This document shows positions 1-60,785 of a DNA stretch of 60,785 bases, in pieces (positions within the stretch are counted from its first letter, which is position 1; each line of letters opens with the position of its first letter). The translations under genes and the position numbers were made by a program. The notes beneath the pieces are model-generated. The model was not told the DNA's origin. It made no database searches and saw only the letters and a program-made list of their open reading frames with translations. This DNA is from a virus. The DNA lies in IMG/VR virus record IMGVR_UViG_3300009008_000039, positions 1 through 60,785 of that record; one strand, given 5' to 3'.

Positions 1-78
1 CTCGACCAGCAATGCCAGAGTGTTAGCTGGTACGCCGACCGAAGTTCTTGTAATTGTTACTAGGTTTCGTACTTGCAC
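1..78 (-). CDS. GDLV-family small protein, 3' truncated by window edge
   Basis: A GTG start at 78 is preceded by GAGG at a good distance, and the frame stays open for 26 codons to the left edge. The visible peptide starts MQVRNLVTITRTS and continues VGVPANTLALLVE. It aligns without gaps to the first 26-27 residues of the protein at 2768..2953 (MQPGDLVMITRNS, IGIPSGTLALITE), so the two are paralogues. The start lies inside the end of the next gene upstream (60..305), the overlap style used throughout this region. The function is unknown. Confidence 0.7.
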   Translation of the reverse strand, partial: MQVRNLVTITRTSVGVPANTLALLVE

Positions 79-305
79 TGCGCCCTCCGCACCATTCCTA
101 GGTTCAACATGTTCACTTCTAGGGCTCCGTACTTTTCATTGTAATCTCGCGGGGTTGGACCGTTAAAGGCTATATGCCAACACCAACTAGGGTAGTGATT
201 GCTGCTGCCATCGGGTTTGGCATACATGTCAAAGCGGGTTAGCAGCACACCGGGGGTACCGTCTGGCCAGATGATCAGGTCACCTGGCTTCAGGTTGGCC
301 CTCAT
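60..305 (-). CDS. GDLV-family small protein (81 aa)
   Basis: The protein begins MRANLKPGDLIIWPDGTPG, the N-terminal PGDL[IV] strand-turn shared by many small proteins in this region. It is rich in aromatic residues and glycine, with alternating hydrophobic positions that suggest a small SH3-like or KOW-like beta barrel (inference). The start overlaps the stop of the upstream gene by a few bases, so the two are probably translationally coupled. No catalytic motif is visible and the function is unknown. Confidence 0.75.
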   Translation of the reverse strand: MRANLKPGDLIIWPDGTPGVLLTRFDMYAKPDGSSNHYPSWCWHIAFNGPTPRDYNEKYGALEVNMLNLGMVRRAQCKYET

Positions 306-562
306 CGCGATATCTCCAAGAAGTCACCGTAGTGCGAGATATAACCATGCACGGGGTGGTGTAGGCTAAAAATTCCGCCCCACTGGTGTCCGTCCTCCCT
401 GCCCTCCGACAAGACCACCGCCGTTGTGCCATCTAGTCCATTTCCAGGGGATCTCCACGATTCTCCCTCATAGCGAGGGCGTGCGTAGACAAAACGCACC
501 AAGTCACCGACGTTGATGTCGTCGCGAATGTGGCTGAAAAATCTGTAATCATACTCATTCAT
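302..562 (-). CDS. GDLV-family small protein (about 86 aa)
   Basis: I start this protein at the ATG giving MNEYDYRFFSHIRDD, followed by NVGDLVRFVYARPRYEGESW. A TTG ten codons upstream is the alternative; neither start has a convincing Shine-Dalgarno site. The GDLV strand, the GTTAVVLSEGRED strand and a C-terminal aromatic strand match the small beta-barrel pattern of its neighbours. It is the first gene after a terminator-like hairpin at 608..663, so it may be expressed separately. The function is unknown. Confidence 0.7.
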   Translation of the reverse strand: MNEYDYRFFSHIRDDINVGDLVRFVYARPRYEGESWRSPGNGLDGTTAVVLSEGREDGHQWGGIFSLHHPVHGYISHYGDFLEISR

Positions 563-607
563 GGCAACAACATAGGCACGGCAACCTGCCAAGTAAACGG
601 GCTGCGA

Positions 608-663
608 GAGAGAAAAGAAAAAATTTCCGCCGAATTCGGCGCTGCGCGCCGAGTGGCGCGCGC
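608..663 (-). terminator. Rho-independent terminator in the early region
   Basis: On the minus strand the perfect palindrome CGCCGAATTCGGCG (628..641) is followed by GGAAATTTTTTCTTTTC. A second GC hairpin (GCGCGC CACTCG GCGCGC) lies just upstream of it. The element sits in the gap directly downstream of the gene at 665..1054. Confidence 0.7.
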
Positions 664-664
664 G

Positions 665-1054
665 CTAATAGTGGATGCTCCGAGAAACTCCAATAGATTC
701 AAAGGCATAGCCTTTCTGTTCTATGTCGTCGTTGTCCTCGCCTAGACGCACAAAGCTAAATAGCTCCGAGTAGTCATCATGGTCATCGAGAGCACTAATG
801 CCAAACCCTGACAAGTCGTCGCACTCCATCGCCTCAATGAAGTTGGTGAGCATGGCAATCTCTGGATAACTTTCATACCACTTGATGCTATCCCAACGCA
901 TGAACCAGTTACCCTCTCCATCATAGTCGGTGTTAAGCTCATCGCACTCTTTCGTACAAAGCAGTTGCGTTGCTTCACATTGCGCGAACATGGCCATGAG
1001 GGCTGGTACGACTTTTGCATCAAGGGCCAATACTACTTCTGAACGATATCCCAT
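665..1054 (-). CDS. MGYRS-type phage hypothetical protein (129 aa)
   Basis: The protein begins MGYRSEVVLALDAKVVPALM. MGYRSEV- and MGTRS-type openings recur in phage hypothetical proteins, and a second protein of this look lies at 3695..4036. The middle is acidic, with WFMRWDSIKWYE, and no catalytic motif is visible. The start is well supported by GAGG six bases before the ATG. A terminator-like hairpin follows the stop. The function is unknown. Confidence 0.8.
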   Translation of the reverse strand: MGYRSEVVLALDAKVVPALMAMFAQCEATQLLCTKECDELNTDYDGEGNWFMRWDSIKWYESYPEIAMLTNFIEAMECDDLSGFGISALDDHDDYSELFSFVRLGEDNDDIEQKGYAFESIGVSRSIHY

Positions 1055-1055
1055 T

Positions 1056-1361
1056 TTAATCCTCTTCCCAAGTCCCGTTGACTTCCCAACACCATTCTTC
1101 TAGGGTCTGGCACCACTCTCTATACGTGCCATCGGTCTCCCACGTGCAGCACTTACTTCCATCGTCGTAATAATCGCACCATGTTGGCGTAGGGACTGGG
1201 CCGGGTTGTTCTTCTCCACAATCTGAAAGGTAAATGTTGAGGTTTGATACGTCTCCGACCAATATCGCACCCGATGACTGCTCTGTCTCGGGGGGTTGGT
1301 CGAGGTCATCACCGCAACAAGTAAAAAATAGGCACGAAAGAACTAGAGTAAAGTATTTCAT
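1056..1361 (-). CDS. Small cysteine-rich lipoprotein or secreted protein (101 aa)
   Basis: I start at MKYFTLVLSCLFFTCCGDDL, preceded by GGAAG; a longer in-frame extension has no such site. The N-terminus is a signal-peptide-like hydrophobic stretch ending in FFTCCGDD. This resembles a lipobox, although the residue before the cysteine is Thr instead of the usual Gly, Ala or Ser. The mature part is acidic and has further cysteines (CDYYDDGSKCC, EWCWEVNG), so disulfides are plausible. The start overlaps the stop of 1358..1627. A role at the host envelope is inference. Confidence 0.7.
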   Translation of the reverse strand: MKYFTLVLSCLFFTCCGDDLDQPPETEQSSGAILVGDVSNLNIYLSDCGEEQPGPVPTPTWCDYYDDGSKCCTWETDGTYREWCQTLEEWCWEVNGTWEED

Positions 1362-1627
1362 CGTCGTTCTTCCCACAAGCGCCAACCGCCCTTTGAAATG
1401 CACTCACCACTTTCATTGCGTTGCTTCTTGTGCGATGCAAAAATCTCGGTGCCATCAGGCATGCGGATAAGGTACTGCGACCCTCGGATGTGCTCAAGCA
1501 CCAAAGCGCCTGCGAGGTCTTCTTGAACAATAAGCGACCCCACCAACTCTTGGCGTTCACGGGCGAACTGTGCTCTGTCCTCGGCTGTCAATTGCCGCCT
1601 ATTCTGCCGTCTGTCTCTACGTCTCAT
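1358..1627 (-). CDS. Small hypothetical protein, basic N-terminus, possible barrel domain (89 aa)
   Basis: The first 25 residues are strongly basic (MRRRDRRQNRRQL). The rest contains VGSLIVQEDLAGALVLEH followed by IRGSQYLIRMPDGTEIF. This resembles a degenerate GDLV-type beta barrel fused to a basic tail that could bind nucleic acid. It is coupled by short overlaps to both neighbours. I do not recognise a family. Confidence 0.65.
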   Translation of the reverse strand: MRRRDRRQNRRQLTAEDRAQFARERQELVGSLIVQEDLAGALVLEHIRGSQYLIRMPDGTEIFASHKKQRNESGECISKGGWRLWEERR

Positions 1628-1896
1628 ATCTCTGCCTCCTCATAGCTTCGGCGCGGGTAGTATCGATAGACGATGCTCCAGAAGCGTCCTAGCTCCTGGT
1701 TCATCTCGTCGCAATAGGGATATTGAACGCCAGTCTCTCGTTCTTCGGTCTGCCAATCAACGTGAACATACTCAAACGCAAAGTCCTCATCACGTAGAAC
1801 AAACATTTGTTTAGCAATGGATTCATAGATAGGCTGGCCAGCGTCGAACTTATCGACTACTAGCGCACCATACTTGAGTTCACTCTTTTTCTTCAC
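1624..1896 (-). CDS. Small hypothetical protein (90 aa)
   Basis: The start is GTG, giving MKKKSELKYGALVVDKFDAG, and GAGGA lies upstream. KYGALVVDK resembles the GDLV motif of the neighbouring family, but the rest (FAFEYVHVDWQTEERETG) is distinct. The frame overlaps the genes on both sides. The function is unknown. Confidence 0.65.
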   Translation of the reverse strand: MKKKSELKYGALVVDKFDAGQPIYESIAKQMFVLRDEDFAFEYVHVDWQTEERETGVQYPYCDEMNQELGRFWSIVYRYYPRRSYEEAEI

Positions 1897-2062
1897 CGAA
1901 GTCGTCCTCTTCGTCGTTCATTAACACTGTAGGAACGACAGGAGGTATAGTAAAGGTATCACCATCAACATCAGAGCAAATCTCTCCAACATCTCGAATT
2001 GACTTAGTTTTTTCATCTTGCTCTCTCTTTTGGGATATGTAAAACCATTCACTGTCCGGCAT
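1880..2062 (-). CDS. Small acidic hypothetical protein (60 aa)
   Basis: The protein starts MPDSEWFYISQKREQDEK and ends in an acidic tail (MNDEEDDFGEEKE). It overlaps both neighbours by 14-17 bases, as most genes here do. It has no recognisable motif and no membrane segment. Confidence 0.55.
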   Translation of the reverse strand: MPDSEWFYISQKREQDEKTKSIRDVGEICSDVDGDTFTIPPVVPTVLMNDEEDDFGEEKE

Positions 2063-2348
2063 TGTTGGACACCAGCATCAACTCCCAGCACTGGAGCACT
2101 TCAGGGTTTGGGCTAGATCCTGCGCCTGTGCCATACTCCCACGTTCGTCGCGGGCCATCGAGCCAATGAACAATAATGTCATATCGCTCTTGTTTTCTGC
2201 CACCTAGGTTCTTTGCCTCATGCTCTTCTTTGACATGCTGTTTTCCAATCACAAGACCCAGCTTCGGTGTGCGACCGGGTGCGGCGGTGTCCCATGACTG
2301 CCTGACCATTGCTCCTGGCTGGAGTCGTTTGCTTACTTTCATGTTCAT
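2049..2348 (-). CDS. GDLV-like small barrel protein (99 aa)
   Basis: The N-terminus has LQPGAMVRQSW in the position of PGDLV. It is followed by a GLVIGKQHV strand and a YDIIVHWLDGPRRTWEY strand, the order seen in the GDLV family (GDLV, then GLVL, then V.W.DG). The C-terminus (LQCWELMLVSNNAGQ) also fits. It overlaps the genes on both sides. It is probably a member or close relative of the expanded family. Confidence 0.7.
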   Translation of the reverse strand: MNMKVSKRLQPGAMVRQSWDTAAPGRTPKLGLVIGKQHVKEEHEAKNLGGRKQERYDIIVHWLDGPRRTWEYGTGAGSSPNPEVLQCWELMLVSNNAGQ

Positions 2349-2536
2349 GGTGCGATGAAACTCTCCTTCTCGGCTGAGAAGTCAGTATTCACATCCTCGA
2401 TGAACTTAACCTCTTTGCCTTCTGAAAGGATACGCGCGTCCATAAGAGCGCCGTCCACTCGGTCAAGGGTGTGTTGCAAGTCAATCTTGATGTGTTCAAG
2501 TTCCGCAACAATACTACTCAAGCTCAAATCTGCCAT
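2345..2536 (-). CDS. Small helical hypothetical protein (63 aa)
   Basis: The first 40 residues have a heptad-like hydrophobic pattern (SSIVAELEHIKIDLQHTLDRV), which predicts a coiled coil. The start has a GAAGGAG Shine-Dalgarno site. The stop overlaps the next gene's start. The function is unknown. Confidence 0.7.
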   Translation of the reverse strand: MADLSLSSIVAELEHIKIDLQHTLDRVDGALMDARILSEGKEVKFIEDVNTDFSAEKESFIAP

Positions 2537-2585
2537 CTTTGATCTCCTTCAACCAATATAGGTACGTGTATACGCGAGTAAATAA

Positions 2586-2771
2586 TTACGCGCGTGACAC
2601 GACGAAAAAATTACGTGCTGGCTTCCACTCTTCGGGGTCGTCAGCAGTGACGATATAGGGGTTCTCCGGGCCTCCCAGGGCACGGTTTGAAACGCTCACC
2701 ACCAGCTTCGCTGGTACGATCTCTGCGTGGTTCTGGTGTGCTTTGCTCACCACCAAGTCTCCAATCTTCAT
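2586..2771 (-). CDS. GDLV-family small protein (61 aa)
   Basis: The protein begins MKIGDLVVSKAHQNHAEI and then has PAKLVVSVSNRALG and PYIVTADDPEEWKPARNFFVV. This is a clear copy of the regional GDLV pattern in a minimal length. It overlaps the stop of the similar gene 2768..2953, so this is a tandem array of paralogues. The function is unknown. Confidence 0.8.
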   Translation of the reverse strand: MKIGDLVVSKAHQNHAEIVPAKLVVSVSNRALGGPENPYIVTADDPEEWKPARNFFVVSRA

Positions 2772-2953
2772 TTGACTGTCTCCAAGTCTTCAGCGAGGTA
2801 CTTCCTCACTTTTCCGTTTGCCTTACCACCCACAATATAGACACGGTAGTAAGAAAATAAAGAGCCGATTAGCTTTTCTGTAATCAAGGCTAGCGTGCCT
2901 GATGGAATTCCGATGGAATTCCTTGTAATCATTACTAAATCGCCGGGCTGCAT
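2768..2953 (-). CDS. GDLV-family small protein (61 aa)
   Basis: The protein begins MQPGDLVMITRNSIGIPSG and continues TLALITEKLIGSLFSYYRV. Its first 27 residues match the partial gene at 1..78 closely, which marks a recent duplication relative to other family members. The C-terminus KYLAEDLETV fits the final strand of the family. The function is unknown. Confidence 0.8.
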   Translation of the reverse strand: MQPGDLVMITRNSIGIPSGTLALITEKLIGSLFSYYRVYIVGGKANGKVRKYLAEDLETVK

Positions 2954-2963
2954 CTCCGCTCCA

Positions 2964-3194
2964 TTAAAGATTTACGTATTTCAAGTCACGTCGGATGTGA
3001 TACGCATAGTCTTCAAAGTCAGTGCCGACCCATGAAACCATGATCGCAGTTGCCGGATGCAACATGCCCATTCTCTTGTCTTGTTCTGTGGAGTCCACCA
3101 TAACAATCAAGCCGACCAAGCCGACGAAGTTCTTGTTACACTTCAGCTTCCTGCCATACGAGGAAAGTTCAACCAGATCACCAACTTGCATCAC
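2964..3194 (-). CDS. GDLV-family small protein (76 aa)
   Basis: The protein begins MMQVGDLVELSSYGRKL. A GLVGLIVMVDSTEQ strand and a TAIMVSWVGTDFEDY strand follow, and the end is RRDLKYVNL. It shows the complete GDLV ... GLI ... V.W order of the family. It is spaced 10 bases from the gene at 2768..2953, the next gene downstream. The function is unknown. Confidence 0.8.
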   Translation of the reverse strand: MMQVGDLVELSSYGRKLKCNKNFVGLVGLIVMVDSTEQDKRMGMLHPATAIMVSWVGTDFEDYAYHIRRDLKYVNL

Positions 3195-3202
3195 AACACT
3201 AA

Positions 3203-3436
3203 CTAGGCTTTATCAGCGACTAGTACCCAATCTTCAGACGGACTCACACGTATGTCACCATTTATCATCTTCACCTTTAATGCTTCATTCGTTGAAAGCG
3301 GGTGATAGACTTCAAGTACTATACCCAATGTTTCTTTCGCGCGTTCTCCCTCATACATAAAGCGAGAATCATGAATCTCCAAAGGCATATATCTTACTAG
3401 GTCACCAATTTTTATTTCCTGTGGTGGCGCATGCAT
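3203..3436 (-). CDS. GDLV-family small protein (77 aa)
   Basis: I start at MHAPPQEIKIGDLVRYMPL. The frame stays open further upstream to a TTG that overlaps the previous gene, so the start is uncertain. The GDLVRY strand, ETLGIVLEVYHPLS, ALKVKMINGD and SEDWVLVADK follow the family order. No catalytic residues are apparent. Confidence 0.75.
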   Translation of the reverse strand: MHAPPQEIKIGDLVRYMPLEIHDSRFMYEGERAKETLGIVLEVYHPLSTNEALKVKMINGDIRVSPSEDWVLVADKA

Positions 3437-3471
3437 ACATAGAACATAGCAACGCAAGAACGGAAATAAAG

Positions 3472-3702
3472 TCAAATAACTACAATATACTTCTCGTCAA
3501 AATCTTCTTCAGTGTACCATATCCCACGGCAGCCAGGAATTTCCTCTGCATCTGCGTTCCACAGCACTCTGTAACTCCAACCGTGCATTCTATCATAATG
3601 TGTTTCTACAACTAGTCCCAACCCTGAATGGTGCCAGGTGCGCTGGGCTACCCACTGCACTAAATCTCCGCGCTGGGCTGAAGCTGGCTTTATTTCACTC
3701 AT
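3472..3702 (-). CDS. GDLV-family small protein (76 aa)
   Basis: The protein has RGDLVQWVAQRTWHHSG, then LGLVVETHYD, then WSYRVLWNADAEEI, and ends EEDFDEKYIVVI. This is the full family pattern, with extra tryptophan and histidine residues. It overlaps the start of the preceding MGTRS gene's stop by 8 bases. The function is unknown. Confidence 0.8.
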   Translation of the reverse strand: MSEIKPASAQRGDLVQWVAQRTWHHSGLGLVVETHYDRMHGWSYRVLWNADAEEIPGCRGIWYTEEDFDEKYIVVI

Positions 3703-4036
3703 CTTCCTGTATGTATTTCCAGTCTGGCCTGTTGTAGTATCTCCACTTAACTCTGCCGTCTAGGCACTTCACCCAGACAAACTCCGCTGACCACGTGCAT
3801 TCATCCGGGTCTGTCAAGAGGCATGGCATCTCTTCACAGTACGTGGTCGTTTCTGGCTGCTCAAGAACGTGAAAGCCGCCGCGTGGGGCGGCGATAAGTA
3901 TAAGACTAAGAAGACTGTCCTTGTCCATGCCTGTTAGCAAAGGATACATGTAACTGGGATAGCCATCGAAATGACAATAGGTGCCTATGTAACCATTCCG
4001 TTCTGTCTCCACATATATATTAGAGCGAGTGCCCAT
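3695..4036 (-). CDS. MGTRS-type phage hypothetical protein (113 aa)
   Basis: The protein begins MGTRSNIYVETERNGYIG, followed by TYCHFDGYPSYMYPLL. GTRS at the N-terminus followed by YCHxDGYP is a pattern I know from phage hypothetical proteins of unknown function. The conserved Tyr, Cys, His and Asp residues could form a ligand or active site, but that is speculation. It lies among GDLV genes and overlaps the next one. Confidence 0.75.
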   Translation of the reverse strand: MGTRSNIYVETERNGYIGTYCHFDGYPSYMYPLLTGMDKDSLLSLILIAAPRGGFHVLEQPETTTYCEEMPCLLTDPDECTWSAEFVWVKCLDGRVKWRYYNRPDWKYIQEDE

Positions 4037-4057
4037 CTACCTTCTCTGCTGTCACCC

Positions 4058-4294
4058 TTACAACATAGACACATCTGCGCGGCTGACAAGTACGACATGA
4101 CCTGATTCGATGGCTGTGACATCTAGCTCGCATGGCTCGTCAATGGTTGACCACTGAACGTTGACAGTGTGTATGTTCCAAGCAGGCTTCGCCCAACCAG
4201 GACCGAGCACCAGACCCATATCGTTGCTACGAGTGCATCTTATCAAGTCACCGGGTTGAAGTTGACAGCTTTGCGCTTGTACTGAGGATGACAT
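4058..4294 (-). CDS. GDLV-family small protein (78 aa)
   Basis: The start is supported by GGGAG six bases upstream. After a short Ser/Gln-rich lead the protein has QLQPGDLIRCTRSNDMG, then LVLGPGWAKPAW, VNVQWSTIDEP and a final SGHVVLVSRAD strand. The start lies inside the end of the 50-residue gene at 4248..4400. The function is unknown. Confidence 0.8.
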   Translation of the reverse strand: MSSSVQAQSCQLQPGDLIRCTRSNDMGLVLGPGWAKPAWNIHTVNVQWSTIDEPCELDVTAIESGHVVLVSRADVSML

Positions 4295-4400
4295 GGATTT
4301 CTCCCTTCTCGTCTACGACAACCAAGTCTCTCGTCTTCGGCTGGAACCTTATTAGTTTTCCTGTTATATTTCCAGCACTTACGATATCACCAATCTTCAT
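4248..4400 (-). CDS. Very short GDIV-family protein (50 aa)
   Basis: This short frame reads MKIGDIVSAGNITGKLIRFQ, continues with PKTRDLVVVDEKGEIHVIL, and stops at a TGA inside the next gene. The ATG has GAGG six bases upstream, and the N-terminus matches the family signature exactly. It fills what would otherwise be a gap between 4294 and 4387. It overlaps the upstream gene by 14 bases and the downstream gene by 47. It is the smallest family member seen. Confidence 0.75.
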   Translation of the reverse strand: MKIGDIVSAGNITGKLIRFQPKTRDLVVVDEKGEIHVILSTSAKLSTSTR

Positions 4401-4593
4401 AGCTCACCTCATCAATGTTAATTTCGGGCAGCGGTGCCAGGAATTGTGCGTTATACGTACCTTGTGCGCCGGCTTCGTCGTCGAGCCACAGCACCTTGTA
4501 ACGATTATCCTCCAGAGAGCTAGTAACCACACCAAGTGTGGACTCCAGTGTCTCTCCGTCGATTTTCATGTGTACCAAATCACCAGTAATCAT
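4387..4593 (-). CDS. GDLV-family small protein (68 aa)
   Basis: The protein begins MITGDLVHMKIDGETLE, followed by STLGVVTSSLEDNRYKVLWL and an acidic end (NIDEVSYEDW). The G[D]LV ... LGVV ... YKVLWLD order is the clearest example of the family pattern. Its stop overlaps the start of the 50-residue paralogue at 4248..4400. The function is unknown. Confidence 0.8.
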   Translation of the reverse strand: MITGDLVHMKIDGETLESTLGVVTSSLEDNRYKVLWLDDEAGAQGTYNAQFLAPLPEINIDEVSYEDW

Positions 4594-4596
4594 TTG

Positions 4597-4872
4597 TTAT
4601 TCTTCCTCGTCCTCTTCAAGAGGGATTTCTTCGTGAATAATGCCTACTTGGTATCTTTCACCCAAGTCTTTCAATTTCTTTTCCAGGTTCTTCAACATGG
4701 AGAACTCCACAGGATGCAGACTCTGTTCTTTTTGAATAATGTAAACTGTCTGCACTTCTGGGCTGTAGTCATGGAATTCGAATTCGGCTCCGTCGAGGGC
4801 AGCAACCATCGCTGCCTCTTCTTCGACTATCTCCTCAAACTGTTTAATGAGTGCTTTCTTCTTCTTAGCCAT
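4597..4872 (-). CDS. Small charged helical protein (91 aa)
   Basis: The protein begins MAKKKKALIKQFEEIVEEE, has an internal helix (FSMLKNLEKKLKDLGERY) and ends in an acidic run (LEEDEEE). The charge pattern suggests a soluble helical protein with a coiled coil. It has no recognised domain. Confidence 0.7.
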   Translation of the reverse strand: MAKKKKALIKQFEEIVEEEAAMVAALDGAEFEFHDYSPEVQTVYIIQKEQSLHPVEFSMLKNLEKKLKDLGERYQVGIIHEEIPLEEDEEE

Positions 4873-4885
4873 GACACCAACATAG

Positions 4886-5413
4886 TTACGCTAAAGGCAA
4901 AGTCAACTGCCTAGTTGATTTAACAGGCATGTCAGCGCTTAAAAGATGTTCAGCCATGTCAACGCGATGGTAGTGACCATTGCCACCTTGGCCGATATCA
5001 TGTACCCAAGCGCGCCTACCGGCCTCGAAGGCTACAACCCTTGAGTTTTCGACGCTTAGGGCTGATACGACTTCGGACAACTCGCGCTCATAGAAGGTAT
5101 ACAATTTGCCACCCTTGCAGTCGGATTCCCAAAAATCGTCATTGAGAAAAGCAAACAAGCCATCTGTGAGGTCTTGTGCGCTCAACGGCTCATCGTTGAA
5201 GCTAGTCTCGGTAAAGACATCCATGTTGCCATTCTCGGTTTCAATCCAAAACTCCACATACCCATCAGGCAGCTTGTCGTGAACAGCGTTATCTCGCCAA
5301 TGAACGTAGAAACCCTCGTCTCCATAATGGAGAAAGTCGCTGCAAAAACTGTCTATAATCTTTGCAGCGATATCGAGACTGCGGGGCTTAAAGATGTAAC
5401 TTGCCAATATCAT
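4886..5413 (-). CDS. Hypothetical protein (175 aa)
   Basis: This is a medium-sized soluble protein with mixed helices and strands. It starts MILASYIFKPRSLDIAAKII and ends with a Gly/His-rich segment (GQGGNGHYHRVDMAEH) and STRQLTLPLA. The segment YVHWRDNAVHDKL is rich in His and Trp. It overlaps the GDLV gene at 5410..5601. I do not recognise the family and see no membrane segment. Confidence 0.7.
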   Translation of the reverse strand: MILASYIFKPRSLDIAAKIIDSFCSDFLHYGDEGFYVHWRDNAVHDKLPDGYVEFWIETENGNMDVFTETSFNDEPLSAQDLTDGLFAFLNDDFWESDCKGGKLYTFYERELSEVVSALSVENSRVVAFEAGRRAWVHDIGQGGNGHYHRVDMAEHLLSADMPVKSTRQLTLPLA

Positions 5414-5601
5414 TTTACTACCTCGAACTCCTCTTCAAGCAATATAAGTGTTCTATCTCCGCAAAGAATGCGCCATGTTTTACCATTGCTTGGTGCAAAA
5501 TATCTTGGGCTCTCCCATTGCTCAAGAAGAATGCCGTACGCGCAGTTACCTAGCACCATCGCGTCTGGCTCTAAAATCTTCACTAGGTCACCCACTTTCA
5601 T
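5410..5601 (-). CDS. GDLV-family small protein (63 aa)
   Basis: The protein begins MKVGDLVKILEPDAMVLG. NCAYGILLEQWESPRYF and KTWRILCGDRTLILLEEEFE follow, the usual strand order. It overlaps the 175-residue gene by 4 bases. About 75 bases upstream carry no clear gene. The function is unknown. Confidence 0.8.
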   Translation of the reverse strand: MKVGDLVKILEPDAMVLGNCAYGILLEQWESPRYFAPSNGKTWRILCGDRTLILLEEEFEVVK

Positions 5602-5676
5602 GTCGTATTTAAGCCCACCCTATCCCGCCGCATGCACGGCACAACTCATTTACAGCTACAACGTAGGGACGACAAT

Positions 5677-5862
5677 CTACGCAGTAAAGCTGATACTTTG
5701 ATTTTCTAGCTGTGTCGTCACCGCATTAAGCATGGCGTGAACAACTTGCAGAGTTTCTACAATCTTTTCACGCTGCTCTGGCTTGTTGACGCAGACACAT
5801 CGCTTGTCAATCAAATCTTCTAGCACTTCTTCGTGCTCTTTAAGTTCTTGTAATGTATACAT
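5677..5862 (-). CDS. Small coiled-coil protein (61 aa)
   Basis: The protein begins MYTLQELKEHEEVLEDLIDK and continues with REKIVETLQVVHAMLNAVTT, two helices with heptad spacing. A CVCV pair lies between them. It may form a helical hairpin. The function is unknown. Confidence 0.7.
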   Translation of the reverse strand: MYTLQELKEHEEVLEDLIDKRCVCVNKPEQREKIVETLQVVHAMLNAVTTQLENQSISFTA

Positions 5863-5871
5863 TTTCTTCTC

Positions 5872-6654
5872 CTACTTGGGGTCAACAATGTTGTCAATGA
5901 CCCACTTCGTGACAGCCTTGACACCAATCGTGTCCTCAGTCAGCAAACTATCCTCGCTAACAGAAACAGGTGAAATAAGCTCGCAACTGTCGTTGCTGGG
6001 GTTGCGATACCACTCATCCCGTGGAATATCATCGACGTTCAGAAAGTCCATCGGGAAGTAACATGCGCCTTTGGTAGAAGGCTGGCCCCCCCAACGGTCT
6101 TTCTTTGGCACAAGGTACTGAAACCTGATTCCGTGCGCTCCTTGGAAGTAGTCGTTCTTAGCGGGCACATGATACTTGCGGATATCGTCAAATCGTACTT
6201 CAGTAACGACAGCCATCACCGCATCTTGACCTTGCAGGTTGTGGTCAACACTGATGAGAGCACCCGGACCGAAGCCAGCGTCCATCATGCGCTGTGCAGT
6301 TCGCTTGCGAATGTCCAGCACTTCGGCTAGTCGTTCTTTGACCTGCCTCTTGCGCTCGGTACAAGTTCGACGGGTGTGTCCAGCCTCTCCACAGAAACCA
6401 CACTTGCGATTCTGTCCACGAGTCTCCATCTTGTGAAGCTGGTCCTTGGTGTGTCGAAGATAGCGTTCGGCGTTGGCTCTTTGATAGTCATGAGGAAACT
6501 CGTTCTCGGCTAGCTCTTTCGTATATCGCTTGACGCTCTCTTGAAGATCTGTCTTTCGCTTGGGGCAGGCGCTCTTGTTGTGGCCCTTCTCGTAGCAGTG
6601 GCCGCAGCGCACCGTGCGCTTGTAGTTTCCATTCTCGTCAGTCATGTATGCCAT
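5872..6654 (-). CDS. Protein with two CCHC zinc knuckles (260 aa)
   Basis: Two exact C-x2-C-x4-H-x4-C motifs are visible: Cys17, Cys20, His25 and Cys30, and Cys85, Cys88, His93 and Cys98. Each is followed by basic residues. Such zinc knuckles bind single-stranded nucleic acid in retroviral nucleocapsid proteins. A charged helix lies between them. The C-terminal 150 residues form a separate globular part (GALISVDHNLQGQDAVM, KYHVPAKNDYFQGAHG). Binding of phage or host RNA during early infection is inference. The motif is uncommon in bacterial proteins. Confidence 0.85.
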   Translation of the reverse strand: MAYMTDENGNYKRTVRCGHCYEKGHNKSACPKRKTDLQESVKRYTKELAENEFPHDYQRANAERYLRHTKDQLHKMETRGQNRKCGFCGEAGHTRRTCTERKRQVKERLAEVLDIRKRTAQRMMDAGFGPGALISVDHNLQGQDAVMAVVTEVRFDDIRKYHVPAKNDYFQGAHGIRFQYLVPKKDRWGGQPSTKGACYFPMDFLNVDDIPRDEWYRNPSNDSCELISPVSVSEDSLLTEDTIGVKAVTKWVIDNIVDPK

Positions 6655-6702
6655 TGGGTCGTCCTCCTGTGGCTTCCGTTATGCTAGTACTATAAGAACC
6701 AG

Positions 6703-7038
6703 CTAGCCCTCTGTAAAGGGCGTGATGTGTTTTATGTGTGTACCGTGAATGTAGAAACACGAACCATCGGGTCTAGCAAAATTATGAACGTCCTGATAAA
6801 TGGTCTTTCTACCGTCCTGGCCATCGCGCATAGATCTGCGGCCTAGATACACCAATGGCTCTCTTCTCCACGAGCCAGTGGTCATCGCACCGACGGGCTG
6901 TTTCCTAGCATACCGACAAAGTATGTAAAGAGAGAGGCGAGATGCCTCTAGTTCTTTAGTGGCTCCTATCGCACCTCCGACGCGGCAATCATTGACAACC
7001 CGATAGAGTTGTCCTATTTTTAATTCGTTAACCTTCAC
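6703..7038 (-). CDS. GDLV-like small protein (111 aa)
   Basis: The start is GTG and overlaps the preceding gene. The N-terminus MKVNELKIGQLYRVVND resembles the K[IV]GxL opening of the family. A basic middle (ARKQPVGAMTTGSWRREP) and an aromatic end (CFYIHGTHIKHITPF) follow. It is longer than most family members and may be a divergent relative. Confidence 0.65.
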   Translation of the reverse strand: MKVNELKIGQLYRVVNDCRVGGAIGATKELEASRLSLYILCRYARKQPVGAMTTGSWRREPLVYLGRRSMRDGQDGRKTIYQDVHNFARPDGSCFYIHGTHIKHITPFTEG

Positions 7039-7246
7039 TTATAATCTGTAAATATATGTCATCACTGCACATGATGGTTCGCACGGATTCAATTGTGGTG
7101 CTAATTGTGGTGCTGCCGTCGTCAATCCAAGCCACGCGGACGGCATCGGACTTATATTCGTCAAAGTAGCCGATTTCCTCCACCACAATACCATAAAGGA
7201 CTGCTCCATCGAGGTCGATGTACTGAATTAGGCTTCCTATCTTCAT
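7028..7246 (-). CDS. GDLV-family small protein (72 aa)
   Basis: The protein begins MKIGSLIQYIDLDGAVLYG, followed by IVVEEIGYFDEYKSDAV and RVAWIDDGSTT. The strand order and the V.WIDDG segment match the family, with GSL in place of GDL. The 50 bases upstream contain two similar copies of an ATA[AG]TTTTTTG...CGCGC sequence. The function is unknown. Confidence 0.75.
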   Translation of the reverse strand: MKIGSLIQYIDLDGAVLYGIVVEEIGYFDEYKSDAVRVAWIDDGSTTISTTIESVRTIMCSDDIYLQIISEG

Positions 7247-7295
7247 GTGTCATGCGGGCGCGTGCAAAAAACTATGTGTGCGCGCGAACAAAAAA

Positions 7296-7751
7296 TTATG
7301 CGTCGTCCTTTCCTGTGATCTCGTCAATGGCTTCGAAGGTCTTGACCATCACACTCAAAGCCAAGTTGTCCTTGTTGGCCTTTTCGCTTATCTTCGCCAT
7401 TGTCTCTATCGCTTCGCCCATCTCCTCTACTTTTTCTTTCATGTTCTCAATGACCTCATCCAACACCTCTAGCGTCTTGTCGGCTGACGACGCCCTCAAG
7501 ATTATAAAGTCTTGCGTGCTCATCGATGAAGCAGCGCTGTAAAACTCTTCTTCACCTCTAGGTGAAATATTGTTATCTTCCTTGGGGCCGGTCTCTTCGA
7601 CAGCTTGAACATCTTGATTGTTGTCTGTCGGTTTCTCAGCCTTGTTGGCTGGCGTCACAGCTTGTGATGTCGGTGAAGCGCCTATGGAATTGATACTCAT
7701 TTTTTGTTTAGTGGGCTTTTCTTCTTTATATCCCGTCAACGGTAGATACAT
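7296..7751 (-). CDS. Hypothetical protein with C-terminal coiled coil (151 aa)
   Basis: I use the ATG at 7751 because GGAG lies nine bases upstream. An internal start at MSINSIGASPTSQAV is possible but lacks a ribosome site. Residues 20-75 are a Ser/Thr/Pro/Glu-rich disordered linker. The C-terminal half is a long helix (DKTLEVLDEVIENMKEKVEE, MGEAIETMAKISEKA). It may be an oligomeric scaffold. The family is unknown. Confidence 0.7.
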   Translation of the reverse strand: MYLPLTGYKEEKPTKQKMSINSIGASPTSQAVTPANKAEKPTDNNQDVQAVEETGPKEDNNISPRGEEEFYSAASSMSTQDFIILRASSADKTLEVLDEVIENMKEKVEEMGEAIETMAKISEKANKDNLALSVMVKTFEAIDEITGKDDA

Positions 7752-7777
7752 AAATAACTAGCTCCAAACAAAAAAAA

Positions 7778-7867
7778 TCAAAAACATGCCTCGTAAGCGA
7801 CGACCACAACAAGCAACAGGATCACGTCTGCGACAAGAATATATAACGCTGGTTTGAAATCTTCCAC
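7778..7867 (-). CDS. Possible 29-residue single-pass membrane peptide
   Basis: A GTG start leads to MEDFKPALYILVADVILLLV followed by VVVAYEACF and a TGA. This is a near-ideal single transmembrane helix with an acidic N-terminus. AGGAAGAG lies about 12 bases upstream, a longer spacing than usual. A similar tiny membrane protein lies inside the tRNA cluster at 11261..11365. The short length makes chance plausible. Confidence 0.4.
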   Translation of the reverse strand: MEDFKPALYILVADVILLLVVVVAYEACF

Positions 7868-7909
7868 GTATTAATTAGACTCTTCCTTTCTCGCAAGCAT
7901 GAAAATATT

Positions 7910-7987
7910 TGGTAGACCGACTGGGAGTCGAACCCAGAACCAAGGGTTTATGAGACCCCTACTCTAACCTGATTGAGCTATCGGTCC
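7910..7987 (-). tRNA. trnI(cau): tRNA with CAU anticodon, probably tRNA-Ile2 (AUA)
   Basis: The cloverleaf is complete. The acceptor stem GGACCGA pairs with TCGGTCT, the anticodon loop is CTCATAA (anticodon CAT), the T arm is normal, and the 3' CCA is encoded. A CAU anticodon reads as Met unless C34 is modified to lysidine. The acceptor has C4-G69 and C5-G68, pairs known as TilS recognition features of E. coli tRNA-Ile2; E. coli elongator tRNA-Met has U4-A69 and A5-U68. The stretch after the anticodon stem (TTGGTTC) also resembles tRNA-Ile2. A tilS gene lies directly upstream and overlaps the tRNA 5' end, so I favour tRNA-Ile2. Confidence 0.9.
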
Positions 7988-8622
7988 ATAATTAATATAG
8001 GATCTTGCTGAGAGGAGTAAACACCATGGAGTTTCTTTTTCATGGTCTTCGCCAAACCAGGATTAACCACGAGGGCGCTCGGCATGATATCGTGCCTAAT
8101 AACATTTCTCATGTGCGCGCGGGAATCATTAGAAGGGTCGTGCAGATATGGCACGCCATGGCGGTCACACCAAGACACGAGAGAGGTTCGAGGAGAAGCT
8201 AAAAACGGCCTAATGATGTTGTATTCCTTATTTTGATAGGGCATCAGCTTTCCATCGCCTCTCAGGGAAGTAAAGATCCACCACTCAGCCACATCATCCA
8301 GGTGGTGTGCGGTAATAATAGGCGCACTAGAAGAATACTGCTTGAAAAAAGAATACCTCTCATTGCGCCAATATTCCTCCCACGACTCTCCATCGTTCTT
8401 AGTTCTCGTCAGCGCGCCAACGTGAACAGGGATATCGCGGTCAGTACAAAAGTCTTGCACAAACTCGCGTGCATCTTTCGCGTGCTCTGAGCCGTGATCA
8501 AAGTGCAATACTCGCACATTCCGTCTTCCGGTGTCAACAAAACTTAGAGCAGCCATGGAGTCTGCACCACCAGAAACTGCCACGAAAATATTATTAGGAA
8601 TCTTTCCTAGAAGTTTAATCAT
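7978..8622 (-). CDS. tilS: tRNA(Ile)-lysidine synthetase, short form
   Basis: TilS attaches lysine to C34 of tRNA-Ile2(CAU), changing decoding from AUG to AUA and aminoacylation from Met to Ile. The PP-loop ATP site SGGADS is at residues 17-22, HFDHG at 40-44, the family signature AHHLDD at 105-110 with RGDG after it, and PSNDS with RNVIRH near 163-180. These identify TilS itself and not merely an ATP pyrophosphatase relative. At 214 residues it has only the catalytic N-terminal domain; E. coli TilS has about 430. The stop lies inside the 5' end of the CAU tRNA, and the start overlaps the DUF458 gene. Confidence 0.9.
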   Translation of the reverse strand: MIKLLGKIPNNIFVAVSGGADSMAALSFVDTGRRNVRVLHFDHGSEHAKDAREFVQDFCTDRDIPVHVGALTRTKNDGESWEEYWRNERYSFFKQYSSSAPIITAHHLDDVAEWWIFTSLRGDGKLMPYQNKEYNIIRPFLASPRTSLVSWCDRHGVPYLHDPSNDSRAHMRNVIRHDIMPSALVVNPGLAKTMKKKLHGVYSSQQDPILIMDR

Positions 8623-9089
8623 TTTGAATGTTTATCTGCAACGCTCATAGCTGCGAAAGCCTCTGGTTTGATCTTGTAGTCAAAGCCAGCGCCCTTAGCG
8701 TAGCCAGTTAGCATGTCTGTGAACTTGCTCGTTGCTTTACCTTTGTCAGAATCTGACACATCAAGATGTATTTCAATGTTTAATGTAGGAACAAATTCCA
8801 ACAAACGCATACCCAATTCAACAGATTCTTGAACTTCTGCCAGAATACGAGTCAACAAAGCAGGAAATTTCGTACGTGGGGTTGTTGTTCTCTTGATGAA
8901 ATACCTTCCACCAGTTTGACCGATTGCTCCATGGAGGCAGATGGCCGCTGAAAACGTGCAAATTTCTTTTTTGATGTGACTATCAACGCCAATAGAAACA
9001 CAGCCATTTACCTTTTCGTGCTCTACAATGATATCAACTATCTCATCAAATGAAATCTCTTTGCCAGTGCCTGTTTTCCATTTTTTCAT
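8619..9089 (-). CDS. DUF458/YkuK-like RNase H-fold protein
   Basis: The sequence has the RNase H-like features of the YkuK/DUF458 family. VSIGVDSHIKK is near residues 31-41, IEIHLDVSDSDKGKAT near 105-120, and KIKPEAFAAMSVADKHSK is at the C-terminus. Asp residues in GVDSH and LDVSD and the final ADKHSK are candidate metal ligands. The family is predicted to contain nucleases, but the substrate is unknown. The position next to tilS and a tRNA allows a role in RNA processing, which is inference. The start overlaps the stop of 9086..9313. Confidence 0.8.
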   Translation of the reverse strand: MKKWKTGTGKEISFDEIVDIIVEHEKVNGCVSIGVDSHIKKEICTFSAAICLHGAIGQTGGRYFIKRTTTPRTKFPALLTRILAEVQESVELGMRLLEFVPTLNIEIHLDVSDSDKGKATSKFTDMLTGYAKGAGFDYKIKPEAFAAMSVADKHSK

Positions 9090-9313
9090 CGCTTCTCGTA
9101 ATACCTTTTGTCAAAGACTGCGTATGATGCTTTCATGTAGGCGATAACCTCGTTGACATCCACCTCATACCCTTGAGCCTGCATGGCCTCGACGATATTA
9201 CTGGCCACATCTTTAGGAGGGGAGTAATCACCACCCCTATTCTTGAAGAGCTTTTTATAGCCCTTTATTCTTTCGTCCTTGTTGTCTGAAAATATCTGCT
9301 TGTTCCCTTTCAT
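9086..9313 (-). CDS. Small hypothetical protein (75 aa)
   Basis: The protein begins MKGNKQIFSDNKDERIKGYK and is basic at the N-terminus. A helix (DVASNIVEAMQAQGYEVDVN) and an aromatic C-terminus (YAVFDKRYYEKR) follow. It overlaps the DUF458 gene by four bases (ATGA-type coupling). No family is recognised. Confidence 0.7.
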   Translation of the reverse strand: MKGNKQIFSDNKDERIKGYKKLFKNRGGDYSPPKDVASNIVEAMQAQGYEVDVNEVIAYMKASYAVFDKRYYEKR

Positions 9314-9325
9314 GTTCCTTTCTCT

Positions 9326-9541
9326 TTATAGTTCGCTTACTATCTCCAGTGCAGTCTCCGGCTCATATGTTGTAGCGCCGTCGTACCAGAGCACCTTAAA
9401 TCTTGCGAAGTGAAGAATTACGTCTCTCGTTCTTTTCGTGAAAATATTTGGCTCTTTGTGTAATATTATTCCGAGGCCATCAAATGGATATGTTTTTAAT
9501 TGTTGGTGGTCTTTTATTTTTACTATGTCACCAACCTTCAC
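9326..9541 (-). CDS. GDIV-family small protein (71 aa)
   Basis: The start is GTG with AGAGGGA six bases upstream. The protein begins MKVGDIVKIKDHQQLKTYPF, then has LGIILHKEPNIF, FKVLWYDGATTYE and a final ALEIVSEL strand. The family pattern is complete. It lies well outside the main array, among tRNA-region genes. The function is unknown. Confidence 0.8.
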   Translation of the reverse strand: MKVGDIVKIKDHQQLKTYPFDGLGIILHKEPNIFTKRTRDVILHFARFKVLWYDGATTYEPETALEIVSEL

Positions 9542-9608
9542 ATGCGATCCCTCTTATTGTGGCTTCATGTATAAATATATGATCAAAAACGCTACAGGAA
9601 AGACTTTT

Positions 9609-10049
9609 TTAAGTAACCCGCAATATTTCCCACTGGCCGGAGCTATTCGTATACCGAACTTTCTTGATGCCGGCAAACTTCATGTGCTCCATGCACAAGT
9701 TACAAGGTCGAGCCATCGCCCAGGTACCACATTTCTTGAAGCGTATAACTTCAATGATGTCCCCAGGCTTCGCGAAGCGAACAACACTCATCTCAGCATG
9801 CATACAGGAACCTTCGGTGCCATCAGAGTACACCCTCTTGAATCGAGGGTGGGTCTTGCATGTGTTTGAGCCAATCTTGACAACACTCTTGCCTCTGCGT
9901 AGAATCGCTGCAAGGTGATAATTTTGGCCGTTATTTAGTGCTTTTTCTTGAGCTTTATAGTACACCGGCCATGGGGCCACCTCCTGGTCTCTTAAGAATA
10001 TAAGCACACCATTGGCATCGTCAAGGTTTGTTCTTCTTCCACTCTTCAA
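9609..10049 (-). CDS. Zinc-dependent cytidine/dCMP deaminase-like protein
   Basis: The deaminase zinc signature is visible: His84-Ala-Glu86 (SCMHAEMSVV) and Pro115-Cys116-x2-Cys119 (RPCNLCMEHMKFAG), followed by IKKVRYTN. This fold deaminates free cytidine, dCMP or bases in nucleic acid. The substrate cannot be told from the motif. The longest frame begins at a TTG overlapping the J-domain gene and has no ribosome site. An internal GTG near residue 23-28, just after GGAGG, is a realistic alternative start. Supply of dUMP for dTMP synthesis would fit the phage dUTPase. Confidence 0.8.
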   Translation of the reverse strand: MKSGRRTNLDDANGVLIFLRDQEVAPWPVYYKAQEKALNNGQNYHLAAILRRGKSVVKIGSNTCKTHPRFKRVYSDGTEGSCMHAEMSVVRFAKPGDIIEVIRFKKCGTWAMARPCNLCMEHMKFAGIKKVRYTNSSGQWEILRVT

Positions 10050-10599
10050 AGGCTTGCGGATTCACGTTCATAACTTGCCAGATTTGTTCTCTAAGGCTCT
10101 GATTCTTATCTGAACTTCCCCAGACCCAGCGAACCATATCCTTCATGGCTGTTTCGATCTCATGCCTTCTTGAACTTATTTGATTCTCAATCTTCTCCAG
10201 ACTCTCGTCATCTAGCTCAACTTCCACGCCATTCTCTGAGGCGTATCTTATTAAAGTTGCAACGTCACCATTCTCATATGCCTCTTGCATCCTCTTAAAG
10301 TCTTCGTCACCTAAGTCAGGATTCAAGTCTGGGTGGAGGGCTACGGCCAACTCCTTATGCAATGGCTTTAGGTGTTCCCTGTCTACTTGTGGTGAACTTT
10401 CGTCCTCGCATGTCTCCGCTGGTGGGGACGGTGGGGGGCTATCCGGGCCAGCTAGCCGGCTCAAGAAAGCTATCTCGTCTTTAAAATCCTCATTAAACTG
10501 CTTGAGATGTTCAAGATCTACCTCGTTGAACTCTTCTTCTTCGATGGACAACACCTCAGACTTCAAAACAATCTTACGAAATTTTCTGGTTTTAGACAT
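10021..10599 (-). CDS. J-domain (DnaJ-like) protein
   Basis: Residues 75-120 look like a J-domain. KPLHKELAVALHPDLNPD carries the His89-Pro-Asp91 triad that stimulates DnaK ATPase, followed by DFKRMQEAYENGDVATL. The N-terminal 70 residues are acidic and proline-rich (PPPSPPAE), and the C-terminus is helical. No zinc-finger or substrate domain of full DnaJ is present. It probably recruits host DnaK to a phage task, complementing the phage GroEL, GroES and Hsp20 (inference). Confidence 0.8.
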   Translation of the reverse strand: MSKTRKFRKIVLKSEVLSIEEEEFNEVDLEHLKQFNEDFKDEIAFLSRLAGPDSPPPSPPAETCEDESSPQVDREHLKPLHKELAVALHPDLNPDLGDEDFKRMQEAYENGDVATLIRYASENGVEVELDDESLEKIENQISSRRHEIETAMKDMVRWVWGSSDKNQSLREQIWQVMNVNPQAFEEWKKNKP

Positions 10600-10609
10600 C
10601 GCCTTATAA

Positions 10610-10870
10610 TTAGGCGCGGGATTCGATTACGAGCTTCTCTTTCTGCTTTCGCGTAAGCCGTTTAAAGCTATGCTCTCTTTTAAGAGCCGAAGAGCGATTT
10701 TCGTGGTATTCCCAAAAAACTATCTCAACAGGGCGGCGGGTCCTTGTATACTTCGCACCCCTAGAAGACGTGTTGTGTTCTTTTAATCTGCGATCCAGAC
10801 TTGTTGTGATGCCGGCATAAAATGTACCATCAGCACATTGCAAAACATAAAAATACCAACTCTTAGCCAC
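10610..10870 (-). CDS. GIY-YIG nuclease domain protein (about 86 aa)
   Basis: The domain is WYFYVLQCADGTFYAGITTS followed by LDRRLKEHN and YTRTRRPVEIVFWEYHENRS. The strand Y-F-Y-V-L ... F-Y-A-G-I is the GIY-YIG core, and the arginine after it (LDRR) and Glu in the ALKREHSFK helix are expected catalytic residues. The size matches stand-alone YhbQ/UvrC-type domains. I chose the GTG at 10870, which overlaps the upstream gene's stop. It could be a repair, host-DNA or homing-type nuclease. Confidence 0.85.
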   Translation of the reverse strand: MAKSWYFYVLQCADGTFYAGITTSLDRRLKEHNTSSRGAKYTRTRRPVEIVFWEYHENRSSALKREHSFKRLTRKQKEKLVIESRA

Positions 10871-11069
10871 AAAACACCAGAAAATATGCGTATAACATCG
10901 TCCACATCGGGAAACCCAAAGCAAGAACTACTGACAGTGGTGTTGGCTCTTGTTCTCCGAACCAATAGCCGTGCTGACCCCAGTCCGAACTCGTGATTAA
11001 ATTATCTAAAATTTGCCACAAACTTAGGACAATTAAAACTACAAGTATCGCTATTTTCATCAAGGACAT
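10863..11069 (-). CDS. Small membrane protein with two transmembrane segments (68 aa)
   Basis: Segment one is MKIAILVVLIVLSLWQILDN. Segment two is VVLALGFPMWTMLYAYFLVF. A polar loop (SSDWGQHGYWFGEQEP) joins them. Two-segment small proteins can be holins, but there is no lysis neighbour here. The stop overlaps the GTG start of the GIY-YIG gene. Confidence 0.7.
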   Translation of the reverse strand: MSLMKIAILVVLIVLSLWQILDNLITSSDWGQHGYWFGEQEPTPLSVVLALGFPMWTMLYAYFLVFCG

Positions 11070-11092
11070 CCGTTGGTTTAATCTTGTGTAAG

Positions 11093-11250
<158 letters not shown>

Positions 11251-11260
11251 TATGCAGTAA

Positions 11261-11365
11261 TTAGAAGTGAATTGCAACTAATGCCGCCACCACAATAATC
11301 GTGACTACGGACAAAGACACTTTCAAAACGTTATCACCATTAAAATCTTTCTCAAAATCATTCAT
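11261..11365 (-). CDS. Tiny single-pass membrane protein inside the tRNA cluster (34 aa)
   Basis: A short frame reads MNDFEKDFNGDNVLKVSLSV, continues VTIIVVAALVAIHF and then stops. The ATG has a strong AGGAG six bases upstream. The N-terminal half is acidic and soluble; the C-terminal 20 residues form one transmembrane helix. It occupies the gap between tRNA-Thr and tRNA-Asn. The function is unknown. Confidence 0.7.
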   Translation of the reverse strand: MNDFEKDFNGDNVLKVSLSVVTIIVVAALVAIHF

Positions 11366-11393
11366 TGTTTTCTCCTGAAGTTGTAATAGAATG

Positions 11394-11467
11394 CTGCGCA
11401 GACAGGGCTCGAACCTGTGACATTCTGATTAACAGTCAGACGCTACTACCAACTGAGCTACTGCGCA
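11394..11467 (-). tRNA. trnN(guu): tRNA-Asn (anticodon GUU)
   Basis: The acceptor TGCGCAG pairs with CTGCGCA, the discriminator is G, and the anticodon stem TCTGA/TCAGA encloses CTGTTAA. The D stem has one mismatch (13-22). The 3' CCA is not encoded (GCAT follows), unlike the Arg, Thr and Leu tRNAs. Confidence 0.9.
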
Positions 11468-11476
11468 TTAATTGTG

Positions 11477-11563
11477 TGGTAGCCGAGGCGGGACTCGAAC
11501 CCGCAAGCCCAATTGGGCGACAGATTTTAAGTCTGTTGTGTATGCCAATTCCACCACTCGGCC
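11477..11563 (-). tRNA. trnL(uaa): tRNA-Leu (anticodon UAA)
   Basis: This is a class II tRNA with a long variable arm (GCCCAATTGGGC). The acceptor GGCCGAG pairs with CTCGGCT, the anticodon loop is CTTAAAA, and CCA is encoded. It reads UUA and UUG. Confidence 0.95.
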
Positions 11564-11607
11564 ATATAAAGAACATAGGGACGCTTTTGTAAAAAGAAAA
11601 CTAAATG

Positions 11608-11680
11608 TGGAGCTGGACGGGATCGAACCGACGACATCTGCCTTGCAAAGGCAGTGCTCTACCAACTGAGCTACAGCCCC
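11608..11680 (-). tRNA. trnA(ugc): tRNA-Ala (anticodon UGC)
   Basis: The acceptor GGGGCTG pairs with CAGCTCC and includes the G3-U70 alanine identity pair. The anticodon stem CTGCC/GGCAG encloses TTTGCAA. A full 3' CCA is not encoded (ACAT at the end). It reads GCA. Confidence 0.95.
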
Positions 11681-11697
11681 ATTAGTTCCTCTTTATA

Positions 11698-11868
11698 CTA
11701 AGTATCTAGGTCTTGCAATTCTTGGAGCTTATTTCTTATCGTATCGATCATTCGAATCTTAGAATCAACTGTTCCAGAACCGTAATCGAGTTCTTTTTTT
11801 AGTAGATAAAGATCCTTCAGCACCTCATTGATTACTGAATGGTTCTTGTCTGGAGTATACACTCTCAT
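11698..11868 (-). CDS. Small helical hypothetical protein (56 aa)
   Basis: A frame with an AAGGA site eight bases before the ATG encodes MRVYTPDKNHSVINEVLKDL followed by a second helix with KIRMIDTIRNKLQELQDL. Two amphipathic helices predict a small helical hairpin or dimer. It lies between tRNA-Ala and the next small gene. The function is unknown. Confidence 0.65.
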   Translation of the reverse strand: MRVYTPDKNHSVINEVLKDLYLLKKELDYGSGTVDSKIRMIDTIRNKLQELQDLDT

Positions 11869-11901
11869 TCTGTGAGTTCCTTTGTTAATATCATTTGATG
11901 A

Positions 11902-12036
11902 TTAAACATCTATTATTATGACTCTTTCTTCTTTGTCTTCGTCTTTTTCTTTCTGTTTCGCTTCTTCGTACTGATCTTCGTCTTCGCGTCGGGGAGATGG
12001 AAGCGGAATCTGCAAATAAGGACGATCTTCGGGCAT
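11902..12036 (-). CDS. Short acidic protein of RPYLQIPLPSP type (44 aa)
   Basis: The start overlaps the stop of the upstream gene as TAATG. The protein is MPEDRPYLQIPLPSPRRED, then a Glu/Asp/Lys run, ending ERVIIIDV. Short RPYLxIP-type proteins occur in other phages, as I recall, with no known function. Three consecutive isoleucine codons near the end are all ATA, which matters for the tilS/tRNA-CAU pair. Confidence 0.65.
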   Translation of the reverse strand: MPEDRPYLQIPLPSPRREDEDQYEEAKQKEKDEDKEERVIIIDV

Positions 12037-12215
12037 TATCCCTGGCCTCGACTAGGCTTGCGTCTGCGATGGCGCTTGCTCGGAGGTGACCCAGCGCGAC
12101 GATTATCAAAGAATGTCTCGCCTCCCGATTTGGTCTTTTTTGTGAACCTGCCTCCACCTTGGGTTGTCTTCTTCTTGGAAGTGGCCAAGGCCTTCTTGTT
12201 TTTAATCTTTGCCAT
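12036..12215 (-). CDS. Small very basic protein (59 aa)
   Basis: The protein is MAKIKNKKALATSKKKTTQG, a Gly/Lys/Thr-rich middle, then RRAGSPPSKRHRRRKPSRGQ. About 40 percent of residues are Lys or Arg, so nucleic-acid binding is likely. The start lies inside the end of the deformylase gene. A competing frame at 11891..12157 is poorly supported; the frame given here uses ATG-TAATG coupling to the next gene. Confidence 0.6.
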   Translation of the reverse strand: MAKIKNKKALATSKKKTTQGGGRFTKKTKSGGETFFDNRRAGSPPSKRHRRRKPSRGQG

Positions 12216-12657
12216 TTTTTATCAACTCCATGTCAATGGTTCTATCGTGCATCGTAATGCCGTCTAAGTGATCAATTTCATGCTGGACACAGACACACTC
12301 CAGAGCATCCTTGTCAAAGGAAAACACCAAATCTTCTTTATGATTTGATGCGCGCACCACGATGTCTGTCCAACGCTCTGTCATAACATAGTCACCGGGA
12401 AACGACAGACAAGATTCTTGAAAGAAACTCCTGCCGCTTTTTTGTATTATTTCTGGATTGATTAATATCACCGGGCGACCGACCGCGATGACACACACAC
12501 GAGCATCGACGCCCACTTGATTAGCCGCCAAGCCAACGGCATTAGGCTCTTCTTTTAATATTTCCAAGAGCCGATTGGCCAAAACAAGACCAGCTTGATG
12601 CCGGTCAACAGGACGACAGCTTTTTCTTAAAGCCTCTTCGTCCTCAACGTATCTCAT
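12202..12657 (-). CDS. def: Peptide deformylase
   Basis: The enzyme removes the formyl group from new polypeptides. The three metal-site motifs are present: GLAANQVG at 42-49 (usually GxGxAAxQ), ESCLSFPG at 81-88 (usually EGCLS, here Glu-Ser-Cys), and QHEIDHLDG at 125-133. The length of 151 residues is short but complete for the catalytic core, as in marine phage deformylases. It follows Hsp20 and a terminator, with a CTATTTATT element just upstream, so it may have its own promoter. Confidence 0.9.
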   Translation of the reverse strand: MRYVEDEEALRKSCRPVDRHQAGLVLANRLLEILKEEPNAVGLAANQVGVDARVCVIAVGRPVILINPEIIQKSGRSFFQESCLSFPGDYVMTERWTDIVVRASNHKEDLVFSFDKDALECVCVQHEIDHLDGITMHDRTIDMELIKNGKD

Positions 12658-12675
12658 TTAGCATCGTCCCCATAA

Positions 12676-12684
12676 AATAAATAG
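12676..12684 (-). promoter_or_regulatory. CTATTTATT element before deformylase gene
   Basis: The minus strand reads CTATTTATT 18 bases before the deformylase ATG and directly after the Hsp20 terminator. The same sequence precedes several virion genes. Confidence 0.45.
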
Positions 12685-12689
12685 ATGCT

Positions 12690-12727
12690 AAAAAGGCAAA
12701 GAGAAGCCATTGCGACCTCTCTTTGCC
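12690..12727 (-). terminator. Rho-independent terminator after Hsp20
   Basis: A perfect 10-base-pair stem GGCAAAGAGA/TCTCTTTGCC with a 13-base loop is followed by TTTTT on the minus strand, just after the Hsp20 stop. Confidence 0.85.
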
Positions 12728-12734
12728 AGATTTA

Positions 12735-13169
12735 TTATTTAATTTCTACAGAAAGTGGCCTGGCTTCTTCCATATGCGGAATTACCAAACGTAGAAGGCC
12801 ATTTTCATATTCAGCAGTCGTTGCACTCAAGTCAAGATTGTTGTCATAATTGACGTACGTCTTGTGAAAAGCTCGACGAGCAATCCTTCGCGAATTGAAA
12901 TCAACACTGTCCTCATCGCCATGAGAATCAGCGCTCACATGGATTGACCTTTTATCTGGATAGATCTCAACATGGAGATTCTCTTTCCTGAAGCCTGCGA
13001 GGGCGAACTCCACTACAGTCTCTCCACCTTCTCCTTGGTAGATATCTGCAACGGGGTACCCTTGGGTTGTGCGATTCGTCAAACTTGGAAAATCCAGCAT
13101 TGAATCGAAAATATCGTTGAAAACACTGCCGCCCAATAAACTAGGTCGGTAAGTAGCTAACGTTGTCAT
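12735..13169 (-). CDS. Small heat shock protein, Hsp20 family
   Basis: This is an alpha-crystallin-type holdase of 144 residues. The domain has PVADIYQGEGGETVVEFALA, then GFRKENLHVEIYPDKRSIHV, ARRAFHKTYV, and the C-terminal strand ENGLLRLVIPHMEEARPL, which carries the conserved NGLL[RT][LI] motif. Hsp20 genes are common in T4-like aquatic phages. It is flanked by a promoter candidate and a strong terminator, so it is probably a separate transcription unit. Confidence 0.9.
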   Translation of the reverse strand: MTTLATYRPSLLGGSVFNDIFDSMLDFPSLTNRTTQGYPVADIYQGEGGETVVEFALAGFRKENLHVEIYPDKRSIHVSADSHGDEDSVDFNSRRIARRAFHKTYVNYDNNLDLSATTAEYENGLLRLVIPHMEEARPLSVEIK

Positions 13170-13232
13170 AGTAATTTACTCCTTTTATAAGCAAGTTTTA
13201 GTTAATAGTAGCCATGAAGCGCTACTATATAA

Positions 13233-13260
13233 ACAATAGTCACCGGTACCGACAAGTCAA
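13233..13260 (-). promoter_or_regulatory. Sigma-70-type promoter candidate for Hsp20
   Basis: The minus strand has TTGACT, a 16-base spacer and TATTGT. This is a good match to a bacterial -35/-10 pair, upstream of the Hsp20 gene and its AAGGAG site. Confidence 0.45.
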
Positions 13261-13265
13261 GAGTA

Positions 13266-13610
13266 TTATTTTCTATTATAATCATCTTCTAGGCGCACAA
13301 CATCATCGATCTCTGGTGTAGAGACTTCTATGAGTCTGCACCCCGAAGATGGAGCACAGAATCTATGCACGGTGCCGGGAGTTATCCTCCATGAAGAGCC
13401 CTCTTGTAAAATAAACTTTTCAATCGAATGACTGTCGCCTATCTCTAAAACCAGAGTCCCTTGCAAAACATAAATGCTCTCATCTTTTTCTTCGTGGTAC
13501 TGTCGCGAAAGCTTTTGACCTGGGTTTATTTGTAATATTTTACCAAGGTACTTTTCTGTTATAGCCCAACGAATTTCATACCCCCAGGGCTTTTCTACTA
13601 GTGATTCCAT
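13266..13610 (-). CDS. Cupin protein, mannose-6-phosphate isomerase-like (114 aa)
   Basis: The N-terminus KPWGYEIRWAITEKYLGK resembles the type II phosphomannose isomerase and ManC C-terminal domain. The cupin metal residues are seen in LSRQYHEEKDESIYVLQG, and PGTVHRFCAP gives the second histidine. It probably binds a sugar phosphate or a sugar-linked ligand. The DUF2827 glycosyltransferase nearby suggests glycan work, which is inference. Confidence 0.8.
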   Translation of the reverse strand: MESLVEKPWGYEIRWAITEKYLGKILQINPGQKLSRQYHEEKDESIYVLQGTLVLEIGDSHSIEKFILQEGSSWRITPGTVHRFCAPSSGCRLIEVSTPEIDDVVRLEDDYNRK

Positions 13611-13617
13611 AAAATCT

Positions 13618-13953
13618 TTACTTCCAATAAATTTGTATAAATATTATCATCACAGCCAACAGCAAACAAGATGCTGTCTTTGGTGTGAAAACACTTTCGT
13701 TTAATATCCAATAAGTCATAATACCAAAAACAACGTTAGAAACGCCAAAACCAACCAGTTTTGACGCCCATAATTCGCCAGTCGCGTCGACAATGTGTTT
13801 AATAGCATACCAAAAGCACAATCCCATGGGGAACGCAAAGACTACGTTTGAAAATATCGGACGTCCTTGCCACCACTCCCATGCGAACTGCGAATTATAT
13901 TGGAACCACGCAAGTATGTTGCCAATAATAAATAATACTATACCAGTGAACAT
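13618..13953 (-). CDS. Membrane protein with four transmembrane segments (111 aa)
   Basis: Hydrophobic segments are centred on FTGIVLFIIGNILAWF, VVFAFPMGLCFWYAI, VGFGVSNVVFGIMTYWIL and ASCLLLAVMIIFIQIYW. The size and four-helix layout resemble small transporter or accessory membrane proteins. No signature residues let me choose a function. It is spaced 7 bases from the cupin gene. Confidence 0.75.
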   Translation of the reverse strand: MFTGIVLFIIGNILAWFQYNSQFAWEWWQGRPIFSNVVFAFPMGLCFWYAIKHIVDATGELWASKLVGFGVSNVVFGIMTYWILNESVFTPKTASCLLLAVMIIFIQIYWK

Positions 13954-13956
13954 TTT

Positions 13957-14331
13957 TCAGTGTGTTGCCAGGGTCATAGAAAAGCGCTGCAATTCGCGCA
14001 ATACTGAGGCCTGGGATGTCAACAGGGCCTTCAGAGCATTAAGCGTGTCAGTCAGAACAATAACCTCGTTTTGAGTCTCGTCCTTAAAGATTGGCTCACC
14101 TAGATTTTTTCGCATAAGCAACAATACAGCATTACACACCCAAGCCAACTCACACAACAAACTAGTAACATGAGAGTTCTTATATCTCGTCTCCTCCAGG
14201 CCGACTTCGCAAAACTCGTATTCCAGCATGGAGACTGCTTTTTCAAAAAGTTCACGAGTATGGGAAGTGATCTTTATTATCTCTTCCGTCGGTATTGTAA
14301 GAACTTTCTTTTGTTTTTTATCGTTGCTCAA
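13957..14331 (-). CDS. Helical hypothetical protein (124 aa)
   Basis: The protein is mostly alpha-helical (TRELFEKAVSMLEYEF, VTSLLCELAWVCNAVLLLMR, ALKALLTSQASVLRELQRFS). The start is a TTG inside the end of the glutaredoxin gene and has no good ribosome site, so expression probably depends on coupling. No family is recognised. Confidence 0.6.
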   Translation of the reverse strand: MSNDKKQKKVLTIPTEEIIKITSHTRELFEKAVSMLEYEFCEVGLEETRYKNSHVTSLLCELAWVCNAVLLLMRKNLGEPIFKDETQNEVIVLTDTLNALKALLTSQASVLRELQRFSMTLATH

Positions 14332-14560
14332 AATAAGAAACCAAGTCTGAGTATCCGCCTATAAGTTTTATATCCGCCCCTTTGAGTTCAAACACCATGG
14401 GCACGGTTGGCCAATTGTAAGCATCCTTCATCTCCTGCAACAACCCCTGCTGTGACTCTTTAAAGTCTACAATTTTATAATCTTTGTTGCTATTTTCTAG
14501 TAATTCTTGCGCTTTCAAGCAGAAAGGGCAGGTTGCCTTGGAGAATACAAGATACTTCAT
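14318..14560 (-). CDS. Glutaredoxin-like protein
   Basis: Residues 1-14 are MKYLVFSKATCPFC, with the redox Cys11-Pro-Phe-Cys14 site. A later TVPMVFE carries the cis-proline, and GGYSDLV the glutathione-binding turn. At 80 residues it is a minimal glutaredoxin fold. Phage glutaredoxins often donate electrons to ribonucleotide reductase; the class II enzyme here has a redox-active C-terminal CSGGSC that would need such a donor. Confidence 0.9.
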   Translation of the reverse strand: MKYLVFSKATCPFCLKAQELLENSNKDYKIVDFKESQQGLLQEMKDAYNWPTVPMVFELKGADIKLIGGYSDLVSYFEQR

Positions 14561-14862
14561 TTTGTTGCGCCAGATGTCAATTTTTTGTTAACAGTGTCCG
14601 GACTGCCAACGACACTAAATTGCGTCACAGTAGAAGATGCACCGCCGGAAGAGATCATCAGCTTGCTAAATCTCGTAGCTGGATCTAGGCCGTCGATGAG
14701 TGGGTTCCTCTTGTGTCTAGCGGAGACGCCTTCATCGTCACGAATCGAGACCACAAAAGCTGGGTTTACATAAAACTCTCTCAACTTGTATGTCGACTCA
14801 ACTTCGCGAACTTGTGGGTTATAGTTCCTTGGTGTCGACACTATTTCAACTAATTTAATCAT
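14557..14862 (-). CDS. Conserved phage-type hypothetical protein (101 aa)
   Basis: The segment YKLREFYVNPAFVVSIRDDE resembles the L..v.vNp..Vv.i strand pattern found in small phage proteins. A loop (RHKRNPLIDGLDPATRFSK) and further strands follow. It overlaps the glutaredoxin gene by four bases. The function is unknown. Confidence 0.7.
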   Translation of the reverse strand: MIKLVEIVSTPRNYNPQVREVESTYKLREFYVNPAFVVSIRDDEGVSARHKRNPLIDGLDPATRFSKLMISSGGASSTVTQFSVVGSPDTVNKKLTSGATK

Positions 14863-15071
14863 GTTTTTGCTCCATATGTTTTATTTTGTTCAATTAGCCA
14901 AAGTTCACGATCGCACATAACTTCGTATGTGTTGTCGTGGACTTCAGTCACCAATAAGTGTAAAGGTTTTTCGATATTCTTGTAGTTGGACACTGCGCCC
15001 CCTGTGGATACTTTGAACAAGCGGACACCAGAAGGTACATATACCAAGTCCCCCTTATTCGCTTTGTTCAT
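14859..15071 (-). CDS. GDLV-family small protein (70 aa)
   Basis: The protein begins MNKANKGDLVYVPSGVRLF and continues with HLLVTEVHDNTYEVMCDREL and WLIEQNK. It is the family member farthest from the left-end array, next to GroEL. It overlaps its neighbours by a few bases. The function is unknown. Confidence 0.75.
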   Translation of the reverse strand: MNKANKGDLVYVPSGVRLFKVSTGGAVSNYKNIEKPLHLLVTEVHDNTYEVMCDRELWLIEQNKTYGAKT

Positions 15072-15354
15072 TTTCTTCTCCGGTGGGAGCGGGGGCGGCC
15101 GCTTGTTGACTCTCCGGCTTCGACATGAGCGTCAAATAACCACGAGAAAGACTAATACAATCTTCCAGCTTGTCTGATACGGTGGCTAACTTCTCTTGAA
15201 GGTCCTTTACCGCAGCAACAGACTCTTCATACTGCACTATTTCGAATGAAAAAGTGGATGCGTCTCTTAGGGTTCTCTGGCAGTCGTTTATCAAGTCTCG
15301 AACAAGGCCTGGGACTTCTTCATAGTCTACTGTATAAGATACTTTTACTTTCAT
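15055..15354 (-). CDS. Small coiled-coil protein (99 aa)
   Basis: The first part has a strand (MKVKVSYTVDYEEVPGLVRD), and the middle a long helix (EESVAAVKDLQEKLATVSDK). The end is Gln/Ala/Pro/Glu-rich (QQAAAPAPTGEENEQ). It stops inside the next gene's start and lies three bases below GroEL. The function is unknown. Confidence 0.7.
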   Translation of the reverse strand: MKVKVSYTVDYEEVPGLVRDLINDCQRTLRDASTFSFEIVQYEESVAAVKDLQEKLATVSDKLEDCISLSRGYLTLMSKPESQQAAAPAPTGEENEQSE

Positions 15355-15357
15355 TTT

Positions 15358-16920
15358 TTATTCCTCTATGATGGCGTTGCTTGTTGTGATGAGCATCGAT
15401 GCAGCAGATACGGCGTTTTGCAAGGCAACTCTGGTCACCTTCGCTGGATCTACAACACCCTCATCGCTCAGGTTTGCTAGTTGAGATCTCTTAAAATCCC
15501 AACCCATAACACCACTATTTGTAACTATATCAACAACTAAGTCTGGGCTGTCGCCAGAGTTAGATGCCATCTGACGGATGGGTGCCTGGAGTGACTTTCT
15601 TAGAATCTCTGCTCCAAAATGCTGGTCTTCGTTATCAGTCTCCACCTCAAAGTCTGCGCACCTCAGCAAAGTGGTGCCTCCGCCAGGAACGATGCCTTCC
15701 TGCTGGGCTGCGTTAACAGCTTCCAGGGCGTCTTCGATGCGGTGTTTGAGTTCTATCATCTCTACTTCAGTCGCGCCGCCAACCTTTATAACCGCAACAC
15801 CTGATTGCAGTCTCGTTATACGTCTTTGCAGGTTCCTGCATTCGTCCATGTCTTCAGTCTGCTTAATCTCGCTCTTCAGGGACTCAATCTTCTTCTCAAC
15901 CTCTTCGTAGTTCGCGGCTCCACCCATGAAAGTGGTGTGATTCTTTAAGACCTCTACCTTCTTACAGACTCCAAAGTCAGACATCTTTATCTCTGCTATG
16001 TTCTTACCAGAGGCCCTATTGAAGAATGCTGCGCCAGTTGCAAGGCACAAGTCTTTCATGATTTCCGCGCGCGCATGGCCGTATTCCGGAGCCTTGACGG
16101 CTGCCACCTTCATACTCCCGCGCACTGCATTCATTATAAGGGCGGCGAGGGCCTGACCTTCAACCTGCTCTGCTACAATTATCAATGGACGTGACTCGCG
16201 TGCAGCTAGCTCAAGTGCTGGGAGGACCTTCTGTACGGTGTCTATCTTGTGATCCGTGACCAGAATCAACGCATCTTCATGCTCTACTGCGTTCTTGCGT
16301 TCATTTGTCACAAACGCCTGGGCGAAGTATCCGGCGCTGAATCTGAATCCTTCGACGAGATCTAAGCTGGTTTCAAAAGACTTGGCTTCTTCGATCAAGA
16401 TGGAACCTTCGTGGCCGGCCTTATCGACAGCGTTAGCTATCAACTTACCAACCGTGGGGTCGTTGTTTGCAGAGATAGAAGCGATGTTCTCAATATCTTG
16501 TAGTGACTCAACCGGGGTCGATACATCTTGTATCTTCTCCACCACTACGGCAAGGGCTTTGTCCATCCCTCGCTTAAGCTCCACAGGAGAGCTACCAGCA
16601 ATCAAATACTTTTGGCTGTTCCTAAGAAGATCGCGGGCTAACACCGTTGATGTAGTTGTTCCGTCTCCGGCGTGAGTGTTTGTTTCTGAGGCGACTTGCT
16701 TAAGAATCTGTGCTCCAGCATTCTCTATCGGACACTGAAGATCGACAAACTTAGCAACTGTGACCCCATCTTTAGTAATGATGGGTCGGCCTTCCTTTTT
16801 GCCTAAAATGACATTTCGCCCTTTTGGGCCAAGCGTGGCTGCCACGTTATCTGCTAACTTCTCGACACCACTAAGTATTTTTTGCTGTAAGTCTAGATCG
16901 TTGGAATAGACTTTGGACAT
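15358..16920 (-). CDS. groL: GroEL-type chaperonin
   Basis: This 520-residue chaperonin subunit is close to full length (E. coli 548). The N-terminal ATP site has VAATLGPKGRNVILG and GDGTTTSTVLARD. The second equatorial part has VGGATEVEMIELKHRIEDAL and EGIVPGGGTTLLR. The C-terminus ends in IIEE, without the GGM tail of bacterial GroEL. I start at MSKVYSND because GAGG lies five bases upstream; a GTG two codons earlier is unlikely. A matching GroES-like gene is at 30818..31090, far from this one. It probably folds phage proteins such as the capsid. Confidence 0.95.
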   Translation of the reverse strand: MSKVYSNDLDLQQKILSGVEKLADNVAATLGPKGRNVILGKKEGRPIITKDGVTVAKFVDLQCPIENAGAQILKQVASETNTHAGDGTTTSTVLARDLLRNSQKYLIAGSSPVELKRGMDKALAVVVEKIQDVSTPVESLQDIENIASISANNDPTVGKLIANAVDKAGHEGSILIEEAKSFETSLDLVEGFRFSAGYFAQAFVTNERKNAVEHEDALILVTDHKIDTVQKVLPALELAARESRPLIIVAEQVEGQALAALIMNAVRGSMKVAAVKAPEYGHARAEIMKDLCLATGAAFFNRASGKNIAEIKMSDFGVCKKVEVLKNHTTFMGGAANYEEVEKKIESLKSEIKQTEDMDECRNLQRRITRLQSGVAVIKVGGATEVEMIELKHRIEDALEAVNAAQQEGIVPGGGTTLLRCADFEVETDNEDQHFGAEILRKSLQAPIRQMASNSGDSPDLVVDIVTNSGVMGWDFKRSQLANLSDEGVVDPAKVTRVALQNAVSAASMLITTSNAIIEE

Positions 16921-16990
16921 ACACACCTCTCTTGTTATAAAGTAAGAACAGTATAAAACAAATCAACAATAATATTAAATTAATTTAAAT

Positions 16991-18157
16991 TTATGTTAGA
17001 TCACCAAGTAAACTTTCAACTAATTTCACGTACCCATCCACATTTTGTGGGTTCTCAGGAGAGTATCTCCATAGGTATTCCTCTGTTTTGTCTCCGTTCA
17101 CCATGGTCGTTCTTTCATCTTCCAAGGCCAATTTAAGTTGGCGCGCGCCTTCTTCAACATCGAACTCGTCATAATAATACCCCACCTCTTTAAAAAACGG
17201 CGAATTGTGTACCATGGGGATATCCAAATAAAGAGCCTCCAAGTAAACATAATTCAGAGCACAACAATGCTGGTGTGATAAAAGCAAGCCAGCATATTTA
17301 GAAAATGTGTCAACTAAGCTGTATCTCTTCTCGAAGGACAATTTTCTCTCCCTCACAACAGCGGTCGGAACAAACAAACTCTTTGCGACAGGATTCTCCT
17401 TCAAGTGTATACCGTTAAACACGGACGCATATTCAAATATCGCCGGGTCTTGGCCGTGCAAGTTCTCAACAATCGCAACGGGTATAGTACATGTCTTCAC
17501 TGTGCCAAGATTTGGTTCTACTATTGCAATTTTTCTTTTGTCGCCTTTTGGAAAACTCTCTCTGGTGTATTGCTTTTCGTCGAGAAGCTCTTGGAAGTAT
17601 TCCGACGACCACACGTAAGGAGCAATATCGGCAGATGGTGCAGCTAGCATCGTCTTAAACCAACCCAACCATGGCTTGAAATGTGGAGAGACCCAAACAG
17701 CATCGCGTCCAGGCGCCAATTCCGGTGGCAGGCTGGGACTGTTATTCACAAGCCTCTCTACATAATCAATGTATAGGTTCCCATAAAACAAAGAAGCTAT
17801 CTTTATTTTTGGATTGGCGCTCCTGATTTTCTTCAATCGTGGTGTGTCGTACATAAATCCAGCTTCGATAAGTACATCTAACTCTTTCAACAAATCGTAG
17901 TATTCATCAGCCTTTCTGTGATATGCTTTCACACCTGGAAAAGACTTTGCCAGGTATTTCTTTTCTTCATGAAATTGTGCCATATCCTCTTCGTCGGTTT
18001 TAGCCGATGGGTTGACATCAAATATCAAACACACATCAAATTTTCCAGCCTTATGGAGCAATTTTTGCAAAGTAAAGATGTTCTGGTGGATCCCGTTGGT
18101 AAATAACTTCTTGTTATTTGAACCGTTTCGGTTGATTGTGATGGCCAGCTTCTTCAA
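16991..18157 (-). CDS. DUF2827-type glycosyltransferase-like protein
   Basis: The sequence has the GT-B-like features of the DUF2827 family. The N-terminus is LAITINRNGSNNKKLFTNGI, the central part has EPNLGTVKTCTIPVAIVEN, and the C-terminal part has NYVYLEALYLDIPMVHNSPF and GYYYDEFDVEEGA. These proteins are predicted glycosyltransferases, often near surface-glycan genes. The acceptor could be phage DNA, a virion protein or host envelope. The start appears to be TTG with a weak ribosome site. Length of 388 residues is normal. Confidence 0.75.
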   Translation of the reverse strand: MKKLAITINRNGSNNKKLFTNGIHQNIFTLQKLLHKAGKFDVCLIFDVNPSAKTDEEDMAQFHEEKKYLAKSFPGVKAYHRKADEYYDLLKELDVLIEAGFMYDTPRLKKIRSANPKIKIASLFYGNLYIDYVERLVNNSPSLPPELAPGRDAVWVSPHFKPWLGWFKTMLAAPSADIAPYVWSSEYFQELLDEKQYTRESFPKGDKRKIAIVEPNLGTVKTCTIPVAIVENLHGQDPAIFEYASVFNGIHLKENPVAKSLFVPTAVVRERKLSFEKRYSLVDTFSKYAGLLLSHQHCCALNYVYLEALYLDIPMVHNSPFFKEVGYYYDEFDVEEGARQLKLALEDERTTMVNGDKTEEYLWRYSPENPQNVDGYVKLVESLLGDLT

Positions 18158-18172
18158 CTTTTATATTTCCAA

Positions 18173-19873
18173 TCAAAGTTCAGTTGGAGTTGCGTTCTGC
18201 GGTCTTAATTCTTGCGTCTTAGCTTCGACATCGCGAGATGCATTGATCGCCTTCTCAGCTTGCTTATCATCCTGCAGGCCTCCGGCCATGAATGCATAGG
18301 TGCCTTCTTGAATCATTTTGACGCTCTCAAAAATAGTGAAAATACTTTGATTTAGTTCTTCGGTCATTTTGTTGAGCACCTCCTGCACATAAGATGCGCC
18401 TATCATAATTGTGCCAATATCAACCGAGCTTTGGCCCACTGGAAGCGTTGTGAATTCACCGGCTAGGTTTTCGATATTCAGCACTTGGCCTCTATTTAAG
18501 TCAAACTGCAGTGTCTGCAAGTAGCCTCGGGAGTTTATTAGCGCTTTCTTTTTCATCTCGGGGTTTGTTAGAGAATTATAAAACTCCATCGATGTCTCTG
18601 CGTCAGCGAACACACCCTGGGTTGACAATATTTTGTTTCTCTCGTCGGCCATCCTCTTTGCTGAAAAGCTCTGTCTGACATCGTTGTTGGCATGCGATAT
18701 TGCGCTTCTTACGCCTTGCAGTTGAACGCCGGCATACCCCTGCCCTCCCAGAGCATTGACCACGGCAGCTTTTACAGCAGCGTTGTTCGCACCAATCTTG
18801 CTCACACCCCTCACGACCATAAGGCGTTCTCCGCGTGGCTCAGGAGTAAAAATTTCTTCGTTGTTCGCCCAGTCAATGTGATCTGCTATGGCATCGATCT
18901 CTTCTGTTGTGAAACCCTTTTCCTGCATTCTTTCGCTCAAGAACTGGTAGAACTGCGATTCTAGCTCCTCAACAGATGGCAAGTTTTCTTGGCTCGGAAG
19001 TGTTGAATTAAAGTCGAAATCAACGTTTCCGGCACTAAACTCTTCAATCATTTGTTGTGGCATCTCGATGCACCTAATTGACTTGCCCATAGAATTTAAA
19101 ACTATGTTCGCTACATTGTCTATCGTGAAATTAAATCGATAGAACTTCAATTGACCCTTAACATCAAGTCCCTGAGATTCTCCTTCAAAAGACTTAAGTA
19201 CAACAACGTATTGCATGTAATCATGTGGACTAAACTGTGGGTTAACTAAGTCGCCGACCAAATCAGTAAAACTTCCTCCAACTACAAGGCTTTTTTCACT
19301 ATAAAGCTTCAAGCTGATAGGTGTGTTGTCTCCGGCTGTGAAGTCCGCAATTGTGCCAGTATTGGCTTTAATTTGCGCACCCTCAAGCAACACAGCAAGA
19401 AACGCTTCGAAGTTAAATCCTGCTGAAGCGGCATTAAAGTTGGAAATAACCTTCGTCAGTGTTTTATAAAATACAAGATAAGATAAAGCATTAGATATCC
19501 GCTGGCCAGGCGTGCCGCCCTCAAGGTTAATTGAGTCCGGATTGTTGTAGAAGCTAGCTAACGAATTGATCTTCTCTTGCAGATCAGTGCCGCTAATGTT
19601 CTTTGTGAACTGCAGTAACTGATTTCTTGCGGGTCCGGAGATCTCTTGATCTCCAATCGTTCGCACGTCAGTCCAACCAAGCTCCGTGACGGCAATCTCT
19701 GGGATTGACTGCAGTGTTAGTTGCGCACCCTCCACTTGCTCTCTCAGGGTGCGGCGCTTCTTCACCTTGCTCTCTGCTTCAAGCACCTCCCCGACCATCT
19801 CTAAAAGAAAGTTTAAGTCTAATTCTTTTTCAAAATAGTTTTCTTTAATGTATTTCAGTTCATTTTTATTCAT
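18173..19873 (-). CDS. Hypothetical protein with restriction-endonuclease-like segment (566 aa)
   Basis: The start has AGAGG before MNKNELKYIKENYFEKEL. Around residues 145-200, NFEAFLAVLLEGAQIKANTG followed by IADFTAGDNTPISLKLY and GGSFTDLV resembles a PD-(D/E)xK core: helix Glu, then Asp, then a strand ending in xLK. Ser replaces the usual Glu in the ExK position. The last third is helical, with RSAISHANNDVRQSFSAKRM. Similar proteins in aquatic T4-like phages are sometimes called structural. I cannot decide between virion component and nuclease. Confidence 0.65.
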   Translation of the reverse strand: MNKNELKYIKENYFEKELDLNFLLEMVGEVLEAESKVKKRRTLREQVEGAQLTLQSIPEIAVTELGWTDVRTIGDQEISGPARNQLLQFTKNISGTDLQEKINSLASFYNNPDSINLEGGTPGQRISNALSYLVFYKTLTKVISNFNAASAGFNFEAFLAVLLEGAQIKANTGTIADFTAGDNTPISLKLYSEKSLVVGGSFTDLVGDLVNPQFSPHDYMQYVVVLKSFEGESQGLDVKGQLKFYRFNFTIDNVANIVLNSMGKSIRCIEMPQQMIEEFSAGNVDFDFNSTLPSQENLPSVEELESQFYQFLSERMQEKGFTTEEIDAIADHIDWANNEEIFTPEPRGERLMVVRGVSKIGANNAAVKAAVVNALGGQGYAGVQLQGVRSAISHANNDVRQSFSAKRMADERNKILSTQGVFADAETSMEFYNSLTNPEMKKKALINSRGYLQTLQFDLNRGQVLNIENLAGEFTTLPVGQSSVDIGTIMIGASYVQEVLNKMTEELNQSIFTIFESVKMIQEGTYAFMAGGLQDDKQAEKAINASRDVEAKTQELRPQNATPTEL

Positions 19874-19891
19874 AAAAACACCTCTATATAA

Positions 19892-20566
19892 TTAGAAAAT
19901 TATATCCGCAATTCCCAATTTTACTGCCTCTTCCGCATCTAAATAGACATTTGTCTTTCTGCCCATGAGGCGCTTTATGTAATTTGGGGTCATGTTTGTC
20001 TCTTCAGCTAGTGCCTTTATGTACATCTTTTGTATGTACTTCGTCTCCTTGAACTCGTGCTCCATGTCGCCAATGTAGCCCGACTGGCCGGCGATGACAC
20101 CATGAATCATAACGCGGCAATATTTTCCAATTCGCCTCTGACCTTTGGTACCTGAAGCCAAGAGGAGGACGCCGGCGGACATCACCTTCCCCACACCCTT
20201 GGTGTGCACGGGCGCGCGTTGTTTTATGTCTCTAATAATGTCATATACTGAGAACATCTCTGCTGCGTGGCCGCCGTGTGTCGAGATGACAAAGTCAATA
20301 GGCTCCGGTTCAAATCCTTCGGTAGCCAATTGCGCCGGAGTAGGGGATAGAGCTATTAAGCCAAATATAGCCTCGGAACACCTGGTCTCTGTGACATCCC
20401 CGTAGATACCTGTCAGCCTTAGCTCTGGTTGACCTGGTGGGGGCCCTAAAAGATTAAGCAACTCCATCTTCTCTTGTTCATTCAGTGTATCTGTGTTGGC
20501 ACCTTCTTGATCTTCAGAAGTTGTATTTTCATCAGTAGATTTCTCATTGTCTTCGAATTTTTTCAT
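19892..20566 (-). CDS. clpP: ClpP-like serine protease
   Basis: The S14 fold is clear: ISTHGGHAAEMFSVYDIIRD, nucleophile Ser130 in VGKVMSAGVLLLASG, and catalytic His155 in CRVMIHGVIAG. The position of the catalytic Asp (E. coli D171 of the mature enzyme) appears to be Asn206 in TNVYLDAEEAVKLG. The triad is therefore altered, or a different acid is used. A 45-residue acidic N-terminal extension precedes the domain. It may act as a prohead-type protease or in host takeover. The start has AAGGAG and overlaps the membrane-protein gene. Confidence 0.85.
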   Translation of the reverse strand: MKKFEDNEKSTDENTTSEDQEGANTDTLNEQEKMELLNLLGPPPGQPELRLTGIYGDVTETRCSEAIFGLIALSPTPAQLATEGFEPEPIDFVISTHGGHAAEMFSVYDIIRDIKQRAPVHTKGVGKVMSAGVLLLASGTKGQRRIGKYCRVMIHGVIAGQSGYIGDMEHEFKETKYIQKMYIKALAEETNMTPNYIKRLMGRKTNVYLDAEEAVKLGIADIIF

Positions 20567-20915
20567 CTATCTCTCCTTGTTGTTCAACCAAGTGAAGGAT
20601 TCTCATCGCCTTGTCCCAATCCTCGACCGCGATGGTGCTCCAAATGTGATTTGGTATTGTGTTTCTCAAGCCCAAGAGCGCTATTCTCTGCCAGTGATAA
20701 AAAACGGCCTCAACGTTGCTCTTTTGGTCTGGGTCTGCAAGAATTAATACATCTTGCGCCATGTCGTTTGCTAGTTTAAGAGCGGAAAGGCAATTAATAA
20801 AAGTAGCATGATACATTCTTTGTTTATCCATCGCATTAAATATACGAACCGCTATTATGTGAGAAAGCGCCCCAGCGAAGAACATAAAGAAAGCGCCGGC
20901 TATGTCTAACTCCAT
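20544..20915 (-). CDS. Membrane-anchored hypothetical protein (123 aa)
   Basis: I start at MELDIAGAFF because AAGGAG sits six bases before that ATG. Residues 6-27 (AGAFFMFFAGALSHIIAVRI) are a transmembrane segment. The rest is a soluble helical domain with MYHATFINCLSALKLANDMA and WSTIAVEDWDKAMRIL. The stop overlaps the ClpP-like gene's start by 23 bases. The function is unknown. Confidence 0.7.
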   Translation of the reverse strand: MELDIAGAFFMFFAGALSHIIAVRIFNAMDKQRMYHATFINCLSALKLANDMAQDVLILADPDQKSNVEAVFYHWQRIALLGLRNTIPNHIWSTIAVEDWDKAMRILHLVEQQGEIDEKIRRQ

Positions 20916-20931
20916 TTTCATCTCCTTTTGC

Positions 20932-20962
20932 AAAAAAAAAGGCAGACCCCGTGGTCTGCCTT
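20932..20962 (-). terminator. Rho-independent terminator after the acidic protein gene
   Basis: The stem GGCAGACC/GGTCTGCC with a four-base loop is followed by nine T on the minus strand. It sits just downstream of the stop at 20988. Confidence 0.95.
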
Positions 20963-20987
20963 GAATCAACAACACACTTTTTACTTC

Positions 20988-21563
20988 TTACATTGATGAT
21001 AGTCGGCGGGCGACGGCTCGGTAGACCTCGCTAACAAGTTCTTCGTCCATCTGCTCATCGAGTTCTTCTGCTAATTCCAGATCTTCGGGAAGCATCTCGC
21101 CTTCTTCCTCCGCGCCGAGATCGGCTGCGGCGTCGACGGGCTCTTCCATAGGCGCCTCAGCGTCTAGATCGGCTTCTAAGTCTGCACCTGCATCGAGGTC
21201 GAGATCGGCGTCGGCACCCTCAGAATCAACCACTTCTAGGGCGTCTGCGAGATCATCTCTGCCTACGGCGCGGAATGTGTCCTGGAGCCCCTGCACTACG
21301 GTTTTAACACCTTCGAGGGCTTGGGCATCGGCGTCTTCAGCGGGGGCGTCCTCTGGGGCCATTTCCATCTCTGGGGCCGTCTCTGCTTCTTCTTCTCCGG
21401 CCATCAGGCCTGGATCGGAGCCATCGAGCCCAGGGGCCTCTTCGTCCGGAAGCATCTCTGCTTGCTCGTCGATCCGGTCAACAAAATCATCTGTAAGACT
21501 GCCAATATTAGCAAATTTCATGAACTTGCGGACTTCGGCTTCGTTTAAAAGTTGTTTCTTCAT
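20988..21563 (-). CDS. Highly acidic Asp/Glu/Ala-rich protein (191 aa)
   Basis: The N-terminus (MKKQLLNEAEVRKFMKFANI) and C-terminus (ELVSEVYRAVARRLSSM) are helical. The 120 residues between are extremely acidic and low in complexity (DADLDLDAGADLEADLDAEA). Similar ends occur in phage virion and prohead-core proteins. A scaffold, internal head protein or DNA-mimic role is possible. The gene has a GGAG start, a CTATTTAAT element upstream and a strong terminator, so it is a single-gene unit, probably late. Confidence 0.75.
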   Translation of the reverse strand: MKKQLLNEAEVRKFMKFANIGSLTDDFVDRIDEQAEMLPDEEAPGLDGSDPGLMAGEEEAETAPEMEMAPEDAPAEDADAQALEGVKTVVQGLQDTFRAVGRDDLADALEVVDSEGADADLDLDAGADLEADLDAEAPMEEPVDAAADLGAEEEGEMLPEDLELAEELDEQMDEELVSEVYRAVARRLSSM

Positions 21564-21600
21564 CTATATATCTCCTCGAAGATGCACATTTGGCGTACAC

Positions 21601-21609
21601 ATTAAATAG
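21601..21609 (-). promoter_or_regulatory. CTATTTAAT element before acidic protein gene
   Basis: The minus strand reads GCTATTTAAT 37 bases before the ATG at 21563, a one-base variant of the CTATTTAT element found before virion genes. Confidence 0.35.
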
Positions 21610-21841
21610 CTTCTTTCTCGAAGAAATGACCAATTTTTTTCACTGCAACGTCTTGAATTTGTTTTATTCTGACATAACTGACTCCTAACCTTTCGGATAT
21701 TTCCCGCAGAGTCATTGCGCCATTCTTTTCTACCGTCTCGAATGTACAATTATATTCACCTTCATAATCTATCCAAAAACGACAATCTTTTATAGGACAT
21801 GCGACCGAAAGTTTCTTGCATGTCATCAAACACTTTCTCAT
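21602..21841 (-). CDS. Sigma-70 region 4-like HTH protein with cysteine motif (79 aa)
   Basis: The N-terminal half has cysteines that could bind zinc (CLMTCKK, CPIKDCRFWIDYEGEYNC). The C-terminal half, GAMTLREISERLGVSYVRIK, is a helix-turn-helix of the sigma region 4 type (T.reia..lgvs..rv.qi). It could be a phage transcription regulator or divergent late sigma-like factor that binds promoter DNA with host RNA polymerase (inference). The start overlaps the stop of the next gene as ATGA. Confidence 0.8.
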   Translation of the reverse strand: MRKCLMTCKKLSVACPIKDCRFWIDYEGEYNCTFETVEKNGAMTLREISERLGVSYVRIKQIQDVAVKKIGHFFEKEAI

Positions 21842-22185
21842 AATTCTACCTCTCTTTCTATCATATCAAATATGCTTTCTTTCTCTTCTTCATTTAGTGC
21901 AAATTTTTCGATATTTTTATTTGTGTTCTTTCTCAAGTTTGATAACTTGGCTCTCTTCGTGGCGCCTTGCATATTGTGCTTTTCCTTTTGTTTCTCCAGA
22001 AATTCTACAATGGCTGAATCTCCCTCTATGTATCCTGTCAACATCATGCGAAAGAATTGGGATTGCGTTATCCCATCATGCTGGCATCTTATTCTAAGCC
22101 TAGTTTGTCTATCAGCAGTATCGTAAAACATTACTTTTTTTCGTTCCGAGGGGTCTGGCGTAAGATAACTCACTTGTTCCTCCAT
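21838..22185 (-). CDS. Possible ribbon-helix-helix-type regulator (115 aa)
   Basis: The segment ADRQTRLRIRCQHDGITQSQ followed by FFRMMLTGYIEGDSAIVEFL has a basic strand and two helices, compatible with a ribbon-helix-helix fold. A basic linker (ATKRAKLSNLRKNTNKN) and an acidic tail follow. It is translationally coupled to the sigma-like gene, so the pair may act in gene regulation. This fold call is tentative. Confidence 0.6.
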   Translation of the reverse strand: MEEQVSYLTPDPSERKKVMFYDTADRQTRLRIRCQHDGITQSQFFRMMLTGYIEGDSAIVEFLEKQKEKHNMQGATKRAKLSNLRKNTNKNIEKFALNEEEKESIFDMIEREVEL

Positions 22186-23186
22186 AGAATGTGTGTGTTA
22201 CTCTCGCTCTGGCCGGCCGGGGTTTGAATGATAAACTCACACTTGGCTCTAAGTTCTGTTAGGTTCTTAGCGCCAGAATAGGAAAGGCCACTCTTTATTC
22301 CCCCTTCTATATCAGCCAAAATGTCTGCCACTCTGCCCTTATATGGCACTGTGGTCGACACGCCCTCTGGGGTAGATGACTTGCCCCGCCATTTGTTCTG
22401 GGCTTCTGAGGATGCCATGCCACGATAAACCTTGTATCTCTTTCCGTCTGCGCTCTTGAATGTTTGGCCGGGGGTCTCTGCTGTCCCTGCTAGTACGGAG
22501 CCGACCATAACAAAGTCTGCTCCAGCGGCCAGGGCCTTTACCATGTCGCCGGCAGTCTTGATACCACCGTCTGCGATTATCTTTACATCGTGCTCCGTCC
22601 TGGCGCAGTCAAGAATACTTTGGAAGGTTGGAACGCCGTGACCGCTAACCAATCTTGTTGAGCAAATGCTTCCGCCGCCGATGCCAACTCGCACAGAGTC
22701 TGCGCCCCACCTTGCGAGCGCATCAAAGGCATCCAGGGTCGCAACGTTACCGGCCATGACATGGACAGTATCTCCGAAATCATCCTTCAGGCTCTTCAAA
22801 CACCTTTCCATCATAGTGTGATGTCCGTGGGCAACGTCAACACAGACGATCCTTACTCCACTGCGGTCGACCAAGTTTCTAGCCCTTTCGACATAATCTC
22901 CAGTCATTCCAATTGCGGCGGCCTTGATTTCAGTTTCTGCCTTATATATAGCGTCACACTGTTGATCTATCGTGTTGTATCTGTGGAGAATCCCAACGCC
23001 TCCTGCGCGGGCCATGCAGGTCGCCATCTTGTGTCCCGTGACGGTATCCATAGGACTAGAGATAACTGGGAGCTTGAAGGATATTCCCTCCCCCAGTTCG
23101 CTTGAAGTGTCCACCTGTGTTCTGCTTTCTATGTTGCTATGTTTAGGCACCAGCAACACGTCATCAAACGATAATGCATTTTTCAT
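22170..23186 (-). CDS. IMP dehydrogenase / GMP reductase family enzyme
   Basis: This is a TIM-barrel enzyme of 338 residues without CBS domains. The catalytic loop GIGGGSICSTRLV puts the nucleophile at Cys175. The phosphate site is IIADGGIKTAGDMVKALAAG. The C-terminal flap has YRGMASSEAQ, EGVSTTVPYKGRV and GLSYSGAKNLTEL, which resembles GMP reductase at least as much as IMP dehydrogenase. IMPDH makes XMP toward GTP; GMP reductase turns GMP into IMP. I start at MKNALSFDD, which has GAGG-type bases upstream. Confidence 0.9.
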   Translation of the reverse strand: MKNALSFDDVLLVPKHSNIESRTQVDTSSELGEGISFKLPVISSPMDTVTGHKMATCMARAGGVGILHRYNTIDQQCDAIYKAETEIKAAAIGMTGDYVERARNLVDRSGVRIVCVDVAHGHHTMMERCLKSLKDDFGDTVHVMAGNVATLDAFDALARWGADSVRVGIGGGSICSTRLVSGHGVPTFQSILDCARTEHDVKIIADGGIKTAGDMVKALAAGADFVMVGSVLAGTAETPGQTFKSADGKRYKVYRGMASSEAQNKWRGKSSTPEGVSTTVPYKGRVADILADIEGGIKSGLSYSGAKNLTELRAKCEFIIQTPAGQSESNTHILWRNK

Positions 23187-23413
23187 TTCTCTTCCTCTTC
23201 TATATTTGCTATCATTCTCTCGACATACCACTTGGCTTTCTTGAGGTCTGCCAAGGGGTTTTCCTTATACTTGTGTCTGGAAATGTATTTAATTGCGTTT
23301 CCAGTATTGAAGTCCATGTCCCAAGATTCTATAAACTCTATCACCTCGATACCCTTGTTGTAGTGCTCGGGGTGGTTCACTAATTCTTTCTTTGGGCGAA
23401 GATCAGAATCCAT
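23183..23413 (-). CDS. DUF3310 (SaV-like) protein
   Basis: The family signature is clear: NHPEHYNKGIEVIEFIESWD, then FNTGNAIKYISRHKYKENPL, then DLKKAKWYVER. DUF3310 proteins are common in phages; many are linked to nucleotide metabolism as a possible all-alpha NTP pyrophosphatase-like fold, but the role is not established. I start at MDSDLRPKK, inside the end of the dUTPase gene. It overlaps the IMPDH/GMPR start. Confidence 0.85.
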   Translation of the reverse strand: MDSDLRPKKELVNHPEHYNKGIEVIEFIESWDMDFNTGNAIKYISRHKYKENPLADLKKAKWYVERMIANIEEEEK

Positions 23414-23954
23414 TTGGCGTCCAACCTTCACCCACAAGGCGACCAATATTACGATCTCGCATCTGTAAATTAGCCAGACTAGTCTTGTTTTCAGTCTGCG
23501 GGCTGTCTGTGCTACCTAGATTGCCTTCTTCTCTGTTCGATATACAAATACCCTCATTATCGTACAAATTTTCATCATCGCGATGGCGTAGCCTCATTGG
23601 CACAACAGGCACCAAGACCAACTGCGCAATCTTATCACCGAACAGGACCTTCTGCTGTGAGAGGCCGATGTTGTGCAAGTCAATGAAGACCTCGCCACTG
23701 TAGCCGCTATCAATGATGTGTGCTCCGACCACCAAGCTCCTCTTTGCGCCCATTGATGAGCGATTGCAGACCTGCAACATATATCCGTGCGGAATGCCAA
23801 ATTTTAAACCAGTTGGGATAAGCTTGTTTTCTCCGGCGCGCAAAGTAATACTCTCGTCTGAGAGGTGAGCGTACACATCCAAGCCGGCATCAGATGGGTT
23901 AGACCTCGTTGGGGTCTGCACTGTGTCCGCTATCTTGTGATATTCCAATATCAT
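23403..23954 (-). CDS. dut: dUTPase with C-terminal extension
   Basis: The enzyme hydrolyses dUTP to dUMP. Motif 1 DAGLDVYA is at 22-29, motif 2 NRSSMG at 64-69, motif 3 HIIDSGYSGEVFIDLHN at 79-95 and motif 4 GDKIAQLVLVP at 106-116. Motif 5 is GNLGSTD near 144-150 in place of GFGSTG. About 33 extra residues follow, rich in Asn, Arg and Gln, which is unusual for the family. The start lies inside the preceding zinc protein gene. Confidence 0.95.
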   Translation of the reverse strand: MILEYHKIADTVQTPTRSNPSDAGLDVYAHLSDESITLRAGENKLIPTGLKFGIPHGYMLQVCNRSSMGAKRSLVVGAHIIDSGYSGEVFIDLHNIGLSQQKVLFGDKIAQLVLVPVVPMRLRHRDDENLYDNEGICISNREEGNLGSTDSPQTENKTSLANLQMRDRNIGRLVGEGWTPNGF

Positions 23955-24210
23955 CTTGAATCTCCTTAATTAAATTGTGTGCTTTCTGCCAACACTCTGG
24001 GCAGTAAAGTCTAACTACTTGTTCTTGCTCTCTGACAACAACGTTCCAGGTTGTTGCGTGTTCCTTGGATTTTTTATCAAATGGTTCTTGACACGCGGCG
24101 CATTCGTCGTCCAGCATATCAAACATCATCAGCTTTTTGGCCATTTGCTTTTCAGCTTTTTTATATTTCTTTTCCTGGTTTCTGGCCATCTTTCTTTTTA
24201 AACTTCCCAT
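23899..24210 (-). CDS. Small zinc-ribbon protein (103 aa)
   Basis: Two cysteine pairs, CAACQEPF and CPEC, separated by about 30 residues, form a zinc ribbon. The N-terminus is very basic (MGSLKRKMARNQEKKYKKAE) and the C-terminus acidic. It may bind nucleic acid. It is placed between dnaE and dut, overlapping dut by 56 bases. Confidence 0.75.
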   Translation of the reverse strand: MGSLKRKMARNQEKKYKKAEKQMAKKLMMFDMLDDECAACQEPFDKKSKEHATTWNVVVREQEQVVRLYCPECWQKAHNLIKEIQDDIGISQDSGHSADPNEV

Positions 24211-24213
24211 TAT

Positions 24214-27200
24214 TTATCCTAATAATTTAAATGTGTGTCTAATGGATCTAGTACTAAATCCCCAATCTTCGCTATAATCTAGCTTAGCCGCGTATGGCCT
24301 GTTGAGGTGGATGCTGTCTCCGTCTCGTACTCCCCAACACTTAATAGCCGCCTGGGCGCTACCATCGTCGATTACCTTGACAATCCAATAAGGTTTGCCA
24401 TTTTTTGTTATCTTGGGAATTATTTCCCTGGGGATGAACCATGCTACGCCTAGATCGTTGTCCCACGAACCAATTGCTGGAACTGCGTATTTCTCAATCG
24501 ATTCCCTGATCGCCTTTGTCATAACGAGATCGAATGGGAAAATACCAGTCAATGTCGAAACATGCTCAATCTTGTCCTCGATAGTGAAATCATGCTCGTC
24601 GCAATATGTTTTAATGTTCTCTAGTAATTTCTTTTTATTCTTTGGCCTATCCTGGATGCAGGTCATCCAAAAGTGTTTGCAGCCATTAAAACGTTCGTCG
24701 ATCAGTGTATCCAAAGCGCCGGATCGGCAGAGGACGTCAAGAGACTTCTTGTTGAGTTTTGAATAAACAATTTCCTCGCTAAACAACATCTCTTCGACAG
24801 TGTTAAATGGCCTGTTGGCGGTGATCTGTTCAATAGCCTTGTCACCTAAGCCCTTGATGGAGTTGAGCGGCTGAATCAGCGTCTTACCATCGGATGCAAT
24901 CTCCCACTGGGTTGTCGACGTGTTGATGTTGATATTCTCGATGTTAAAGCCATGCTTTTGAGCCAGGCTTATTGCTGCCTCTTTGCGCGCCTCGGGCTCC
25001 TTATCAAGGAACGCTGCCATCCAACACTCAGGATAGTAGTTTAGTAGCCAGGCGCACTGATAAGAGAGTATGCTATAAGAAACAGCGTGAGACTTATTAA
25101 AGCCATAGCCAGAGAAATACTCGAACGTCTGCCAGATTGTTCCTGCCGCAACCTCCTCAACACCCTTCTCCTTGCAGCCCTCGATAAACTTCTTTCTAAT
25201 TTTGTTCTTCTGGTTTTCAACTTCACCGGTACCCTTTTTAGTAAGTAGTTTCCTGAGCTTATTACCTTCTTCTAGAGTGATGTCTTTTCCGAGCCGGTGG
25301 GCAAGGAGGGCGATCTGCTCCTGAAAGATCAAGAACCCAGCAGTCTCCTTTGTGATCTCTTCTATCGTATCATTCAGATACTGAATATTCTTGGAATCAT
25401 TCTTAGCTTTGATGTACGACTTATCAACTCCGGCACTCAAAGGGCCTGGGCGATAAATACTGGTGATAGCAGAAATGTCAATGATATCACGAGGTTTTGC
25501 GCGCATAGCTAGTTTTTGAGCACCTGCGTTTGTAAACTGGAATATTCCAGCAAACTTGCCACGATGAAAGATATTTCTATAAACTTTCTGATCGTGGAGG
25601 TCTAGCGCCTCGGGATGCAAAGTTGAATCGTAATATTCTTTAATCTCTTCAAACGTCGGGTTTTCAATACCGTGGTGGCGCTTCAAAATATGCCCCACAG
25701 CAGATTGAATCATCTCCAGAGTCGAAAGTCCAAGAATATCAAACTTAATAAACCCAAGTGGCTCAAGATGTCGGACGTGCATGCCTTCAGACCAGGGGGT
25801 CTGTACAACACCACCGGAGCTAATCAACGGCATGTGCTTGTCCAAATTGTCGCCAATAACAACTCCGCCGGCGTGTCTAGATGTGCTTCTCACTTGTCCA
25901 ACAAGAGCTTCAACGTGAGTCTTGATGTGCGGATATTTTCGAAGGAATTTATTGAGTGACTCTGAATATTCCATCACCTCTTCGAAGGTAGGAGCATATA
26001 CGCCGGCCTTGATTCCGTGCTTCATCTTGGCTTTGGGCGTCGCCTCTTTAACCATGCGACTAGTCACAGGATTGACTTCCGTAAACGGCACCCCATAGAA
26101 CTTACTAATGTCTTTAATCAGCGATCGCAACTGTAGGGTGTTGTAATTAGAGATTGGTACAACTGTTGTCTCTCCCCATTCTTTTGCCAGGATCTCCTTT
26201 AGGCCGAAAGCGTCAGAAACATCATAATCAATATCTGGGTAATCTGTTGCATCCGAACGAAGGAAGCGACTAAATAGCAAACCATACTTAATTGGGTCAA
26301 CCTGGGTGATGCCAAGAACATAAGACACCAGAGAGCCGGCAGCACTTCCGCGTCCGGGGCCGGCCAACATGTGTTCATTGGCCTTGTCGGAGACAGCCTT
26401 CATAGTGAGGAAATACTTACTGAATCCTCGATTGTTGATGACTTGAAGTTCGTGCTTCAGGCGCTCGACATACTCGTCGTCTTCATGCAGGTTCATTTTT
26501 CTTAACGCTGCAATGCTTTCTTTCACGAGTGTCTGTTCGGCGGTGTGTCCGTCTGGTACAACAAAATCGGGCAAGCGAACCGTATCATCGGGCATAAAGT
26601 CCTCTACTAGTTCATACGCGATCTCGTGGGTCTTTACAATTGTATCGTGAATCATATCGTCATCGTATTCAATTCCGCATTCGGCGGAATACTTTTTGTA
26701 CGACTCCCACATTTGATCACCGTTTTTAGGATACAGTTCATATCCAATCTCTTCTACTCCATCAGGAAGCTCAGATGTCAGCCACTCTGGCTGATTCGAT
26801 TTGCCAAGCCAGCCAAGACGCTTGTAAAGCTCGCGGTCATTCCAAGCTTCAGGAGTTGGATAGTGGCTATCAGCCGTCGAAATCATCTCAATTCCGAACT
26901 CTTCGTGCATCTGAATTACGTATTTGTTAAGCGCGTGTTGTTCTGGAACATTATTCCATTGCAGCTCTCCGTACCATCGATCGCCTATCGCATCGCGCAT
27001 TCTGCGCGTAGTGGTGCGCATCGCATCCAATATCGCCTCTTCGCCTGCTTCTCGGTTGTCCCAAAAGTCACCAGCGTACACACCACCAAGACATGCAGAC
27101 GAAGCTATTACACCTTCGCCATACTTCTTGAGCATTTCGTAATCCAGTCGTGGATAGCGATAGAAGTTGTCTCCCTGGTGGGAGTCAGAAACAATCTTAT

Positions 27201-27645
27201 AAATGTTGTTTAGTCCAGTTTGGTTAAGGGCAACCAATACGATGTGACGTCTGGCGGCGATCTTATTCTTAGATGCGCGCTTCGATGCGTCTTCATCTTC
27301 AGTGGACACCTTATCTGTGTCAGCAATAACCTTCTTGGCGTTCTTTTTGTCTTCTTTAACTCTTTCGTATTCCTCTTTCCATTCTTTAACAGACGGTACA
27401 AAATAGGCCTCGACGCCAAAAATAGGCTTAAATTCTTTGCCTTCTTTTTGCATCTTCCTTGCGTGGAGGATCTGATAAGAAGCGCCATTCATGTTTCCGT
27501 GGTCAGTCAACGCCAGCGCGTTCATGCCATTTTGATAGGCGAAGTCCATGTGGTCTTGTGGGTACCCAAAGCCGTCAAACACCGAGCCGGCTACGCTATG
27601 AGCGTGGAGGCCCACAAACGGTATACTAGATTCTGATCGTTCCAT
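24214..27645 (-). CDS. dnaE: DNA polymerase III alpha subunit (family C, DnaE type)
   Basis: This 1143-residue protein is near the usual bacterial length. The N-terminal PHP domain has His14 and His16 in GLHAHS and LTDHGN near 47-51. The polymerase has GPGRGSAAGS at 429-438, catalytic Asp471 and Asp473 in PDIDYD, and Asp636 in IKFDILGL. A helix-hairpin-helix (NSIKGLGDKAIEQI) and a C-terminal OB-like part (IKCWGVRDGDS) follow. All catalytic acids are present, so it should be active. The phage also has a family A polymerase at 39434..40609. No beta clamp, epsilon or tau gene is visible in the window. Confidence 0.95.
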   Translation of the reverse strand: MERSESSIPFVGLHAHSVAGSVFDGFGYPQDHMDFAYQNGMNALALTDHGNMNGASYQILHARKMQKEGKEFKPIFGVEAYFVPSVKEWKEEYERVKEDKKNAKKVIADTDKVSTEDEDASKRASKNKIAARRHIVLVALNQTGLNNIYKIVSDSHQGDNFYRYPRLDYEMLKKYGEGVIASSACLGGVYAGDFWDNREAGEEAILDAMRTTTRRMRDAIGDRWYGELQWNNVPEQHALNKYVIQMHEEFGIEMISTADSHYPTPEAWNDRELYKRLGWLGKSNQPEWLTSELPDGVEEIGYELYPKNGDQMWESYKKYSAECGIEYDDDMIHDTIVKTHEIAYELVEDFMPDDTVRLPDFVVPDGHTAEQTLVKESIAALRKMNLHEDDEYVERLKHELQVINNRGFSKYFLTMKAVSDKANEHMLAGPGRGSAAGSLVSYVLGITQVDPIKYGLLFSRFLRSDATDYPDIDYDVSDAFGLKEILAKEWGETTVVPISNYNTLQLRSLIKDISKFYGVPFTEVNPVTSRMVKEATPKAKMKHGIKAGVYAPTFEEVMEYSESLNKFLRKYPHIKTHVEALVGQVRSTSRHAGGVVIGDNLDKHMPLISSGGVVQTPWSEGMHVRHLEPLGFIKFDILGLSTLEMIQSAVGHILKRHHGIENPTFEEIKEYYDSTLHPEALDLHDQKVYRNIFHRGKFAGIFQFTNAGAQKLAMRAKPRDIIDISAITSIYRPGPLSAGVDKSYIKAKNDSKNIQYLNDTIEEITKETAGFLIFQEQIALLAHRLGKDITLEEGNKLRKLLTKKGTGEVENQKNKIRKKFIEGCKEKGVEEVAAGTIWQTFEYFSGYGFNKSHAVSYSILSYQCAWLLNYYPECWMAAFLDKEPEARKEAAISLAQKHGFNIENININTSTTQWEIASDGKTLIQPLNSIKGLGDKAIEQITANRPFNTVEEMLFSEEIVYSKLNKKSLDVLCRSGALDTLIDERFNGCKHFWMTCIQDRPKNKKKLLENIKTYCDEHDFTIEDKIEHVSTLTGIFPFDLVMTKAIRESIEKYAVPAIGSWDNDLGVAWFIPREIIPKITKNGKPYWIVKVIDDGSAQAAIKCWGVRDGDSIHLNRPYAAKLDYSEDWGFSTRSIRHTFKLLG

Positions 27646-27691
27646 TATTTCTCCTTATGTATAATACAATTTAGGAACAAATGAACGATAA

Positions 27692-28579
27692 TCAATAGAT
27701 AGTCATGTATCTTTCGCCTCGGTCAGGCAAAATAGTCAAAATAGGGTACTCTGGATCGTTGGCGTCGATCCATCTCTCACTAGCTAATATGTTTGCTCCA
27801 GCAGAAATACCAACTAATAGTCCAGACTCTGAGGCTAGCCTTCTAGATCGCTCTACGGCTTCGCACGTCTGTATTTCTATTACTTCATCGACCTTAGACA
27901 TGTCACACAAAAAGTCTTCGCCATCATTTATGCCCTGAATGCCATGACTCTTTGCGTCTTCGGCCGGTCGCACTAGGATCGTCTTGCATGTCGGCCACTG
28001 TTCTTTAAAGTACCTACTGCAGCCCATTATAGTGCCTCCAGTCCCGGCGCCAGAAACAAAAGCGGACAACTTGTACTTAATCCCGCGCGCGCGGGCATGC
28101 TCAGAGCACAGCAGCCATTGAGCGAACTCGCGCGCAGTTGTCATGTAGTGGCATTCAATGTTGTCTTTGTTTGCAAATTGTCTAGGAGTCCAATAAGTTT
28201 TATTTTTTGAAACCATCTCATCTCGAAGTGTAATAGCGCCGCGGAAGTCACTGTCATTAACTTCAATAATCTCGGCGCCGTAAAGTTTGATCATTTGTTT
28301 TCTTTCTTCACTCATGTTTCTGGGCATTATTATCTTTACTTTATATCCTTTTGCTGCGCCCAACATTGAAAATGCAATGCCGGTGTTGCCGCTAGTAGCT
28401 TCGACGATCGTGGCGCCGGGCTTGATTTCACCTCTCTTCTCAGCCTCTGTAAGCAAAAACAGCGCCAACCGATCTTTGATGCTGCCAGAGGGGTTGTATG
28501 TTTCAACTTTTGCGTATAATCGCTCATTAATTTGAACTACTGGCGTATCGCCAACCAACTCATCTATCGCATTCCTCAT
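27692..28579 (-). CDS. cysK: Cysteine synthase family PLP enzyme
   Basis: The protein belongs to the fold type II PLP family that makes cysteine from O-acetylserine and sulfide. The Schiff-base lysine is Lys35 in NPSGSIKDRLA. The substrate loop is TSGNTG at 62-67, the phosphate loop GAGTGGT, and the PLP ring Ser is in GISAGAN. At 295 residues it is slightly short. I start at the second of two ATGs, six bases after GGAG. It overlaps the nucleotidyltransferase-like gene. It could feed sulfur metabolism, or amino-transfer chemistry on another substrate. Confidence 0.9.
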   Translation of the reverse strand: MRNAIDELVGDTPVVQINERLYAKVETYNPSGSIKDRLALFLLTEAEKRGEIKPGATIVEATSGNTGIAFSMLGAAKGYKVKIIMPRNMSEERKQMIKLYGAEIIEVNDSDFRGAITLRDEMVSKNKTYWTPRQFANKDNIECHYMTTAREFAQWLLCSEHARARGIKYKLSAFVSGAGTGGTIMGCSRYFKEQWPTCKTILVRPAEDAKSHGIQGINDGEDFLCDMSKVDEVIEIQTCEAVERSRRLASESGLLVGISAGANILASERWIDANDPEYPILTILPDRGERYMTIY

Positions 28580-29426
28580 CATCTACTCCAATTTGGTTCC
28601 ATTCTGAATATTTCAGAAGCTTCGGCTTTCTTATTTCTCTGTGGGAAGACAGGAAATCACAATAGTCTGCCCAATTATCGATACAAGCATAGTCTTCAAT
28701 TTCCACTCTTTCATAATTAGAAAAGTCTAAACTAGAAAACACTTGTTTTAAATCATATTCTTTATACGAATATCGCTCCTCCACCGGGAGCCTGGTTCTA
28801 GCACCAGTGTCGTCCACCTGATACAAACCAGAAGACGTTGTTATCGATTCCTCCAAGAGATCTTCAATCTGAGAGGGATCTATCGTGAACGATAGGTATT
28901 TGTTGTCTTTTATGGTCTCCCCATTGTGGCTAAGCAAGAGTGGTTTTTGTGCGGCAACTTTCCTGTGTTCCCTTAAAAAGAATGGTGCATAATATGCATA
29001 TGGCCAAGATATATAAAAAGAATCTGGTTTAACATGCTTACTTAGAGCGCCTAAAATCTTGTTTGCTGTTTTTGCACCAAAGATAGCGGACCATGCAAGG
29101 TTATCTCTCTTGTTGATGTCCTTGATCGACAGAGGGACATAATATACGCGTATTGGTTTCTTGACGTCGTTCTTGTACAATTCGAAATGGCGGTAGTTGT
29201 AAACCGGATCTTGAATCTTTTCTCCCACTTGATGTCTTATAAGGGGCGTGACGTCATCGGCGCACACAATCCATATTGTATCGCATCCGATGTATGCGCA
29301 TTCAGCGACGGCGCGTTCGACTGCAAGATAATTTGGCCCAATAGGCATGAGACTTTCATGCCACGGCATATTAAAATCAGTCCTCAGGCCTGAGACTGGG
29401 ACTATTCCTGCGAGGTGTTTTTTCAA
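28560..29426 (-). CDS. Nucleotidyltransferase-like protein (288 aa)
   Basis: The N-terminus HLAGIVPVSGLRTDFNMPWH, then SLMPIGPNYLAVERAVAECA and IWIVCADDVTPLIRHQVG, follows the order of sugar nucleotidyltransferases (G-x-G-x-R near the N-terminus, then P..L.PI, then a helix). The glycine-rich loop is not canonical, so the call is tentative. The start is TTG, overlapping the 225-residue gene by four bases. Genes 27692 to 30100 look like one coupled group. Confidence 0.55.
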   Translation of the reverse strand: MKKHLAGIVPVSGLRTDFNMPWHESLMPIGPNYLAVERAVAECAYIGCDTIWIVCADDVTPLIRHQVGEKIQDPVYNYRHFELYKNDVKKPIRVYYVPLSIKDINKRDNLAWSAIFGAKTANKILGALSKHVKPDSFYISWPYAYYAPFFLREHRKVAAQKPLLLSHNGETIKDNKYLSFTIDPSQIEDLLEESITTSSGLYQVDDTGARTRLPVEERYSYKEYDLKQVFSSLDFSNYERVEIEDYACIDNWADYCDFLSSHREIRKPKLLKYSEWNQIGVDDEECDR

Positions 29427-30100
29427 CTATCTTCAACTTTATATGTTGGGTACACATCTCTTTTCCAGAATGTCATTTTAACGTTCTCTAAACCACGTGC
29501 TTTAAGTAAATCAGTAGTTTTGAACCTAACCATCGTATCACCACATTCAAAGCTTTTTAACTGCTTATCGGTTAGGCGGGATTCACAAAGTAAATCCATG
29601 AACTTTTGATCGCCGTCCACTCTGCGCGTGGGGAAGAACTTGATCTTATGTACAAGGTCATCATCGGTAACTATTTCGTCAACATCTAAGCCAGTAAGGC
29701 CGCGACAATCAAACCAATCAATGACTCGGTAATAGGCCAGCTTTCTATTGATTTCTACACCTTCGACGTTTTTTGTATCAAACACGTGGACATTCTGATA
29801 TCTGACGGTGTACATTGACCGAGTTGTGTATACTTTTACTATCTTCTCTTCGTCATCTATACGAATGTTTGTCGACGCGTCTGTAAACGGCACCAAGCCG
29901 TTGTTGTATAGGTCATATATCTTCTCTGCCCAGACACCCTCTACACCTTCGTAAGAGTGATGATGGGGTTCTCTGTTTTTGATTAAAACAAAGCCGTTCT
30001 CATGGGCGAATTCAACAGCATTAAGATCTGCACCTATTACGACATTTTCACATTCGTAATCAACAGCCGCATCCGATGCGGACATCACAAGAGCTTTCAA
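29423..30100 (-). CDS. Hypothetical protein (225 aa)
   Basis: The protein begins with either a TTG at 30100 (AGAGAGG upstream) or the ATG five codons later (MSASDAAVDYECENVVIG). The body is strand-rich: ADLNAVEFAHENGFVLIKNR, EPHHHSYEGVEGVWAEKIYD, INRKLAYYRVIDWFDCRGLT. HHHS could bind metal. It lies between the lytic transglycosylase and the nucleotidyltransferase-like gene, and overlaps both. I do not recognise the family. Confidence 0.65.
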   Translation of the reverse strand: MKALVMSASDAAVDYECENVVIGADLNAVEFAHENGFVLIKNREPHHHSYEGVEGVWAEKIYDLYNNGLVPFTDASTNIRIDDEEKIVKVYTTRSMYTVRYQNVHVFDTKNVEGVEINRKLAYYRVIDWFDCRGLTGLDVDEIVTDDDLVHKIKFFPTRRVDGDQKFMDLLCESRLTDKQLKSFECGDTMVRFKTTDLLKARGLENVKMTFWKRDVYPTYKVEDS

Positions 30101-30785
30101 GCGACCTCTCTCTCTTTATGTTTCTTTGCCATTGTCGCAAAAGTTTAAAGTGTTTAGGGCGCTCATTGCAACGGCCGGCCTTCTTCTTGTATCTTATGCC
30201 AGTTACCCATGCGGCGAGCCAGACGCGATCGTCTGTCCTGTACTTACACTGCTTTTTAACGCTCGGAATGCGACTAACTATGTGCTGCATCCACGCGTCA
30301 GCAGCAGCTTCAGGGTCTGTTCTCTTGAGACCGGGGAACTTCTTTTCATAAAATGACCACATCTGCAAAATACCGATAGCGCGTGGAGTTCTCTTGTCTT
30401 TGCTGAATTTTCTGTCACCCTTGGCATTGGGATTGAAACCGGACTCCATGCACGCTGCAGCGAGGAGCATGCCTCTCACGCTCGCAGGGGGGTCAAACTT
30501 CCTCTCAATAGATATGAGAGCGTCGATCAATTCAGGGTCTGGGTTTTTATTGTACTTGCAGTTGTTCAGAGCTTGGAACCTCATGTCCTCATAAGAAGAC
30601 TCTTTTTCGCTCAACGGAATGAACGGTTCCTTGTCTTTAGTCAGACAGACGTTTATAGGCTTCTTGAATGCTACGGCTGTGTCTTGTTTTGCGCCAAGGT
30701 TGATTGGTTTTATATATCTAGCGCCATCTGGTTGGACCATCGGGATGGACATTACAAGAGCCATTAGGGTGATTATTTTGTACAT
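30060..30785 (-). CDS. Lytic transglycosylase (SLT-type), probably endolysin or host-wall enzyme
   Basis: A signal-peptide-like N-terminus (MYKIITLMALVMSIPMVQP) precedes an SLT-like domain. The catalytic Glu114 is in AAACMESGFNPNAKGD, and AIGILQMW follows, with a later AAADAWMQH. Cysteines (NNCKYN, KKQCKY, ESSCDVRIGCGC) suggest a periplasmic, disulfide-bonded enzyme cutting peptidoglycan. It would act in lysis or cell-wall passage. No holin is adjacent. Confidence 0.8.
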   Translation of the reverse strand: MYKIITLMALVMSIPMVQPDGARYIKPINLGAKQDTAVAFKKPINVCLTKDKEPFIPLSEKESSYEDMRFQALNNCKYNKNPDPELIDALISIERKFDPPASVRGMLLAAACMESGFNPNAKGDRKFSKDKRTPRAIGILQMWSFYEKKFPGLKRTDPEAAADAWMQHIVSRIPSVKKQCKYRTDDRVWLAAWVTGIRYKKKAGRCNERPKHFKLLRQWQRNIKRERSLESSCDVRIGCGC

Positions 30786-30817
30786 AATATATTAATTCCT
30801 TTTTTATGTCACCCTAA

Positions 30818-31090
30818 TTAGTCCTCCACAATTGCTATGACATGGTTTTCTAAAACCACATGTTTTTTTTCTCCAAAAACATTTATTTCCTGTATCATAT
30901 GTGTTGGAACTACCAGTTTTTGTCCATACACCTCAACTCCAAAATCATCTGGCGCGCGGACCAAGCTGACCAGTGAGTACTCAGACTCTTCGGTCCTAAA
31001 ATCATCAGGCACCAATACACCCGATTCTTTCTTTTGTTCTGCTATTGGTTCCACTACCAGATGCCGATTTAAAGGTAACAATTTCATCAT
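30818..31090 (-). CDS. groS: GroES-like co-chaperonin (90 aa)
   Basis: The protein starts MMKLLPLNRHLVVEPIAEQK and has the mobile loop SGVLVP at 23-28, where VLV stands in place of the IVL tripeptide that contacts GroEL. It ends VVLENHVIAIVED, matching GroES ends (LI...DILAIVE). Length is close to GroES (97) and shorter than T4 gp31 (111). It should cap the phage GroEL or host GroEL. A second ATG one codon in is also possible as start. Confidence 0.85.
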   Translation of the reverse strand: MMKLLPLNRHLVVEPIAEQKKESGVLVPDDFRTEESEYSLVSLVRAPDDFGVEVYGQKLVVPTHMIQEINVFGEKKHVVLENHVIAIVED

Positions 31091-31335
31091 GAACCTGTGA
31101 TGTTCTTAGTCAGTTTCTCAAAATACTCTGTAAATTGATCAATATTGTCTCCCTTCTGGAGCATACGGTAGGCGCGGACGGCTTGTCGCATGTCATCCTT
31201 AGTGAGCCATCCATTTTGTGCGTAGCTCTTGCGAACGTCACGCTTATGCTCCTTGTAGGGCTCCATCTCATCTTCGATCGCCTTGAACGCCTTGATGAAT
31301 TCAACCACATACTCTTCTTTCGTTAGATCACTCAT
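31087..31335 (-). CDS. Small helical hypothetical protein (82 aa)
   Basis: The protein is MSDLTKEEYVVEFIKAFKAI followed by EDEMEPYKEHKRDVRKSYAQ, NGWLTKDDMRQAVRAYRMLQ. Helices separated by a NGW turn and a basic face recall the GapR/DUF2312 pattern (kkd...v...a...G...k..r...R), but the match is weak. A sigma-70-type promoter candidate and AAAGGAG precede it. It overlaps the GroES gene. Confidence 0.65.
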   Translation of the reverse strand: MSDLTKEEYVVEFIKAFKAIEDEMEPYKEHKRDVRKSYAQNGWLTKDDMRQAVRAYRMLQKGDNIDQFTEYFEKLTKNITGS

Positions 31336-31364
31336 CTTATTCTCCTTTGTAGTGATACAAATAT

Positions 31365-31392
31365 ACTATAATAACGGCACACGAGAAATCAA
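31365..31392 (-). promoter_or_regulatory. Sigma-70-type promoter candidate
   Basis: The minus strand has TTGATT, a 16-base spacer and TATAGT between the RNR stop and the gene at 31087..31335. It could drive that gene and groES. Confidence 0.4.
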
Positions 31393-33255
31393 CTAGAAAG
31401 TTGTGATGGTACAACTACCACCAGAACAAGCTAGCTCGCTCGTCAGACTAGTCTCGTCTTCTGTTTCTATAACTTTACTCAAGTCGACCTCCTGTAGCGT
31501 TTCCATAAGCACTTGGTACTTCTCCGGTGAGCAATCTTCGAATGGTGCTTGAACATATGTACCACCATCAGCAGGCAAAACACTGAGCCCGTTGTAACAG
31601 GCCCTATTTTCCCACATCCAGTCACCAACATCGTTCCATTCGCTTTCACCAATGGAGATTGTTGCAGAGACATTGTGTGTGTTCTGGCCAGTGGAGTGAC
31701 CTGGCTTAACCCAATGCTCTGTAACACTTTGCACCCTGCGAAGCAATTGCAGCGCGCTTTCGTCTCTCGTTATTGCACCTTCTGGTGCTTCTTGCGGTAC
31801 ACTGATAATTGCCGTATCATGAGGTCTGAAGTATTCATCTTCCACCAATTCCGGATGATTGATGTACAAATATGTATATATTGATTCATTCTTGCCAACG
31901 CGCATGCGCCTAATGTAGTAATCATTATGCCATGCATGAATGCCAGATGATGTCCCCAAGGTCAAGGACGTAGTTCCAGCCGGCTTAACGCATGTAGTTC
32001 TTGCGGCCGGCTTGATCCCAATTGTTTCTGCGGTTCTTCTGTTCTCGTCCTTGACAGCGTTAGCTGCAGCAGCCATGTCCAGGTTCATCACTCTTCCAGA
32101 CGCAATTCCTGTCATACTTACTCCGATTAAGGCATCCTTTTCGCAAGTTCGGCGCCAAACATCCCTAAGATAGTGAAAATCAGTATACGAAGCCTGTAGA
32201 GTGCCGATAAAGGCCGCTGTTCGGCATCGATCTTCGTACTCTTCTTGGGTCTCCACGTCTGAAACGTTCACCTCGGATAAGTTACACATTTGATAGGGTC
32301 GCAGTGCGATCTCGCAGCAAGGATTAGTGCCCCAGTCTTTGTCGTTCGAAAAATAAAATCCAGGCTCACCCGCGCCACTCATGCGTACGCGATCCCATAG
32401 TTGCATAAAGTATTCCTTTGTTATTCTATGGCGAAGAAGTACTACTGAATTATTGGCTCGTCCTCGCTGGGGATTGGCTTCCCACCAGTTTCCAGTCTTT
32501 GCGGCCAGCATCTCTTCGTCATCTGCAGAGAACAACGATATAAGAGCAGCGCGACGAATGCCCCCGGCAAGAACAGCATCAGCAATATAACAAACAATGT
32601 CATGTACTTCGATAGGTTCAAGACGGTCACCGTCCCCCTTCTCTTCTAAGAGACCTTGAATCTTAAGAAGGCATTCCTTCAACGGCTGAGGGCCGGGAGC
32701 TTTGCCTCCACTAGTAAGTAGTAGGCTTCCCTTGGGACGGATGTCAGAAAAATCAAATTTTAACTTTGACCCACCTTTAAAATAGGAGCGCATTAAGGCC
32801 TTTACCGAATCTGCCCACCCTTCTATCGAGTCGCCCACAAGAAAACGCCTAGTTCTCTTGGCATTTGGGCGGCGTATGGAAGGCAACTTCTCTATGTGGT
32901 GTCTCTGTACAGAAAATCCGACACCAGTCCCTCCAAGTAGGAGAAACATGCACTCACTGAAAGCAGCAGGATGATCAATAGGTAGAAAGGCACAATTATA
33001 TATCCTGTTAGGTGCCACCTCAATCGGCTTACCACCGAATTGCATGGATCGCATTGACGGTAAGATCTTTTTTTCATAAACATACTCATAAGCTCCTTCG
33101 ATCTCCTCCCGGAGATTTGGAAATTTCTTGATATGCATCTTTTTATTCCGGGTAACTAGCTCTTCCCATGTTTCACGTCTCTCTTTTTTTTGTATGTACC
33201 TCGCATACTTCATGTGAACAGTGATATCAGATAAAATTTTATTTGGTAAGAGCAT
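31393..33255 (-). CDS. nrdJ: Class II (adenosylcobalamin-dependent) ribonucleotide reductase
   Basis: This 620-residue monomer-type reductase makes deoxyribonucleotides using a cobalamin radical. Cys88 (NRIYNCAF) and Cys324 (YQMCNLSEV) form the redox pair. NPCCE at 311-315 has the radical Cys313 with Asn311 and Glu315. The C-terminal CSGGSC (610-615) is the shuttle pair that passes electrons in. The pattern resembles RTPR and not NrdA. No small NrdB-type subunit lies nearby, which fits class II. The start has AAGGA eight bases upstream and overlaps the helicase stop. Confidence 0.9.
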   Translation of the reverse strand: MLLPNKILSDITVHMKYARYIQKKERRETWEELVTRNKKMHIKKFPNLREEIEGAYEYVYEKKILPSMRSMQFGGKPIEVAPNRIYNCAFLPIDHPAAFSECMFLLLGGTGVGFSVQRHHIEKLPSIRRPNAKRTRRFLVGDSIEGWADSVKALMRSYFKGGSKLKFDFSDIRPKGSLLLTSGGKAPGPQPLKECLLKIQGLLEEKGDGDRLEPIEVHDIVCYIADAVLAGGIRRAALISLFSADDEEMLAAKTGNWWEANPQRGRANNSVVLLRHRITKEYFMQLWDRVRMSGAGEPGFYFSNDKDWGTNPCCEIALRPYQMCNLSEVNVSDVETQEEYEDRCRTAAFIGTLQASYTDFHYLRDVWRRTCEKDALIGVSMTGIASGRVMNLDMAAAANAVKDENRRTAETIGIKPAARTTCVKPAGTTSLTLGTSSGIHAWHNDYYIRRMRVGKNESIYTYLYINHPELVEDEYFRPHDTAIISVPQEAPEGAITRDESALQLLRRVQSVTEHWVKPGHSTGQNTHNVSATISIGESEWNDVGDWMWENRACYNGLSVLPADGGTYVQAPFEDCSPEKYQVLMETLQEVDLSKVIETEDETSLTSELACSGGSCTITTF

Positions 33256-34630
33256 TGTCTATTTCCTTATTGTTTCCTTGTTGTCTGTGAAGTTTATACT
33301 TTTGTCTTAGCGCAGCGTTAAGATCGCCGGGTGACATACTACTAGATGTCAATGTCGGTTCTACCGGTTCGGCGAGAACCTTAAGTTGCACTGTGCTGGT
33401 GTCCATGAACATGGGGAACACCAGACCATCGGGTCCATTTCTATTTTTTGCGATAAACAGCCTGGCTGTATTTGCATTCTTGTCTTTGATTGTTCGCGAT
33501 ATGGAACAAATAAAATCGGCGACAAAGCACTTGTTAAACGCTTCGGAGATTGATTCCATTGTGACGACTTCTGCATTAAGGCCTGTCCTGTTAGTTTGTG
33601 AAGCGGTCCACAAGGGGCATTTATATTCTTGCGCGATCGCTCTCAAGTCTTCATAAATAGAACCAAGTTCATCTCTTTTTTCCCTAAAATTTTTCGTTGG
33701 GCGTAACAGATCAGCGTAATCCACTATAATCATGTCGATTTTAGCGTTTTTCTTTTTTAATCTTTCTAGATGCGCACGAATAGTGTTTGTTGAAGCAGTC
33801 TTTGTTGGGTACTCCTTGATAGTCAAGCTTCCATCGATATCACTAATATTCTCCAGCACTTCATCTTTTCTTGCGAAAAGGGAAGATAGGGGTACTGAAC
33901 TGAGGCAGCTATCATATCTCTGTCCTGTGATGGCTTCTGAAAGCTCTAGCGTATAATGAATCACGTTCTTACCTGCCGCTGCAGCTTGGCTACCTAAGTG
34001 TGCCAGGGCCATGGACTTACCTGCACCAGTCGGCGCTATTACAACACCCAACTCCCCTGTGCCTAGGCCCTTCTTCATTATGCTGTCTACTTTTGGCCAG
34101 CCAGTTGTGACCGGATTTCTAGTCTTTATTTCATATCTAAGTTCGAAATCTTTTAAGAAATCGTGTCCAAAATCGTTATCAGTACCCAGATTGAGCGCGA
34201 CATCGATAACCTGCCTAACTTCATCGTATGAAGAATTTTGTATCAGGTCCACGGAAGTCATCAGTGCCTCTTTTAGCTTCTGCTTTTTGCAGAAATCTAA
34301 GGAAGTCTCTTTAATGTATTTCTCGTCTGTGATGCCGTCGATGCTAATACGTGCAAAGAAGTCTCGCACTTGTTTTTGCACAGCATCGCTATGATTTTCC
34401 AACTCCGTACGTAAAACAGTGGCAAGTATCTTGTCTGTCGGGTGTACACCATATTTTGCACGATATTCAAATAATTTTGATACAAAGACTCGCAGATACT
34501 TCAACTCAAAAAAGCTTGTGTCAACAACTTCCTCGATCTGGTCGGCGAATGGGCGATCTTCCATTATTAGCTGTGCTAATGATTCCTGGAATTGCTTGCC
34601 ATATTTTGAAAAACTGGTATTTTTGTCCAT
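33239..34630 (-). CDS. dnaB: DnaB-type replicative helicase
   Basis: The C-terminal RecA-like domain has Walker A APTGAGKS at 199-206 and Walker B MIIVDYADLL near 305. A DnaB motif 3-like region has PLWTASQTNRTGLN, and an arginine-finger-like segment (FICSISRTIKDKN) follows. The N-terminal 170 residues are helical and shorter than in E. coli DnaB. It would unwind the fork ahead of the phage polymerase. The size resembles T4 gp41. No primase gene is visible nearby. Confidence 0.9.
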   Translation of the reverse strand: MDKNTSFSKYGKQFQESLAQLIMEDRPFADQIEEVVDTSFFELKYLRVFVSKLFEYRAKYGVHPTDKILATVLRTELENHSDAVQKQVRDFFARISIDGITDEKYIKETSLDFCKKQKLKEALMTSVDLIQNSSYDEVRQVIDVALNLGTDNDFGHDFLKDFELRYEIKTRNPVTTGWPKVDSIMKKGLGTGELGVVIAPTGAGKSMALAHLGSQAAAAGKNVIHYTLELSEAITGQRYDSCLSSVPLSSLFARKDEVLENISDIDGSLTIKEYPTKTASTNTIRAHLERLKKKNAKIDMIIVDYADLLRPTKNFREKRDELGSIYEDLRAIAQEYKCPLWTASQTNRTGLNAEVVTMESISEAFNKCFVADFICSISRTIKDKNANTARLFIAKNRNGPDGLVFPMFMDTSTVQLKVLAEPVEPTLTSSSMSPGDLNAALRQKYKLHRQQGNNKEIDNALTK

Positions 34631-34667
34631 TTTTATATCCTAGTTCTTTATTAAATTTAGAAATATT

Positions 34668-35642
34668 CTAGGCGTTGTCTAGTGCAATCTTATTGAAATG
34701 CTGAAAGAGGTCAATAAAGTTGATCTCGCCAAAACCATCTTGCATCATCATCTTAATCAACCCTGTTTTGTTGAATGACTGATCCGGGTCTTCGAGCGTC
34801 TCATTAATCAAGAATTTTGCATCAATTGTTAACATTGGTGCATAAAGCTGCATCATCTTATAATTGTTGCGAAGGTCAGCTTCATGGTCAAGTACACTCT
34901 GGAATGCCTTTATCTTGGTTTCTTGTATCATACCCCTGCAGTGAATCTTGACATCACCAAATGTAGCCTGTGTATCTTCCTTGAGAAAAGGAAAACGCTT
35001 TGAGACAGTCTTGAGACCCATGCCGGGGATCCCCTCAATGTTGTCCGACTTATCGCCTGCCATGGCGCGCGCAATCGCAAAGTTATTCGGGTGAATGTTG
35101 AATTTTTCTATTATATTGTTTTTATTTAAGATTTCTTTTTGTATTGGCCTGTACAAGATAGTTTTGTCGTCCAATAGCTGAAAGAAGTCTTTGTCGCTTG
35201 AAAGAATTATCTTTTGGTAGTCTTCTAGTTTTTTGTGCTTGGTGACATAAGCGATAATGTCATCGGCCTCGGTGGCATCAAACATAAATTGCACCACTGG
35301 TATTTGATTGTAGTAATCAACCAAGCGGGATTGCTGCCAGATCTTATTATCCATCTCTTGCTCTTCGGATAATGTTCGTACGGCGCGATTTAGGCGAATA
35401 GGCTTTCGCCCTGCCTTGTAGTCTTTTTTAAGGGCCTTTCTCTTCTGTGAACCTCCGGGCCCATCCCAGCATATGACAATCATGTCTGGTTTCGTCTCTC
35501 TAACCACTTTCTGCAAACTTTGTATACAACCGCGCAATCCCCCGATGGGCATACCATCAGTTGACAAGCTCGGGTTAACAATGTAGTTGCGAAAAAAGAG
35601 GTTAAGTTGGTCAACGACCAACACTCTCTTATCAGAACTCAA
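34668..35642 (-). CDS. 5'-3' exonuclease / RNase H, FEN family
   Basis: The protein is of the Pol I-type 5' nuclease and T4 RNase H family. Acidic metal ligands are seen in LVVDQLNLFFRNY, ICWDGPGGSQKRKALKKDYK, ATEADDIIAY and LSSDKDFFQLL. The helix-hairpin-helix is AGDKSDNIEGIPGMGLKTVS. It removes RNA primers and flaps during lagging-strand synthesis. Its separation from the polymerase gene fits the exo-less family A polymerase of this phage. Confidence 0.9.
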   Translation of the reverse strand: MSSDKRVLVVDQLNLFFRNYIVNPSLSTDGMPIGGLRGCIQSLQKVVRETKPDMIVICWDGPGGSQKRKALKKDYKAGRKPIRLNRAVRTLSEEQEMDNKIWQQSRLVDYYNQIPVVQFMFDATEADDIIAYVTKHKKLEDYQKIILSSDKDFFQLLDDKTILYRPIQKEILNKNNIIEKFNIHPNNFAIARAMAGDKSDNIEGIPGMGLKTVSKRFPFLKEDTQATFGDVKIHCRGMIQETKIKAFQSVLDHEADLRNNYKMMQLYAPMLTIDAKFLINETLEDPDQSFNKTGLIKMMMQDGFGEINFIDLFQHFNKIALDNA

Positions 35643-35656
35643 TTTTTACCTCGCTA

Positions 35657-35992
35657 TTATTTGTTATAAATACGACTTACAACCTTACTAGCGCGATGGG
35701 GAATAAAAGAGTGCACTCCATCAATTTTTCTAGCTTCAATTGCCATCCTATTTAGCTGTTTTTCTAAAGTCGGCTCCATTTGGAAAAACTTAACCCTTAG
35801 TTGGGTCTTCTCCGTTGTCTCCGACACTGGCTGTGCTGGACCGATGACTGTGATGACTGTAATGCCACAAACACCTCTCAGGTTGTCTGTAACAATTGTC
35901 AATTTTTTGTCTCTGGATGACCGCATGACAACATCTGCTTCATATAGCGTGTCTTTAAAATATTCTCTGATCAAATCTTTGATGAGTTTCAT
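35657..35992 (-). CDS. Hypothetical protein in replication region (111 aa)
   Basis: The protein is MKLIKDLIREYFKDTLYEAD with the middle KKLTIVTDNLRGVCGITVIT, and the end AIEARKIDGVHSFIPHRASK. It is strand-rich with a basic helix at each end. A CTATTTATA element lies 16 bases before the ATG. Being between recA and the exonuclease suggests a DNA-related role, but no motif supports one. Confidence 0.65.
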   Translation of the reverse strand: MKLIKDLIREYFKDTLYEADVVMRSSRDKKLTIVTDNLRGVCGITVITVIGPAQPVSETTEKTQLRVKFFQMEPTLEKQLNRMAIEARKIDGVHSFIPHRASKVVSRIYNK

Positions 35993-36008
35993 TCTTATTC
36001 CTCCGCTA

Positions 36009-36018
36009 TATAAATAGT
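36009..36018 (-). promoter_or_regulatory. CTATTTATA element before 35992 gene
   Basis: The minus strand reads ACTATTTATA 16 bases before the ATG at 35992, just after the recA gene. It matches the element found before virion genes. Confidence 0.4.
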
Positions 36019-36044
36019 TTTGTAGTTAAGTCATCACTTACTAT

Positions 36045-37172
36045 TCACTCAATATCGTAATAATCTTCAGCTTTTCCTTGTTTTTTCTCAAAACGCAAAA
36101 TAAGCTCTTCGTCCATTATCTGTAGCACTCTATTGCGGAAGTTCTCATTTTGCAAACGTTCTTTCCATTTAGTTGCTTGAAACTTCTCTGTAGTGCCGTC
36201 TTCATGTGTTAGCTCATACCAAGCACCAGATTGAGACACTGATTCTGACATCTTAATTGCCTCGAACCAACTCTCCTCGTCTTGGATTGTCACATCTCCA
36301 CCCCACAAGATCTTAAATGTACATTGGCGTCCTTGCGTGCCAAACCTACTCTTCTTAAGGGTAACTTTCACCTCAGATCCGATGCGGAAGCCATTGTCAT
36401 CTACAACAAATGATGCCTTAGATTTTCTTGATGTAAGCCACATTCTTAACGAATACGTGTATGGCAGCGATTTTCCGCCAGGTGTAAAATAGGGCGTTGT
36501 CATCGCTTCCGCGACGTTGTTAGTGATGTTAGTTTTTAGTTGGTTCAACACCAACAAGGTAGATTGTGTGTTCGCAATGGGCTGTGTCAATTTTTGCACA
36601 CCCTTTGACAAAATTCTAGGCTTCACGGCCATTGAGGACTGTGGGTTGAAATCTCCTGCAATATCAGTCTCGCAAGGCGTTTGAGCAACTGAATCCCAAA
36701 TAAACAACATAGAATTCGTATTTGTGCCCAGCATCTCTTCTATCGTTTCAAGCACAGTCTCGACACTGTGCGCCTGCATGTACATAAACCAGCCATGGCC
36801 ACTTGGAGGGTCATCTCCCAAACAGCAACCAACACCCTCCAAGAAGCTGCTATCAATGGCTGATTCTGCATCAAAATATACGACGTCGATTCCCATCTTC
36901 TGGGCGTTGGCTGCGATCTGTGCGGCCATGTATGATTTGCCGGTACTCTCAAGGCCAGCTAATTCCACTACCTTCCCTACCGGGACACCGCCTCGTTTGC
37001 CTTTACAGATGATGTTATCCAGCCATCTTGAGCCAGTCGGGATCCAACGACGCACATCAGTCGGATTATCCTCAGAAAGAGAAAAAGCCATCTCTGTTCC
37101 TGCTTTCTTGTTAATCAGGTCCCTCATCTCCTTGAGATTGAGTCTTCCTAGCTTTTTCGCTTTCTTCGCCAT
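36045..37172 (-). CDS. recA: RecA/UvsX-type recombinase
   Basis: This 375-residue recombinase has Walker A GLESTGKS at 73-80 and a Walker B region (SMLFIWDSVAQTPCETDI). DNA-binding loops have TPYFTPGGKSLPYTYSLRMW and the IANTQSTLLVLNQLKT strand. It resembles bacterial RecA at least as closely as T4 UvsX. It performs strand exchange and supports recombination-dependent replication. It has no LexA-like partner here. The helicase and ssDNA-binding protein lie on either side. Confidence 0.9.
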   Translation of the reverse strand: MAKKAKKLGRLNLKEMRDLINKKAGTEMAFSLSEDNPTDVRRWIPTGSRWLDNIICKGKRGGVPVGKVVELAGLESTGKSYMAAQIAANAQKMGIDVVYFDAESAIDSSFLEGVGCCLGDDPPSGHGWFMYMQAHSVETVLETIEEMLGTNTNSMLFIWDSVAQTPCETDIAGDFNPQSSMAVKPRILSKGVQKLTQPIANTQSTLLVLNQLKTNITNNVAEAMTTPYFTPGGKSLPYTYSLRMWLTSRKSKASFVVDDNGFRIGSEVKVTLKKSRFGTQGRQCTFKILWGGDVTIQDEESWFEAIKMSESVSQSGAWYELTHEDGTTEKFQATKWKERLQNENFRNRVLQIMDEELILRFEKKQGKAEDYYDIE

Positions 37173-37197
37173 AATAATTCCTCGTATGTATGTTAAT

Positions 37198-37221
37198 GAG
37201 GCACCTGTAATCCCGTGCCTC
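37198..37221 (-). other. Hairpin in the leader of recA
   Basis: The minus strand has GAGGCAC, a 10-base loop and GTGCCTC, a 7-base-pair hairpin between the 37238 stop and the recA start. There is no U-run, so it may be an mRNA processing or stability element and not a terminator. Confidence 0.4.
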
Positions 37222-37237
37222 CCTGCGGATGGGAGAC

Positions 37238-37696
37238 TTACTCCACTGTTACTGTGCCGATGTCAGTCTCTACAGTAACATTCCATCCATAGAATATACC
37301 AGAACACGCAGACAGTATATCGCCAACAGTTGTTGGTACATTTGCTTCCAATGTCAAATAGCCGCGCTTGTAATCATACATCTCTGTGTGGTGCTCAATA
37401 AACTCCATGTCATAGAAGTTTTCTGTCAAGACATCAGCGACAAATGTATCAAATCCTGAGTAATCTCTCGGGTACTCCTCCAGATAGTCGCTCTCACGCA
37501 ACTCATCAATTACCTCGTTTTTAAACGTAGGGTCAGTCACCAGTGTTGCAACATGCTCTGCTATGCCTGTCTCTTGTAGGGCCATATCCACATAATCATC
37601 GTGTACATGTACAACGTCAGTGCCAGATGAGTGCTTCAAAACAACCTGCGTATCGGCAGGCAAATTCATTTTTCGCAATTTATCTTCAAATGTCAT
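37238..37696 (-). CDS. Acidic hypothetical protein (152 aa)
   Basis: The protein has a charged start (MTFEDKLRKMNLPADTQVVL) and a body rich in Asp and Tyr (DYVDMALQETGIAEH, RESDYLEEYPRDYSGFD). The end is strand-rich (GYLTLEANVPTTVGDILSAC). It lies as a single gene between a terminator and a hairpin, so it may be independently transcribed. The function is unknown. Confidence 0.65.
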   Translation of the reverse strand: MTFEDKLRKMNLPADTQVVLKHSSGTDVVHVHDDYVDMALQETGIAEHVATLVTDPTFKNEVIDELRESDYLEEYPRDYSGFDTFVADVLTENFYDMEFIEHHTEMYDYKRGYLTLEANVPTTVGDILSACSGIFYGWNVTVETDIGTVTVE

Positions 37697-37721
37697 TTTT
37701 TTCCCTTTAAAGTTGTATTGA

Positions 37722-37753
37722 AGTAAAAATAAGGCCCCTGTGCCCCGGGCCTT
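37722..37753 (-). terminator. Rho-independent terminator after ssDNA-binding protein
   Basis: The stem AAGGCCC/GGGCCTT is followed by ATTTTTACTT on the minus strand, directly after the stop of the ssDNA-binding protein gene. Confidence 0.8.
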
Positions 37754-37766
37754 CCTGCGGGATCAA

Positions 37767-38516
37767 CTAAGAGGCTAGAAGCTCCTCGAAAGCACGATCA
37801 ACGGAATTAGTGGGGGACTCCGCGTTGTACTTTGTTGACTCAGACGAAACGTCCTCTGCATCGTCTTCCCCCAGTAGGAACTCATCAAGCATGGCTTGAA
37901 TCTCCTCCGGAGTCTTACGTGCAGATTCAAAAACCTCAGAAAAGTCTGGAATAGCTTCCAGAAGATCTGCGGTCTCCATTTCACCCGCAGCCGGCGAGGG
38001 CTTACGTCGGGGCGTAATGGTGGTTTGAGGGAACTGCGCCCCGACAGGCTTGCCATAGTTGATGACTAGATCCGTACCTTCGTTGACATCAGTGATATCT
38101 CCGTACTCAGGATTGAGAACTAGGTTCAAGAGGTCCTTATAGGCCATCTTGCCGTAGCCCCAAAGACGCACACCCTTGTCCTCCTCGCCCCTAACAATAA
38201 CAGGGGAGAAGAAGCGCTGGCGCGCGCTAAGGTTCTTGGCCATCTTAACACTCTCCTCGCTCCGCTCATTGTAGAGCTGGCGAATGAAGTCGTTAAGAGG
38301 ATCCTCCTCGCCGAAGTTCTTCTTCGGGCTAAGGAACCCAGGATTCTTTCCTAGGTTATAGTGGAACCAGTACTCCTTAAACGGGTCACCGTCTGATGTC
38401 GGAAGGAGACGAATTGTGGTTTCTCCGTCTTCCGGTCGCCAAAAGATGCTCGGACCGTTTCCACGATTTTCTAGAGCATCGCGTTTTGCTTTCATTTTTT
38501 CTAAATCAATTCCCAT
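37767..38516 (-). CDS. gp32-like single-stranded DNA-binding protein
   Basis: The protein has the T4 gp32-like layout: a basic N-terminus (MGIDLEKMKAKRDALENRGN), an OB-fold (TTIRLLPTSDGDPFKEYWFH, YNLGKNPGFLSPKKNFG) and an acidic C-terminal tail (LLGEDDAEDVSSESTKYN). FSPVIVRGEEDKGVRLWGYG is the core strand. No clear zinc-site cysteines are present, unlike T4 gp32. It coats ssDNA and recruits helicase and recombinase. The terminator behind it suggests strong separate expression. Confidence 0.85.
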   Translation of the reverse strand: MGIDLEKMKAKRDALENRGNGPSIFWRPEDGETTIRLLPTSDGDPFKEYWFHYNLGKNPGFLSPKKNFGEEDPLNDFIRQLYNERSEESVKMAKNLSARQRFFSPVIVRGEEDKGVRLWGYGKMAYKDLLNLVLNPEYGDITDVNEGTDLVINYGKPVGAQFPQTTITPRRKPSPAAGEMETADLLEAIPDFSEVFESARKTPEEIQAMLDEFLLGEDDAEDVSSESTKYNAESPTNSVDRAFEELLAS

Positions 38517-38603
38517 AACTTTTTCTCCTTGTGCATTAAGCTATAGTACGGTCAGCTAATGTTCCGACCGCCTAAGAATAAGATAACAACATTTTTCTAA
38601 AAG

Positions 38604-39437
38604 TTAAATCTTTTCTTCCTGTACAAAAGAAGCATAGTGTATTGTGTACGCATAATCTTGTTCATAAGATGTTGAATATATAGCGAAACACGTGCTACAC
38701 TCCTCTGTTGATCTTTCTTTAAGATAGGATCTTATTTCTGTGAGTAAACTCTTTTTTTCATTTAATGTATTTTCTGATATTCCGAAAAAATATTTTTTTA
38801 AGCGCGGAAAGCGTAAATCGTAAAATGGCTTCTCATCAAGATTCTCAACGGCTACGACACCGAGTGTGCAGATCCTACTTGTTGTGCCAGGTGACGAAAG
38901 CGTACTCAACAAAGGCTCTGTGTTGTTGAAGATATTAATCATGTGATGTGTGCTGGCTATGACGTTGTTTATTTCGTCCCAATAAGACGCTATAGATATG
39001 TCGCCCACGACACCCTCAATGAGTGCGTTGTCTACTATGATCATATTGGCTAACTTACCAGATCTTGCATACTGTTGCAATACGCCGAATACTATCTTCT
39101 CTTGCATCACCACTTCTTTAGGGGACGTCGACAAATCTGGCTTTATATACATCACTGTCATCTCGCGAGTCTTTAACTGCTCTAACAGGCGCAAAATAAT
39201 CCCTGAAATCTTACTTGCTCCGGAGAGGATCAACGTCGTGTGTTCCTTATTTATCAACCTAGTGTTTATCTTCTTATAGTTTGCCTCATACTCCTCGTGG
39301 CTGGATTGTGGCTCAACCTTGAAGAGCTTTCTATAATTGTTGTCGTCTGTGTCGACAGAAAATACCTTATATTGGGGCATTTTTTCGAACTTGGCCGCCA
39401 CGGCGCATCCTGCTTGCCCTACACCGATTATATTCAT
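38604..39437 (-). CDS. Divergent tubulin/FtsZ-like protein (277 aa)
   Basis: The N-terminal half follows the tubulin/FtsZ fold step by step. The nucleotide loop is IIGVGQAGCAVAAKF (residues 3-17; tubulin has GQAG). It is followed by VFSVDTDDNNYRKL (FtsZ: fiaVNTDaqaL). LILSGASKISGIILRLLEQL, at residues 69-88, sits where FtsZ has G-GGGTGTG-aapvia, and TVMYIKPDLS matches tvavvtkPf. MIIVDNALIEGVV sits at the nucleotide-contacting strand. The glycine-rich T4 loop is changed to SGASKISG, and I see no canonical T7 catalytic loop, so GTPase activity is uncertain. It lies between ssb and the family A polymerase. Confidence 0.7.
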   Translation of the reverse strand: MNIIGVGQAGCAVAAKFEKMPQYKVFSVDTDDNNYRKLFKVEPQSSHEEYEANYKKINTRLINKEHTTLILSGASKISGIILRLLEQLKTREMTVMYIKPDLSTSPKEVVMQEKIVFGVLQQYARSGKLANMIIVDNALIEGVVGDISIASYWDEINNVIASTHHMINIFNNTEPLLSTLSSPGTTSRICTLGVVAVENLDEKPFYDLRFPRLKKYFFGISENTLNEKKSLLTEIRSYLKERSTEECSTCFAIYSTSYEQDYAYTIHYASFVQEEKI

Positions 39438-40609
39438 TTTATCTTTCTCATGTTGCCAAAATCTTTGCCCATGCTAAGATTCGTTCTTAATTGACCAAAC
39501 CTAGTATCAGCGAATTCACTGATCAGGTGGCGTAACGTGTCCTTATCCTCGTGTGACATATCAACAACAACGCTATCATGGATGCAAAAACTGATATATG
39601 ACCTCTTCCCAGCCAATATTTTATCAAGTTTCATCGCCGCTGTTAACAGCATATCGCTCGAAGTGCTCTGTACCAGATAGTTGACAGCCTTGTCTTTATC
39701 AACAGGAATCGTTCGACCATACGGGGTCGTAACATGATTGCCGTCATAAAAGCGCTCATAAAGTTCATCGCGGTTTAGGTGTTTATTTAGCTTCTTATTC
39801 TTTGCATTGGGGTTGTAGAGCCATGAAAACACCTTCTTTTTTGTTTTTTCTCGATCAAGCTTGCCGTCAAATATGTTTTCATTGATCCAAACATGAAAAT
39901 CTTCTTTCGGCTGTTCTTGGCCTAAGAGACCCATAAGAACTCTCAATTCTGCAGAGTTAAAGTCCAGCTCAACAAAAAGATCGTTTTGCGGCTTTATTAT
40001 ACTTCGCAAGTCCTTACTTAGAGTGAGTATTGGAAAGCTACTTTTGTCAGTTGTAAGCCGACCTGTCACTGTCTTCCATGGATTATAGATAACATGGCGT
40101 TTTGTGACATCCACCTTGTTAAGGCCCACTTTCGTTTCGTCGCTCGTGGAATCAATCGCGGATATATCTATATTAACGGGTTTTGTTTCTATTTTCTTAA
40201 GAAAAAACACCAATTCTCTCAAAAAATCATAATTTTCGGGTCTTTTGTGGTTTTCGAAGACTGATTTTGTTATCTCGGTCTTAACCTCACAAAAGTCCAA
40301 TAAAAACTTCTCCGGGACGAGATCATAAAAACACACCTCGTCCAGATTAATTCTTGCATTGCGGAATGTACGTAAGAAAGTCTTTGCTCTCTTTTCAACA
40401 TGCTTTAGTCTATTCTGGTACTCTTCAGGACACGCGTCGGAAAGAGTCTTCCCTTGACACCAAATTTGGGCATATTCGACGTCCTTGTCTTCAAGATGCA
40501 TAGCCGGGGCCCATGTGTGAGTGCACAAATCATTGTGAGCGTCAATTAGCTCTCCGTTACAATATATTTTATAGCACTCCCTCTTGTTGTCCAACGACTG
40601 AAATATCAA
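39434..40609 (-). CDS. Family A DNA polymerase, divergent and without exonuclease domain
   Basis: The 391 residues contain the family A palm and fingers. GRLTT is at 183-187, motif A is LDFNSAELRVL with catalytic Asp216, and a divergent fingers helix is REKTKKKVFSWLYN. VNYLVQSTSSDMLLTAAMKL follows, and motif C is CIHDSVVVD with catalytic Asp345. The usual HDE is HDS here. No 3'-5' exonuclease domain is visible in the first 180 residues. The start is TTG with GAGG. Two polymerases in one phage suggest divided labour with DnaE. Confidence 0.85.
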   Translation of the reverse strand: MIFQSLDNKRECYKIYCNGELIDAHNDLCTHTWAPAMHLEDKDVEYAQIWCQGKTLSDACPEEYQNRLKHVEKRAKTFLRTFRNARINLDEVCFYDLVPEKFLLDFCEVKTEITKSVFENHKRPENYDFLRELVFFLKKIETKPVNIDISAIDSTSDETKVGLNKVDVTKRHVIYNPWKTVTGRLTTDKSSFPILTLSKDLRSIIKPQNDLFVELDFNSAELRVLMGLLGQEQPKEDFHVWINENIFDGKLDREKTKKKVFSWLYNPNAKNKKLNKHLNRDELYERFYDGNHVTTPYGRTIPVDKDKAVNYLVQSTSSDMLLTAAMKLDKILAGKRSYISFCIHDSVVVDMSHEDKDTLRHLISEFADTRFGQLRTNLSMGKDFGNMRKIK

Positions 40610-40616
40610 ATTTTCC

Positions 40617-41939
40617 TCATTTTATATTTTTTGTTGATGTAAGGGGGTAATCAACATTCAAGGGATTAATCGCGTTCTCTAAGCTGCGAGGCGCCCTTTT
40701 TTGATACTCTGCATCAGAGATACCATGCCAATAGTCACCTTTGTTAACAAAAGTAGTAACGGGAAGCCCTCTTGTCAACTCATTGACTCGTTTTATTCCA
40801 GCACTAAGGCTGAATATTCGCGACAGCCGTATAGTCTCCGTTGCGATTGCGGTGAAGTCATGTGGTGTGGTTTTTTGGCCGGTCTCTGCCAACCTCATTT
40901 TCAAGAGAACCTTAAGCCAATACTCGTTCTCCTCCGCAGTGTCTTGTATCGCAGGAGTTGGCTCTCGGTCTCTACGTATGCTCTTTACGCGCAGATCATA
41001 AGAATCTTGGTTTTCTGTGCACTTTATATAAGTTGGCGTCTCGTATGTACTAAACTGTAGATAGAATTGCTCGTAGAAAGAATATAGTTTATTTCTTACA
41101 TTAATGAGATCGTCTAGATATGATTTACGATAATATGTTTTAAACAAATTATCATAATTAACTGCAAAGTTGTCCATGTATTTTTGGGCGCCTGTGAGGG
41201 AGCCACTACCCCTCTTGTCCTCTAGGCCGGAGGCTACATTGTAGACTATGCGCCAGGGGGCGTTTTTATCAACCATAAAGCCGAACTTCTTGACTTCATT
41301 AACAAAAAACGTAAAATTGACGTCGTTTACGTATTTGAGGATATTAACATTATTCTCCACACCATGATTTTCTGGTGCGATCTCAAGCATCAAACCCGAT
41401 ATAAAAGGGGAGCAGTGATTTGATAAAATATATCCAGTCCGTGTAAAGGGAAAATATTTGGCTGTCCTCAAGAAGAAACGCAGGAACTCTTTTGTAAAGT
41501 CTTTAAAGTTCTTAATTCTTGAAGACCGGTGATCAATAGACAAATAAGAGTCAACAAAGGTGGTATATAACTTGTTTAGATAGTGGTTATAGCTGAATTC
41601 TAAGTCGCCAGTCGTCCAGGATTTCGCCACTCTAAGTTTTGATGGATAAGCCGATTCTCTGGAGATATAGCCCTTCTCTGCTGCTGATTTAATATTCCTC
41701 TGCAAGTCAGAAAAGGCCGAAGCGACAAAGTCAACAGCTAGCTGGTGGGCGCCCGTCAGAGAATCAACTTGGTCCAAATTGCTCTCATCCAAATAGATCG
41801 CATCGCCCTGCTTGTCTATTCTTCCGTATAAGAGATGTTTTTTTTCTAAGTCAAAAGTCTTAACTCCCGGAAATTGTGGATAAAAATCACTTAAGTTCTT
41901 CTTAGAGTTAAATATTGTTTCAACTACGTTCTGAGCCAC
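40617..41939 (-). CDS. Putative virion structural protein (440 aa)
   Basis: The protein is soluble and aromatic-rich, with LRFFLRTAKYFPFTRTGYIL, SNHCSPFISGLMLEIA, and KFGFMVDKNAPWRIVYNVAS. These segments remind me of a conserved structural protein of aquatic T4-like phages, but I cannot name it. It is the last gene of the tail block and directly precedes the polymerase. No enzymatic motif is visible. Confidence 0.6.
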   Translation of the reverse strand: MAQNVVETIFNSKKNLSDFYPQFPGVKTFDLEKKHLLYGRIDKQGDAIYLDESNLDQVDSLTGAHQLAVDFVASAFSDLQRNIKSAAEKGYISRESAYPSKLRVAKSWTTGDLEFSYNHYLNKLYTTFVDSYLSIDHRSSRIKNFKDFTKEFLRFFLRTAKYFPFTRTGYILSNHCSPFISGLMLEIAPENHGVENNVNILKYVNDVNFTFFVNEVKKFGFMVDKNAPWRIVYNVASGLEDKRGSGSLTGAQKYMDNFAVNYDNLFKTYYRKSYLDDLINVRNKLYSFYEQFYLQFSTYETPTYIKCTENQDSYDLRVKSIRRDREPTPAIQDTAEENEYWLKVLLKMRLAETGQKTTPHDFTAIATETIRLSRIFSLSAGIKRVNELTRGLPVTTFVNKGDYWHGISDAEYQKRAPRSLENAINPLNVDYPLTSTKNIK

Positions 41940-41941
41940 CC

Positions 41942-44788
41942 TTATCTCCTCCCCTGGGAAGTCTGAGTTCCATCTATTATAGTTTCATAATTATCTTGTG
42001 TAATCTTAGTAGTAACTTTACCAATCAAGTGATATCCGCCCAAATTCATCTTATATGCCAAAGAAGCTGCGTCCTCTACAGAGCCTAGACCTGCGAGGCT
42101 TGGATTCACATAGTAAAACATACCTGGTGTAAACAATGATGTACCAATAAGTGTTAAATCAGTGTCATAAGGAAACTTAAGCTGTTCAAGAGAATCCACC
42201 CCCTGCTCTTCCGCTTGTTTAGACCTCAACTCTGCCAACATTGGCACTGGGACTCTACTGAATTTCATGTTCTTCAAAAGACCCATGTCCGACCCTATGT
42301 TGAAGTGATATATGCCGTCTTTTACGTCTTCGGCAGGATCTCCCCTTCTCTCAATAATATTCTTGTGGGTTGTAACATAGATTAAGAGATAGTCATATGA
42401 TGTCTTTATCAAGGTTTCAGATGCCGCAACGGAGTCCTTCACAAATGAGAAGTAATCTTCCTTAAATTCGGCACTGTCGATATTAATTACTTGTTGCTGT
42501 GGTAACGCTTCTTTGAATGTACCAATAGACGCACCACAAGACTTCCTTTCAATGCCGCCAGTGGTGGCAGTTTTGCCCGGAAGAGTCAAGGAGACCATGC
42601 TAGATCTAGTTTTTGGTGGTCTAAAAGTACGTGGCATTCCCGCACCCAAAGCAGGCATAACCAAATTGTTTATTAATGCAGTTATGAAAGATCCAAGCGG
42701 CATCTGCGGTCGAGTGCGCCGAACCACTTTCTTCAAGAACCAAGATCTAAACAAATTGAACGATATGGGGAATTGTGCCAAGTTCACAACTTTTGTATCT
42801 CCATTGTTGTCTATATATTCTAATGGACCTAGCAATACTCTTGCATTTTTGAGGGGGTAGTTGGTTGAGCCGTTTTGCTCATCTTTAGGAAAGTACGTGT
42901 TCTCCGGAAAAACCGAAAATCCTCTATTTTCTATATTTGGGTCAGATGTCAAATCTAGTTTTCCCAAGCCTGCGTTTTTACACGCCAATTCAACAATATC
43001 GCCAAGATATACAAAGTAAAATTTATAATTTTCCCCAGAAAAATCCTGAATTGATGCTTTTCGTGCTGGATCGTCTTTAGAACTTGTTGTTTTGTCTTTT
43101 GACGCAGATTCACCATCAATTGACGTTGCAATTTCGCTAGCAACTTTACTTTTAATGTCTGGATCTAGCGGCTCGACATTGTGACAGCGACCAATTCGTA
43201 CTCCTGGGTCGCCGACCGGCATCGCTGTTGTTTTCGAGGTATCGTGATCTTCCGCACTAATAGTTCTCTCATCAGCCTCTGTGATACCGGGTCCGGGTTT
43301 GTCGACAACCACGCCCATTGCACCTTGGACGTCTTTCTGTCCTGCTGCAAGGCAGAACAATCGAGTGCCAGGAGAATCAGGTTCATTATTGCCATCAATA
43401 AGCTGGTCTACGAAAGTCTTATATACGTCCTTTTTAAAGAGTCCAACTTTCTGCTTTATAACTGCATGGAGTTTGTCATTATTTTCCCCCTCTTTAAAAA
43501 AACTGAAAGTCGTTGTCCCATCGCCTTTAATTTTTAAGGCGTCGCTTCCGGCGTCCATAAGGCCAGTTGATGGATCTATCTTGCCGTTAAGTTGAAATGC
43601 CTCTTTGGCCATGGCGCCGAAAAAAGCATCTGTGGTCACCAAGGATCTTAAATTCTTACGCGCTTCACATTTTTCGTCCTTACAAGAAGTGGCGCGGAGG
43701 CCTCGGTGGATTGACCTTAGTTTTGTTTGCAGGCTGAAAACATTAGATATGTTGTGATCGGCGTTTACTTTTCTGGATATATCAACGGCGCCGTCTTTCG
43801 AAAGTCTAAATGTGTTTTGGAAAATATTAACCTGGTTTGTGCCTATCGTTGTCTCTATTCGGCCGCGATAGCTGGCAACTAGCTCAACCTGTCCGTCGTC
43901 AGCAATATTGAGATCGTAATTGTACAAAGACAACGACAAGACAGTATTTAATTTTTCGATATTTGCTATAGCATTTATATCACGTTCAGTGAGGTTTAGC
44001 CCACGAAGTTGGTCCTTTGACGGCGCTGTGTAACCAAGAAGTACTTTTATTTCATAGTGCTTTGGATTATACATGTCTGTTTCGCGATCAATTCGGGCGG
44101 GAGACCACATAAATAAGTCAACATATCTTAACCCGCCTTTTTCTGGTGCGGGTTCGCCCGGGGGCTGGGCCTGTAGGTCTTTTAGGCTCTTAAAAGTCAA
44201 TACAAGTTTACAGTCGATATTGTTTTCTACAACACCGTGTCGCTCACCATCTTGTTGTACAGTGAAGCTTTTGAGACCGACGTTGCGCCAATGAGGGCGA
44301 GTCGACTCATATGACAAGTAGTCCTGCACAGACGCAGCAGTTTCTTTACCAAAATTATCCGAAAATTTAAATTCTCTATAACATGGCTGTGGTAGGCTCA
44401 CGACTTTTCCTTGATCCACTGTGCTGTCCTCTGCTTCAACAAATTCTTCATAATTCACCTTGTAGATGCGAATTTTTGGACGCATCAAAGAAAGTGTCGA
44501 AGTCTTAATTCTGTAAAAAACATCTAAGTTGTCAATCCCTCTGAGCTTATTGACAATCTGGGCCCCGTCGCCGTTAATTTGGCGAAAAGTACGATAATTA
44601 AATAAATCGCGATTTGATAAAAAGTAATTTCCAATTTTATCTAGATTCTGGTTTAGAATATATTGCTCAAAATTAGATATTTCTATATTATCATTGGTGG
44701 CTTTTTTCTTTTTTCTAACATCTGCCTCTGCTTCTGAGGATTTTTTAACTTCCTCTTCGCCACTTGCAGACTTGACATCTTTAGCCAT
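41942..44788 (-). CDS. Large baseplate or tail structural protein (948 aa)
   Basis: The first 30 residues are low-complexity and charged (EEEVKKSSEAEADVRKKKKA). The body is strand-rich, with NYFLSNRDLFNYRTFRQING and PKIRIYKVNYEEFV near the N-terminus. A Ser/Asp/Lys-rich linker lies near residue 540, and KSCGASIGTFKEALPQQQVI further on. The C-terminus (YHLIGKVTTKITQDNYETII) is like other phage hub proteins. Placement after the gp53-like LysM protein suggests the baseplate. Confidence 0.65.
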   Translation of the reverse strand: MAKDVKSASGEEEVKKSSEAEADVRKKKKATNDNIEISNFEQYILNQNLDKIGNYFLSNRDLFNYRTFRQINGDGAQIVNKLRGIDNLDVFYRIKTSTLSLMRPKIRIYKVNYEEFVEAEDSTVDQGKVVSLPQPCYREFKFSDNFGKETAASVQDYLSYESTRPHWRNVGLKSFTVQQDGERHGVVENNIDCKLVLTFKSLKDLQAQPPGEPAPEKGGLRYVDLFMWSPARIDRETDMYNPKHYEIKVLLGYTAPSKDQLRGLNLTERDINAIANIEKLNTVLSLSLYNYDLNIADDGQVELVASYRGRIETTIGTNQVNIFQNTFRLSKDGAVDISRKVNADHNISNVFSLQTKLRSIHRGLRATSCKDEKCEARKNLRSLVTTDAFFGAMAKEAFQLNGKIDPSTGLMDAGSDALKIKGDGTTTFSFFKEGENNDKLHAVIKQKVGLFKKDVYKTFVDQLIDGNNEPDSPGTRLFCLAAGQKDVQGAMGVVVDKPGPGITEADERTISAEDHDTSKTTAMPVGDPGVRIGRCHNVEPLDPDIKSKVASEIATSIDGESASKDKTTSSKDDPARKASIQDFSGENYKFYFVYLGDIVELACKNAGLGKLDLTSDPNIENRGFSVFPENTYFPKDEQNGSTNYPLKNARVLLGPLEYIDNNGDTKVVNLAQFPISFNLFRSWFLKKVVRRTRPQMPLGSFITALINNLVMPALGAGMPRTFRPPKTRSSMVSLTLPGKTATTGGIERKSCGASIGTFKEALPQQQVINIDSAEFKEDYFSFVKDSVAASETLIKTSYDYLLIYVTTHKNIIERRGDPAEDVKDGIYHFNIGSDMGLLKNMKFSRVPVPMLAELRSKQAEEQGVDSLEQLKFPYDTDLTLIGTSLFTPGMFYYVNPSLAGLGSVEDAASLAYKMNLGGYHLIGKVTTKITQDNYETIIDGTQTSQGRR

Positions 44789-44789
44789 T

Positions 44790-45125
44790 TTAATATCCTA
44801 TATAAAACAATACGGTTTCCAGAGGTACTGGAACGTATATAACATCGCCCAAACTCACGTGCATTTCAGTTGGCTTCTGGTTATACAGAGCAATAACCCA
44901 CCATAATGTAGGGTCATCATAGTATTCGGCAGCTAGTTTGAAGTATCGGTCGCCAGTGCTCCATATGTGGTTGATGGTATTAAACTTAGCAACGTCAGCC
45001 GAGGTTGGGTGACGAAAAGTTGGAGTACCGTACTGTTTGATCTGTTCCATTCCACGAGTCTTTTTTAAATATCGGCGATAAGCCTCGTCAATATTAACAA
45101 AAATATCTTGATTTTTATATCTCAT
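44790..45125 (-). CDS. gp53-like baseplate protein with LysM-type domain (111 aa)
   Basis: The segment INHIWSTGDRYFKLAAEYYD followed by DPTLWWVIALYNQKPTEMHV and LGDVIYVPVPLETVL is the LysM-like fold of T4 gp53 baseplate wedge proteins (GD..., kLA..yY.dp..WWviA..N). An N-terminal arm (YGTPTFRHPTSADV) precedes it. It lies between two tail genes, and the ATG follows GAGGAG. Confidence 0.85.
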   Translation of the reverse strand: MRYKNQDIFVNIDEAYRRYLKKTRGMEQIKQYGTPTFRHPTSADVAKFNTINHIWSTGDRYFKLAAEYYDDPTLWWVIALYNQKPTEMHVSLGDVIYVPVPLETVLFYIGY

Positions 45126-45127
45126 TT

Positions 45128-46060
45128 TTACTGCTCCTCAACTCCGGGCGTGGTGCTTGTGTCACCGAGTACCTGCTCGGCGGTCTTCTCGGCTTCGCGG
45201 TCGGCCGGATTTCCAGGAGTTGGAACAGGAGAAGAGGATGCTTGCGCATCATCAAATACTGCGTTGCCGGCCGATGGGGTATCTGTAACATCTCTGACCA
45301 TTCCAAAATCATACGGGAACCGAGGGCCGGTTGTGCCGCCTCTCCAGTTGCCAGTGTCGTAATCCCACCCTAGTGCATGATCGTGAACAACGTCCAAACT
45401 GAAGCTTATCTTCATAAGCTTTGGAATTAATAGTTTTTTGCCCTCATTGATGCTATTTTCGAAGCCTGCCTCCTTCAACAGCTTACCATCTAAGTTGGCT
45501 GACGCAGAGCTCATATTTTCTGGCTTTACACCAATAAATCCGTTCTTACTATCCGGAGTAACAGATACGCTCTTTATTACACCAAGAAGGCCTTGGCCAT
45601 CGTTTGTTGAAGAACAGATTAGGTTTGCGAAACGAACACGAAAGAGTGGCGACGCTGCAATTGAAGTAGTTGTTTGAGTGTCCTTATAGGTCGGATATAG
45701 GGCGCCAAGAAACCAACTTAAATTGTTCAAAGCATCCAGGCCGACTGTTACAGAGGAGGAGGGTATAGAAAAAGCAACCCTAATTGATCTCTTGTTGGAT
45801 TTCCACATATAATACGGGTCTGGGCGTCCAAATGGTTGTTGTGCAGAAAAATCTGCATTAAAAGTATCTGAAATGGTATCCAAATATGCAAGAAATTGTA
45901 TTACTGGTGGGTTTTTAATGTGAACCGGGATGATCTCCAGTATTGTACCGGCTTCAGCTGCAGAAGAATTATTAAAATCGTTTTTCTTGAATTTAACGTT
46001 TCGAAGCTTATCTTTGTCACCTGAATATGCGGCTATTTCTGTTTGGAAAAATTTTGGCAT
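45128..46060 (-). CDS. Baseplate or tail-tube-junction protein (310 aa)
   Basis: The protein has IQFLAYLDTISDTFNADFSA followed by RPDPYYMWKSNKRSIRVAFS and LFRVRFANLICSS, strands typical of tube-like baseplate proteins. The last 60 residues are Pro/Ser/Thr/Glu-rich and disordered. Position after the tape measure gene suggests a tube initiator like T4 gp48 or gp54, but the family assignment is inference. Confidence 0.65.
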   Translation of the reverse strand: MPKFFQTEIAAYSGDKDKLRNVKFKKNDFNNSSAAEAGTILEIIPVHIKNPPVIQFLAYLDTISDTFNADFSAQQPFGRPDPYYMWKSNKRSIRVAFSIPSSSVTVGLDALNNLSWFLGALYPTYKDTQTTTSIAASPLFRVRFANLICSSTNDGQGLLGVIKSVSVTPDSKNGFIGVKPENMSSASANLDGKLLKEAGFENSINEGKKLLIPKLMKISFSLDVVHDHALGWDYDTGNWRGGTTGPRFPYDFGMVRDVTDTPSAGNAVFDDAQASSSPVPTPGNPADREAEKTAEQVLGDTSTTPGVEEQ

Positions 46061-46074
46061 TACTTTTTATATCC

Positions 46075-48111
46075 TTAAACTGGTTCAATCTGGTTAAATG
46101 TTCTTTTGAAATGGTCAAGGACACCCTTGACGGAGGCCTCGCCGACCTTTTCGCTATCAAGGAGAAGGGGGACGTTTATTTCAATTGGCACGGTCGGGGT
46201 ACCTTCGCCGACTGGCTCTGCGGCGACGCGTTGGAGTTGTTCGAGTTGTTTAATTATCGCATCCGACTCAGAAACTCCGTCTTCGCCCGGAGGGGGCGCC
46301 GTTCTGGTGGCTGCATCAATTACCTTAGCAGTTCCTAAAACCCCACCTGCTGCAAGCGCAGGGGATCCCATAGCTACCAGACCTGCGGAGATTGGGGCCA
46401 TGGCCGCCTTCGCGCCAGTTAGCACTTCGGATGCAACCTTGAGTTGGCTAACAAAACCGATTGCGGCGGCCTCTGAGTTTTTTGTCTCTTGAAGAACCCC
46501 CTTGAAACCCTGCATCAGTGCGTCAGTCGCTGTTGTTGCTCCAGTGCGGGTTCTTTGCAAGAACTTGTCGAAACCTCCACCTAAACTAGACAGATTCTTC
46601 TGCATTAATTCTGCATTTGTCATTGTTTCTTCAATTTTCTTTTTTAGTTCTTCTTGTGTCATGACGGAAGTGTCAAGAGCCTCTGCTCCTGCCTCGGCTT
46701 CCTCTTTATTCATAACAAGTTTTGAAAAGTCTTCAACGTTCATACCAGCAGCAGTTGCGATAACCTGCTTCATGCGACGATCAGCAGATTCAAAGTCAAC
46801 GCCGGCGGCATGAACAGCCTCTTGAATCATAGCGAACTTATCGGCAGGATCAGCATGCACAAGATCTGTCACTGACAACACGGTACTGCCCAGAACTGCG
46901 TTTAATTGCTGCGCGGCGCCGGCGGCGCCCTTAAATGTATCAAGTTTTTCTGCATAACCAGACAATTTACCCATTTCTATGCCTGTCGCTTGTGACTGCG
47001 CTTGTAGTTCTGCGAACACTTCCACCGTTCGATCACCGAACTGCACAAGCTGCGGGCCTATATCCTGAAAGTTGGTGAAAACTTGACCTACGGACAGGCC
47101 GAGGGAGTCTGCCACTTGTGTTATGGACTTCAGAGAGTTTGTTGCTTCTTTTGGCGTTAATTTCATCGCCTTTGTGAACATATTTAGGGCTTTTCCAGAT
47201 GTAGCTAGCGGTACATTCAGCTTTTTAAGGCCGGCCATTAAGTTCCCAGTGAAAACGGCCGCCTCTTTGTTATTTTCAATAAACTCTGGTCGGAAAAGAG
47301 CAACACTTTTTACTAACTCTCCAAGTGCCCCGCCAACATCGTCCGCTGTTAAGCCAATATTTGCTAATGGCTTTGCTTCTTCGGAGAGGCCTCTAAACAG
47401 CTTGCCAGTGCGCTCCGCTTCTAAAGGGTCCAACATAAACACAAAAGAATCGCGCACTTTTTCTGCGTTGACACCGGTGGTCTTTATGACATTTCGAAAT
47501 GAGGTGTCAAGCTCGCCTGGTATTGCAGCGGCCTTTTGTTTAAGTGCATCGATCCCAGTGATGAGGCCAGGGAAGAGGCTGGCCATGGCTAGAGTACCGG
47601 CGTCATCAAAAATTCCGCCAATCATACTGCCTAAGCCTTCCAGGGATCCACCAATGGCCTTGGGAATCATGTTACCAAGATCACCCCACGTCTCCAATTG
47701 TTGTTCTTGCCAGCCAGCGGACATCTTCCTCAAATCAGCCTCTGCGGAGGAGGCCTGTGACTTGAAGTTATCTTTTGCAAGGGCGGCCAACTTCTCAGTA
47801 TCCTCAATAGCTGTCAAAGTCGCCGAACGATGCTCTTTGGCAAATTTAGCAACTTCTTCTCGAAGTTTTATAGACTGCTTCAACGCCTTGGCTTTTTCGC
47901 TATTTTGGTCCTTAAGAGTTGCAAGTTCAGCTTTTTCTTGCGCAATTAGCTTTTCTTTCGCCTCAGCGACTTGCAAAGCATTTTCAAGTATCGCACGAGA
48001 GTTGATAAGCCTTCTTTCTTGTACCTCAGAGAGCGCCTCTTCGGCTGCAGCCGTCTCTTGGACTATTTGAAGATGTTTTTCTAGTTCTTCTGGGGTTAGC
48101 TTATCAGCCAT
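46075..48111 (-). CDS. Tail tape measure protein
   Basis: The N-terminal 125 residues are a long coiled coil (LENALQVAEAKEKLIAQEKA, ALKQSIKLREEVAKF). Gly/Ala-rich hydrophobic segments follow (IPKAIGGSLEGLGSMIGGIF, AMAPISAGLVAMGSPALAAG). The C-terminus is VPIEINVPLLLDSEKVGEAS. Length of 678 residues predicts a tail near 100 nm by the usual 1.5 angstrom per residue rule. I start at MADKLTPEE, eight bases after GAGG; a GTG three codons earlier is possible. A terminator and a CTATTTATA element lie just upstream. Confidence 0.9.
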   Translation of the reverse strand: MADKLTPEELEKHLQIVQETAAAEEALSEVQERRLINSRAILENALQVAEAKEKLIAQEKAELATLKDQNSEKAKALKQSIKLREEVAKFAKEHRSATLTAIEDTEKLAALAKDNFKSQASSAEADLRKMSAGWQEQQLETWGDLGNMIPKAIGGSLEGLGSMIGGIFDDAGTLAMASLFPGLITGIDALKQKAAAIPGELDTSFRNVIKTTGVNAEKVRDSFVFMLDPLEAERTGKLFRGLSEEAKPLANIGLTADDVGGALGELVKSVALFRPEFIENNKEAAVFTGNLMAGLKKLNVPLATSGKALNMFTKAMKLTPKEATNSLKSITQVADSLGLSVGQVFTNFQDIGPQLVQFGDRTVEVFAELQAQSQATGIEMGKLSGYAEKLDTFKGAAGAAQQLNAVLGSTVLSVTDLVHADPADKFAMIQEAVHAAGVDFESADRRMKQVIATAAGMNVEDFSKLVMNKEEAEAGAEALDTSVMTQEELKKKIEETMTNAELMQKNLSSLGGGFDKFLQRTRTGATTATDALMQGFKGVLQETKNSEAAAIGFVSQLKVASEVLTGAKAAMAPISAGLVAMGSPALAAGGVLGTAKVIDAATRTAPPPGEDGVSESDAIIKQLEQLQRVAAEPVGEGTPTVPIEINVPLLLDSEKVGEASVKGVLDHFKRTFNQIEPV

Positions 48112-48129
48112 TTGTGGCACCTCGTCAAT

Positions 48130-48139
48130 TATAAATAGT
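48130..48139 (-). promoter_or_regulatory. CTATTTATA element before tape measure gene
   Basis: The minus strand reads ACTATTTATA 18 bases before the tape measure ATG and immediately after a terminator, so it may be the tape measure promoter. Confidence 0.5.
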
Positions 48140-48150
48140 TAGCAGTGAAA

Positions 48151-48180
48151 AATAAAAAACCCTGCAGATGCAGGGTTAAA
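48151..48180 (-). terminator. Rho-independent terminator before tape measure gene
   Basis: The stem AACCCTGC/GCAGGGTT with a four-base loop is followed by TTTTATTTTT on the minus strand, right after the stop at 48181. It separates the hub and frameshift genes from the tape measure gene. Confidence 0.9.
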
Positions 48181-48342
48181 TTAGCCAACTTTTCCTTCTA
48201 TTGCTTGCTTTTCCAATTCGAACTGTCGTGTGAGTTTTCTCAAAAACCACCTACGCAATCCAATTGGTAAATTATACGCCTCCTGAAAGCTCCATCCGCC
48301 ATGATATTTCAAGAAGAAGAACTGATCATACACGTTCTCCAT
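48181..48342 (-). CDS. Short ORF joined to hub protein by probable frameshift (53 aa plus overlap)
   Basis: From its first ATG the frame reads MENVYDQFFFLKYHGGWSFQ, then EAYNLPIGLRRWFLRKLTRQ and FELEKQAIEGKVG. The same frame is open upstream to about 48373, through FGLNEEY, and overlaps the end of the 275-residue gene. The ATG has no Shine-Dalgarno site. The overlap contains the run TTTTTTT at 48361..48367. A +1 (or -2) slip there would fuse this ORF to the hub protein. The YHGGWSF.EAYNLP segment looks conserved-phage-like. See the separate finding. Confidence 0.7.
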   Translation of the reverse strand: MENVYDQFFFLKYHGGWSFQEAYNLPIGLRRWFLRKLTRQFELEKQAIEGKVG

Positions 48343-48349
48343 ATATTCT

Positions 48350-49177
48350 TCATTCAGGCCAAAAAAACTCCGCAGTCAGCGGTACCTCCATGTCCTCCTC
48401 GTGGAGGCAGTACGAGCATAGCATATTGTTTACTAGTCGTACACTAGGAACGAGTTTGGGATATAAACTCCTGAGATGTCGAGAATCCTTTGCCGGCATG
48501 GCGTTGATGAATTCTGCAACGTACTCTTCGTCCATGTTTTCATTTACTTTCGTCACAAACACTGAAAGTATACTTGTTATTGGAGCTTCGGTGTCCTCTT
48601 TTCTAGTAGAAACAAACTCCTTTTCTTCCTCTCCGGTGATTAGAGACAGGCCCACGACAACACCTGATTGTGGCAAAGTCGTATCAAGGGTCATTGTTCT
48701 CTCATTAAAGACGACCTTCTCTTTTTTGAGGAGCTTCTTGTCAAAGCACCCTTCTGCGGCCTGTGCGTCGTGAAGGTCATATACAATTTCATTTTCTTTA
48801 CCACAAGCGCGGCATGGAGCGCTAACATTGTACTCATTGCCATAGCCAGATATACGCGCTGCAATAAGTATAGCATTGCGATCGCCCACAAGAAGGGTTT
48901 GTGGATCTATATCTTCAACCAAAATGCCTTGCAAAAAGCGATCGATGGCTAGACCCTTTTTAATAAGGGCCCTGGAAGATAAGACATCCTCATCTTTGGC
49001 TGTCATAAACTTTATCTCAACCGTTTCCTGGTTACAAAGAGGGTGCTCTTCTGGATAGAACTGGCCCCTGGAAGGAAGCTCCACGAACTCGGTAGGAACT
49101 GCGAATGCAAGAACCGGTTGCAGTGGACCGGGAGAAGGAGGCGCTGCTTTTCCTAAGCGCCTTTGATTGTTTCTCAT
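48350..49177 (-). CDS. T4 baseplate-hub-type protein (gp26/gp51 family-like)
   Basis: The segment TEFVELPSRGQFYPEEHPL followed by VEIKFMTAKDEDVLSSRALI is the start of the T4 baseplate-protein family. A zinc-like pair CRAC (122-125) and a later CSYC near 254 flank the C-terminal half. It lies between tube and tape measure genes, the place of tail assembly chaperones in many phages. The last codons are GAG TTT TTT TGG CCT GAA TGA, with an overlapping ORF in the +1 frame. The start has GAGG. Confidence 0.8.
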   Translation of the reverse strand: MRNNQRRLGKAAPPSPGPLQPVLAFAVPTEFVELPSRGQFYPEEHPLCNQETVEIKFMTAKDEDVLSSRALIKKGLAIDRFLQGILVEDIDPQTLLVGDRNAILIAARISGYGNEYNVSAPCRACGKENEIVYDLHDAQAAEGCFDKKLLKKEKVVFNERTMTLDTTLPQSGVVVGLSLITGEEEKEFVSTRKEDTEAPITSILSVFVTKVNENMDEEYVAEFINAMPAKDSRHLRSLYPKLVPSVRLVNNMLCSYCLHEEDMEVPLTAEFFWPE

Positions 49178-49202
49178 TTAAACCTCGTCAAATATTTTAA
49201 TT

Positions 49203-49802
49203 TTAGGTAGCTAATGCGAGACCGCCGGGTACGGATTGATATGTAGCGTAATCGTAAACAATGTCAACGCTAATGTCAACAAGGTCTTCCGAAGCGTAAT
49301 CCATTCCATCTCCGAACTTAACTCCCTTAATGAAAGCGTTCTTGAGTGTCCACTCTTCTATAATTCTTGTCGAATCAACAGCGCCGATGACCTCACCGGG
49401 ATCAGCACCTGCAGGAAGAATAACTCCGCCGCCGTCAAGCTGCTTAATACGCACTTCACCGATTGCACTAGTTGTGCTTACCTTCGTAACACCTGTTACC
49501 AGCGCAGCCTCTGATGTTGGCTGTACGTAACCGGCATTCAAGAGAGAAGCGTAGAACTTGGATCCCACATTTGGGTCGACTGCATCAATGAATGTGCATG
49601 CCACAGGGCCCCATGTTACAACGCCAGGAAAGTTAAATACGTGATTTAGGATATTGTGCTTTTTCTCGGCCATGGAATACGAAGGCTTGCTGACTGTCTT
49701 CACCATGAATGATAAATTTGAAAGTTCGGAAAATGTTACCAAAAATCTAAACTTTCTTTTTGGTTGGAAGCCTCCGGGACCTGTGTCTGAAAAAAACGGC
49801 AT
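49203..49802 (-). CDS. Tail tube protein (gp19-like)
   Basis: The T4 gp19-type pattern is seen in KRKFRFLVTFSELSNLSFMV, then VSKPSYSMAEKKHNILNHVF and NFPGVVTWGPVACTFID. The end (ISVDIVYDYATYQSV) matches tube C-termini. The usual size is about 160-200 residues. The gene follows the sheath, the standard order. Confidence 0.9.
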   Translation of the reverse strand: MPFFSDTGPGGFQPKRKFRFLVTFSELSNLSFMVKTVSKPSYSMAEKKHNILNHVFNFPGVVTWGPVACTFIDAVDPNVGSKFYASLLNAGYVQPTSEAALVTGVTKVSTTSAIGEVRIKQLDGGGVILPAGADPGEVIGAVDSTRIIEEWTLKNAFIKGVKFGDGMDYASEDLVDISVDIVYDYATYQSVPGGLALAT

Positions 49803-49846
49803 GTATTTAGTCTCCTATGCGTACGTATAACTAGTGTTAAATTATT

Positions 49847-52800
49847 TTAATCTTCGAAAGATGCTCCACTTCTTGTAATAATAAAGTCAAGTGCGATGAA
49901 TTCAATAGCGCGGGCTGGCTTCAAGAAGATCTTTGCATAAAGAATGTTCCTGTCAACCAGATCAGGCGTAGTGGTTGTATCATCAAGCACCACCTTGAAG
50001 TCAGAGAGGCCTAGGCCAGCTTGCACGCCCTCAAGGAAGGGTACTACTTGGCCTGTGAAGCGATCCCAAGTAGCTTGGACATTTTGGTCGAAGAGTACTC
50101 TAGAGGCAATTCTAGAGATCTCCTTCTTGACGAAAATCATCAGCCTTCTTACGTTAATCCTATCCAATGCGGAAGGTGTAACCTGGAGTGTCTTCTGACC
50201 GAAGATAACCAGACCTTCTGCGGGGAAGCTAGCAATCGGGTTGATGTTAGCATCATATAGCTTATCTCTCTCTGTGGATGTAAGGCGTTGTCTCACACCC
50301 AGCACGGGCAGTCCAGCAGACCCCTCACTTAAGCCGCCGCGAGTAAATCCGGCAGGGGCGAACCACACTGCGGACTTGCGCTGGGAGCTTGAGAATGTTC
50401 CAAGGGCAACAACAGATGGCGGCACGTAAAGCAGCGAATCGGATGCTGCATCACGAATCTTAACCCAGGGGTAGAAAGCGCAGCCGTAACTTGAATTGAT
50501 GTTCATGTCCTTCAAGTTGTTAACTGTTGTTGTCACAGAGCCCAAGACAGATGAGTCTGTTTCGGACTCGGATCTCTCGTGCGGCGGCAAGTAGCCACCT
50601 TCAAGGTCGATCACAGCTAGAGCGTCCGCGCGATCTTCGCAAGTGTTTATTAACTGTGTGTTCAGTGTATCACTTGTAATACCAGGTACAGTTAATACAT
50701 CATACTCTAGGTAATCTGCATCTGCGCATACGTCAATCGCCTTCTTTAAGCTGTAGTATGCACTATTGTTAATCTCTGTTGGCGTGCTGCCCATCTTCGA
50801 GTTGCGGAAGTTGTCCTGTTCTGTGACATCGTATCCGTCAGCACCACCGAACATCGGAGATGTAAACTGGTCGAAGCCCTTTGTCAGAACATACGGCTCG
50901 CTGGCGCTAGCGCTTACGGCGGTGAAGGAATCACCACTGGCGCGGGATCCAGAAACCCAAACAGCATGGTTCGTATCAGAGGAGTTCTCCTGGACGTCAT
51001 CCAGCGTGAACACCCAAGAATACTGACGTAGTGTGTCGCCAGCAGAAACAGTAGACTGATCGAAAGCCTGTGGCGTAACTCGATGCAGGTCCAAGTTGGC
51101 CTTGTTGAATCTTCTTGAGCCAGCAATATTCGACTGGTATCCAAAGTAGGCCTGGGAGGCCTGCACGAGGGAACCCTCGGAAGAAGAAACTCTTAGACGG
51201 GATGTGGGCCACTCAACTGAAGCTGTCATGGCGTAAGATGTGTAAAGCAGCTCATCGGCCGCGTGGCCATCAATCATCGTTTGCGCCGGCAGCGCATTGG
51301 TGGAACCTGAGCCGACAGAAATAATTGTGCCAGTTGACGCGTCAGTAATCTCGTGCGTCTTAACAACTGCAGGTCCGAAAACGCCAAATGGATTTTTTCC
51401 ATTTGCGTCGCCGGCTGCTACCAAATCACTGACTTCTACGCGGATGTAAGAAGAGCGATTATCGTTTTCACCGTGTTCGATGATACGCTTGTTTTCCTCA
51501 TCATACGTGTAGTTTCTGTCGCCAATGACGCGGCCGATGTAGTTAGAGGACTTAGGATCCAAGTTCATTCCTGAGAATCTCTCCAGGACGGCTGGCTTGT
51601 TGTCAATATCGGTCGCGCTTCGAACTTCTAGGGAGAAAGTACCAAACTTATTAAAGTTATCAGTTGGCACCTTGATGTCTGTAATAGAGACTTTGTAGTC
51701 TCTATTTGCTTGAGCGCCAGAATCAAGGGCGTGAATTCTAAATAGACTGTCTGTGTGAGCAGTTGGATCGAACGAGGCCGTGGTTTCGCCGCGGTTATCC
51801 TGTGAGAAGAACCAGCCAGTTTTAGCTGCAGTAGCTTGCTGCTGGTGGTCTGCCCACTCCACGTTTGAACTGCCCTGAGTACCATCGAGGGCCAAAATAA
51901 CACCAAGATGATCGCCAGTCTCAGTCACACTAGAACCAGTTACAGCCATTTTGCTGTTTTCAGTGCTGATGAGGTTTGACTCAAATGTTTCGCCAAGCCA
52001 GTAATTATCAGTTGACGAGTTAATCTGACTGTTGGTTCTAGTCGGGTTTGTATTAAATACCTTTCTAATGAAAAGGTCGGAATTTCTATCAAAATTAAAT
52101 GTTGCCGTCTTTGTTACGTCTGACTCGGCTACATTACCTTGTACAAGCTTGGCAGTGAACTTAAGGCCACCATCACTTTTGATGAGGGCGCCTGCTGCTT
52201 GACGGTTTGTTCCATCGCGAGAAGAGCCGGTTAACACTACGGCGCCGTCCTCGACATACCAAACAGCAGCCAAGGTACCAGTAACTATATTGCTTACTCC
52301 ACCGCCGAAGCCGCCGTCTGCAGCTGCAGCATTGGCTTCATCCTCGGTGATGTCTCTGTTGCCAAGGGCGCCGCCGGCAGATTGTGTTAAGTGGACAACC
52401 GCGCCATCTGTATTTCCTGTTATTCTTCCCGCGTGGCCACTAGAGTGTGTTATGACAGAAAGCAGCTGTGTTGCTGCATCACTTGCGTCTGAACCAGTAT
52501 TCCACAGGTTTGAAGAAGCGTCAGTGGCGGCGGCTTGAGAAGTAAAGTTAATAGATGTCCCATCGGCTGAAATGATTGTCACTATCGAGCCGGCGGTACC
52601 TACGTCCGAGAATGTAATAGAAGCAGTCGCATTGGAGCTTGGATAAGAATCCGGATTTGGCATGATAAACAAGCCATAGGCGCCGCCGGCGCTGCTTGAG
52701 ATGTCTGCGTTTGCGAAAGTTCCCGATGTGCGCCAGCCGGCTCTCGCGGACTGTCCCGTCTCTGCGTTGCCAGCTTCTTCACCTAAAACGCGATATACGG

Positions 52801-53092
52801 TACAAGGAGAGTTGTTCTTCAGCCAAGCCTTTACGGCGTACGCGGCGTATGTAGGGGCTGTCAGTTCTCCGGAGCGCCAGATATCCCCTGATGCATTTCC
52901 TGCTGCGGGCTCACCAAAAAGTTGTGCAAATTCCTTGTAGGATTCCACCTTTACGGGCCTATTTCCCGGGCCCTTCTTAAAACGTCCAATGACCATCGGG
53001 CCCATGCGCTCGGGCAGGGCTGGTATTCCGGACTCGTCTATCTCAGCGAGTTGAACTCCGGGAGAAACAAACTTAAACTTATCAACTGACAT
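49847..53092 (-). CDS. Tail sheath protein (gp18-like), enlarged
   Basis: The N-terminus FKFVSPGVQLAEIDESGIPA and the C-terminus IFLKPARAIEFIALDFIITR, SGASFED, are classic for T4-type sheaths. SAVWFAPAGFTRGG and EGLVIFGQKTLQ are further core signatures. Length is 1081 residues against 659 in T4, with most of the extra in the Gly/Ala/Ser/Thr-rich region 120-700. It forms the contractile outer tail. It has an AAGGAG site and a CTATTTATT element upstream. Confidence 0.95.
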   Translation of the reverse strand: MSVDKFKFVSPGVQLAEIDESGIPALPERMGPMVIGRFKKGPGNRPVKVESYKEFAQLFGEPAAGNASGDIWRSGELTAPTYAAYAVKAWLKNNSPCTVYRVLGEEAGNAETGQSARAGWRTSGTFANADISSSAGGAYGLFIMPNPDSYPSSNATASITFSDVGTAGSIVTIISADGTSINFTSQAAATDASSNLWNTGSDASDAATQLLSVITHSSGHAGRITGNTDGAVVHLTQSAGGALGNRDITEDEANAAAADGGFGGGVSNIVTGTLAAVWYVEDGAVVLTGSSRDGTNRQAAGALIKSDGGLKFTAKLVQGNVAESDVTKTATFNFDRNSDLFIRKVFNTNPTRTNSQINSSTDNYWLGETFESNLISTENSKMAVTGSSVTETGDHLGVILALDGTQGSSNVEWADHQQQATAAKTGWFFSQDNRGETTASFDPTAHTDSLFRIHALDSGAQANRDYKVSITDIKVPTDNFNKFGTFSLEVRSATDIDNKPAVLERFSGMNLDPKSSNYIGRVIGDRNYTYDEENKRIIEHGENDNRSSYIRVEVSDLVAAGDANGKNPFGVFGPAVVKTHEITDASTGTIISVGSGSTNALPAQTMIDGHAADELLYTSYAMTASVEWPTSRLRVSSSEGSLVQASQAYFGYQSNIAGSRRFNKANLDLHRVTPQAFDQSTVSAGDTLRQYSWVFTLDDVQENSSDTNHAVWVSGSRASGDSFTAVSASASEPYVLTKGFDQFTSPMFGGADGYDVTEQDNFRNSKMGSTPTEINNSAYYSLKKAIDVCADADYLEYDVLTVPGITSDTLNTQLINTCEDRADALAVIDLEGGYLPPHERSESETDSSVLGSVTTTVNNLKDMNINSSYGCAFYPWVKIRDAASDSLLYVPPSVVALGTFSSSQRKSAVWFAPAGFTRGGLSEGSAGLPVLGVRQRLTSTERDKLYDANINPIASFPAEGLVIFGQKTLQVTPSALDRINVRRLMIFVKKEISRIASRVLFDQNVQATWDRFTGQVVPFLEGVQAGLGLSDFKVVLDDTTTTPDLVDRNILYAKIFLKPARAIEFIALDFIITRSGASFED

Positions 53093-53147
53093 ATCACAAC
53101 GCTCCTTAGATGCAAGTTCTACTAAAAAAAATATGAACTTTTTCTTT

Positions 53148-53157
53148 AATAAATAGT
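53148..53157 (-). promoter_or_regulatory. CTATTTATT element before tail sheath gene
   Basis: The minus strand reads ACTATTTATT 55 bases before the sheath ATG, in the gap after the neck gene. Confidence 0.5.
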
Positions 53158-53178
53158 GTCAGTAAAAGACAAACTCCT

Positions 53179-54036
53179 TTAAATTCTAAATTCGCCGTCT
53201 TCGTCCTGAACAACTATTCTTTCGCGGGCAAATCTAATTTCAACAGCGTTCTCTCTTCGGCTCACGCGGGGCTGTTTTTCGTTCTTACCGTCATTTATTA
53301 GGTACCCAAAAACATCAAGCGCAATAGTCGTCTCATACTTCCTTTCATTTGTCTGATAATTGGAGATATTATTTTCCATAGTGTAGTCCTCGCCAATCCA
53401 CGCTTCGTACTGATTTGAATTGTTTTCAAGTATGACGCGACGGTGGCCATTTGTAACACGTATAAAGGGAGTTAATAGATCGTTCATTTGTTCTTGGTAC
53501 TCAGTCCTCAAGACAATCTTATAACCTACAGTGACATAAATTGGTATTGGAATCGTCAAAGTCTCATAAACTATTTTTCCATTTTTATCTTTCTTGTATA
53601 GTGGGAAGTTTTGTTGCCCTCGCCGGCGAAAAGCATCTGCATTGGCAAAATTTCTTGTTTTGTCTTGCTTGATGACTTTGTTGACTGTCAAGAAACCGCC
53701 CTTTAGGTCGCCCTGGGGGTCTATTTTAGAAAACGGTATTACACGACTTTTCTCATCTTTTTTCACCACAGTCCTTTCTATAGAAATAACCGGCAAAATA
53801 ACCATTCCGCTCTTATCACGCTTTATATCATCATTTTTTATATTCTGGGCGCGTTCTGAGCCTGACCAGATGACTGGGACTTTCTTGAATCCCTTATTCG
53901 TTGTAGTTTGAACGTCCATCGTCTCGTTTACAAAGTCATATACAGCAAAATCTATGTTTTCAAGGCTAGATTCAAATCGAGGCACATCGCGAGATGTGTG
54001 TTCTTCACTAATTGTATCTTTTTTATCATGTGCCAT
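53179..54036 (-). CDS. Tail sheath stabiliser/completion protein (gp15-like)
   Basis: The order FKKVPVIWSGSERAQN, then VILPVISIERTVV, then YVTVGYKIVLRTEYQEQMND and LLTPFIRVTNGH resembles T4 gp15 (rvPityas, lPrI.l, miYelsift). The end is a strand-rich domain (NERKYETTIALDVFGYLIND). It overlaps the gp14-like gene and precedes the sheath gene, as gp15 does. Length is 285 residues against 272 in T4. The role is closing the tail top. Confidence 0.75.
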   Translation of the reverse strand: MAHDKKDTISEEHTSRDVPRFESSLENIDFAVYDFVNETMDVQTTTNKGFKKVPVIWSGSERAQNIKNDDIKRDKSGMVILPVISIERTVVKKDEKSRVIPFSKIDPQGDLKGGFLTVNKVIKQDKTRNFANADAFRRRGQQNFPLYKKDKNGKIVYETLTIPIPIYVTVGYKIVLRTEYQEQMNDLLTPFIRVTNGHRRVILENNSNQYEAWIGEDYTMENNISNYQTNERKYETTIALDVFGYLINDGKNEKQPRVSRRENAVEIRFARERIVVQDEDGEFRI

Positions 54037-54520
54037 CGAACATACCCTCTCTTGTTCTTATACATTCTGCTGAAATCTCCATCTTTTTATCAACTTGACC
54101 AAAAAGCTCTTTAGGCTCTTTCAAGCTGACTATCTCGTAGTAAGCATCTCCATAGCAAATGAAATCCCCTTCGCGGACAAAGAGGTCTTGGTCGTCAGTT
54201 AGGCGACGGTGGTGAAAATGTACCGTAATTTTAGTCATTTTGTCAATTCCATACTTTTCTGTTGTCGTCTCTTGACCTTGGTAGTCTATGAGTGCATATA
54301 CGCGAACTGGGGGCAAAAAAGTCTTAACAATCGCCTCGTTATAAAGTGGATGAAAATTTGTATGCTCTAGATCGACTGGATAATAAGCTATTACTTGGCC
54401 AATAACGCGTTCGATCAACTCGTCATTAACTTGTTTGACCAGATCGCGCTCTTTCTCTCCCAGAAACAAGGGAGGGGGCGGATTTGATGGCTGCGACCAC
54501 TTGTTCTTCTCTTTAGGCAT
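54026..54520 (-). CDS. Neck protein (gp14-like)
   Basis: The segment EGDFICYGDAYYEIVSLKEP, then KELFGQVDKKMEISAE, resembles T4 gp14 (eGDliyfp...fEInwveP.d.fyqlGq). A helix (KQVNDELIERVIGQVIAYYP) precedes it. At 164 residues it lacks the T4 C-terminal part. It would join head and tail. It lies between a gp13-position protein and the gp15-like gene. Confidence 0.7.
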   Translation of the reverse strand: MPKEKNKWSQPSNPPPPLFLGEKERDLVKQVNDELIERVIGQVIAYYPVDLEHTNFHPLYNEAIVKTFLPPVRVYALIDYQGQETTTEKYGIDKMTKITVHFHHRRLTDDQDLFVREGDFICYGDAYYEIVSLKEPKELFGQVDKKMEISAECIRTREGMFDGT

Positions 54521-54526
54521 CGATTA

Positions 54527-55822
54527 TCATCCCTGATAAATAAAATACGGGTAAGATTGCACTGTTTCTTGTGTGTTTTTAACCATATTCTTTTGAATTT
54601 CTGTAATCTTCTCGTAAGTCAACTCATCAAGAACTTTCTGCAATTCTTCTCTCAGGGCTTTCTGCTCATCTCTGGCCTCAGATATTAATTTATCTCCGTT
54701 TAGCGTAACATTGTTGCCAGGAATTGGTATTTGGCCAAATTTTGATCTTACTTGGCCGAGCGTCTCTTTAACCAAAGAAAGTGCGAATCTACGAATCCAT
54801 TGTTTGCCAATAGAGTTTATGTTTGCATAAGGGATGTTCGCCATGGGGAGGGTGTTCATGTTGTTTACGCCACCTACACCATTTTTTCTATCAGACTGCT
54901 CGTCAAATGGGTCCTCATCGACAGTGAACTCAAACCACATCTTACTGGGTGATGTTGTCGTTGGCCTTGGGAATATTCTTAAAACATTATTCTTTATTTC
55001 GTAAGAATAGTGCGAATTTCTAGTATAAATTGCGTCTTCATATGACATCGCCTGGAGCTTGTTTTGCCATGGCGGTATAACCTCAAATGATGAGTCATCG
55101 GCATACATACCGTATGTTGACATGTTGCCAACAGTGTTCATGCCGCCATAATAGCCGTAGAAACGCCACATAGAGTGTGGCGTCTTAAAATACACTCTTC
55201 GAATGGCGATTCTCTTATTATTAACAGAATTATAAAAATCAGAACTTGCAGTTAACGACAGGTCTTGTACGATTTCTTGCAAATCATAATCTTGCTTGTC
55301 CTGGTCTGTGTCAAAAGATGCCGAATATACCGGAACATCGCCGCCAATTCCAACTTGCTTGCTGGCATGGTCCATAACGCGCTTACTATAGCCAAATTGA
55401 AATTTTGGAAATTTTAATTCAATGTTACTTCCACTCAGAGCGTCTGTCCTCTGGCCGTCGGAATCAAACGTCCCAGTTGCGGCGCCGAGTGAGCTGTGTA
55501 GAATGTTCTTTGATTGATGAATATTGACAATATACGAATATTCTAATACCGCCTCTTCATAAGCGGTGTATACATTTTCCTCAACAAGTTCAATATCAAG
55601 AACATCGCCGCCTAATTTGCGATATGTAAAAGAAACTTGCTCAAGGGCGCCGGTGACAAAACTTGCATCATATAAGTCATTAGTTGTGCCATCGTTTTTT
55701 AACGAAGATACATATACTCCATATGGATAGCTAGATGTAGATGCAGCAGTAGCAAGCGTACCTGTTACTGGCAGCACCACTGTAGAAGTGTTTGAACTTG
55801 GTGTTAGAGTCGGCTGGGCCAT
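54527..55822 (-). CDS. Putative neck or head-completion protein (431 aa)
   Basis: An N-terminal Ser/Thr-rich strand region is followed by ALEQVSFTYRKLGGDVLDIE, EENVYTAYEEAVLEYSYIVN and IHQSKNILHSSLGAATGT. The second half has RRFALSLVKETLGQVRSKFG and a helical end. Position next to gp14- and gp15-like genes suggests the gp13 neck role, but I cannot match a motif. The start follows AGGAG. Confidence 0.65.
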   Translation of the reverse strand: MAQPTLTPSSNTSTVVLPVTGTLATAASTSSYPYGVYVSSLKNDGTTNDLYDASFVTGALEQVSFTYRKLGGDVLDIELVEENVYTAYEEAVLEYSYIVNIHQSKNILHSSLGAATGTFDSDGQRTDALSGSNIELKFPKFQFGYSKRVMDHASKQVGIGGDVPVYSASFDTDQDKQDYDLQEIVQDLSLTASSDFYNSVNNKRIAIRRVYFKTPHSMWRFYGYYGGMNTVGNMSTYGMYADDSSFEVIPPWQNKLQAMSYEDAIYTRNSHYSYEIKNNVLRIFPRPTTTSPSKMWFEFTVDEDPFDEQSDRKNGVGGVNNMNTLPMANIPYANINSIGKQWIRRFALSLVKETLGQVRSKFGQIPIPGNNVTLNGDKLISEARDEQKALREELQKVLDELTYEKITEIQKNMVKNTQETVQSYPYFIYQG

Positions 55823-55865
55823 GCATAGTCTCTCCTATCAGTATAACTAGTTAGGAGAGTCCGTT

Positions 55866-56351
55866 TTATCCACGGGCAGAGGTACTCTTAGAGCTTGTTT
55901 TCTTAGCTGTGGCCTTTTGAGCCTTTCTAGTCGGCTTTTTGCTTGTTGTTTTTTTGGAGGTCGACTTGTTGGACCTGACTTGCGCTTGGCTAGTCGTACT
56001 CTTAGCACTTTTGGTTGTTTTTGTCGTTTCCTCTTTGGGGTTTGTGTCGACAAGCGTTGTAGGTGTCACAGTGGCCACTAATTTAGCCTCTGTGGAAACT
56101 GTTTCTATCTGTTCAACCTCTGGTGCTGCTGCTTCGGTCTCTATTACCTCGATCTTCTCTGCTGCCACATTCTTCAAAGTCACTTCCTCTGTAGGTGTGG
56201 CCAGAATGGGTTGTGCTGTCGTAGTTGTAGTGGTGGTTGTCGTAGCCACAACATCTGCTTCTTCCCCTCGGCGCCTTGCTATGGCCTGTCGAACAGAAGC
56301 ATACTTTCTAGCATACTTTGGCATTGTTAATCTTTTGCGTCGTTTACCCAT
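55866..56351 (-). CDS. Lysine/threonine-rich histone-like protein (161 aa)
   Basis: The N-terminus (MGKRRKRLTMPKYARKYAS) is basic. A run of nine threonines (TTTTTTTTT, residues 38-46) and a Thr/Glu/Val linker follow. The last 50 residues are like histone H1 or Hc1 tails (STSKKTTSKKPTRKAQKATA, KKTSSKSTSARG). It has a strong AGGAGG start. It is placed between capsid and neck genes, so it may be a virion DNA-binding or internal protein. Function is not shown. Confidence 0.7.
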   Translation of the reverse strand: MGKRRKRLTMPKYARKYASVRQAIARRRGEEADVVATTTTTTTTTAQPILATPTEEVTLKNVAAEKIEVIETEAAAPEVEQIETVSTEAKLVATVTPTTLVDTNPKEETTKTTKSAKSTTSQAQVRSNKSTSKKTTSKKPTRKAQKATAKKTSSKSTSARG

Positions 56352-56392
56352 GGTGGGCCTCCTGTGTTATAGTAATAATTAGTATAAAAGAC

Positions 56393-56425
56393 AAAAAACC
56401 CCGTATTAACGCTAATACGGGGTTT
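56393..56425 (-). terminator. Rho-independent terminator after the decoration-like gene
   Basis: A perfect stem AAACCCCGTATTA/TAATACGGGGTTT with a four-base loop is followed by T residues on the minus strand. Confidence 0.95.
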
Positions 56426-56452
56426 AAGTGCTGATAAGGCTTTATAATAAAA

Positions 56453-56860
56453 TTAGCTTACTGTGATCACAGAGCCAGAAGCGTGAGCTAATACATGCCA
56501 ATTGCTTCCGTCACAAACAAGCTCAACTTGCGAGCCCGAATTGGCGGCATCTGCGATCGCCAGGTCAGATCCTGCGAGTGAAACAGCTAAATTGTCTCCG
56601 ACGTGGATACCCATCATGGAGGTGGCACTGTCTGCGCTCGCGGTGACGTTCACAGCCCCGCCTCCAGATGCGGCGCCGGTTTTTAAAACCTTGCACCACC
56701 ATCCGTTGCCTGCATCGGTGATGGCGGGCAAAGTAAGGGTTATTGCAGCATCACCAACAACTGTGAAAAGCGTTCCACAATCGCCGACGGCAACTGTCTT
56801 GGTTGCAGTTACATTCTCAACTTTTTTTCTATCTGCGCTATATCTTCCTAGCTTACTCAT
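56453..56860 (-). CDS. Small virion protein, decoration-like (135 aa)
   Basis: I start at MSKLGRYSADRKKVENVTAT because AAGGAG precedes this ATG. The protein is a strand-rich, Gly/Ala-rich domain (GDCGTLFTVVGDAAITLTLP, VELVCDGSNWHVLAHASGSV) like head decoration or fibre-type barrels in other phages. It follows the capsid gene as a single unit between two terminators, so it is probably abundant. The role is inferred from position and fold. Confidence 0.7.
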   Translation of the reverse strand: MSKLGRYSADRKKVENVTATKTVAVGDCGTLFTVVGDAAITLTLPAITDAGNGWWCKVLKTGAASGGGAVNVTASADSATSMMGIHVGDNLAVSLAGSDLAIADAANSGSQVELVCDGSNWHVLAHASGSVITVS

Positions 56861-56905
56861 GTTTGGTATCTCCTTATATAAAAGGCATTGCGCCTTATCA
56901 ATCAT

Positions 56906-56915
56906 AATAAATAGT
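56906..56915 (-). promoter_or_regulatory. CTATTTATT element before the decoration-like gene
   Basis: The minus strand reads ACTATTTATT 45 bases before the ATG at 56860, just after the capsid terminator. Confidence 0.5.
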
Positions 56916-56937
56916 AAAGTCTTGTTTGAAATTCCAA

Positions 56938-56973
56938 AATAAAAACCCCGCCAAGAGAAAACTCAAGGCGGGG
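56938..56973 (-). terminator. Rho-independent terminator after major capsid gene
   Basis: The stem CCCCGCC..GAG/CTC..GGCGGGG with a TTTT loop is followed by TTTTTATTTT on the minus strand, right after the capsid stop. Confidence 0.9.
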
Positions 56974-57000
56974 CTCTTAATTGGCTACTTATTGGTTAGC

Positions 57001-58719
57001 TTAGCTTGCGCCAGACTCTCCGAGCAGACCGCGTACGACAACTAGACCGTACATGTCAGGACGGACCATCTTCTTAGCGTAACGGGTCATAACGCCCTTA
57101 CGCGGCACGAAGTCTTCCGTACCAAAGATGGTGGGAGTGACCTGTAGCGGCACATAAGGTGCGTATACATAACCACTCTCAAGGAATCCGCTGCCCTTGC
57201 GGCCAACTAGTACCACGTTTCGTGGGAAGTAGGGGTCGACATGGACGTCCCACTTCTTAGAAATCGAGCCTACGTTGACAGCACCGACAGAACCCTTGTC
57301 TGCGTCAGCAGTGACACTGGCACGGAAACCAGAAGTGAACTCAAGGATGTTAGCAACCTCTGGAGATGTAACCAGGAAGTTAGCTCCACCGCGGAGTGTC
57401 TTTCTGTGGATCTGAGCCGACACGTCATTGATTGTCTCAATGAGTGTCTCATACCACTCGCTAACAGTACCGGTGAAGTCAGGAGCTGCTGTTGTTGCAC
57501 CAAGCTCTGCTCCAGTAGTACGATCAACGAAGAGGCCGGGGGAGCGGGACCAGTAGTAAGTACCGGCTGTTGCACCCTGGACGAGATCGTTAAGAATCTC
57601 ACGATCGATTTCAAGGGCGATCTGCTCAGAAAGAAGCTGAGTTAGCTCGACCTCTGCATCGAGGTTGTGATATGCATTGAGATCCTGACCAAGCTCGGGG
57701 GACCACTTGGCCTTGAGCTTCTTGGTCATCGCGGTAACAGCAATGCTGTCCACCTTGATGTCGATCTCGGCAATCTCGTTCTTGCCAGTTCCGTCACCTT
57801 CGTTACCGGTGCCGGGGTCAGGCTCTTCAAGAGGCCAGTTAGCTCCACCTGCGACCGAGCCGAGGGCTCCGCCGTTGTCGAAGTTGTCGACATAGGGGAA
57901 AGAGCATGTAACGGCCTGTGCCGCGGCGGTGGACTCACCGCTGGACGCTCCGTCAGTAATTGTGAAAACCAAGTTTCCATCCGAATCCAGTTTGGTGAGA
58001 CGACGAAGAATCTCGTCATCGTCTTGAAGGCCGTTGTCAATTGTGATTGCACCAAGCATATCAGTGTTAAGCTGGGCAGGGACATCGGCTGCATTCACCT
58101 GGAGCTGGATAACACCCTTCGCCGATGCAGCGGCGAGGAGGTCGGGATCCCAACGAACTTCAGTCTTCTGAGTTTCGGTGAGTGCACCAACGGTGGTCGT
58201 TGTTAAGCCGCTCACTGCAGCTAGCGCGGCGTTGAACGTGCCAGTTGCATGCGAGTAGGCGTTTGCGAGGTTGTAGAAGCCACCGCCGTCTTCAGTGATG
58301 TCAGAAACACCACCGGTTAACTGCGATGCGACCACTCCACCACCGTAGATCGACCCATCTGCAACACCACCCATTCCAGCACGCTCATACGTGAAGTCCA
58401 GGAAGAAGATGAGACCCGAGGGGAGGCTCATAGGCTGAACGGATACAAGATCGTTAGCCAGCAGACCGCCGAATACACGACGGACGATTGGGAATGCTAC
58501 CGAAGCGAAACCTTCGACGTCACCAGCAGCCATGGAGGAAGCCTCCTTTAGAAGCTGTGAAGCTTGGTTCTCCAGTAGGCGGGCCATGCCCGACTTTTCT
58601 TGGTCATTGTTGAGTCCCTCAAGAAGGCCAGTTGCTTCCCACTTTTCAAGTAGGGCAACACCTTCTCTGTTCAGGGAACGCTCAACGATGCCTTCAGTTA
58701 ATTTTTGTAAAACAGACAT
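57001..58719 (-). CDS. Major capsid protein (gp23-like)
   Basis: I start at MSVLQKLTEGIVERSLNREG, which follows AAGGAG at nine bases. The T4-like core is VAFPIVRRVFGGLLANDLVS followed by VQPMSLPSGLIFFLDFTYER (T4: ...vrraiPnlia.d..gVQPMn.PtGqvFalr..Y). The middle has LKAKWSPELGQDLNAYHNLD and a FLVTSPEVANILEFTSGF segment, and the end is YGLVVVRGLLGES. Residues 1-65 are a helical prepeptide-like region that may be removed in maturation, as in T4. The protein of 572 residues forms the icosahedral head. Confidence 0.9.
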   Translation of the reverse strand: MSVLQKLTEGIVERSLNREGVALLEKWEATGLLEGLNNDQEKSGMARLLENQASQLLKEASSMAAGDVEGFASVAFPIVRRVFGGLLANDLVSVQPMSLPSGLIFFLDFTYERAGMGGVADGSIYGGGVVASQLTGGVSDITEDGGGFYNLANAYSHATGTFNAALAAVSGLTTTTVGALTETQKTEVRWDPDLLAAASAKGVIQLQVNAADVPAQLNTDMLGAITIDNGLQDDDEILRRLTKLDSDGNLVFTITDGASSGESTAAAQAVTCSFPYVDNFDNGGALGSVAGGANWPLEEPDPGTGNEGDGTGKNEIAEIDIKVDSIAVTAMTKKLKAKWSPELGQDLNAYHNLDAEVELTQLLSEQIALEIDREILNDLVQGATAGTYYWSRSPGLFVDRTTGAELGATTAAPDFTGTVSEWYETLIETINDVSAQIHRKTLRGGANFLVTSPEVANILEFTSGFRASVTADADKGSVGAVNVGSISKKWDVHVDPYFPRNVVLVGRKGSGFLESGYVYAPYVPLQVTPTIFGTEDFVPRKGVMTRYAKKMVRPDMYGLVVVRGLLGESGAS

Positions 58720-58742
58720 TTTAAAGTTCTCCTTATAGTTAG

Positions 58743-59843
58743 TTATTTGTCTATTCCCGCAAGGAATTTCCAACGGTTTAATGTTGGATTTGCATTTTGC
58801 TCTCTAGAATTCTCTCTTCGAGAAGACAAAATTACTGAAGAAGTCTTTTGTACTGCCTCACTCAGCGAATTTGGCGCCGCATTGCGAGAAGTGCCGCCCA
58901 CTGTGTTTTGAAGTGTCTCAAAAATTACTTTCGCTTCTTCTATCGTTGTGGCGCTAGCGACCGCTTCGGCAAGCTTCTGCTTTTGCCGCTCATTCAGGGA
59001 GTCGTCGACTAGTGCCATATTTTGATAAAGCATCTTAGCATTTTCTACATTAGCCTTATCAAGTTTCTCTTCTAAGATTGTTACTGCATCTTTTAACTTT
59101 GTTATATACTCGGTTGTGTTATCAAGTGCCTCAACAAGCTTGTTGTTCTGTGTTGTAACTGTTTCGTTTGTTGCGGTAAGTTCGCTAACAGCCTTTCTGA
59201 GAGCTGCCCTTTCTTCATGGACCTCCGCATCCTGCTCCATAGCGAGCAACTCTTCCTCTGCTAGTTCTATAACACCCTGCGAGGGCTCAAGCCAGCCGCC
59301 TTTCTTGGGCTGTATGTCAACAGAAACAGCTTCTTCTAATGATTCTTCTTCGGAGAGGTCCAACTCTACAAGGTCTATCTCCTCATAGAGGTCCTCGTCC
59401 TCTTCTACTCCGGAATGGCCCGGGCAAGCCTCTTCTAGGTCTGTGAGTTCTTCGGCAAGAGAAGGATCCATCACTTCATCGCCGCCCTGGAAACTCATCG
59501 TTTCAGTCATGTTTGTTATTTCTTCTAAAAGCTTGTCTAATGGTATCTCTATCTGCCCATCATCTTCAGCAGTGACTGAGAGGGGGATGTGCTCCATTAC
59601 TGAGGACTCTACTGGAGCGGCGCCTGGAGCGGTTGGATCTTCTGCTGGAGCATCACCTGCTATAGCTGCTTCTAATTCTCCTCCGAGATCGCCCAGTGCT
59701 GGTTCTTCTTGTTCTAAAAGGGAATCAACAGCATTTCTTATCTGATCGGAGTATTTTTCTAAAATTAAAGTTTCAGCATTTTTTGCTGCTGCTTCTTTTA
59801 ATGCCTCAGCATCTATAATTGCTTGTTCTAGCATGTCAGACAT
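58743..59843 (-). CDS. Prohead core scaffold (gp22-like)
   Basis: The protein is acidic and helical. The end segment SLNERQKQKLAEAVASATTI followed by EEAKVIFETLQNTVGG is the typical C-terminus of T4-like prohead core proteins. A coiled coil (NNKLVEALDNTTEYITKLKD, AVTILEEKLDKANVENAKML) precedes it, and long acidic linkers fill residues 45-200. It lies just upstream of the capsid gene, as gene 22 does. Confidence 0.85.
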   Translation of the reverse strand: MSDMLEQAIIDAEALKEAAAKNAETLILEKYSDQIRNAVDSLLEQEEPALGDLGGELEAAIAGDAPAEDPTAPGAAPVESSVMEHIPLSVTAEDDGQIEIPLDKLLEEITNMTETMSFQGGDEVMDPSLAEELTDLEEACPGHSGVEEDEDLYEEIDLVELDLSEEESLEEAVSVDIQPKKGGWLEPSQGVIELAEEELLAMEQDAEVHEERAALRKAVSELTATNETVTTQNNKLVEALDNTTEYITKLKDAVTILEEKLDKANVENAKMLYQNMALVDDSLNERQKQKLAEAVASATTIEEAKVIFETLQNTVGGTSRNAAPNSLSEAVQKTSSVILSSRRENSREQNANPTLNRWKFLAGIDK

Positions 59844-59879
59844 TTACACACTCCTATGATGATGAAAGTAATTCGTCAA

Positions 59880-59889
59880 AATAAATAGT
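59880..59889 (-). promoter_or_regulatory. CTATTTATT element before prohead core gene
   Basis: The minus strand reads ACTATTTATT 36 bases before the prohead core ATG, after the fibre terminator. Confidence 0.5.
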
Positions 59890-59956
59890 ACATGTATTTC
59901 GTAAATGACTGTTTTTTAACACATATTCTCGCGCGCGTGTGTGTATACTTGTATAT

Positions 59957-59997
59957 AAAGCAAAGCCCCGCTCAAACACGATGGCTGAGCGGGGCTT
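59957..59997 (-). terminator. Terminator after tail fibre gene
   Basis: The stem AGCCCCGCTCA/TGAGCGGGGCT with an 11-base loop is followed by TTGCTTTATA on the minus strand. The U-run is interrupted, so it is a weaker terminator than the others. Confidence 0.75.
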
Positions 59998-60039
59998 GTC
60001 CGACTAATCGAAATTAACCGAAGTCGTAACCGAAGTTAC

Positions 60040-60785
60040 TTATTTTTTTAATGCAGCCTTGAGATCATCGATCTGAATCTGCTGAGCCTTGACAGCCTCA
60101 ACGAGAACAGAAGTCAAACGACCGTAATCGATACCAGCAGCGTTTCCATTTGCATGGAATCCGCAAACCTCTGGTGCGATCTCTGCCATCTCTTCAGCGA
60201 TGAAACCAATGTCATGACGACCTGTGGCCTTCATGTCGTAAGTAACACCTTGCATCTTCTTCACCATACCAAGCGCACCATGGAGTGGTTGGATGTTCTC
60301 CTTGAGCTTACGCTCTGAGACTGAGGTGAAGAGGTTTGCTGTAGCGTCGCCGGTGATGACGAGGTCAGCATTCATGTTGACGTTATCCACGAAGGTCTGG
60401 ACACCGGAGAAATTGTTCCCACCGGCAAGGTTGGCCTTCAAGGCGTCAGCAGCAACGCGTGCGGCAGCTTCAGCAGCAATAGCAGCATCAGCGTCAGACT
60501 CGTTCTGGTCAACGTCAGCTTGCAGTGCAGTGATTGCAGCAGCGCGTGCAACTTCCTCAGCAGCAAGACGTGTTGTCAGAGAAGCCTCAGCAGCATCGCT
60601 GTCAGACTCATTCTGGTCAACGTCAGCTTGCAGAGCAGTGATTGCAGCAGCGCGTGCACTCTCTTCAGCACCAAGACGTGTTGTCAGAGAAGTATCAGCA
60701 GCAGCACGTGCAACGCCTTCAGCGGCGATTGCAGCATCAGCGTCAGACTCATTCTGGTCAACGTCAGCTTGCAGAGCAGTGATTG
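60040..60785 (-). CDS. Tail fibre with S74 intramolecular chaperone, 5' truncated
   Basis: The frame is open to the window's right edge, so the start lies outside. The last 95 residues are a peptidase S74 chaperone domain: SERKLKENIQPLHGALGMVK, then GFIAEEMAEIAPEV, then DYGRLTSVLVEAVKAQQIQI. The self-cleaving Ser and Lys are five residues apart in SERKLK, as in endosialidase. N-terminal to it is a repeated helical region (ITALQADVDQNESD, three copies) that trimerises fibres. The domain folds the fibre and is then cut off. Confidence 0.9.
   Translation of the reverse strand, partial: ITALQADVDQNESDADAAIAAEGVARAAADTSLTTRLGAEESARAAAITALQADVDQNESDSDAAEASLTTRLAAEEVARAAAITALQADVDQNESDADAAIAAEAAARVAADALKANLAGGNNFSGVQTFVDNVNMNADLVITGDATANLFTSVSERKLKENIQPLHGALGMVKKMQGVTYDMKATGRHDIGFIAEEMAEIAPEVCGFHANGNAAGIDYGRLTSVLVEAVKAQQIQIDDLKAALKK

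Follow-up and report, generated by a model that had tools for sequence, protein, structure and literature searches.

A gene for a short tRNA(Ile)-lysidine synthetase (TilS) overlaps a tRNA with anticodon CAU in the virus record IMGVR_UViG_3300009008_000039. With a probability of roughly 85%, this locus is a phage AUA-decoding module in which TilS modifies the neighbouring tRNA-Ile2, the isoleucyl-tRNA synthetase (IleRS) of the host charges it and AUA is read. The combination of tilS and a CAU tRNA recurs in other phages and looks like a widespread AUA-reading kit in large phages.

The window, meaning the whole stretch of 60,785 bases that was analysed, encodes a gp23-type capsid protein, a tail sheath, a UvsX-like recombinase, a DnaB-like helicase, a ribonucleotide reductase and GroEL. 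Its source is an uncultured T4-like myophage and it is probably a piece of a larger genome. The tilS gene (7978..8622, minus strand, 214 amino acids) starts with ATG and ends with TAG inside the 5' end of the tRNA gene (7910..7987, minus strand, 78 nt with encoded CCA), which was found with ARAGORN and the Rfam tRNA model. The overlap comprises 10 nt (7978..7987, minus strand), with the stop codon (7978-7980) forming U8-A9-G10 of the tRNA. At its other end, tilS overlaps by 4 nt (ATGA) with an RNase H-like gene (PF04308; 8619..9089, minus strand), and these two genes are likely to be on one transcript. The RNase H-like gene is not conserved as a tilS partner in relatives, and none of the nine window proteins tested is a conserved neighbour, as they are seldom near tilS in relatives. 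Promoter- and terminator-like sites around the tilS-tRNA pair were not more numerous than in shuffled sequence. Five more tRNAs (Arg UCU, Thr UGU, Asn GUU, Leu UAA and Ala UGC) form a separate cluster 3 kb upstream (11093..11680, minus strand). The phage also has several translation and protein-folding genes aboard, with peptide deformylase, HSP20 and GroEL at 12202-12657, 12735-13169 and 15358-16926 (minus strand).

The protein contains the motifs SGGADS (PP-loop), AHHLDD, DPSNDS and RNVIRH and scores 125.4 bits against TIGR02432 (lysidine_TilS_N), for which the cut-off is 93.6 bits. The same model was matched by all 47 aligned phage relatives. An AlphaFold2 model of the window TilS has a mean pLDDT of 95, and its top PDB matches are TilS from Aquifex aeolicus, including the complex with ATP, magnesium and lysine, and TilS from Escherichia coli, with TM-scores of 0.76-0.80. 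The residues R89, D110, E113, N165 and R176 are invariant in the 47 phage sequences and align with R113, D137, E140, N194 and R205 of Aquifex TilS, which we take to be the catalytic and lysine-contact residues. No C-terminal tRNA-binding domain is present in the window TilS or anywhere in the phage clade. Such domains are typical of cellular TilS and are not what defines the activity, and the window protein was therefore classed as a short TilS variant. Phage TilS measured 197-240 amino acids (median 204) and the bacterial proteins had a median of 444.

The tRNA scores 64.8 bits with the Rfam tRNA model (gathering score 29) and has the anticodon loop CUCAUAA, A73 and the pairs C4-G69, C5-G68, G27-U43 and G1-U72. 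Because a BLASTN search on E. coli genomes rendered no match, the annotated ileX, metT/U and metZ were compared directly, with scores of 33.5 for ileX, 19.5 for elongator Met and 9.0 for initiator Met. BLASTN matches on phages were mainly to annotated tRNA-Lys and tRNA-Arg and were set aside. Among 31 labelled cellular CAU tRNAs, a set in which leave-one-out assignment was correct for 30, the nearest class was Ile2 (37.0, compared with 27.5 for Met and 15.0 for initiator). The Met references are mostly from Firmicutes together with one E. coli sequence, which was misassigned to Ile2 when left out, and class calls are therefore soft for phage tRNAs with weak margins. The determinants for TilS in E. 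coli tRNA-Ile2 (PMC12069591), namely U33, C34, A37, G27-U43, C4-G69 and C5-G68, are all present in the window tRNA. C29-G41, a minor element for E. coli IleRS (PMC9976931), is replaced by G29-C41. Judged by these features, the tRNA is of the Ile2 type and not Met. The sequence-only reading of this locus had described a full TilS catalytic domain with these motifs in a catalytic-domain-only protein of 214 residues, a stop codon within the tRNA and an Ile2-like tRNA with C4-G69 and C5-G68, and all of this stands. Many phage CAU tRNAs near tilS, that of the window among them, have U72 (G1-U72 or A1-U72); the corresponding pair is G1-C72 in Ile2 and elongator Met of E. coli.

A phage tRNA with anticodon CAU is of no use for AUA before it is modified. 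The window contains 325 ATA codons, corresponding to 18.1 per thousand and 30% of the isoleucine codons, and this share is 0.89 of what is expected from third-position composition at fourfold-degenerate sites. The ratio of observed to expected ATA shows avoidance in T7 (0.37) and KVP40 (0.19) and averages 0.76 in tilS phages. A codon count had been suggested earlier as a check for ATA enrichment, and enrichment in the window is rejected: ATA is not avoided, yet it does not exceed composition. Since ATA makes up 30% of isoleucine codons and is not avoided, AUA decoding is in demand without enrichment. Three consecutive ATA codons had also been pointed out in a small gene. The codons are there, in the stretch GTC ATA ATA ATA GAT GTT TAA at the end of the ORF at 11902..12036 (minus strand), but the status of this 44-amino-acid ORF as a gene lacks independent support. 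High ATA use was likewise seen in gp23 relatives with no tilS in the contig, these contigs being fragments of genomes.

At alignment columns where the window has ATA, the homologues have Ile at a frequency of 0.39, Leu at 0.19 and Val at 0.16. These columns are close to those of ATT and ATC, unlike columns of Leu or Met codons, and AUA therefore means isoleucine in the window phage. Some CAU tRNAs near tilS (L016, L004/L054, L051/L065 and L074/L079/L080) are 83-86 nt long and have a long variable arm and a Leu-like body, with the loop CUCAUAA kept. In the L004 and L074 groups, Ile reaches 0.46-0.47 at ATA columns, like ATT and ATC, and reassignment of AUA to leucine by such class II-looking CAU tRNAs was rejected there; the same check for L016 comprises four ATA positions only.

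A phage that brings both tRNA-Ile2 and its modifying enzyme had been considered unusual in the sequence-only reading. This did not hold, because a scan of IMG/VR found relatives of this TilS family in at least 522 viral contigs and phage TilS has been published (PMC6892783, PMC7029224). On the tree, a branch with 99% support separates phage TilS from 38 bacterial TilS, which were chosen by similarity, and the root is therefore not settled. To assess linkage, loci were clustered at 90% identity, which gave 56 clusters with 2 kb or more of sequence on both sides of tilS. The proposed search for tilS-tRNA neighbours in other phages was rewarding in that 34 of the 56 clusters have a CAU tRNA no more than 2 kb from tilS; the next commonest tRNA, Arg(UCU), was found in 13. 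Comparison with the cellular references placed 56 of 59 distinct phage CAU tRNAs nearest to Ile2. All 51 partner tRNAs have CUCAUAA and A73, while both C4-G69 and C5-G68 are present in only 18. Outside the phages, any tRNA within about 5 kb of tilS was found in only 5 of 78 bacterial loci (L098-L175), with CAU in all five, and the neighbourhood may thus exist in some bacteria too. A phage-type tilS with a CAU tRNA within 600 nt also occurs in two contigs (L096 and L097) that belong to a Halobacteriovorax MAG and a Pelagibacteraceae single-cell genome; they are probably phage DNA in those assemblies.

In the proposed mechanism, the window TilS would use ATP and lysine to form lysidine from C34 in the neighbouring tRNA-Ile2(CAU), its predicted substrate. 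The lysidine-bearing tRNA would be rejected by the MetRS of the host and charged by its IleRS, and would then read AUA, a codon freely used by the phage. The benefit would presumably be enough correctly modified AUA-reading tRNA during infection. The sequence-only reading had called the pair self-contained, a description that is not supported: charging with isoleucine still requires the IleRS of the host. Most bacteria have a TilS of their own. The phage might need its own enzyme because a burst of phage tRNA exceeds the capacity of the host TilS, or because the partner tRNAs have diverged from the features that TilS of the host recognises. The first of these options suits the window better since its tRNA keeps the E. 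coli determinants. For the same reason, TilS of a gammaproteobacterial host might modify the window tRNA too, and with TilS present in most bacteria the phage enzyme may be dispensable for this tRNA. Substrate choice by the short phage TilS probably depends mainly on the anticodon loop, because the C-terminal domains are missing throughout the clade while the acceptor stems of the partner tRNAs vary and CUCAUAA is constant.

The position of the tilS stop codon implies that release of the tRNA by RNase P would remove this codon from the tilS message. In L087, L089 and L090, tilS reaches 39 nt into the CAU tRNA, and its stop codon coincides with U36-A37-A38 in the anticodon loop. The overlap thus differs between phages and is not conserved, and it may be mere compactness. 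A bolder proposal is that the minimal TilS picks its substrate by the loop alone, uncoupled from the acceptor-stem code of E. coli and serving diverse tRNA bodies, and that the overlap acts as a switch by which one transcript gives either enzyme or tRNA; this is possible but rather doubtful.

It is unlikely that TilS chiefly serves the host tRNA-Ile2 or another Ile2 pool, for instance after decay of host tRNA, with the adjacency to CAU reflecting only that translation genes gather in phage tRNA clusters. Such gathering would account for the Arg(UCU), Thr(UGU), Leu(UAA) and Lys(UUU) tRNAs that also lie near tilS, and for the tilS phages in which a nearby CAU tRNA is missing (22 of 56 clusters without one within 2 kb). 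However, CAU is over-represented, and in loci having two or more tRNAs including CAU it is the nearest in 22 of 33, where label shuffling gives an expectation of 9.1; this count was reached in none of 20,000 shuffles, a test that is generous in taking the clusters as independent. The CAU tRNA lies close to tilS on the downstream side in 10 and on the upstream side in 5, and about 11 state changes of this position on the tree also argue for a specific association. Furthermore, a CAU-tRNA pattern occurs elsewhere in 8 of 15 contigs, nearly all of which have no CAU tRNA within 10 kb of tilS. In a sample of 12 contigs drawn by gp23 and not selected on tilS, both contigs with tilS have a CAU tRNA beside it, and 2 of the 10 without tilS have a CAU tRNA.

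Slightly less probable still is a TilS of relaxed specificity, for which the neighbouring tRNA would be only one target. Other tRNAs with CUCAUAA would then be modified as well, and because host elongator tRNA-Met would be among them, decoding by the host pool would move from AUG to AUA. The clade-wide lack of C-terminal domains and the constancy of the loop in partner tRNAs whose acceptor pairs vary are consistent with this, and the loop of E. coli elongator tRNA-Met is identical. On the other hand, the phage depends on AUG decoding itself, a dedicated substrate is favoured by how closely tilS is linked with Ile2 tRNAs, and other elements might provide the discrimination. Far more improbable than either is a misassignment, in which the tRNA would be an elongator or initiator Met tRNA, or the protein another PP-loop enzyme (TtcA, TtuA or QueC), leaving no AUA pair. 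ARAGORN does label the tRNA as Met, from the anticodon, and models of PAPS reductase, QueC and TtuA match the protein weakly. But the tRNA is clearly closer to Ile2 than to the other classes, the C1-A72 mismatch is not present, the TtuA, TtcA and QueC models give about 20 bits or less against 125 for TilS, and the top fold matches are TilS structures. An AUA-decoding module of TilS and its neighbouring tRNA-Ile2 is thus the preferred reading.

Published work already covers TilS and tRNA-Ile2 of phages as well as lysidine in a phage tRNA. A report of tilS and a CAU tRNA as a recurring linked pair was not found in the open-licence literature. The pair is more general than first thought and less rare than claimed. 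In many phages the modifying enzyme comes with the tRNA, and lysidine would then be a modification supplied by phages and not only by the host. Hundreds of natural one-domain TilS beside their likely substrates also make the discrimination between tRNA-Ile2 and tRNA-Met testable on small matched sets.

Several known systems share parts of this arrangement. Lysidine has been measured in a vibriophage tRNA(CAU), apparently formed by host enzymes (reviewed in PMC13191261). The tRNA-Ile2(CAU) described in T4-like phages (PMC1524935) and in Latilactobacillus prophages (PMC10688831) has Ile2 features and serves AUA, as in the window; these papers report no phage tilS, and the one on prophages instead mentions tilS in the host strains. 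A tRNA(Ile)-lysidine synthetase is mentioned in one sentence for pelagimyophages of group PMP-A (PMC7029224), which are T4-like marine phages, and a tRNA partner is not described there. TilS has also been published in the Pseudomonas phages MIJ3 and PA5oct, with its function left open and no link drawn between tilS and a tRNA (PMC6892783). These proteins are short, about 44% identical to the window TilS and in the same clade, and the phages have Ile2-like CAU tRNAs, although about 7-10 kb from tilS and not adjoining. The cellular enzymes from A. aeolicus (PDB 1wy5, 2e21, 2e89) and E. coli (1ni5) have the fold and the catalytic residues in common with phage TilS. In these cellular enzymes, of 317 and 433 residues, the catalytic domain is followed by one or two C-terminal domains, whereas the proteins of the phage clade stop after the catalytic domain.
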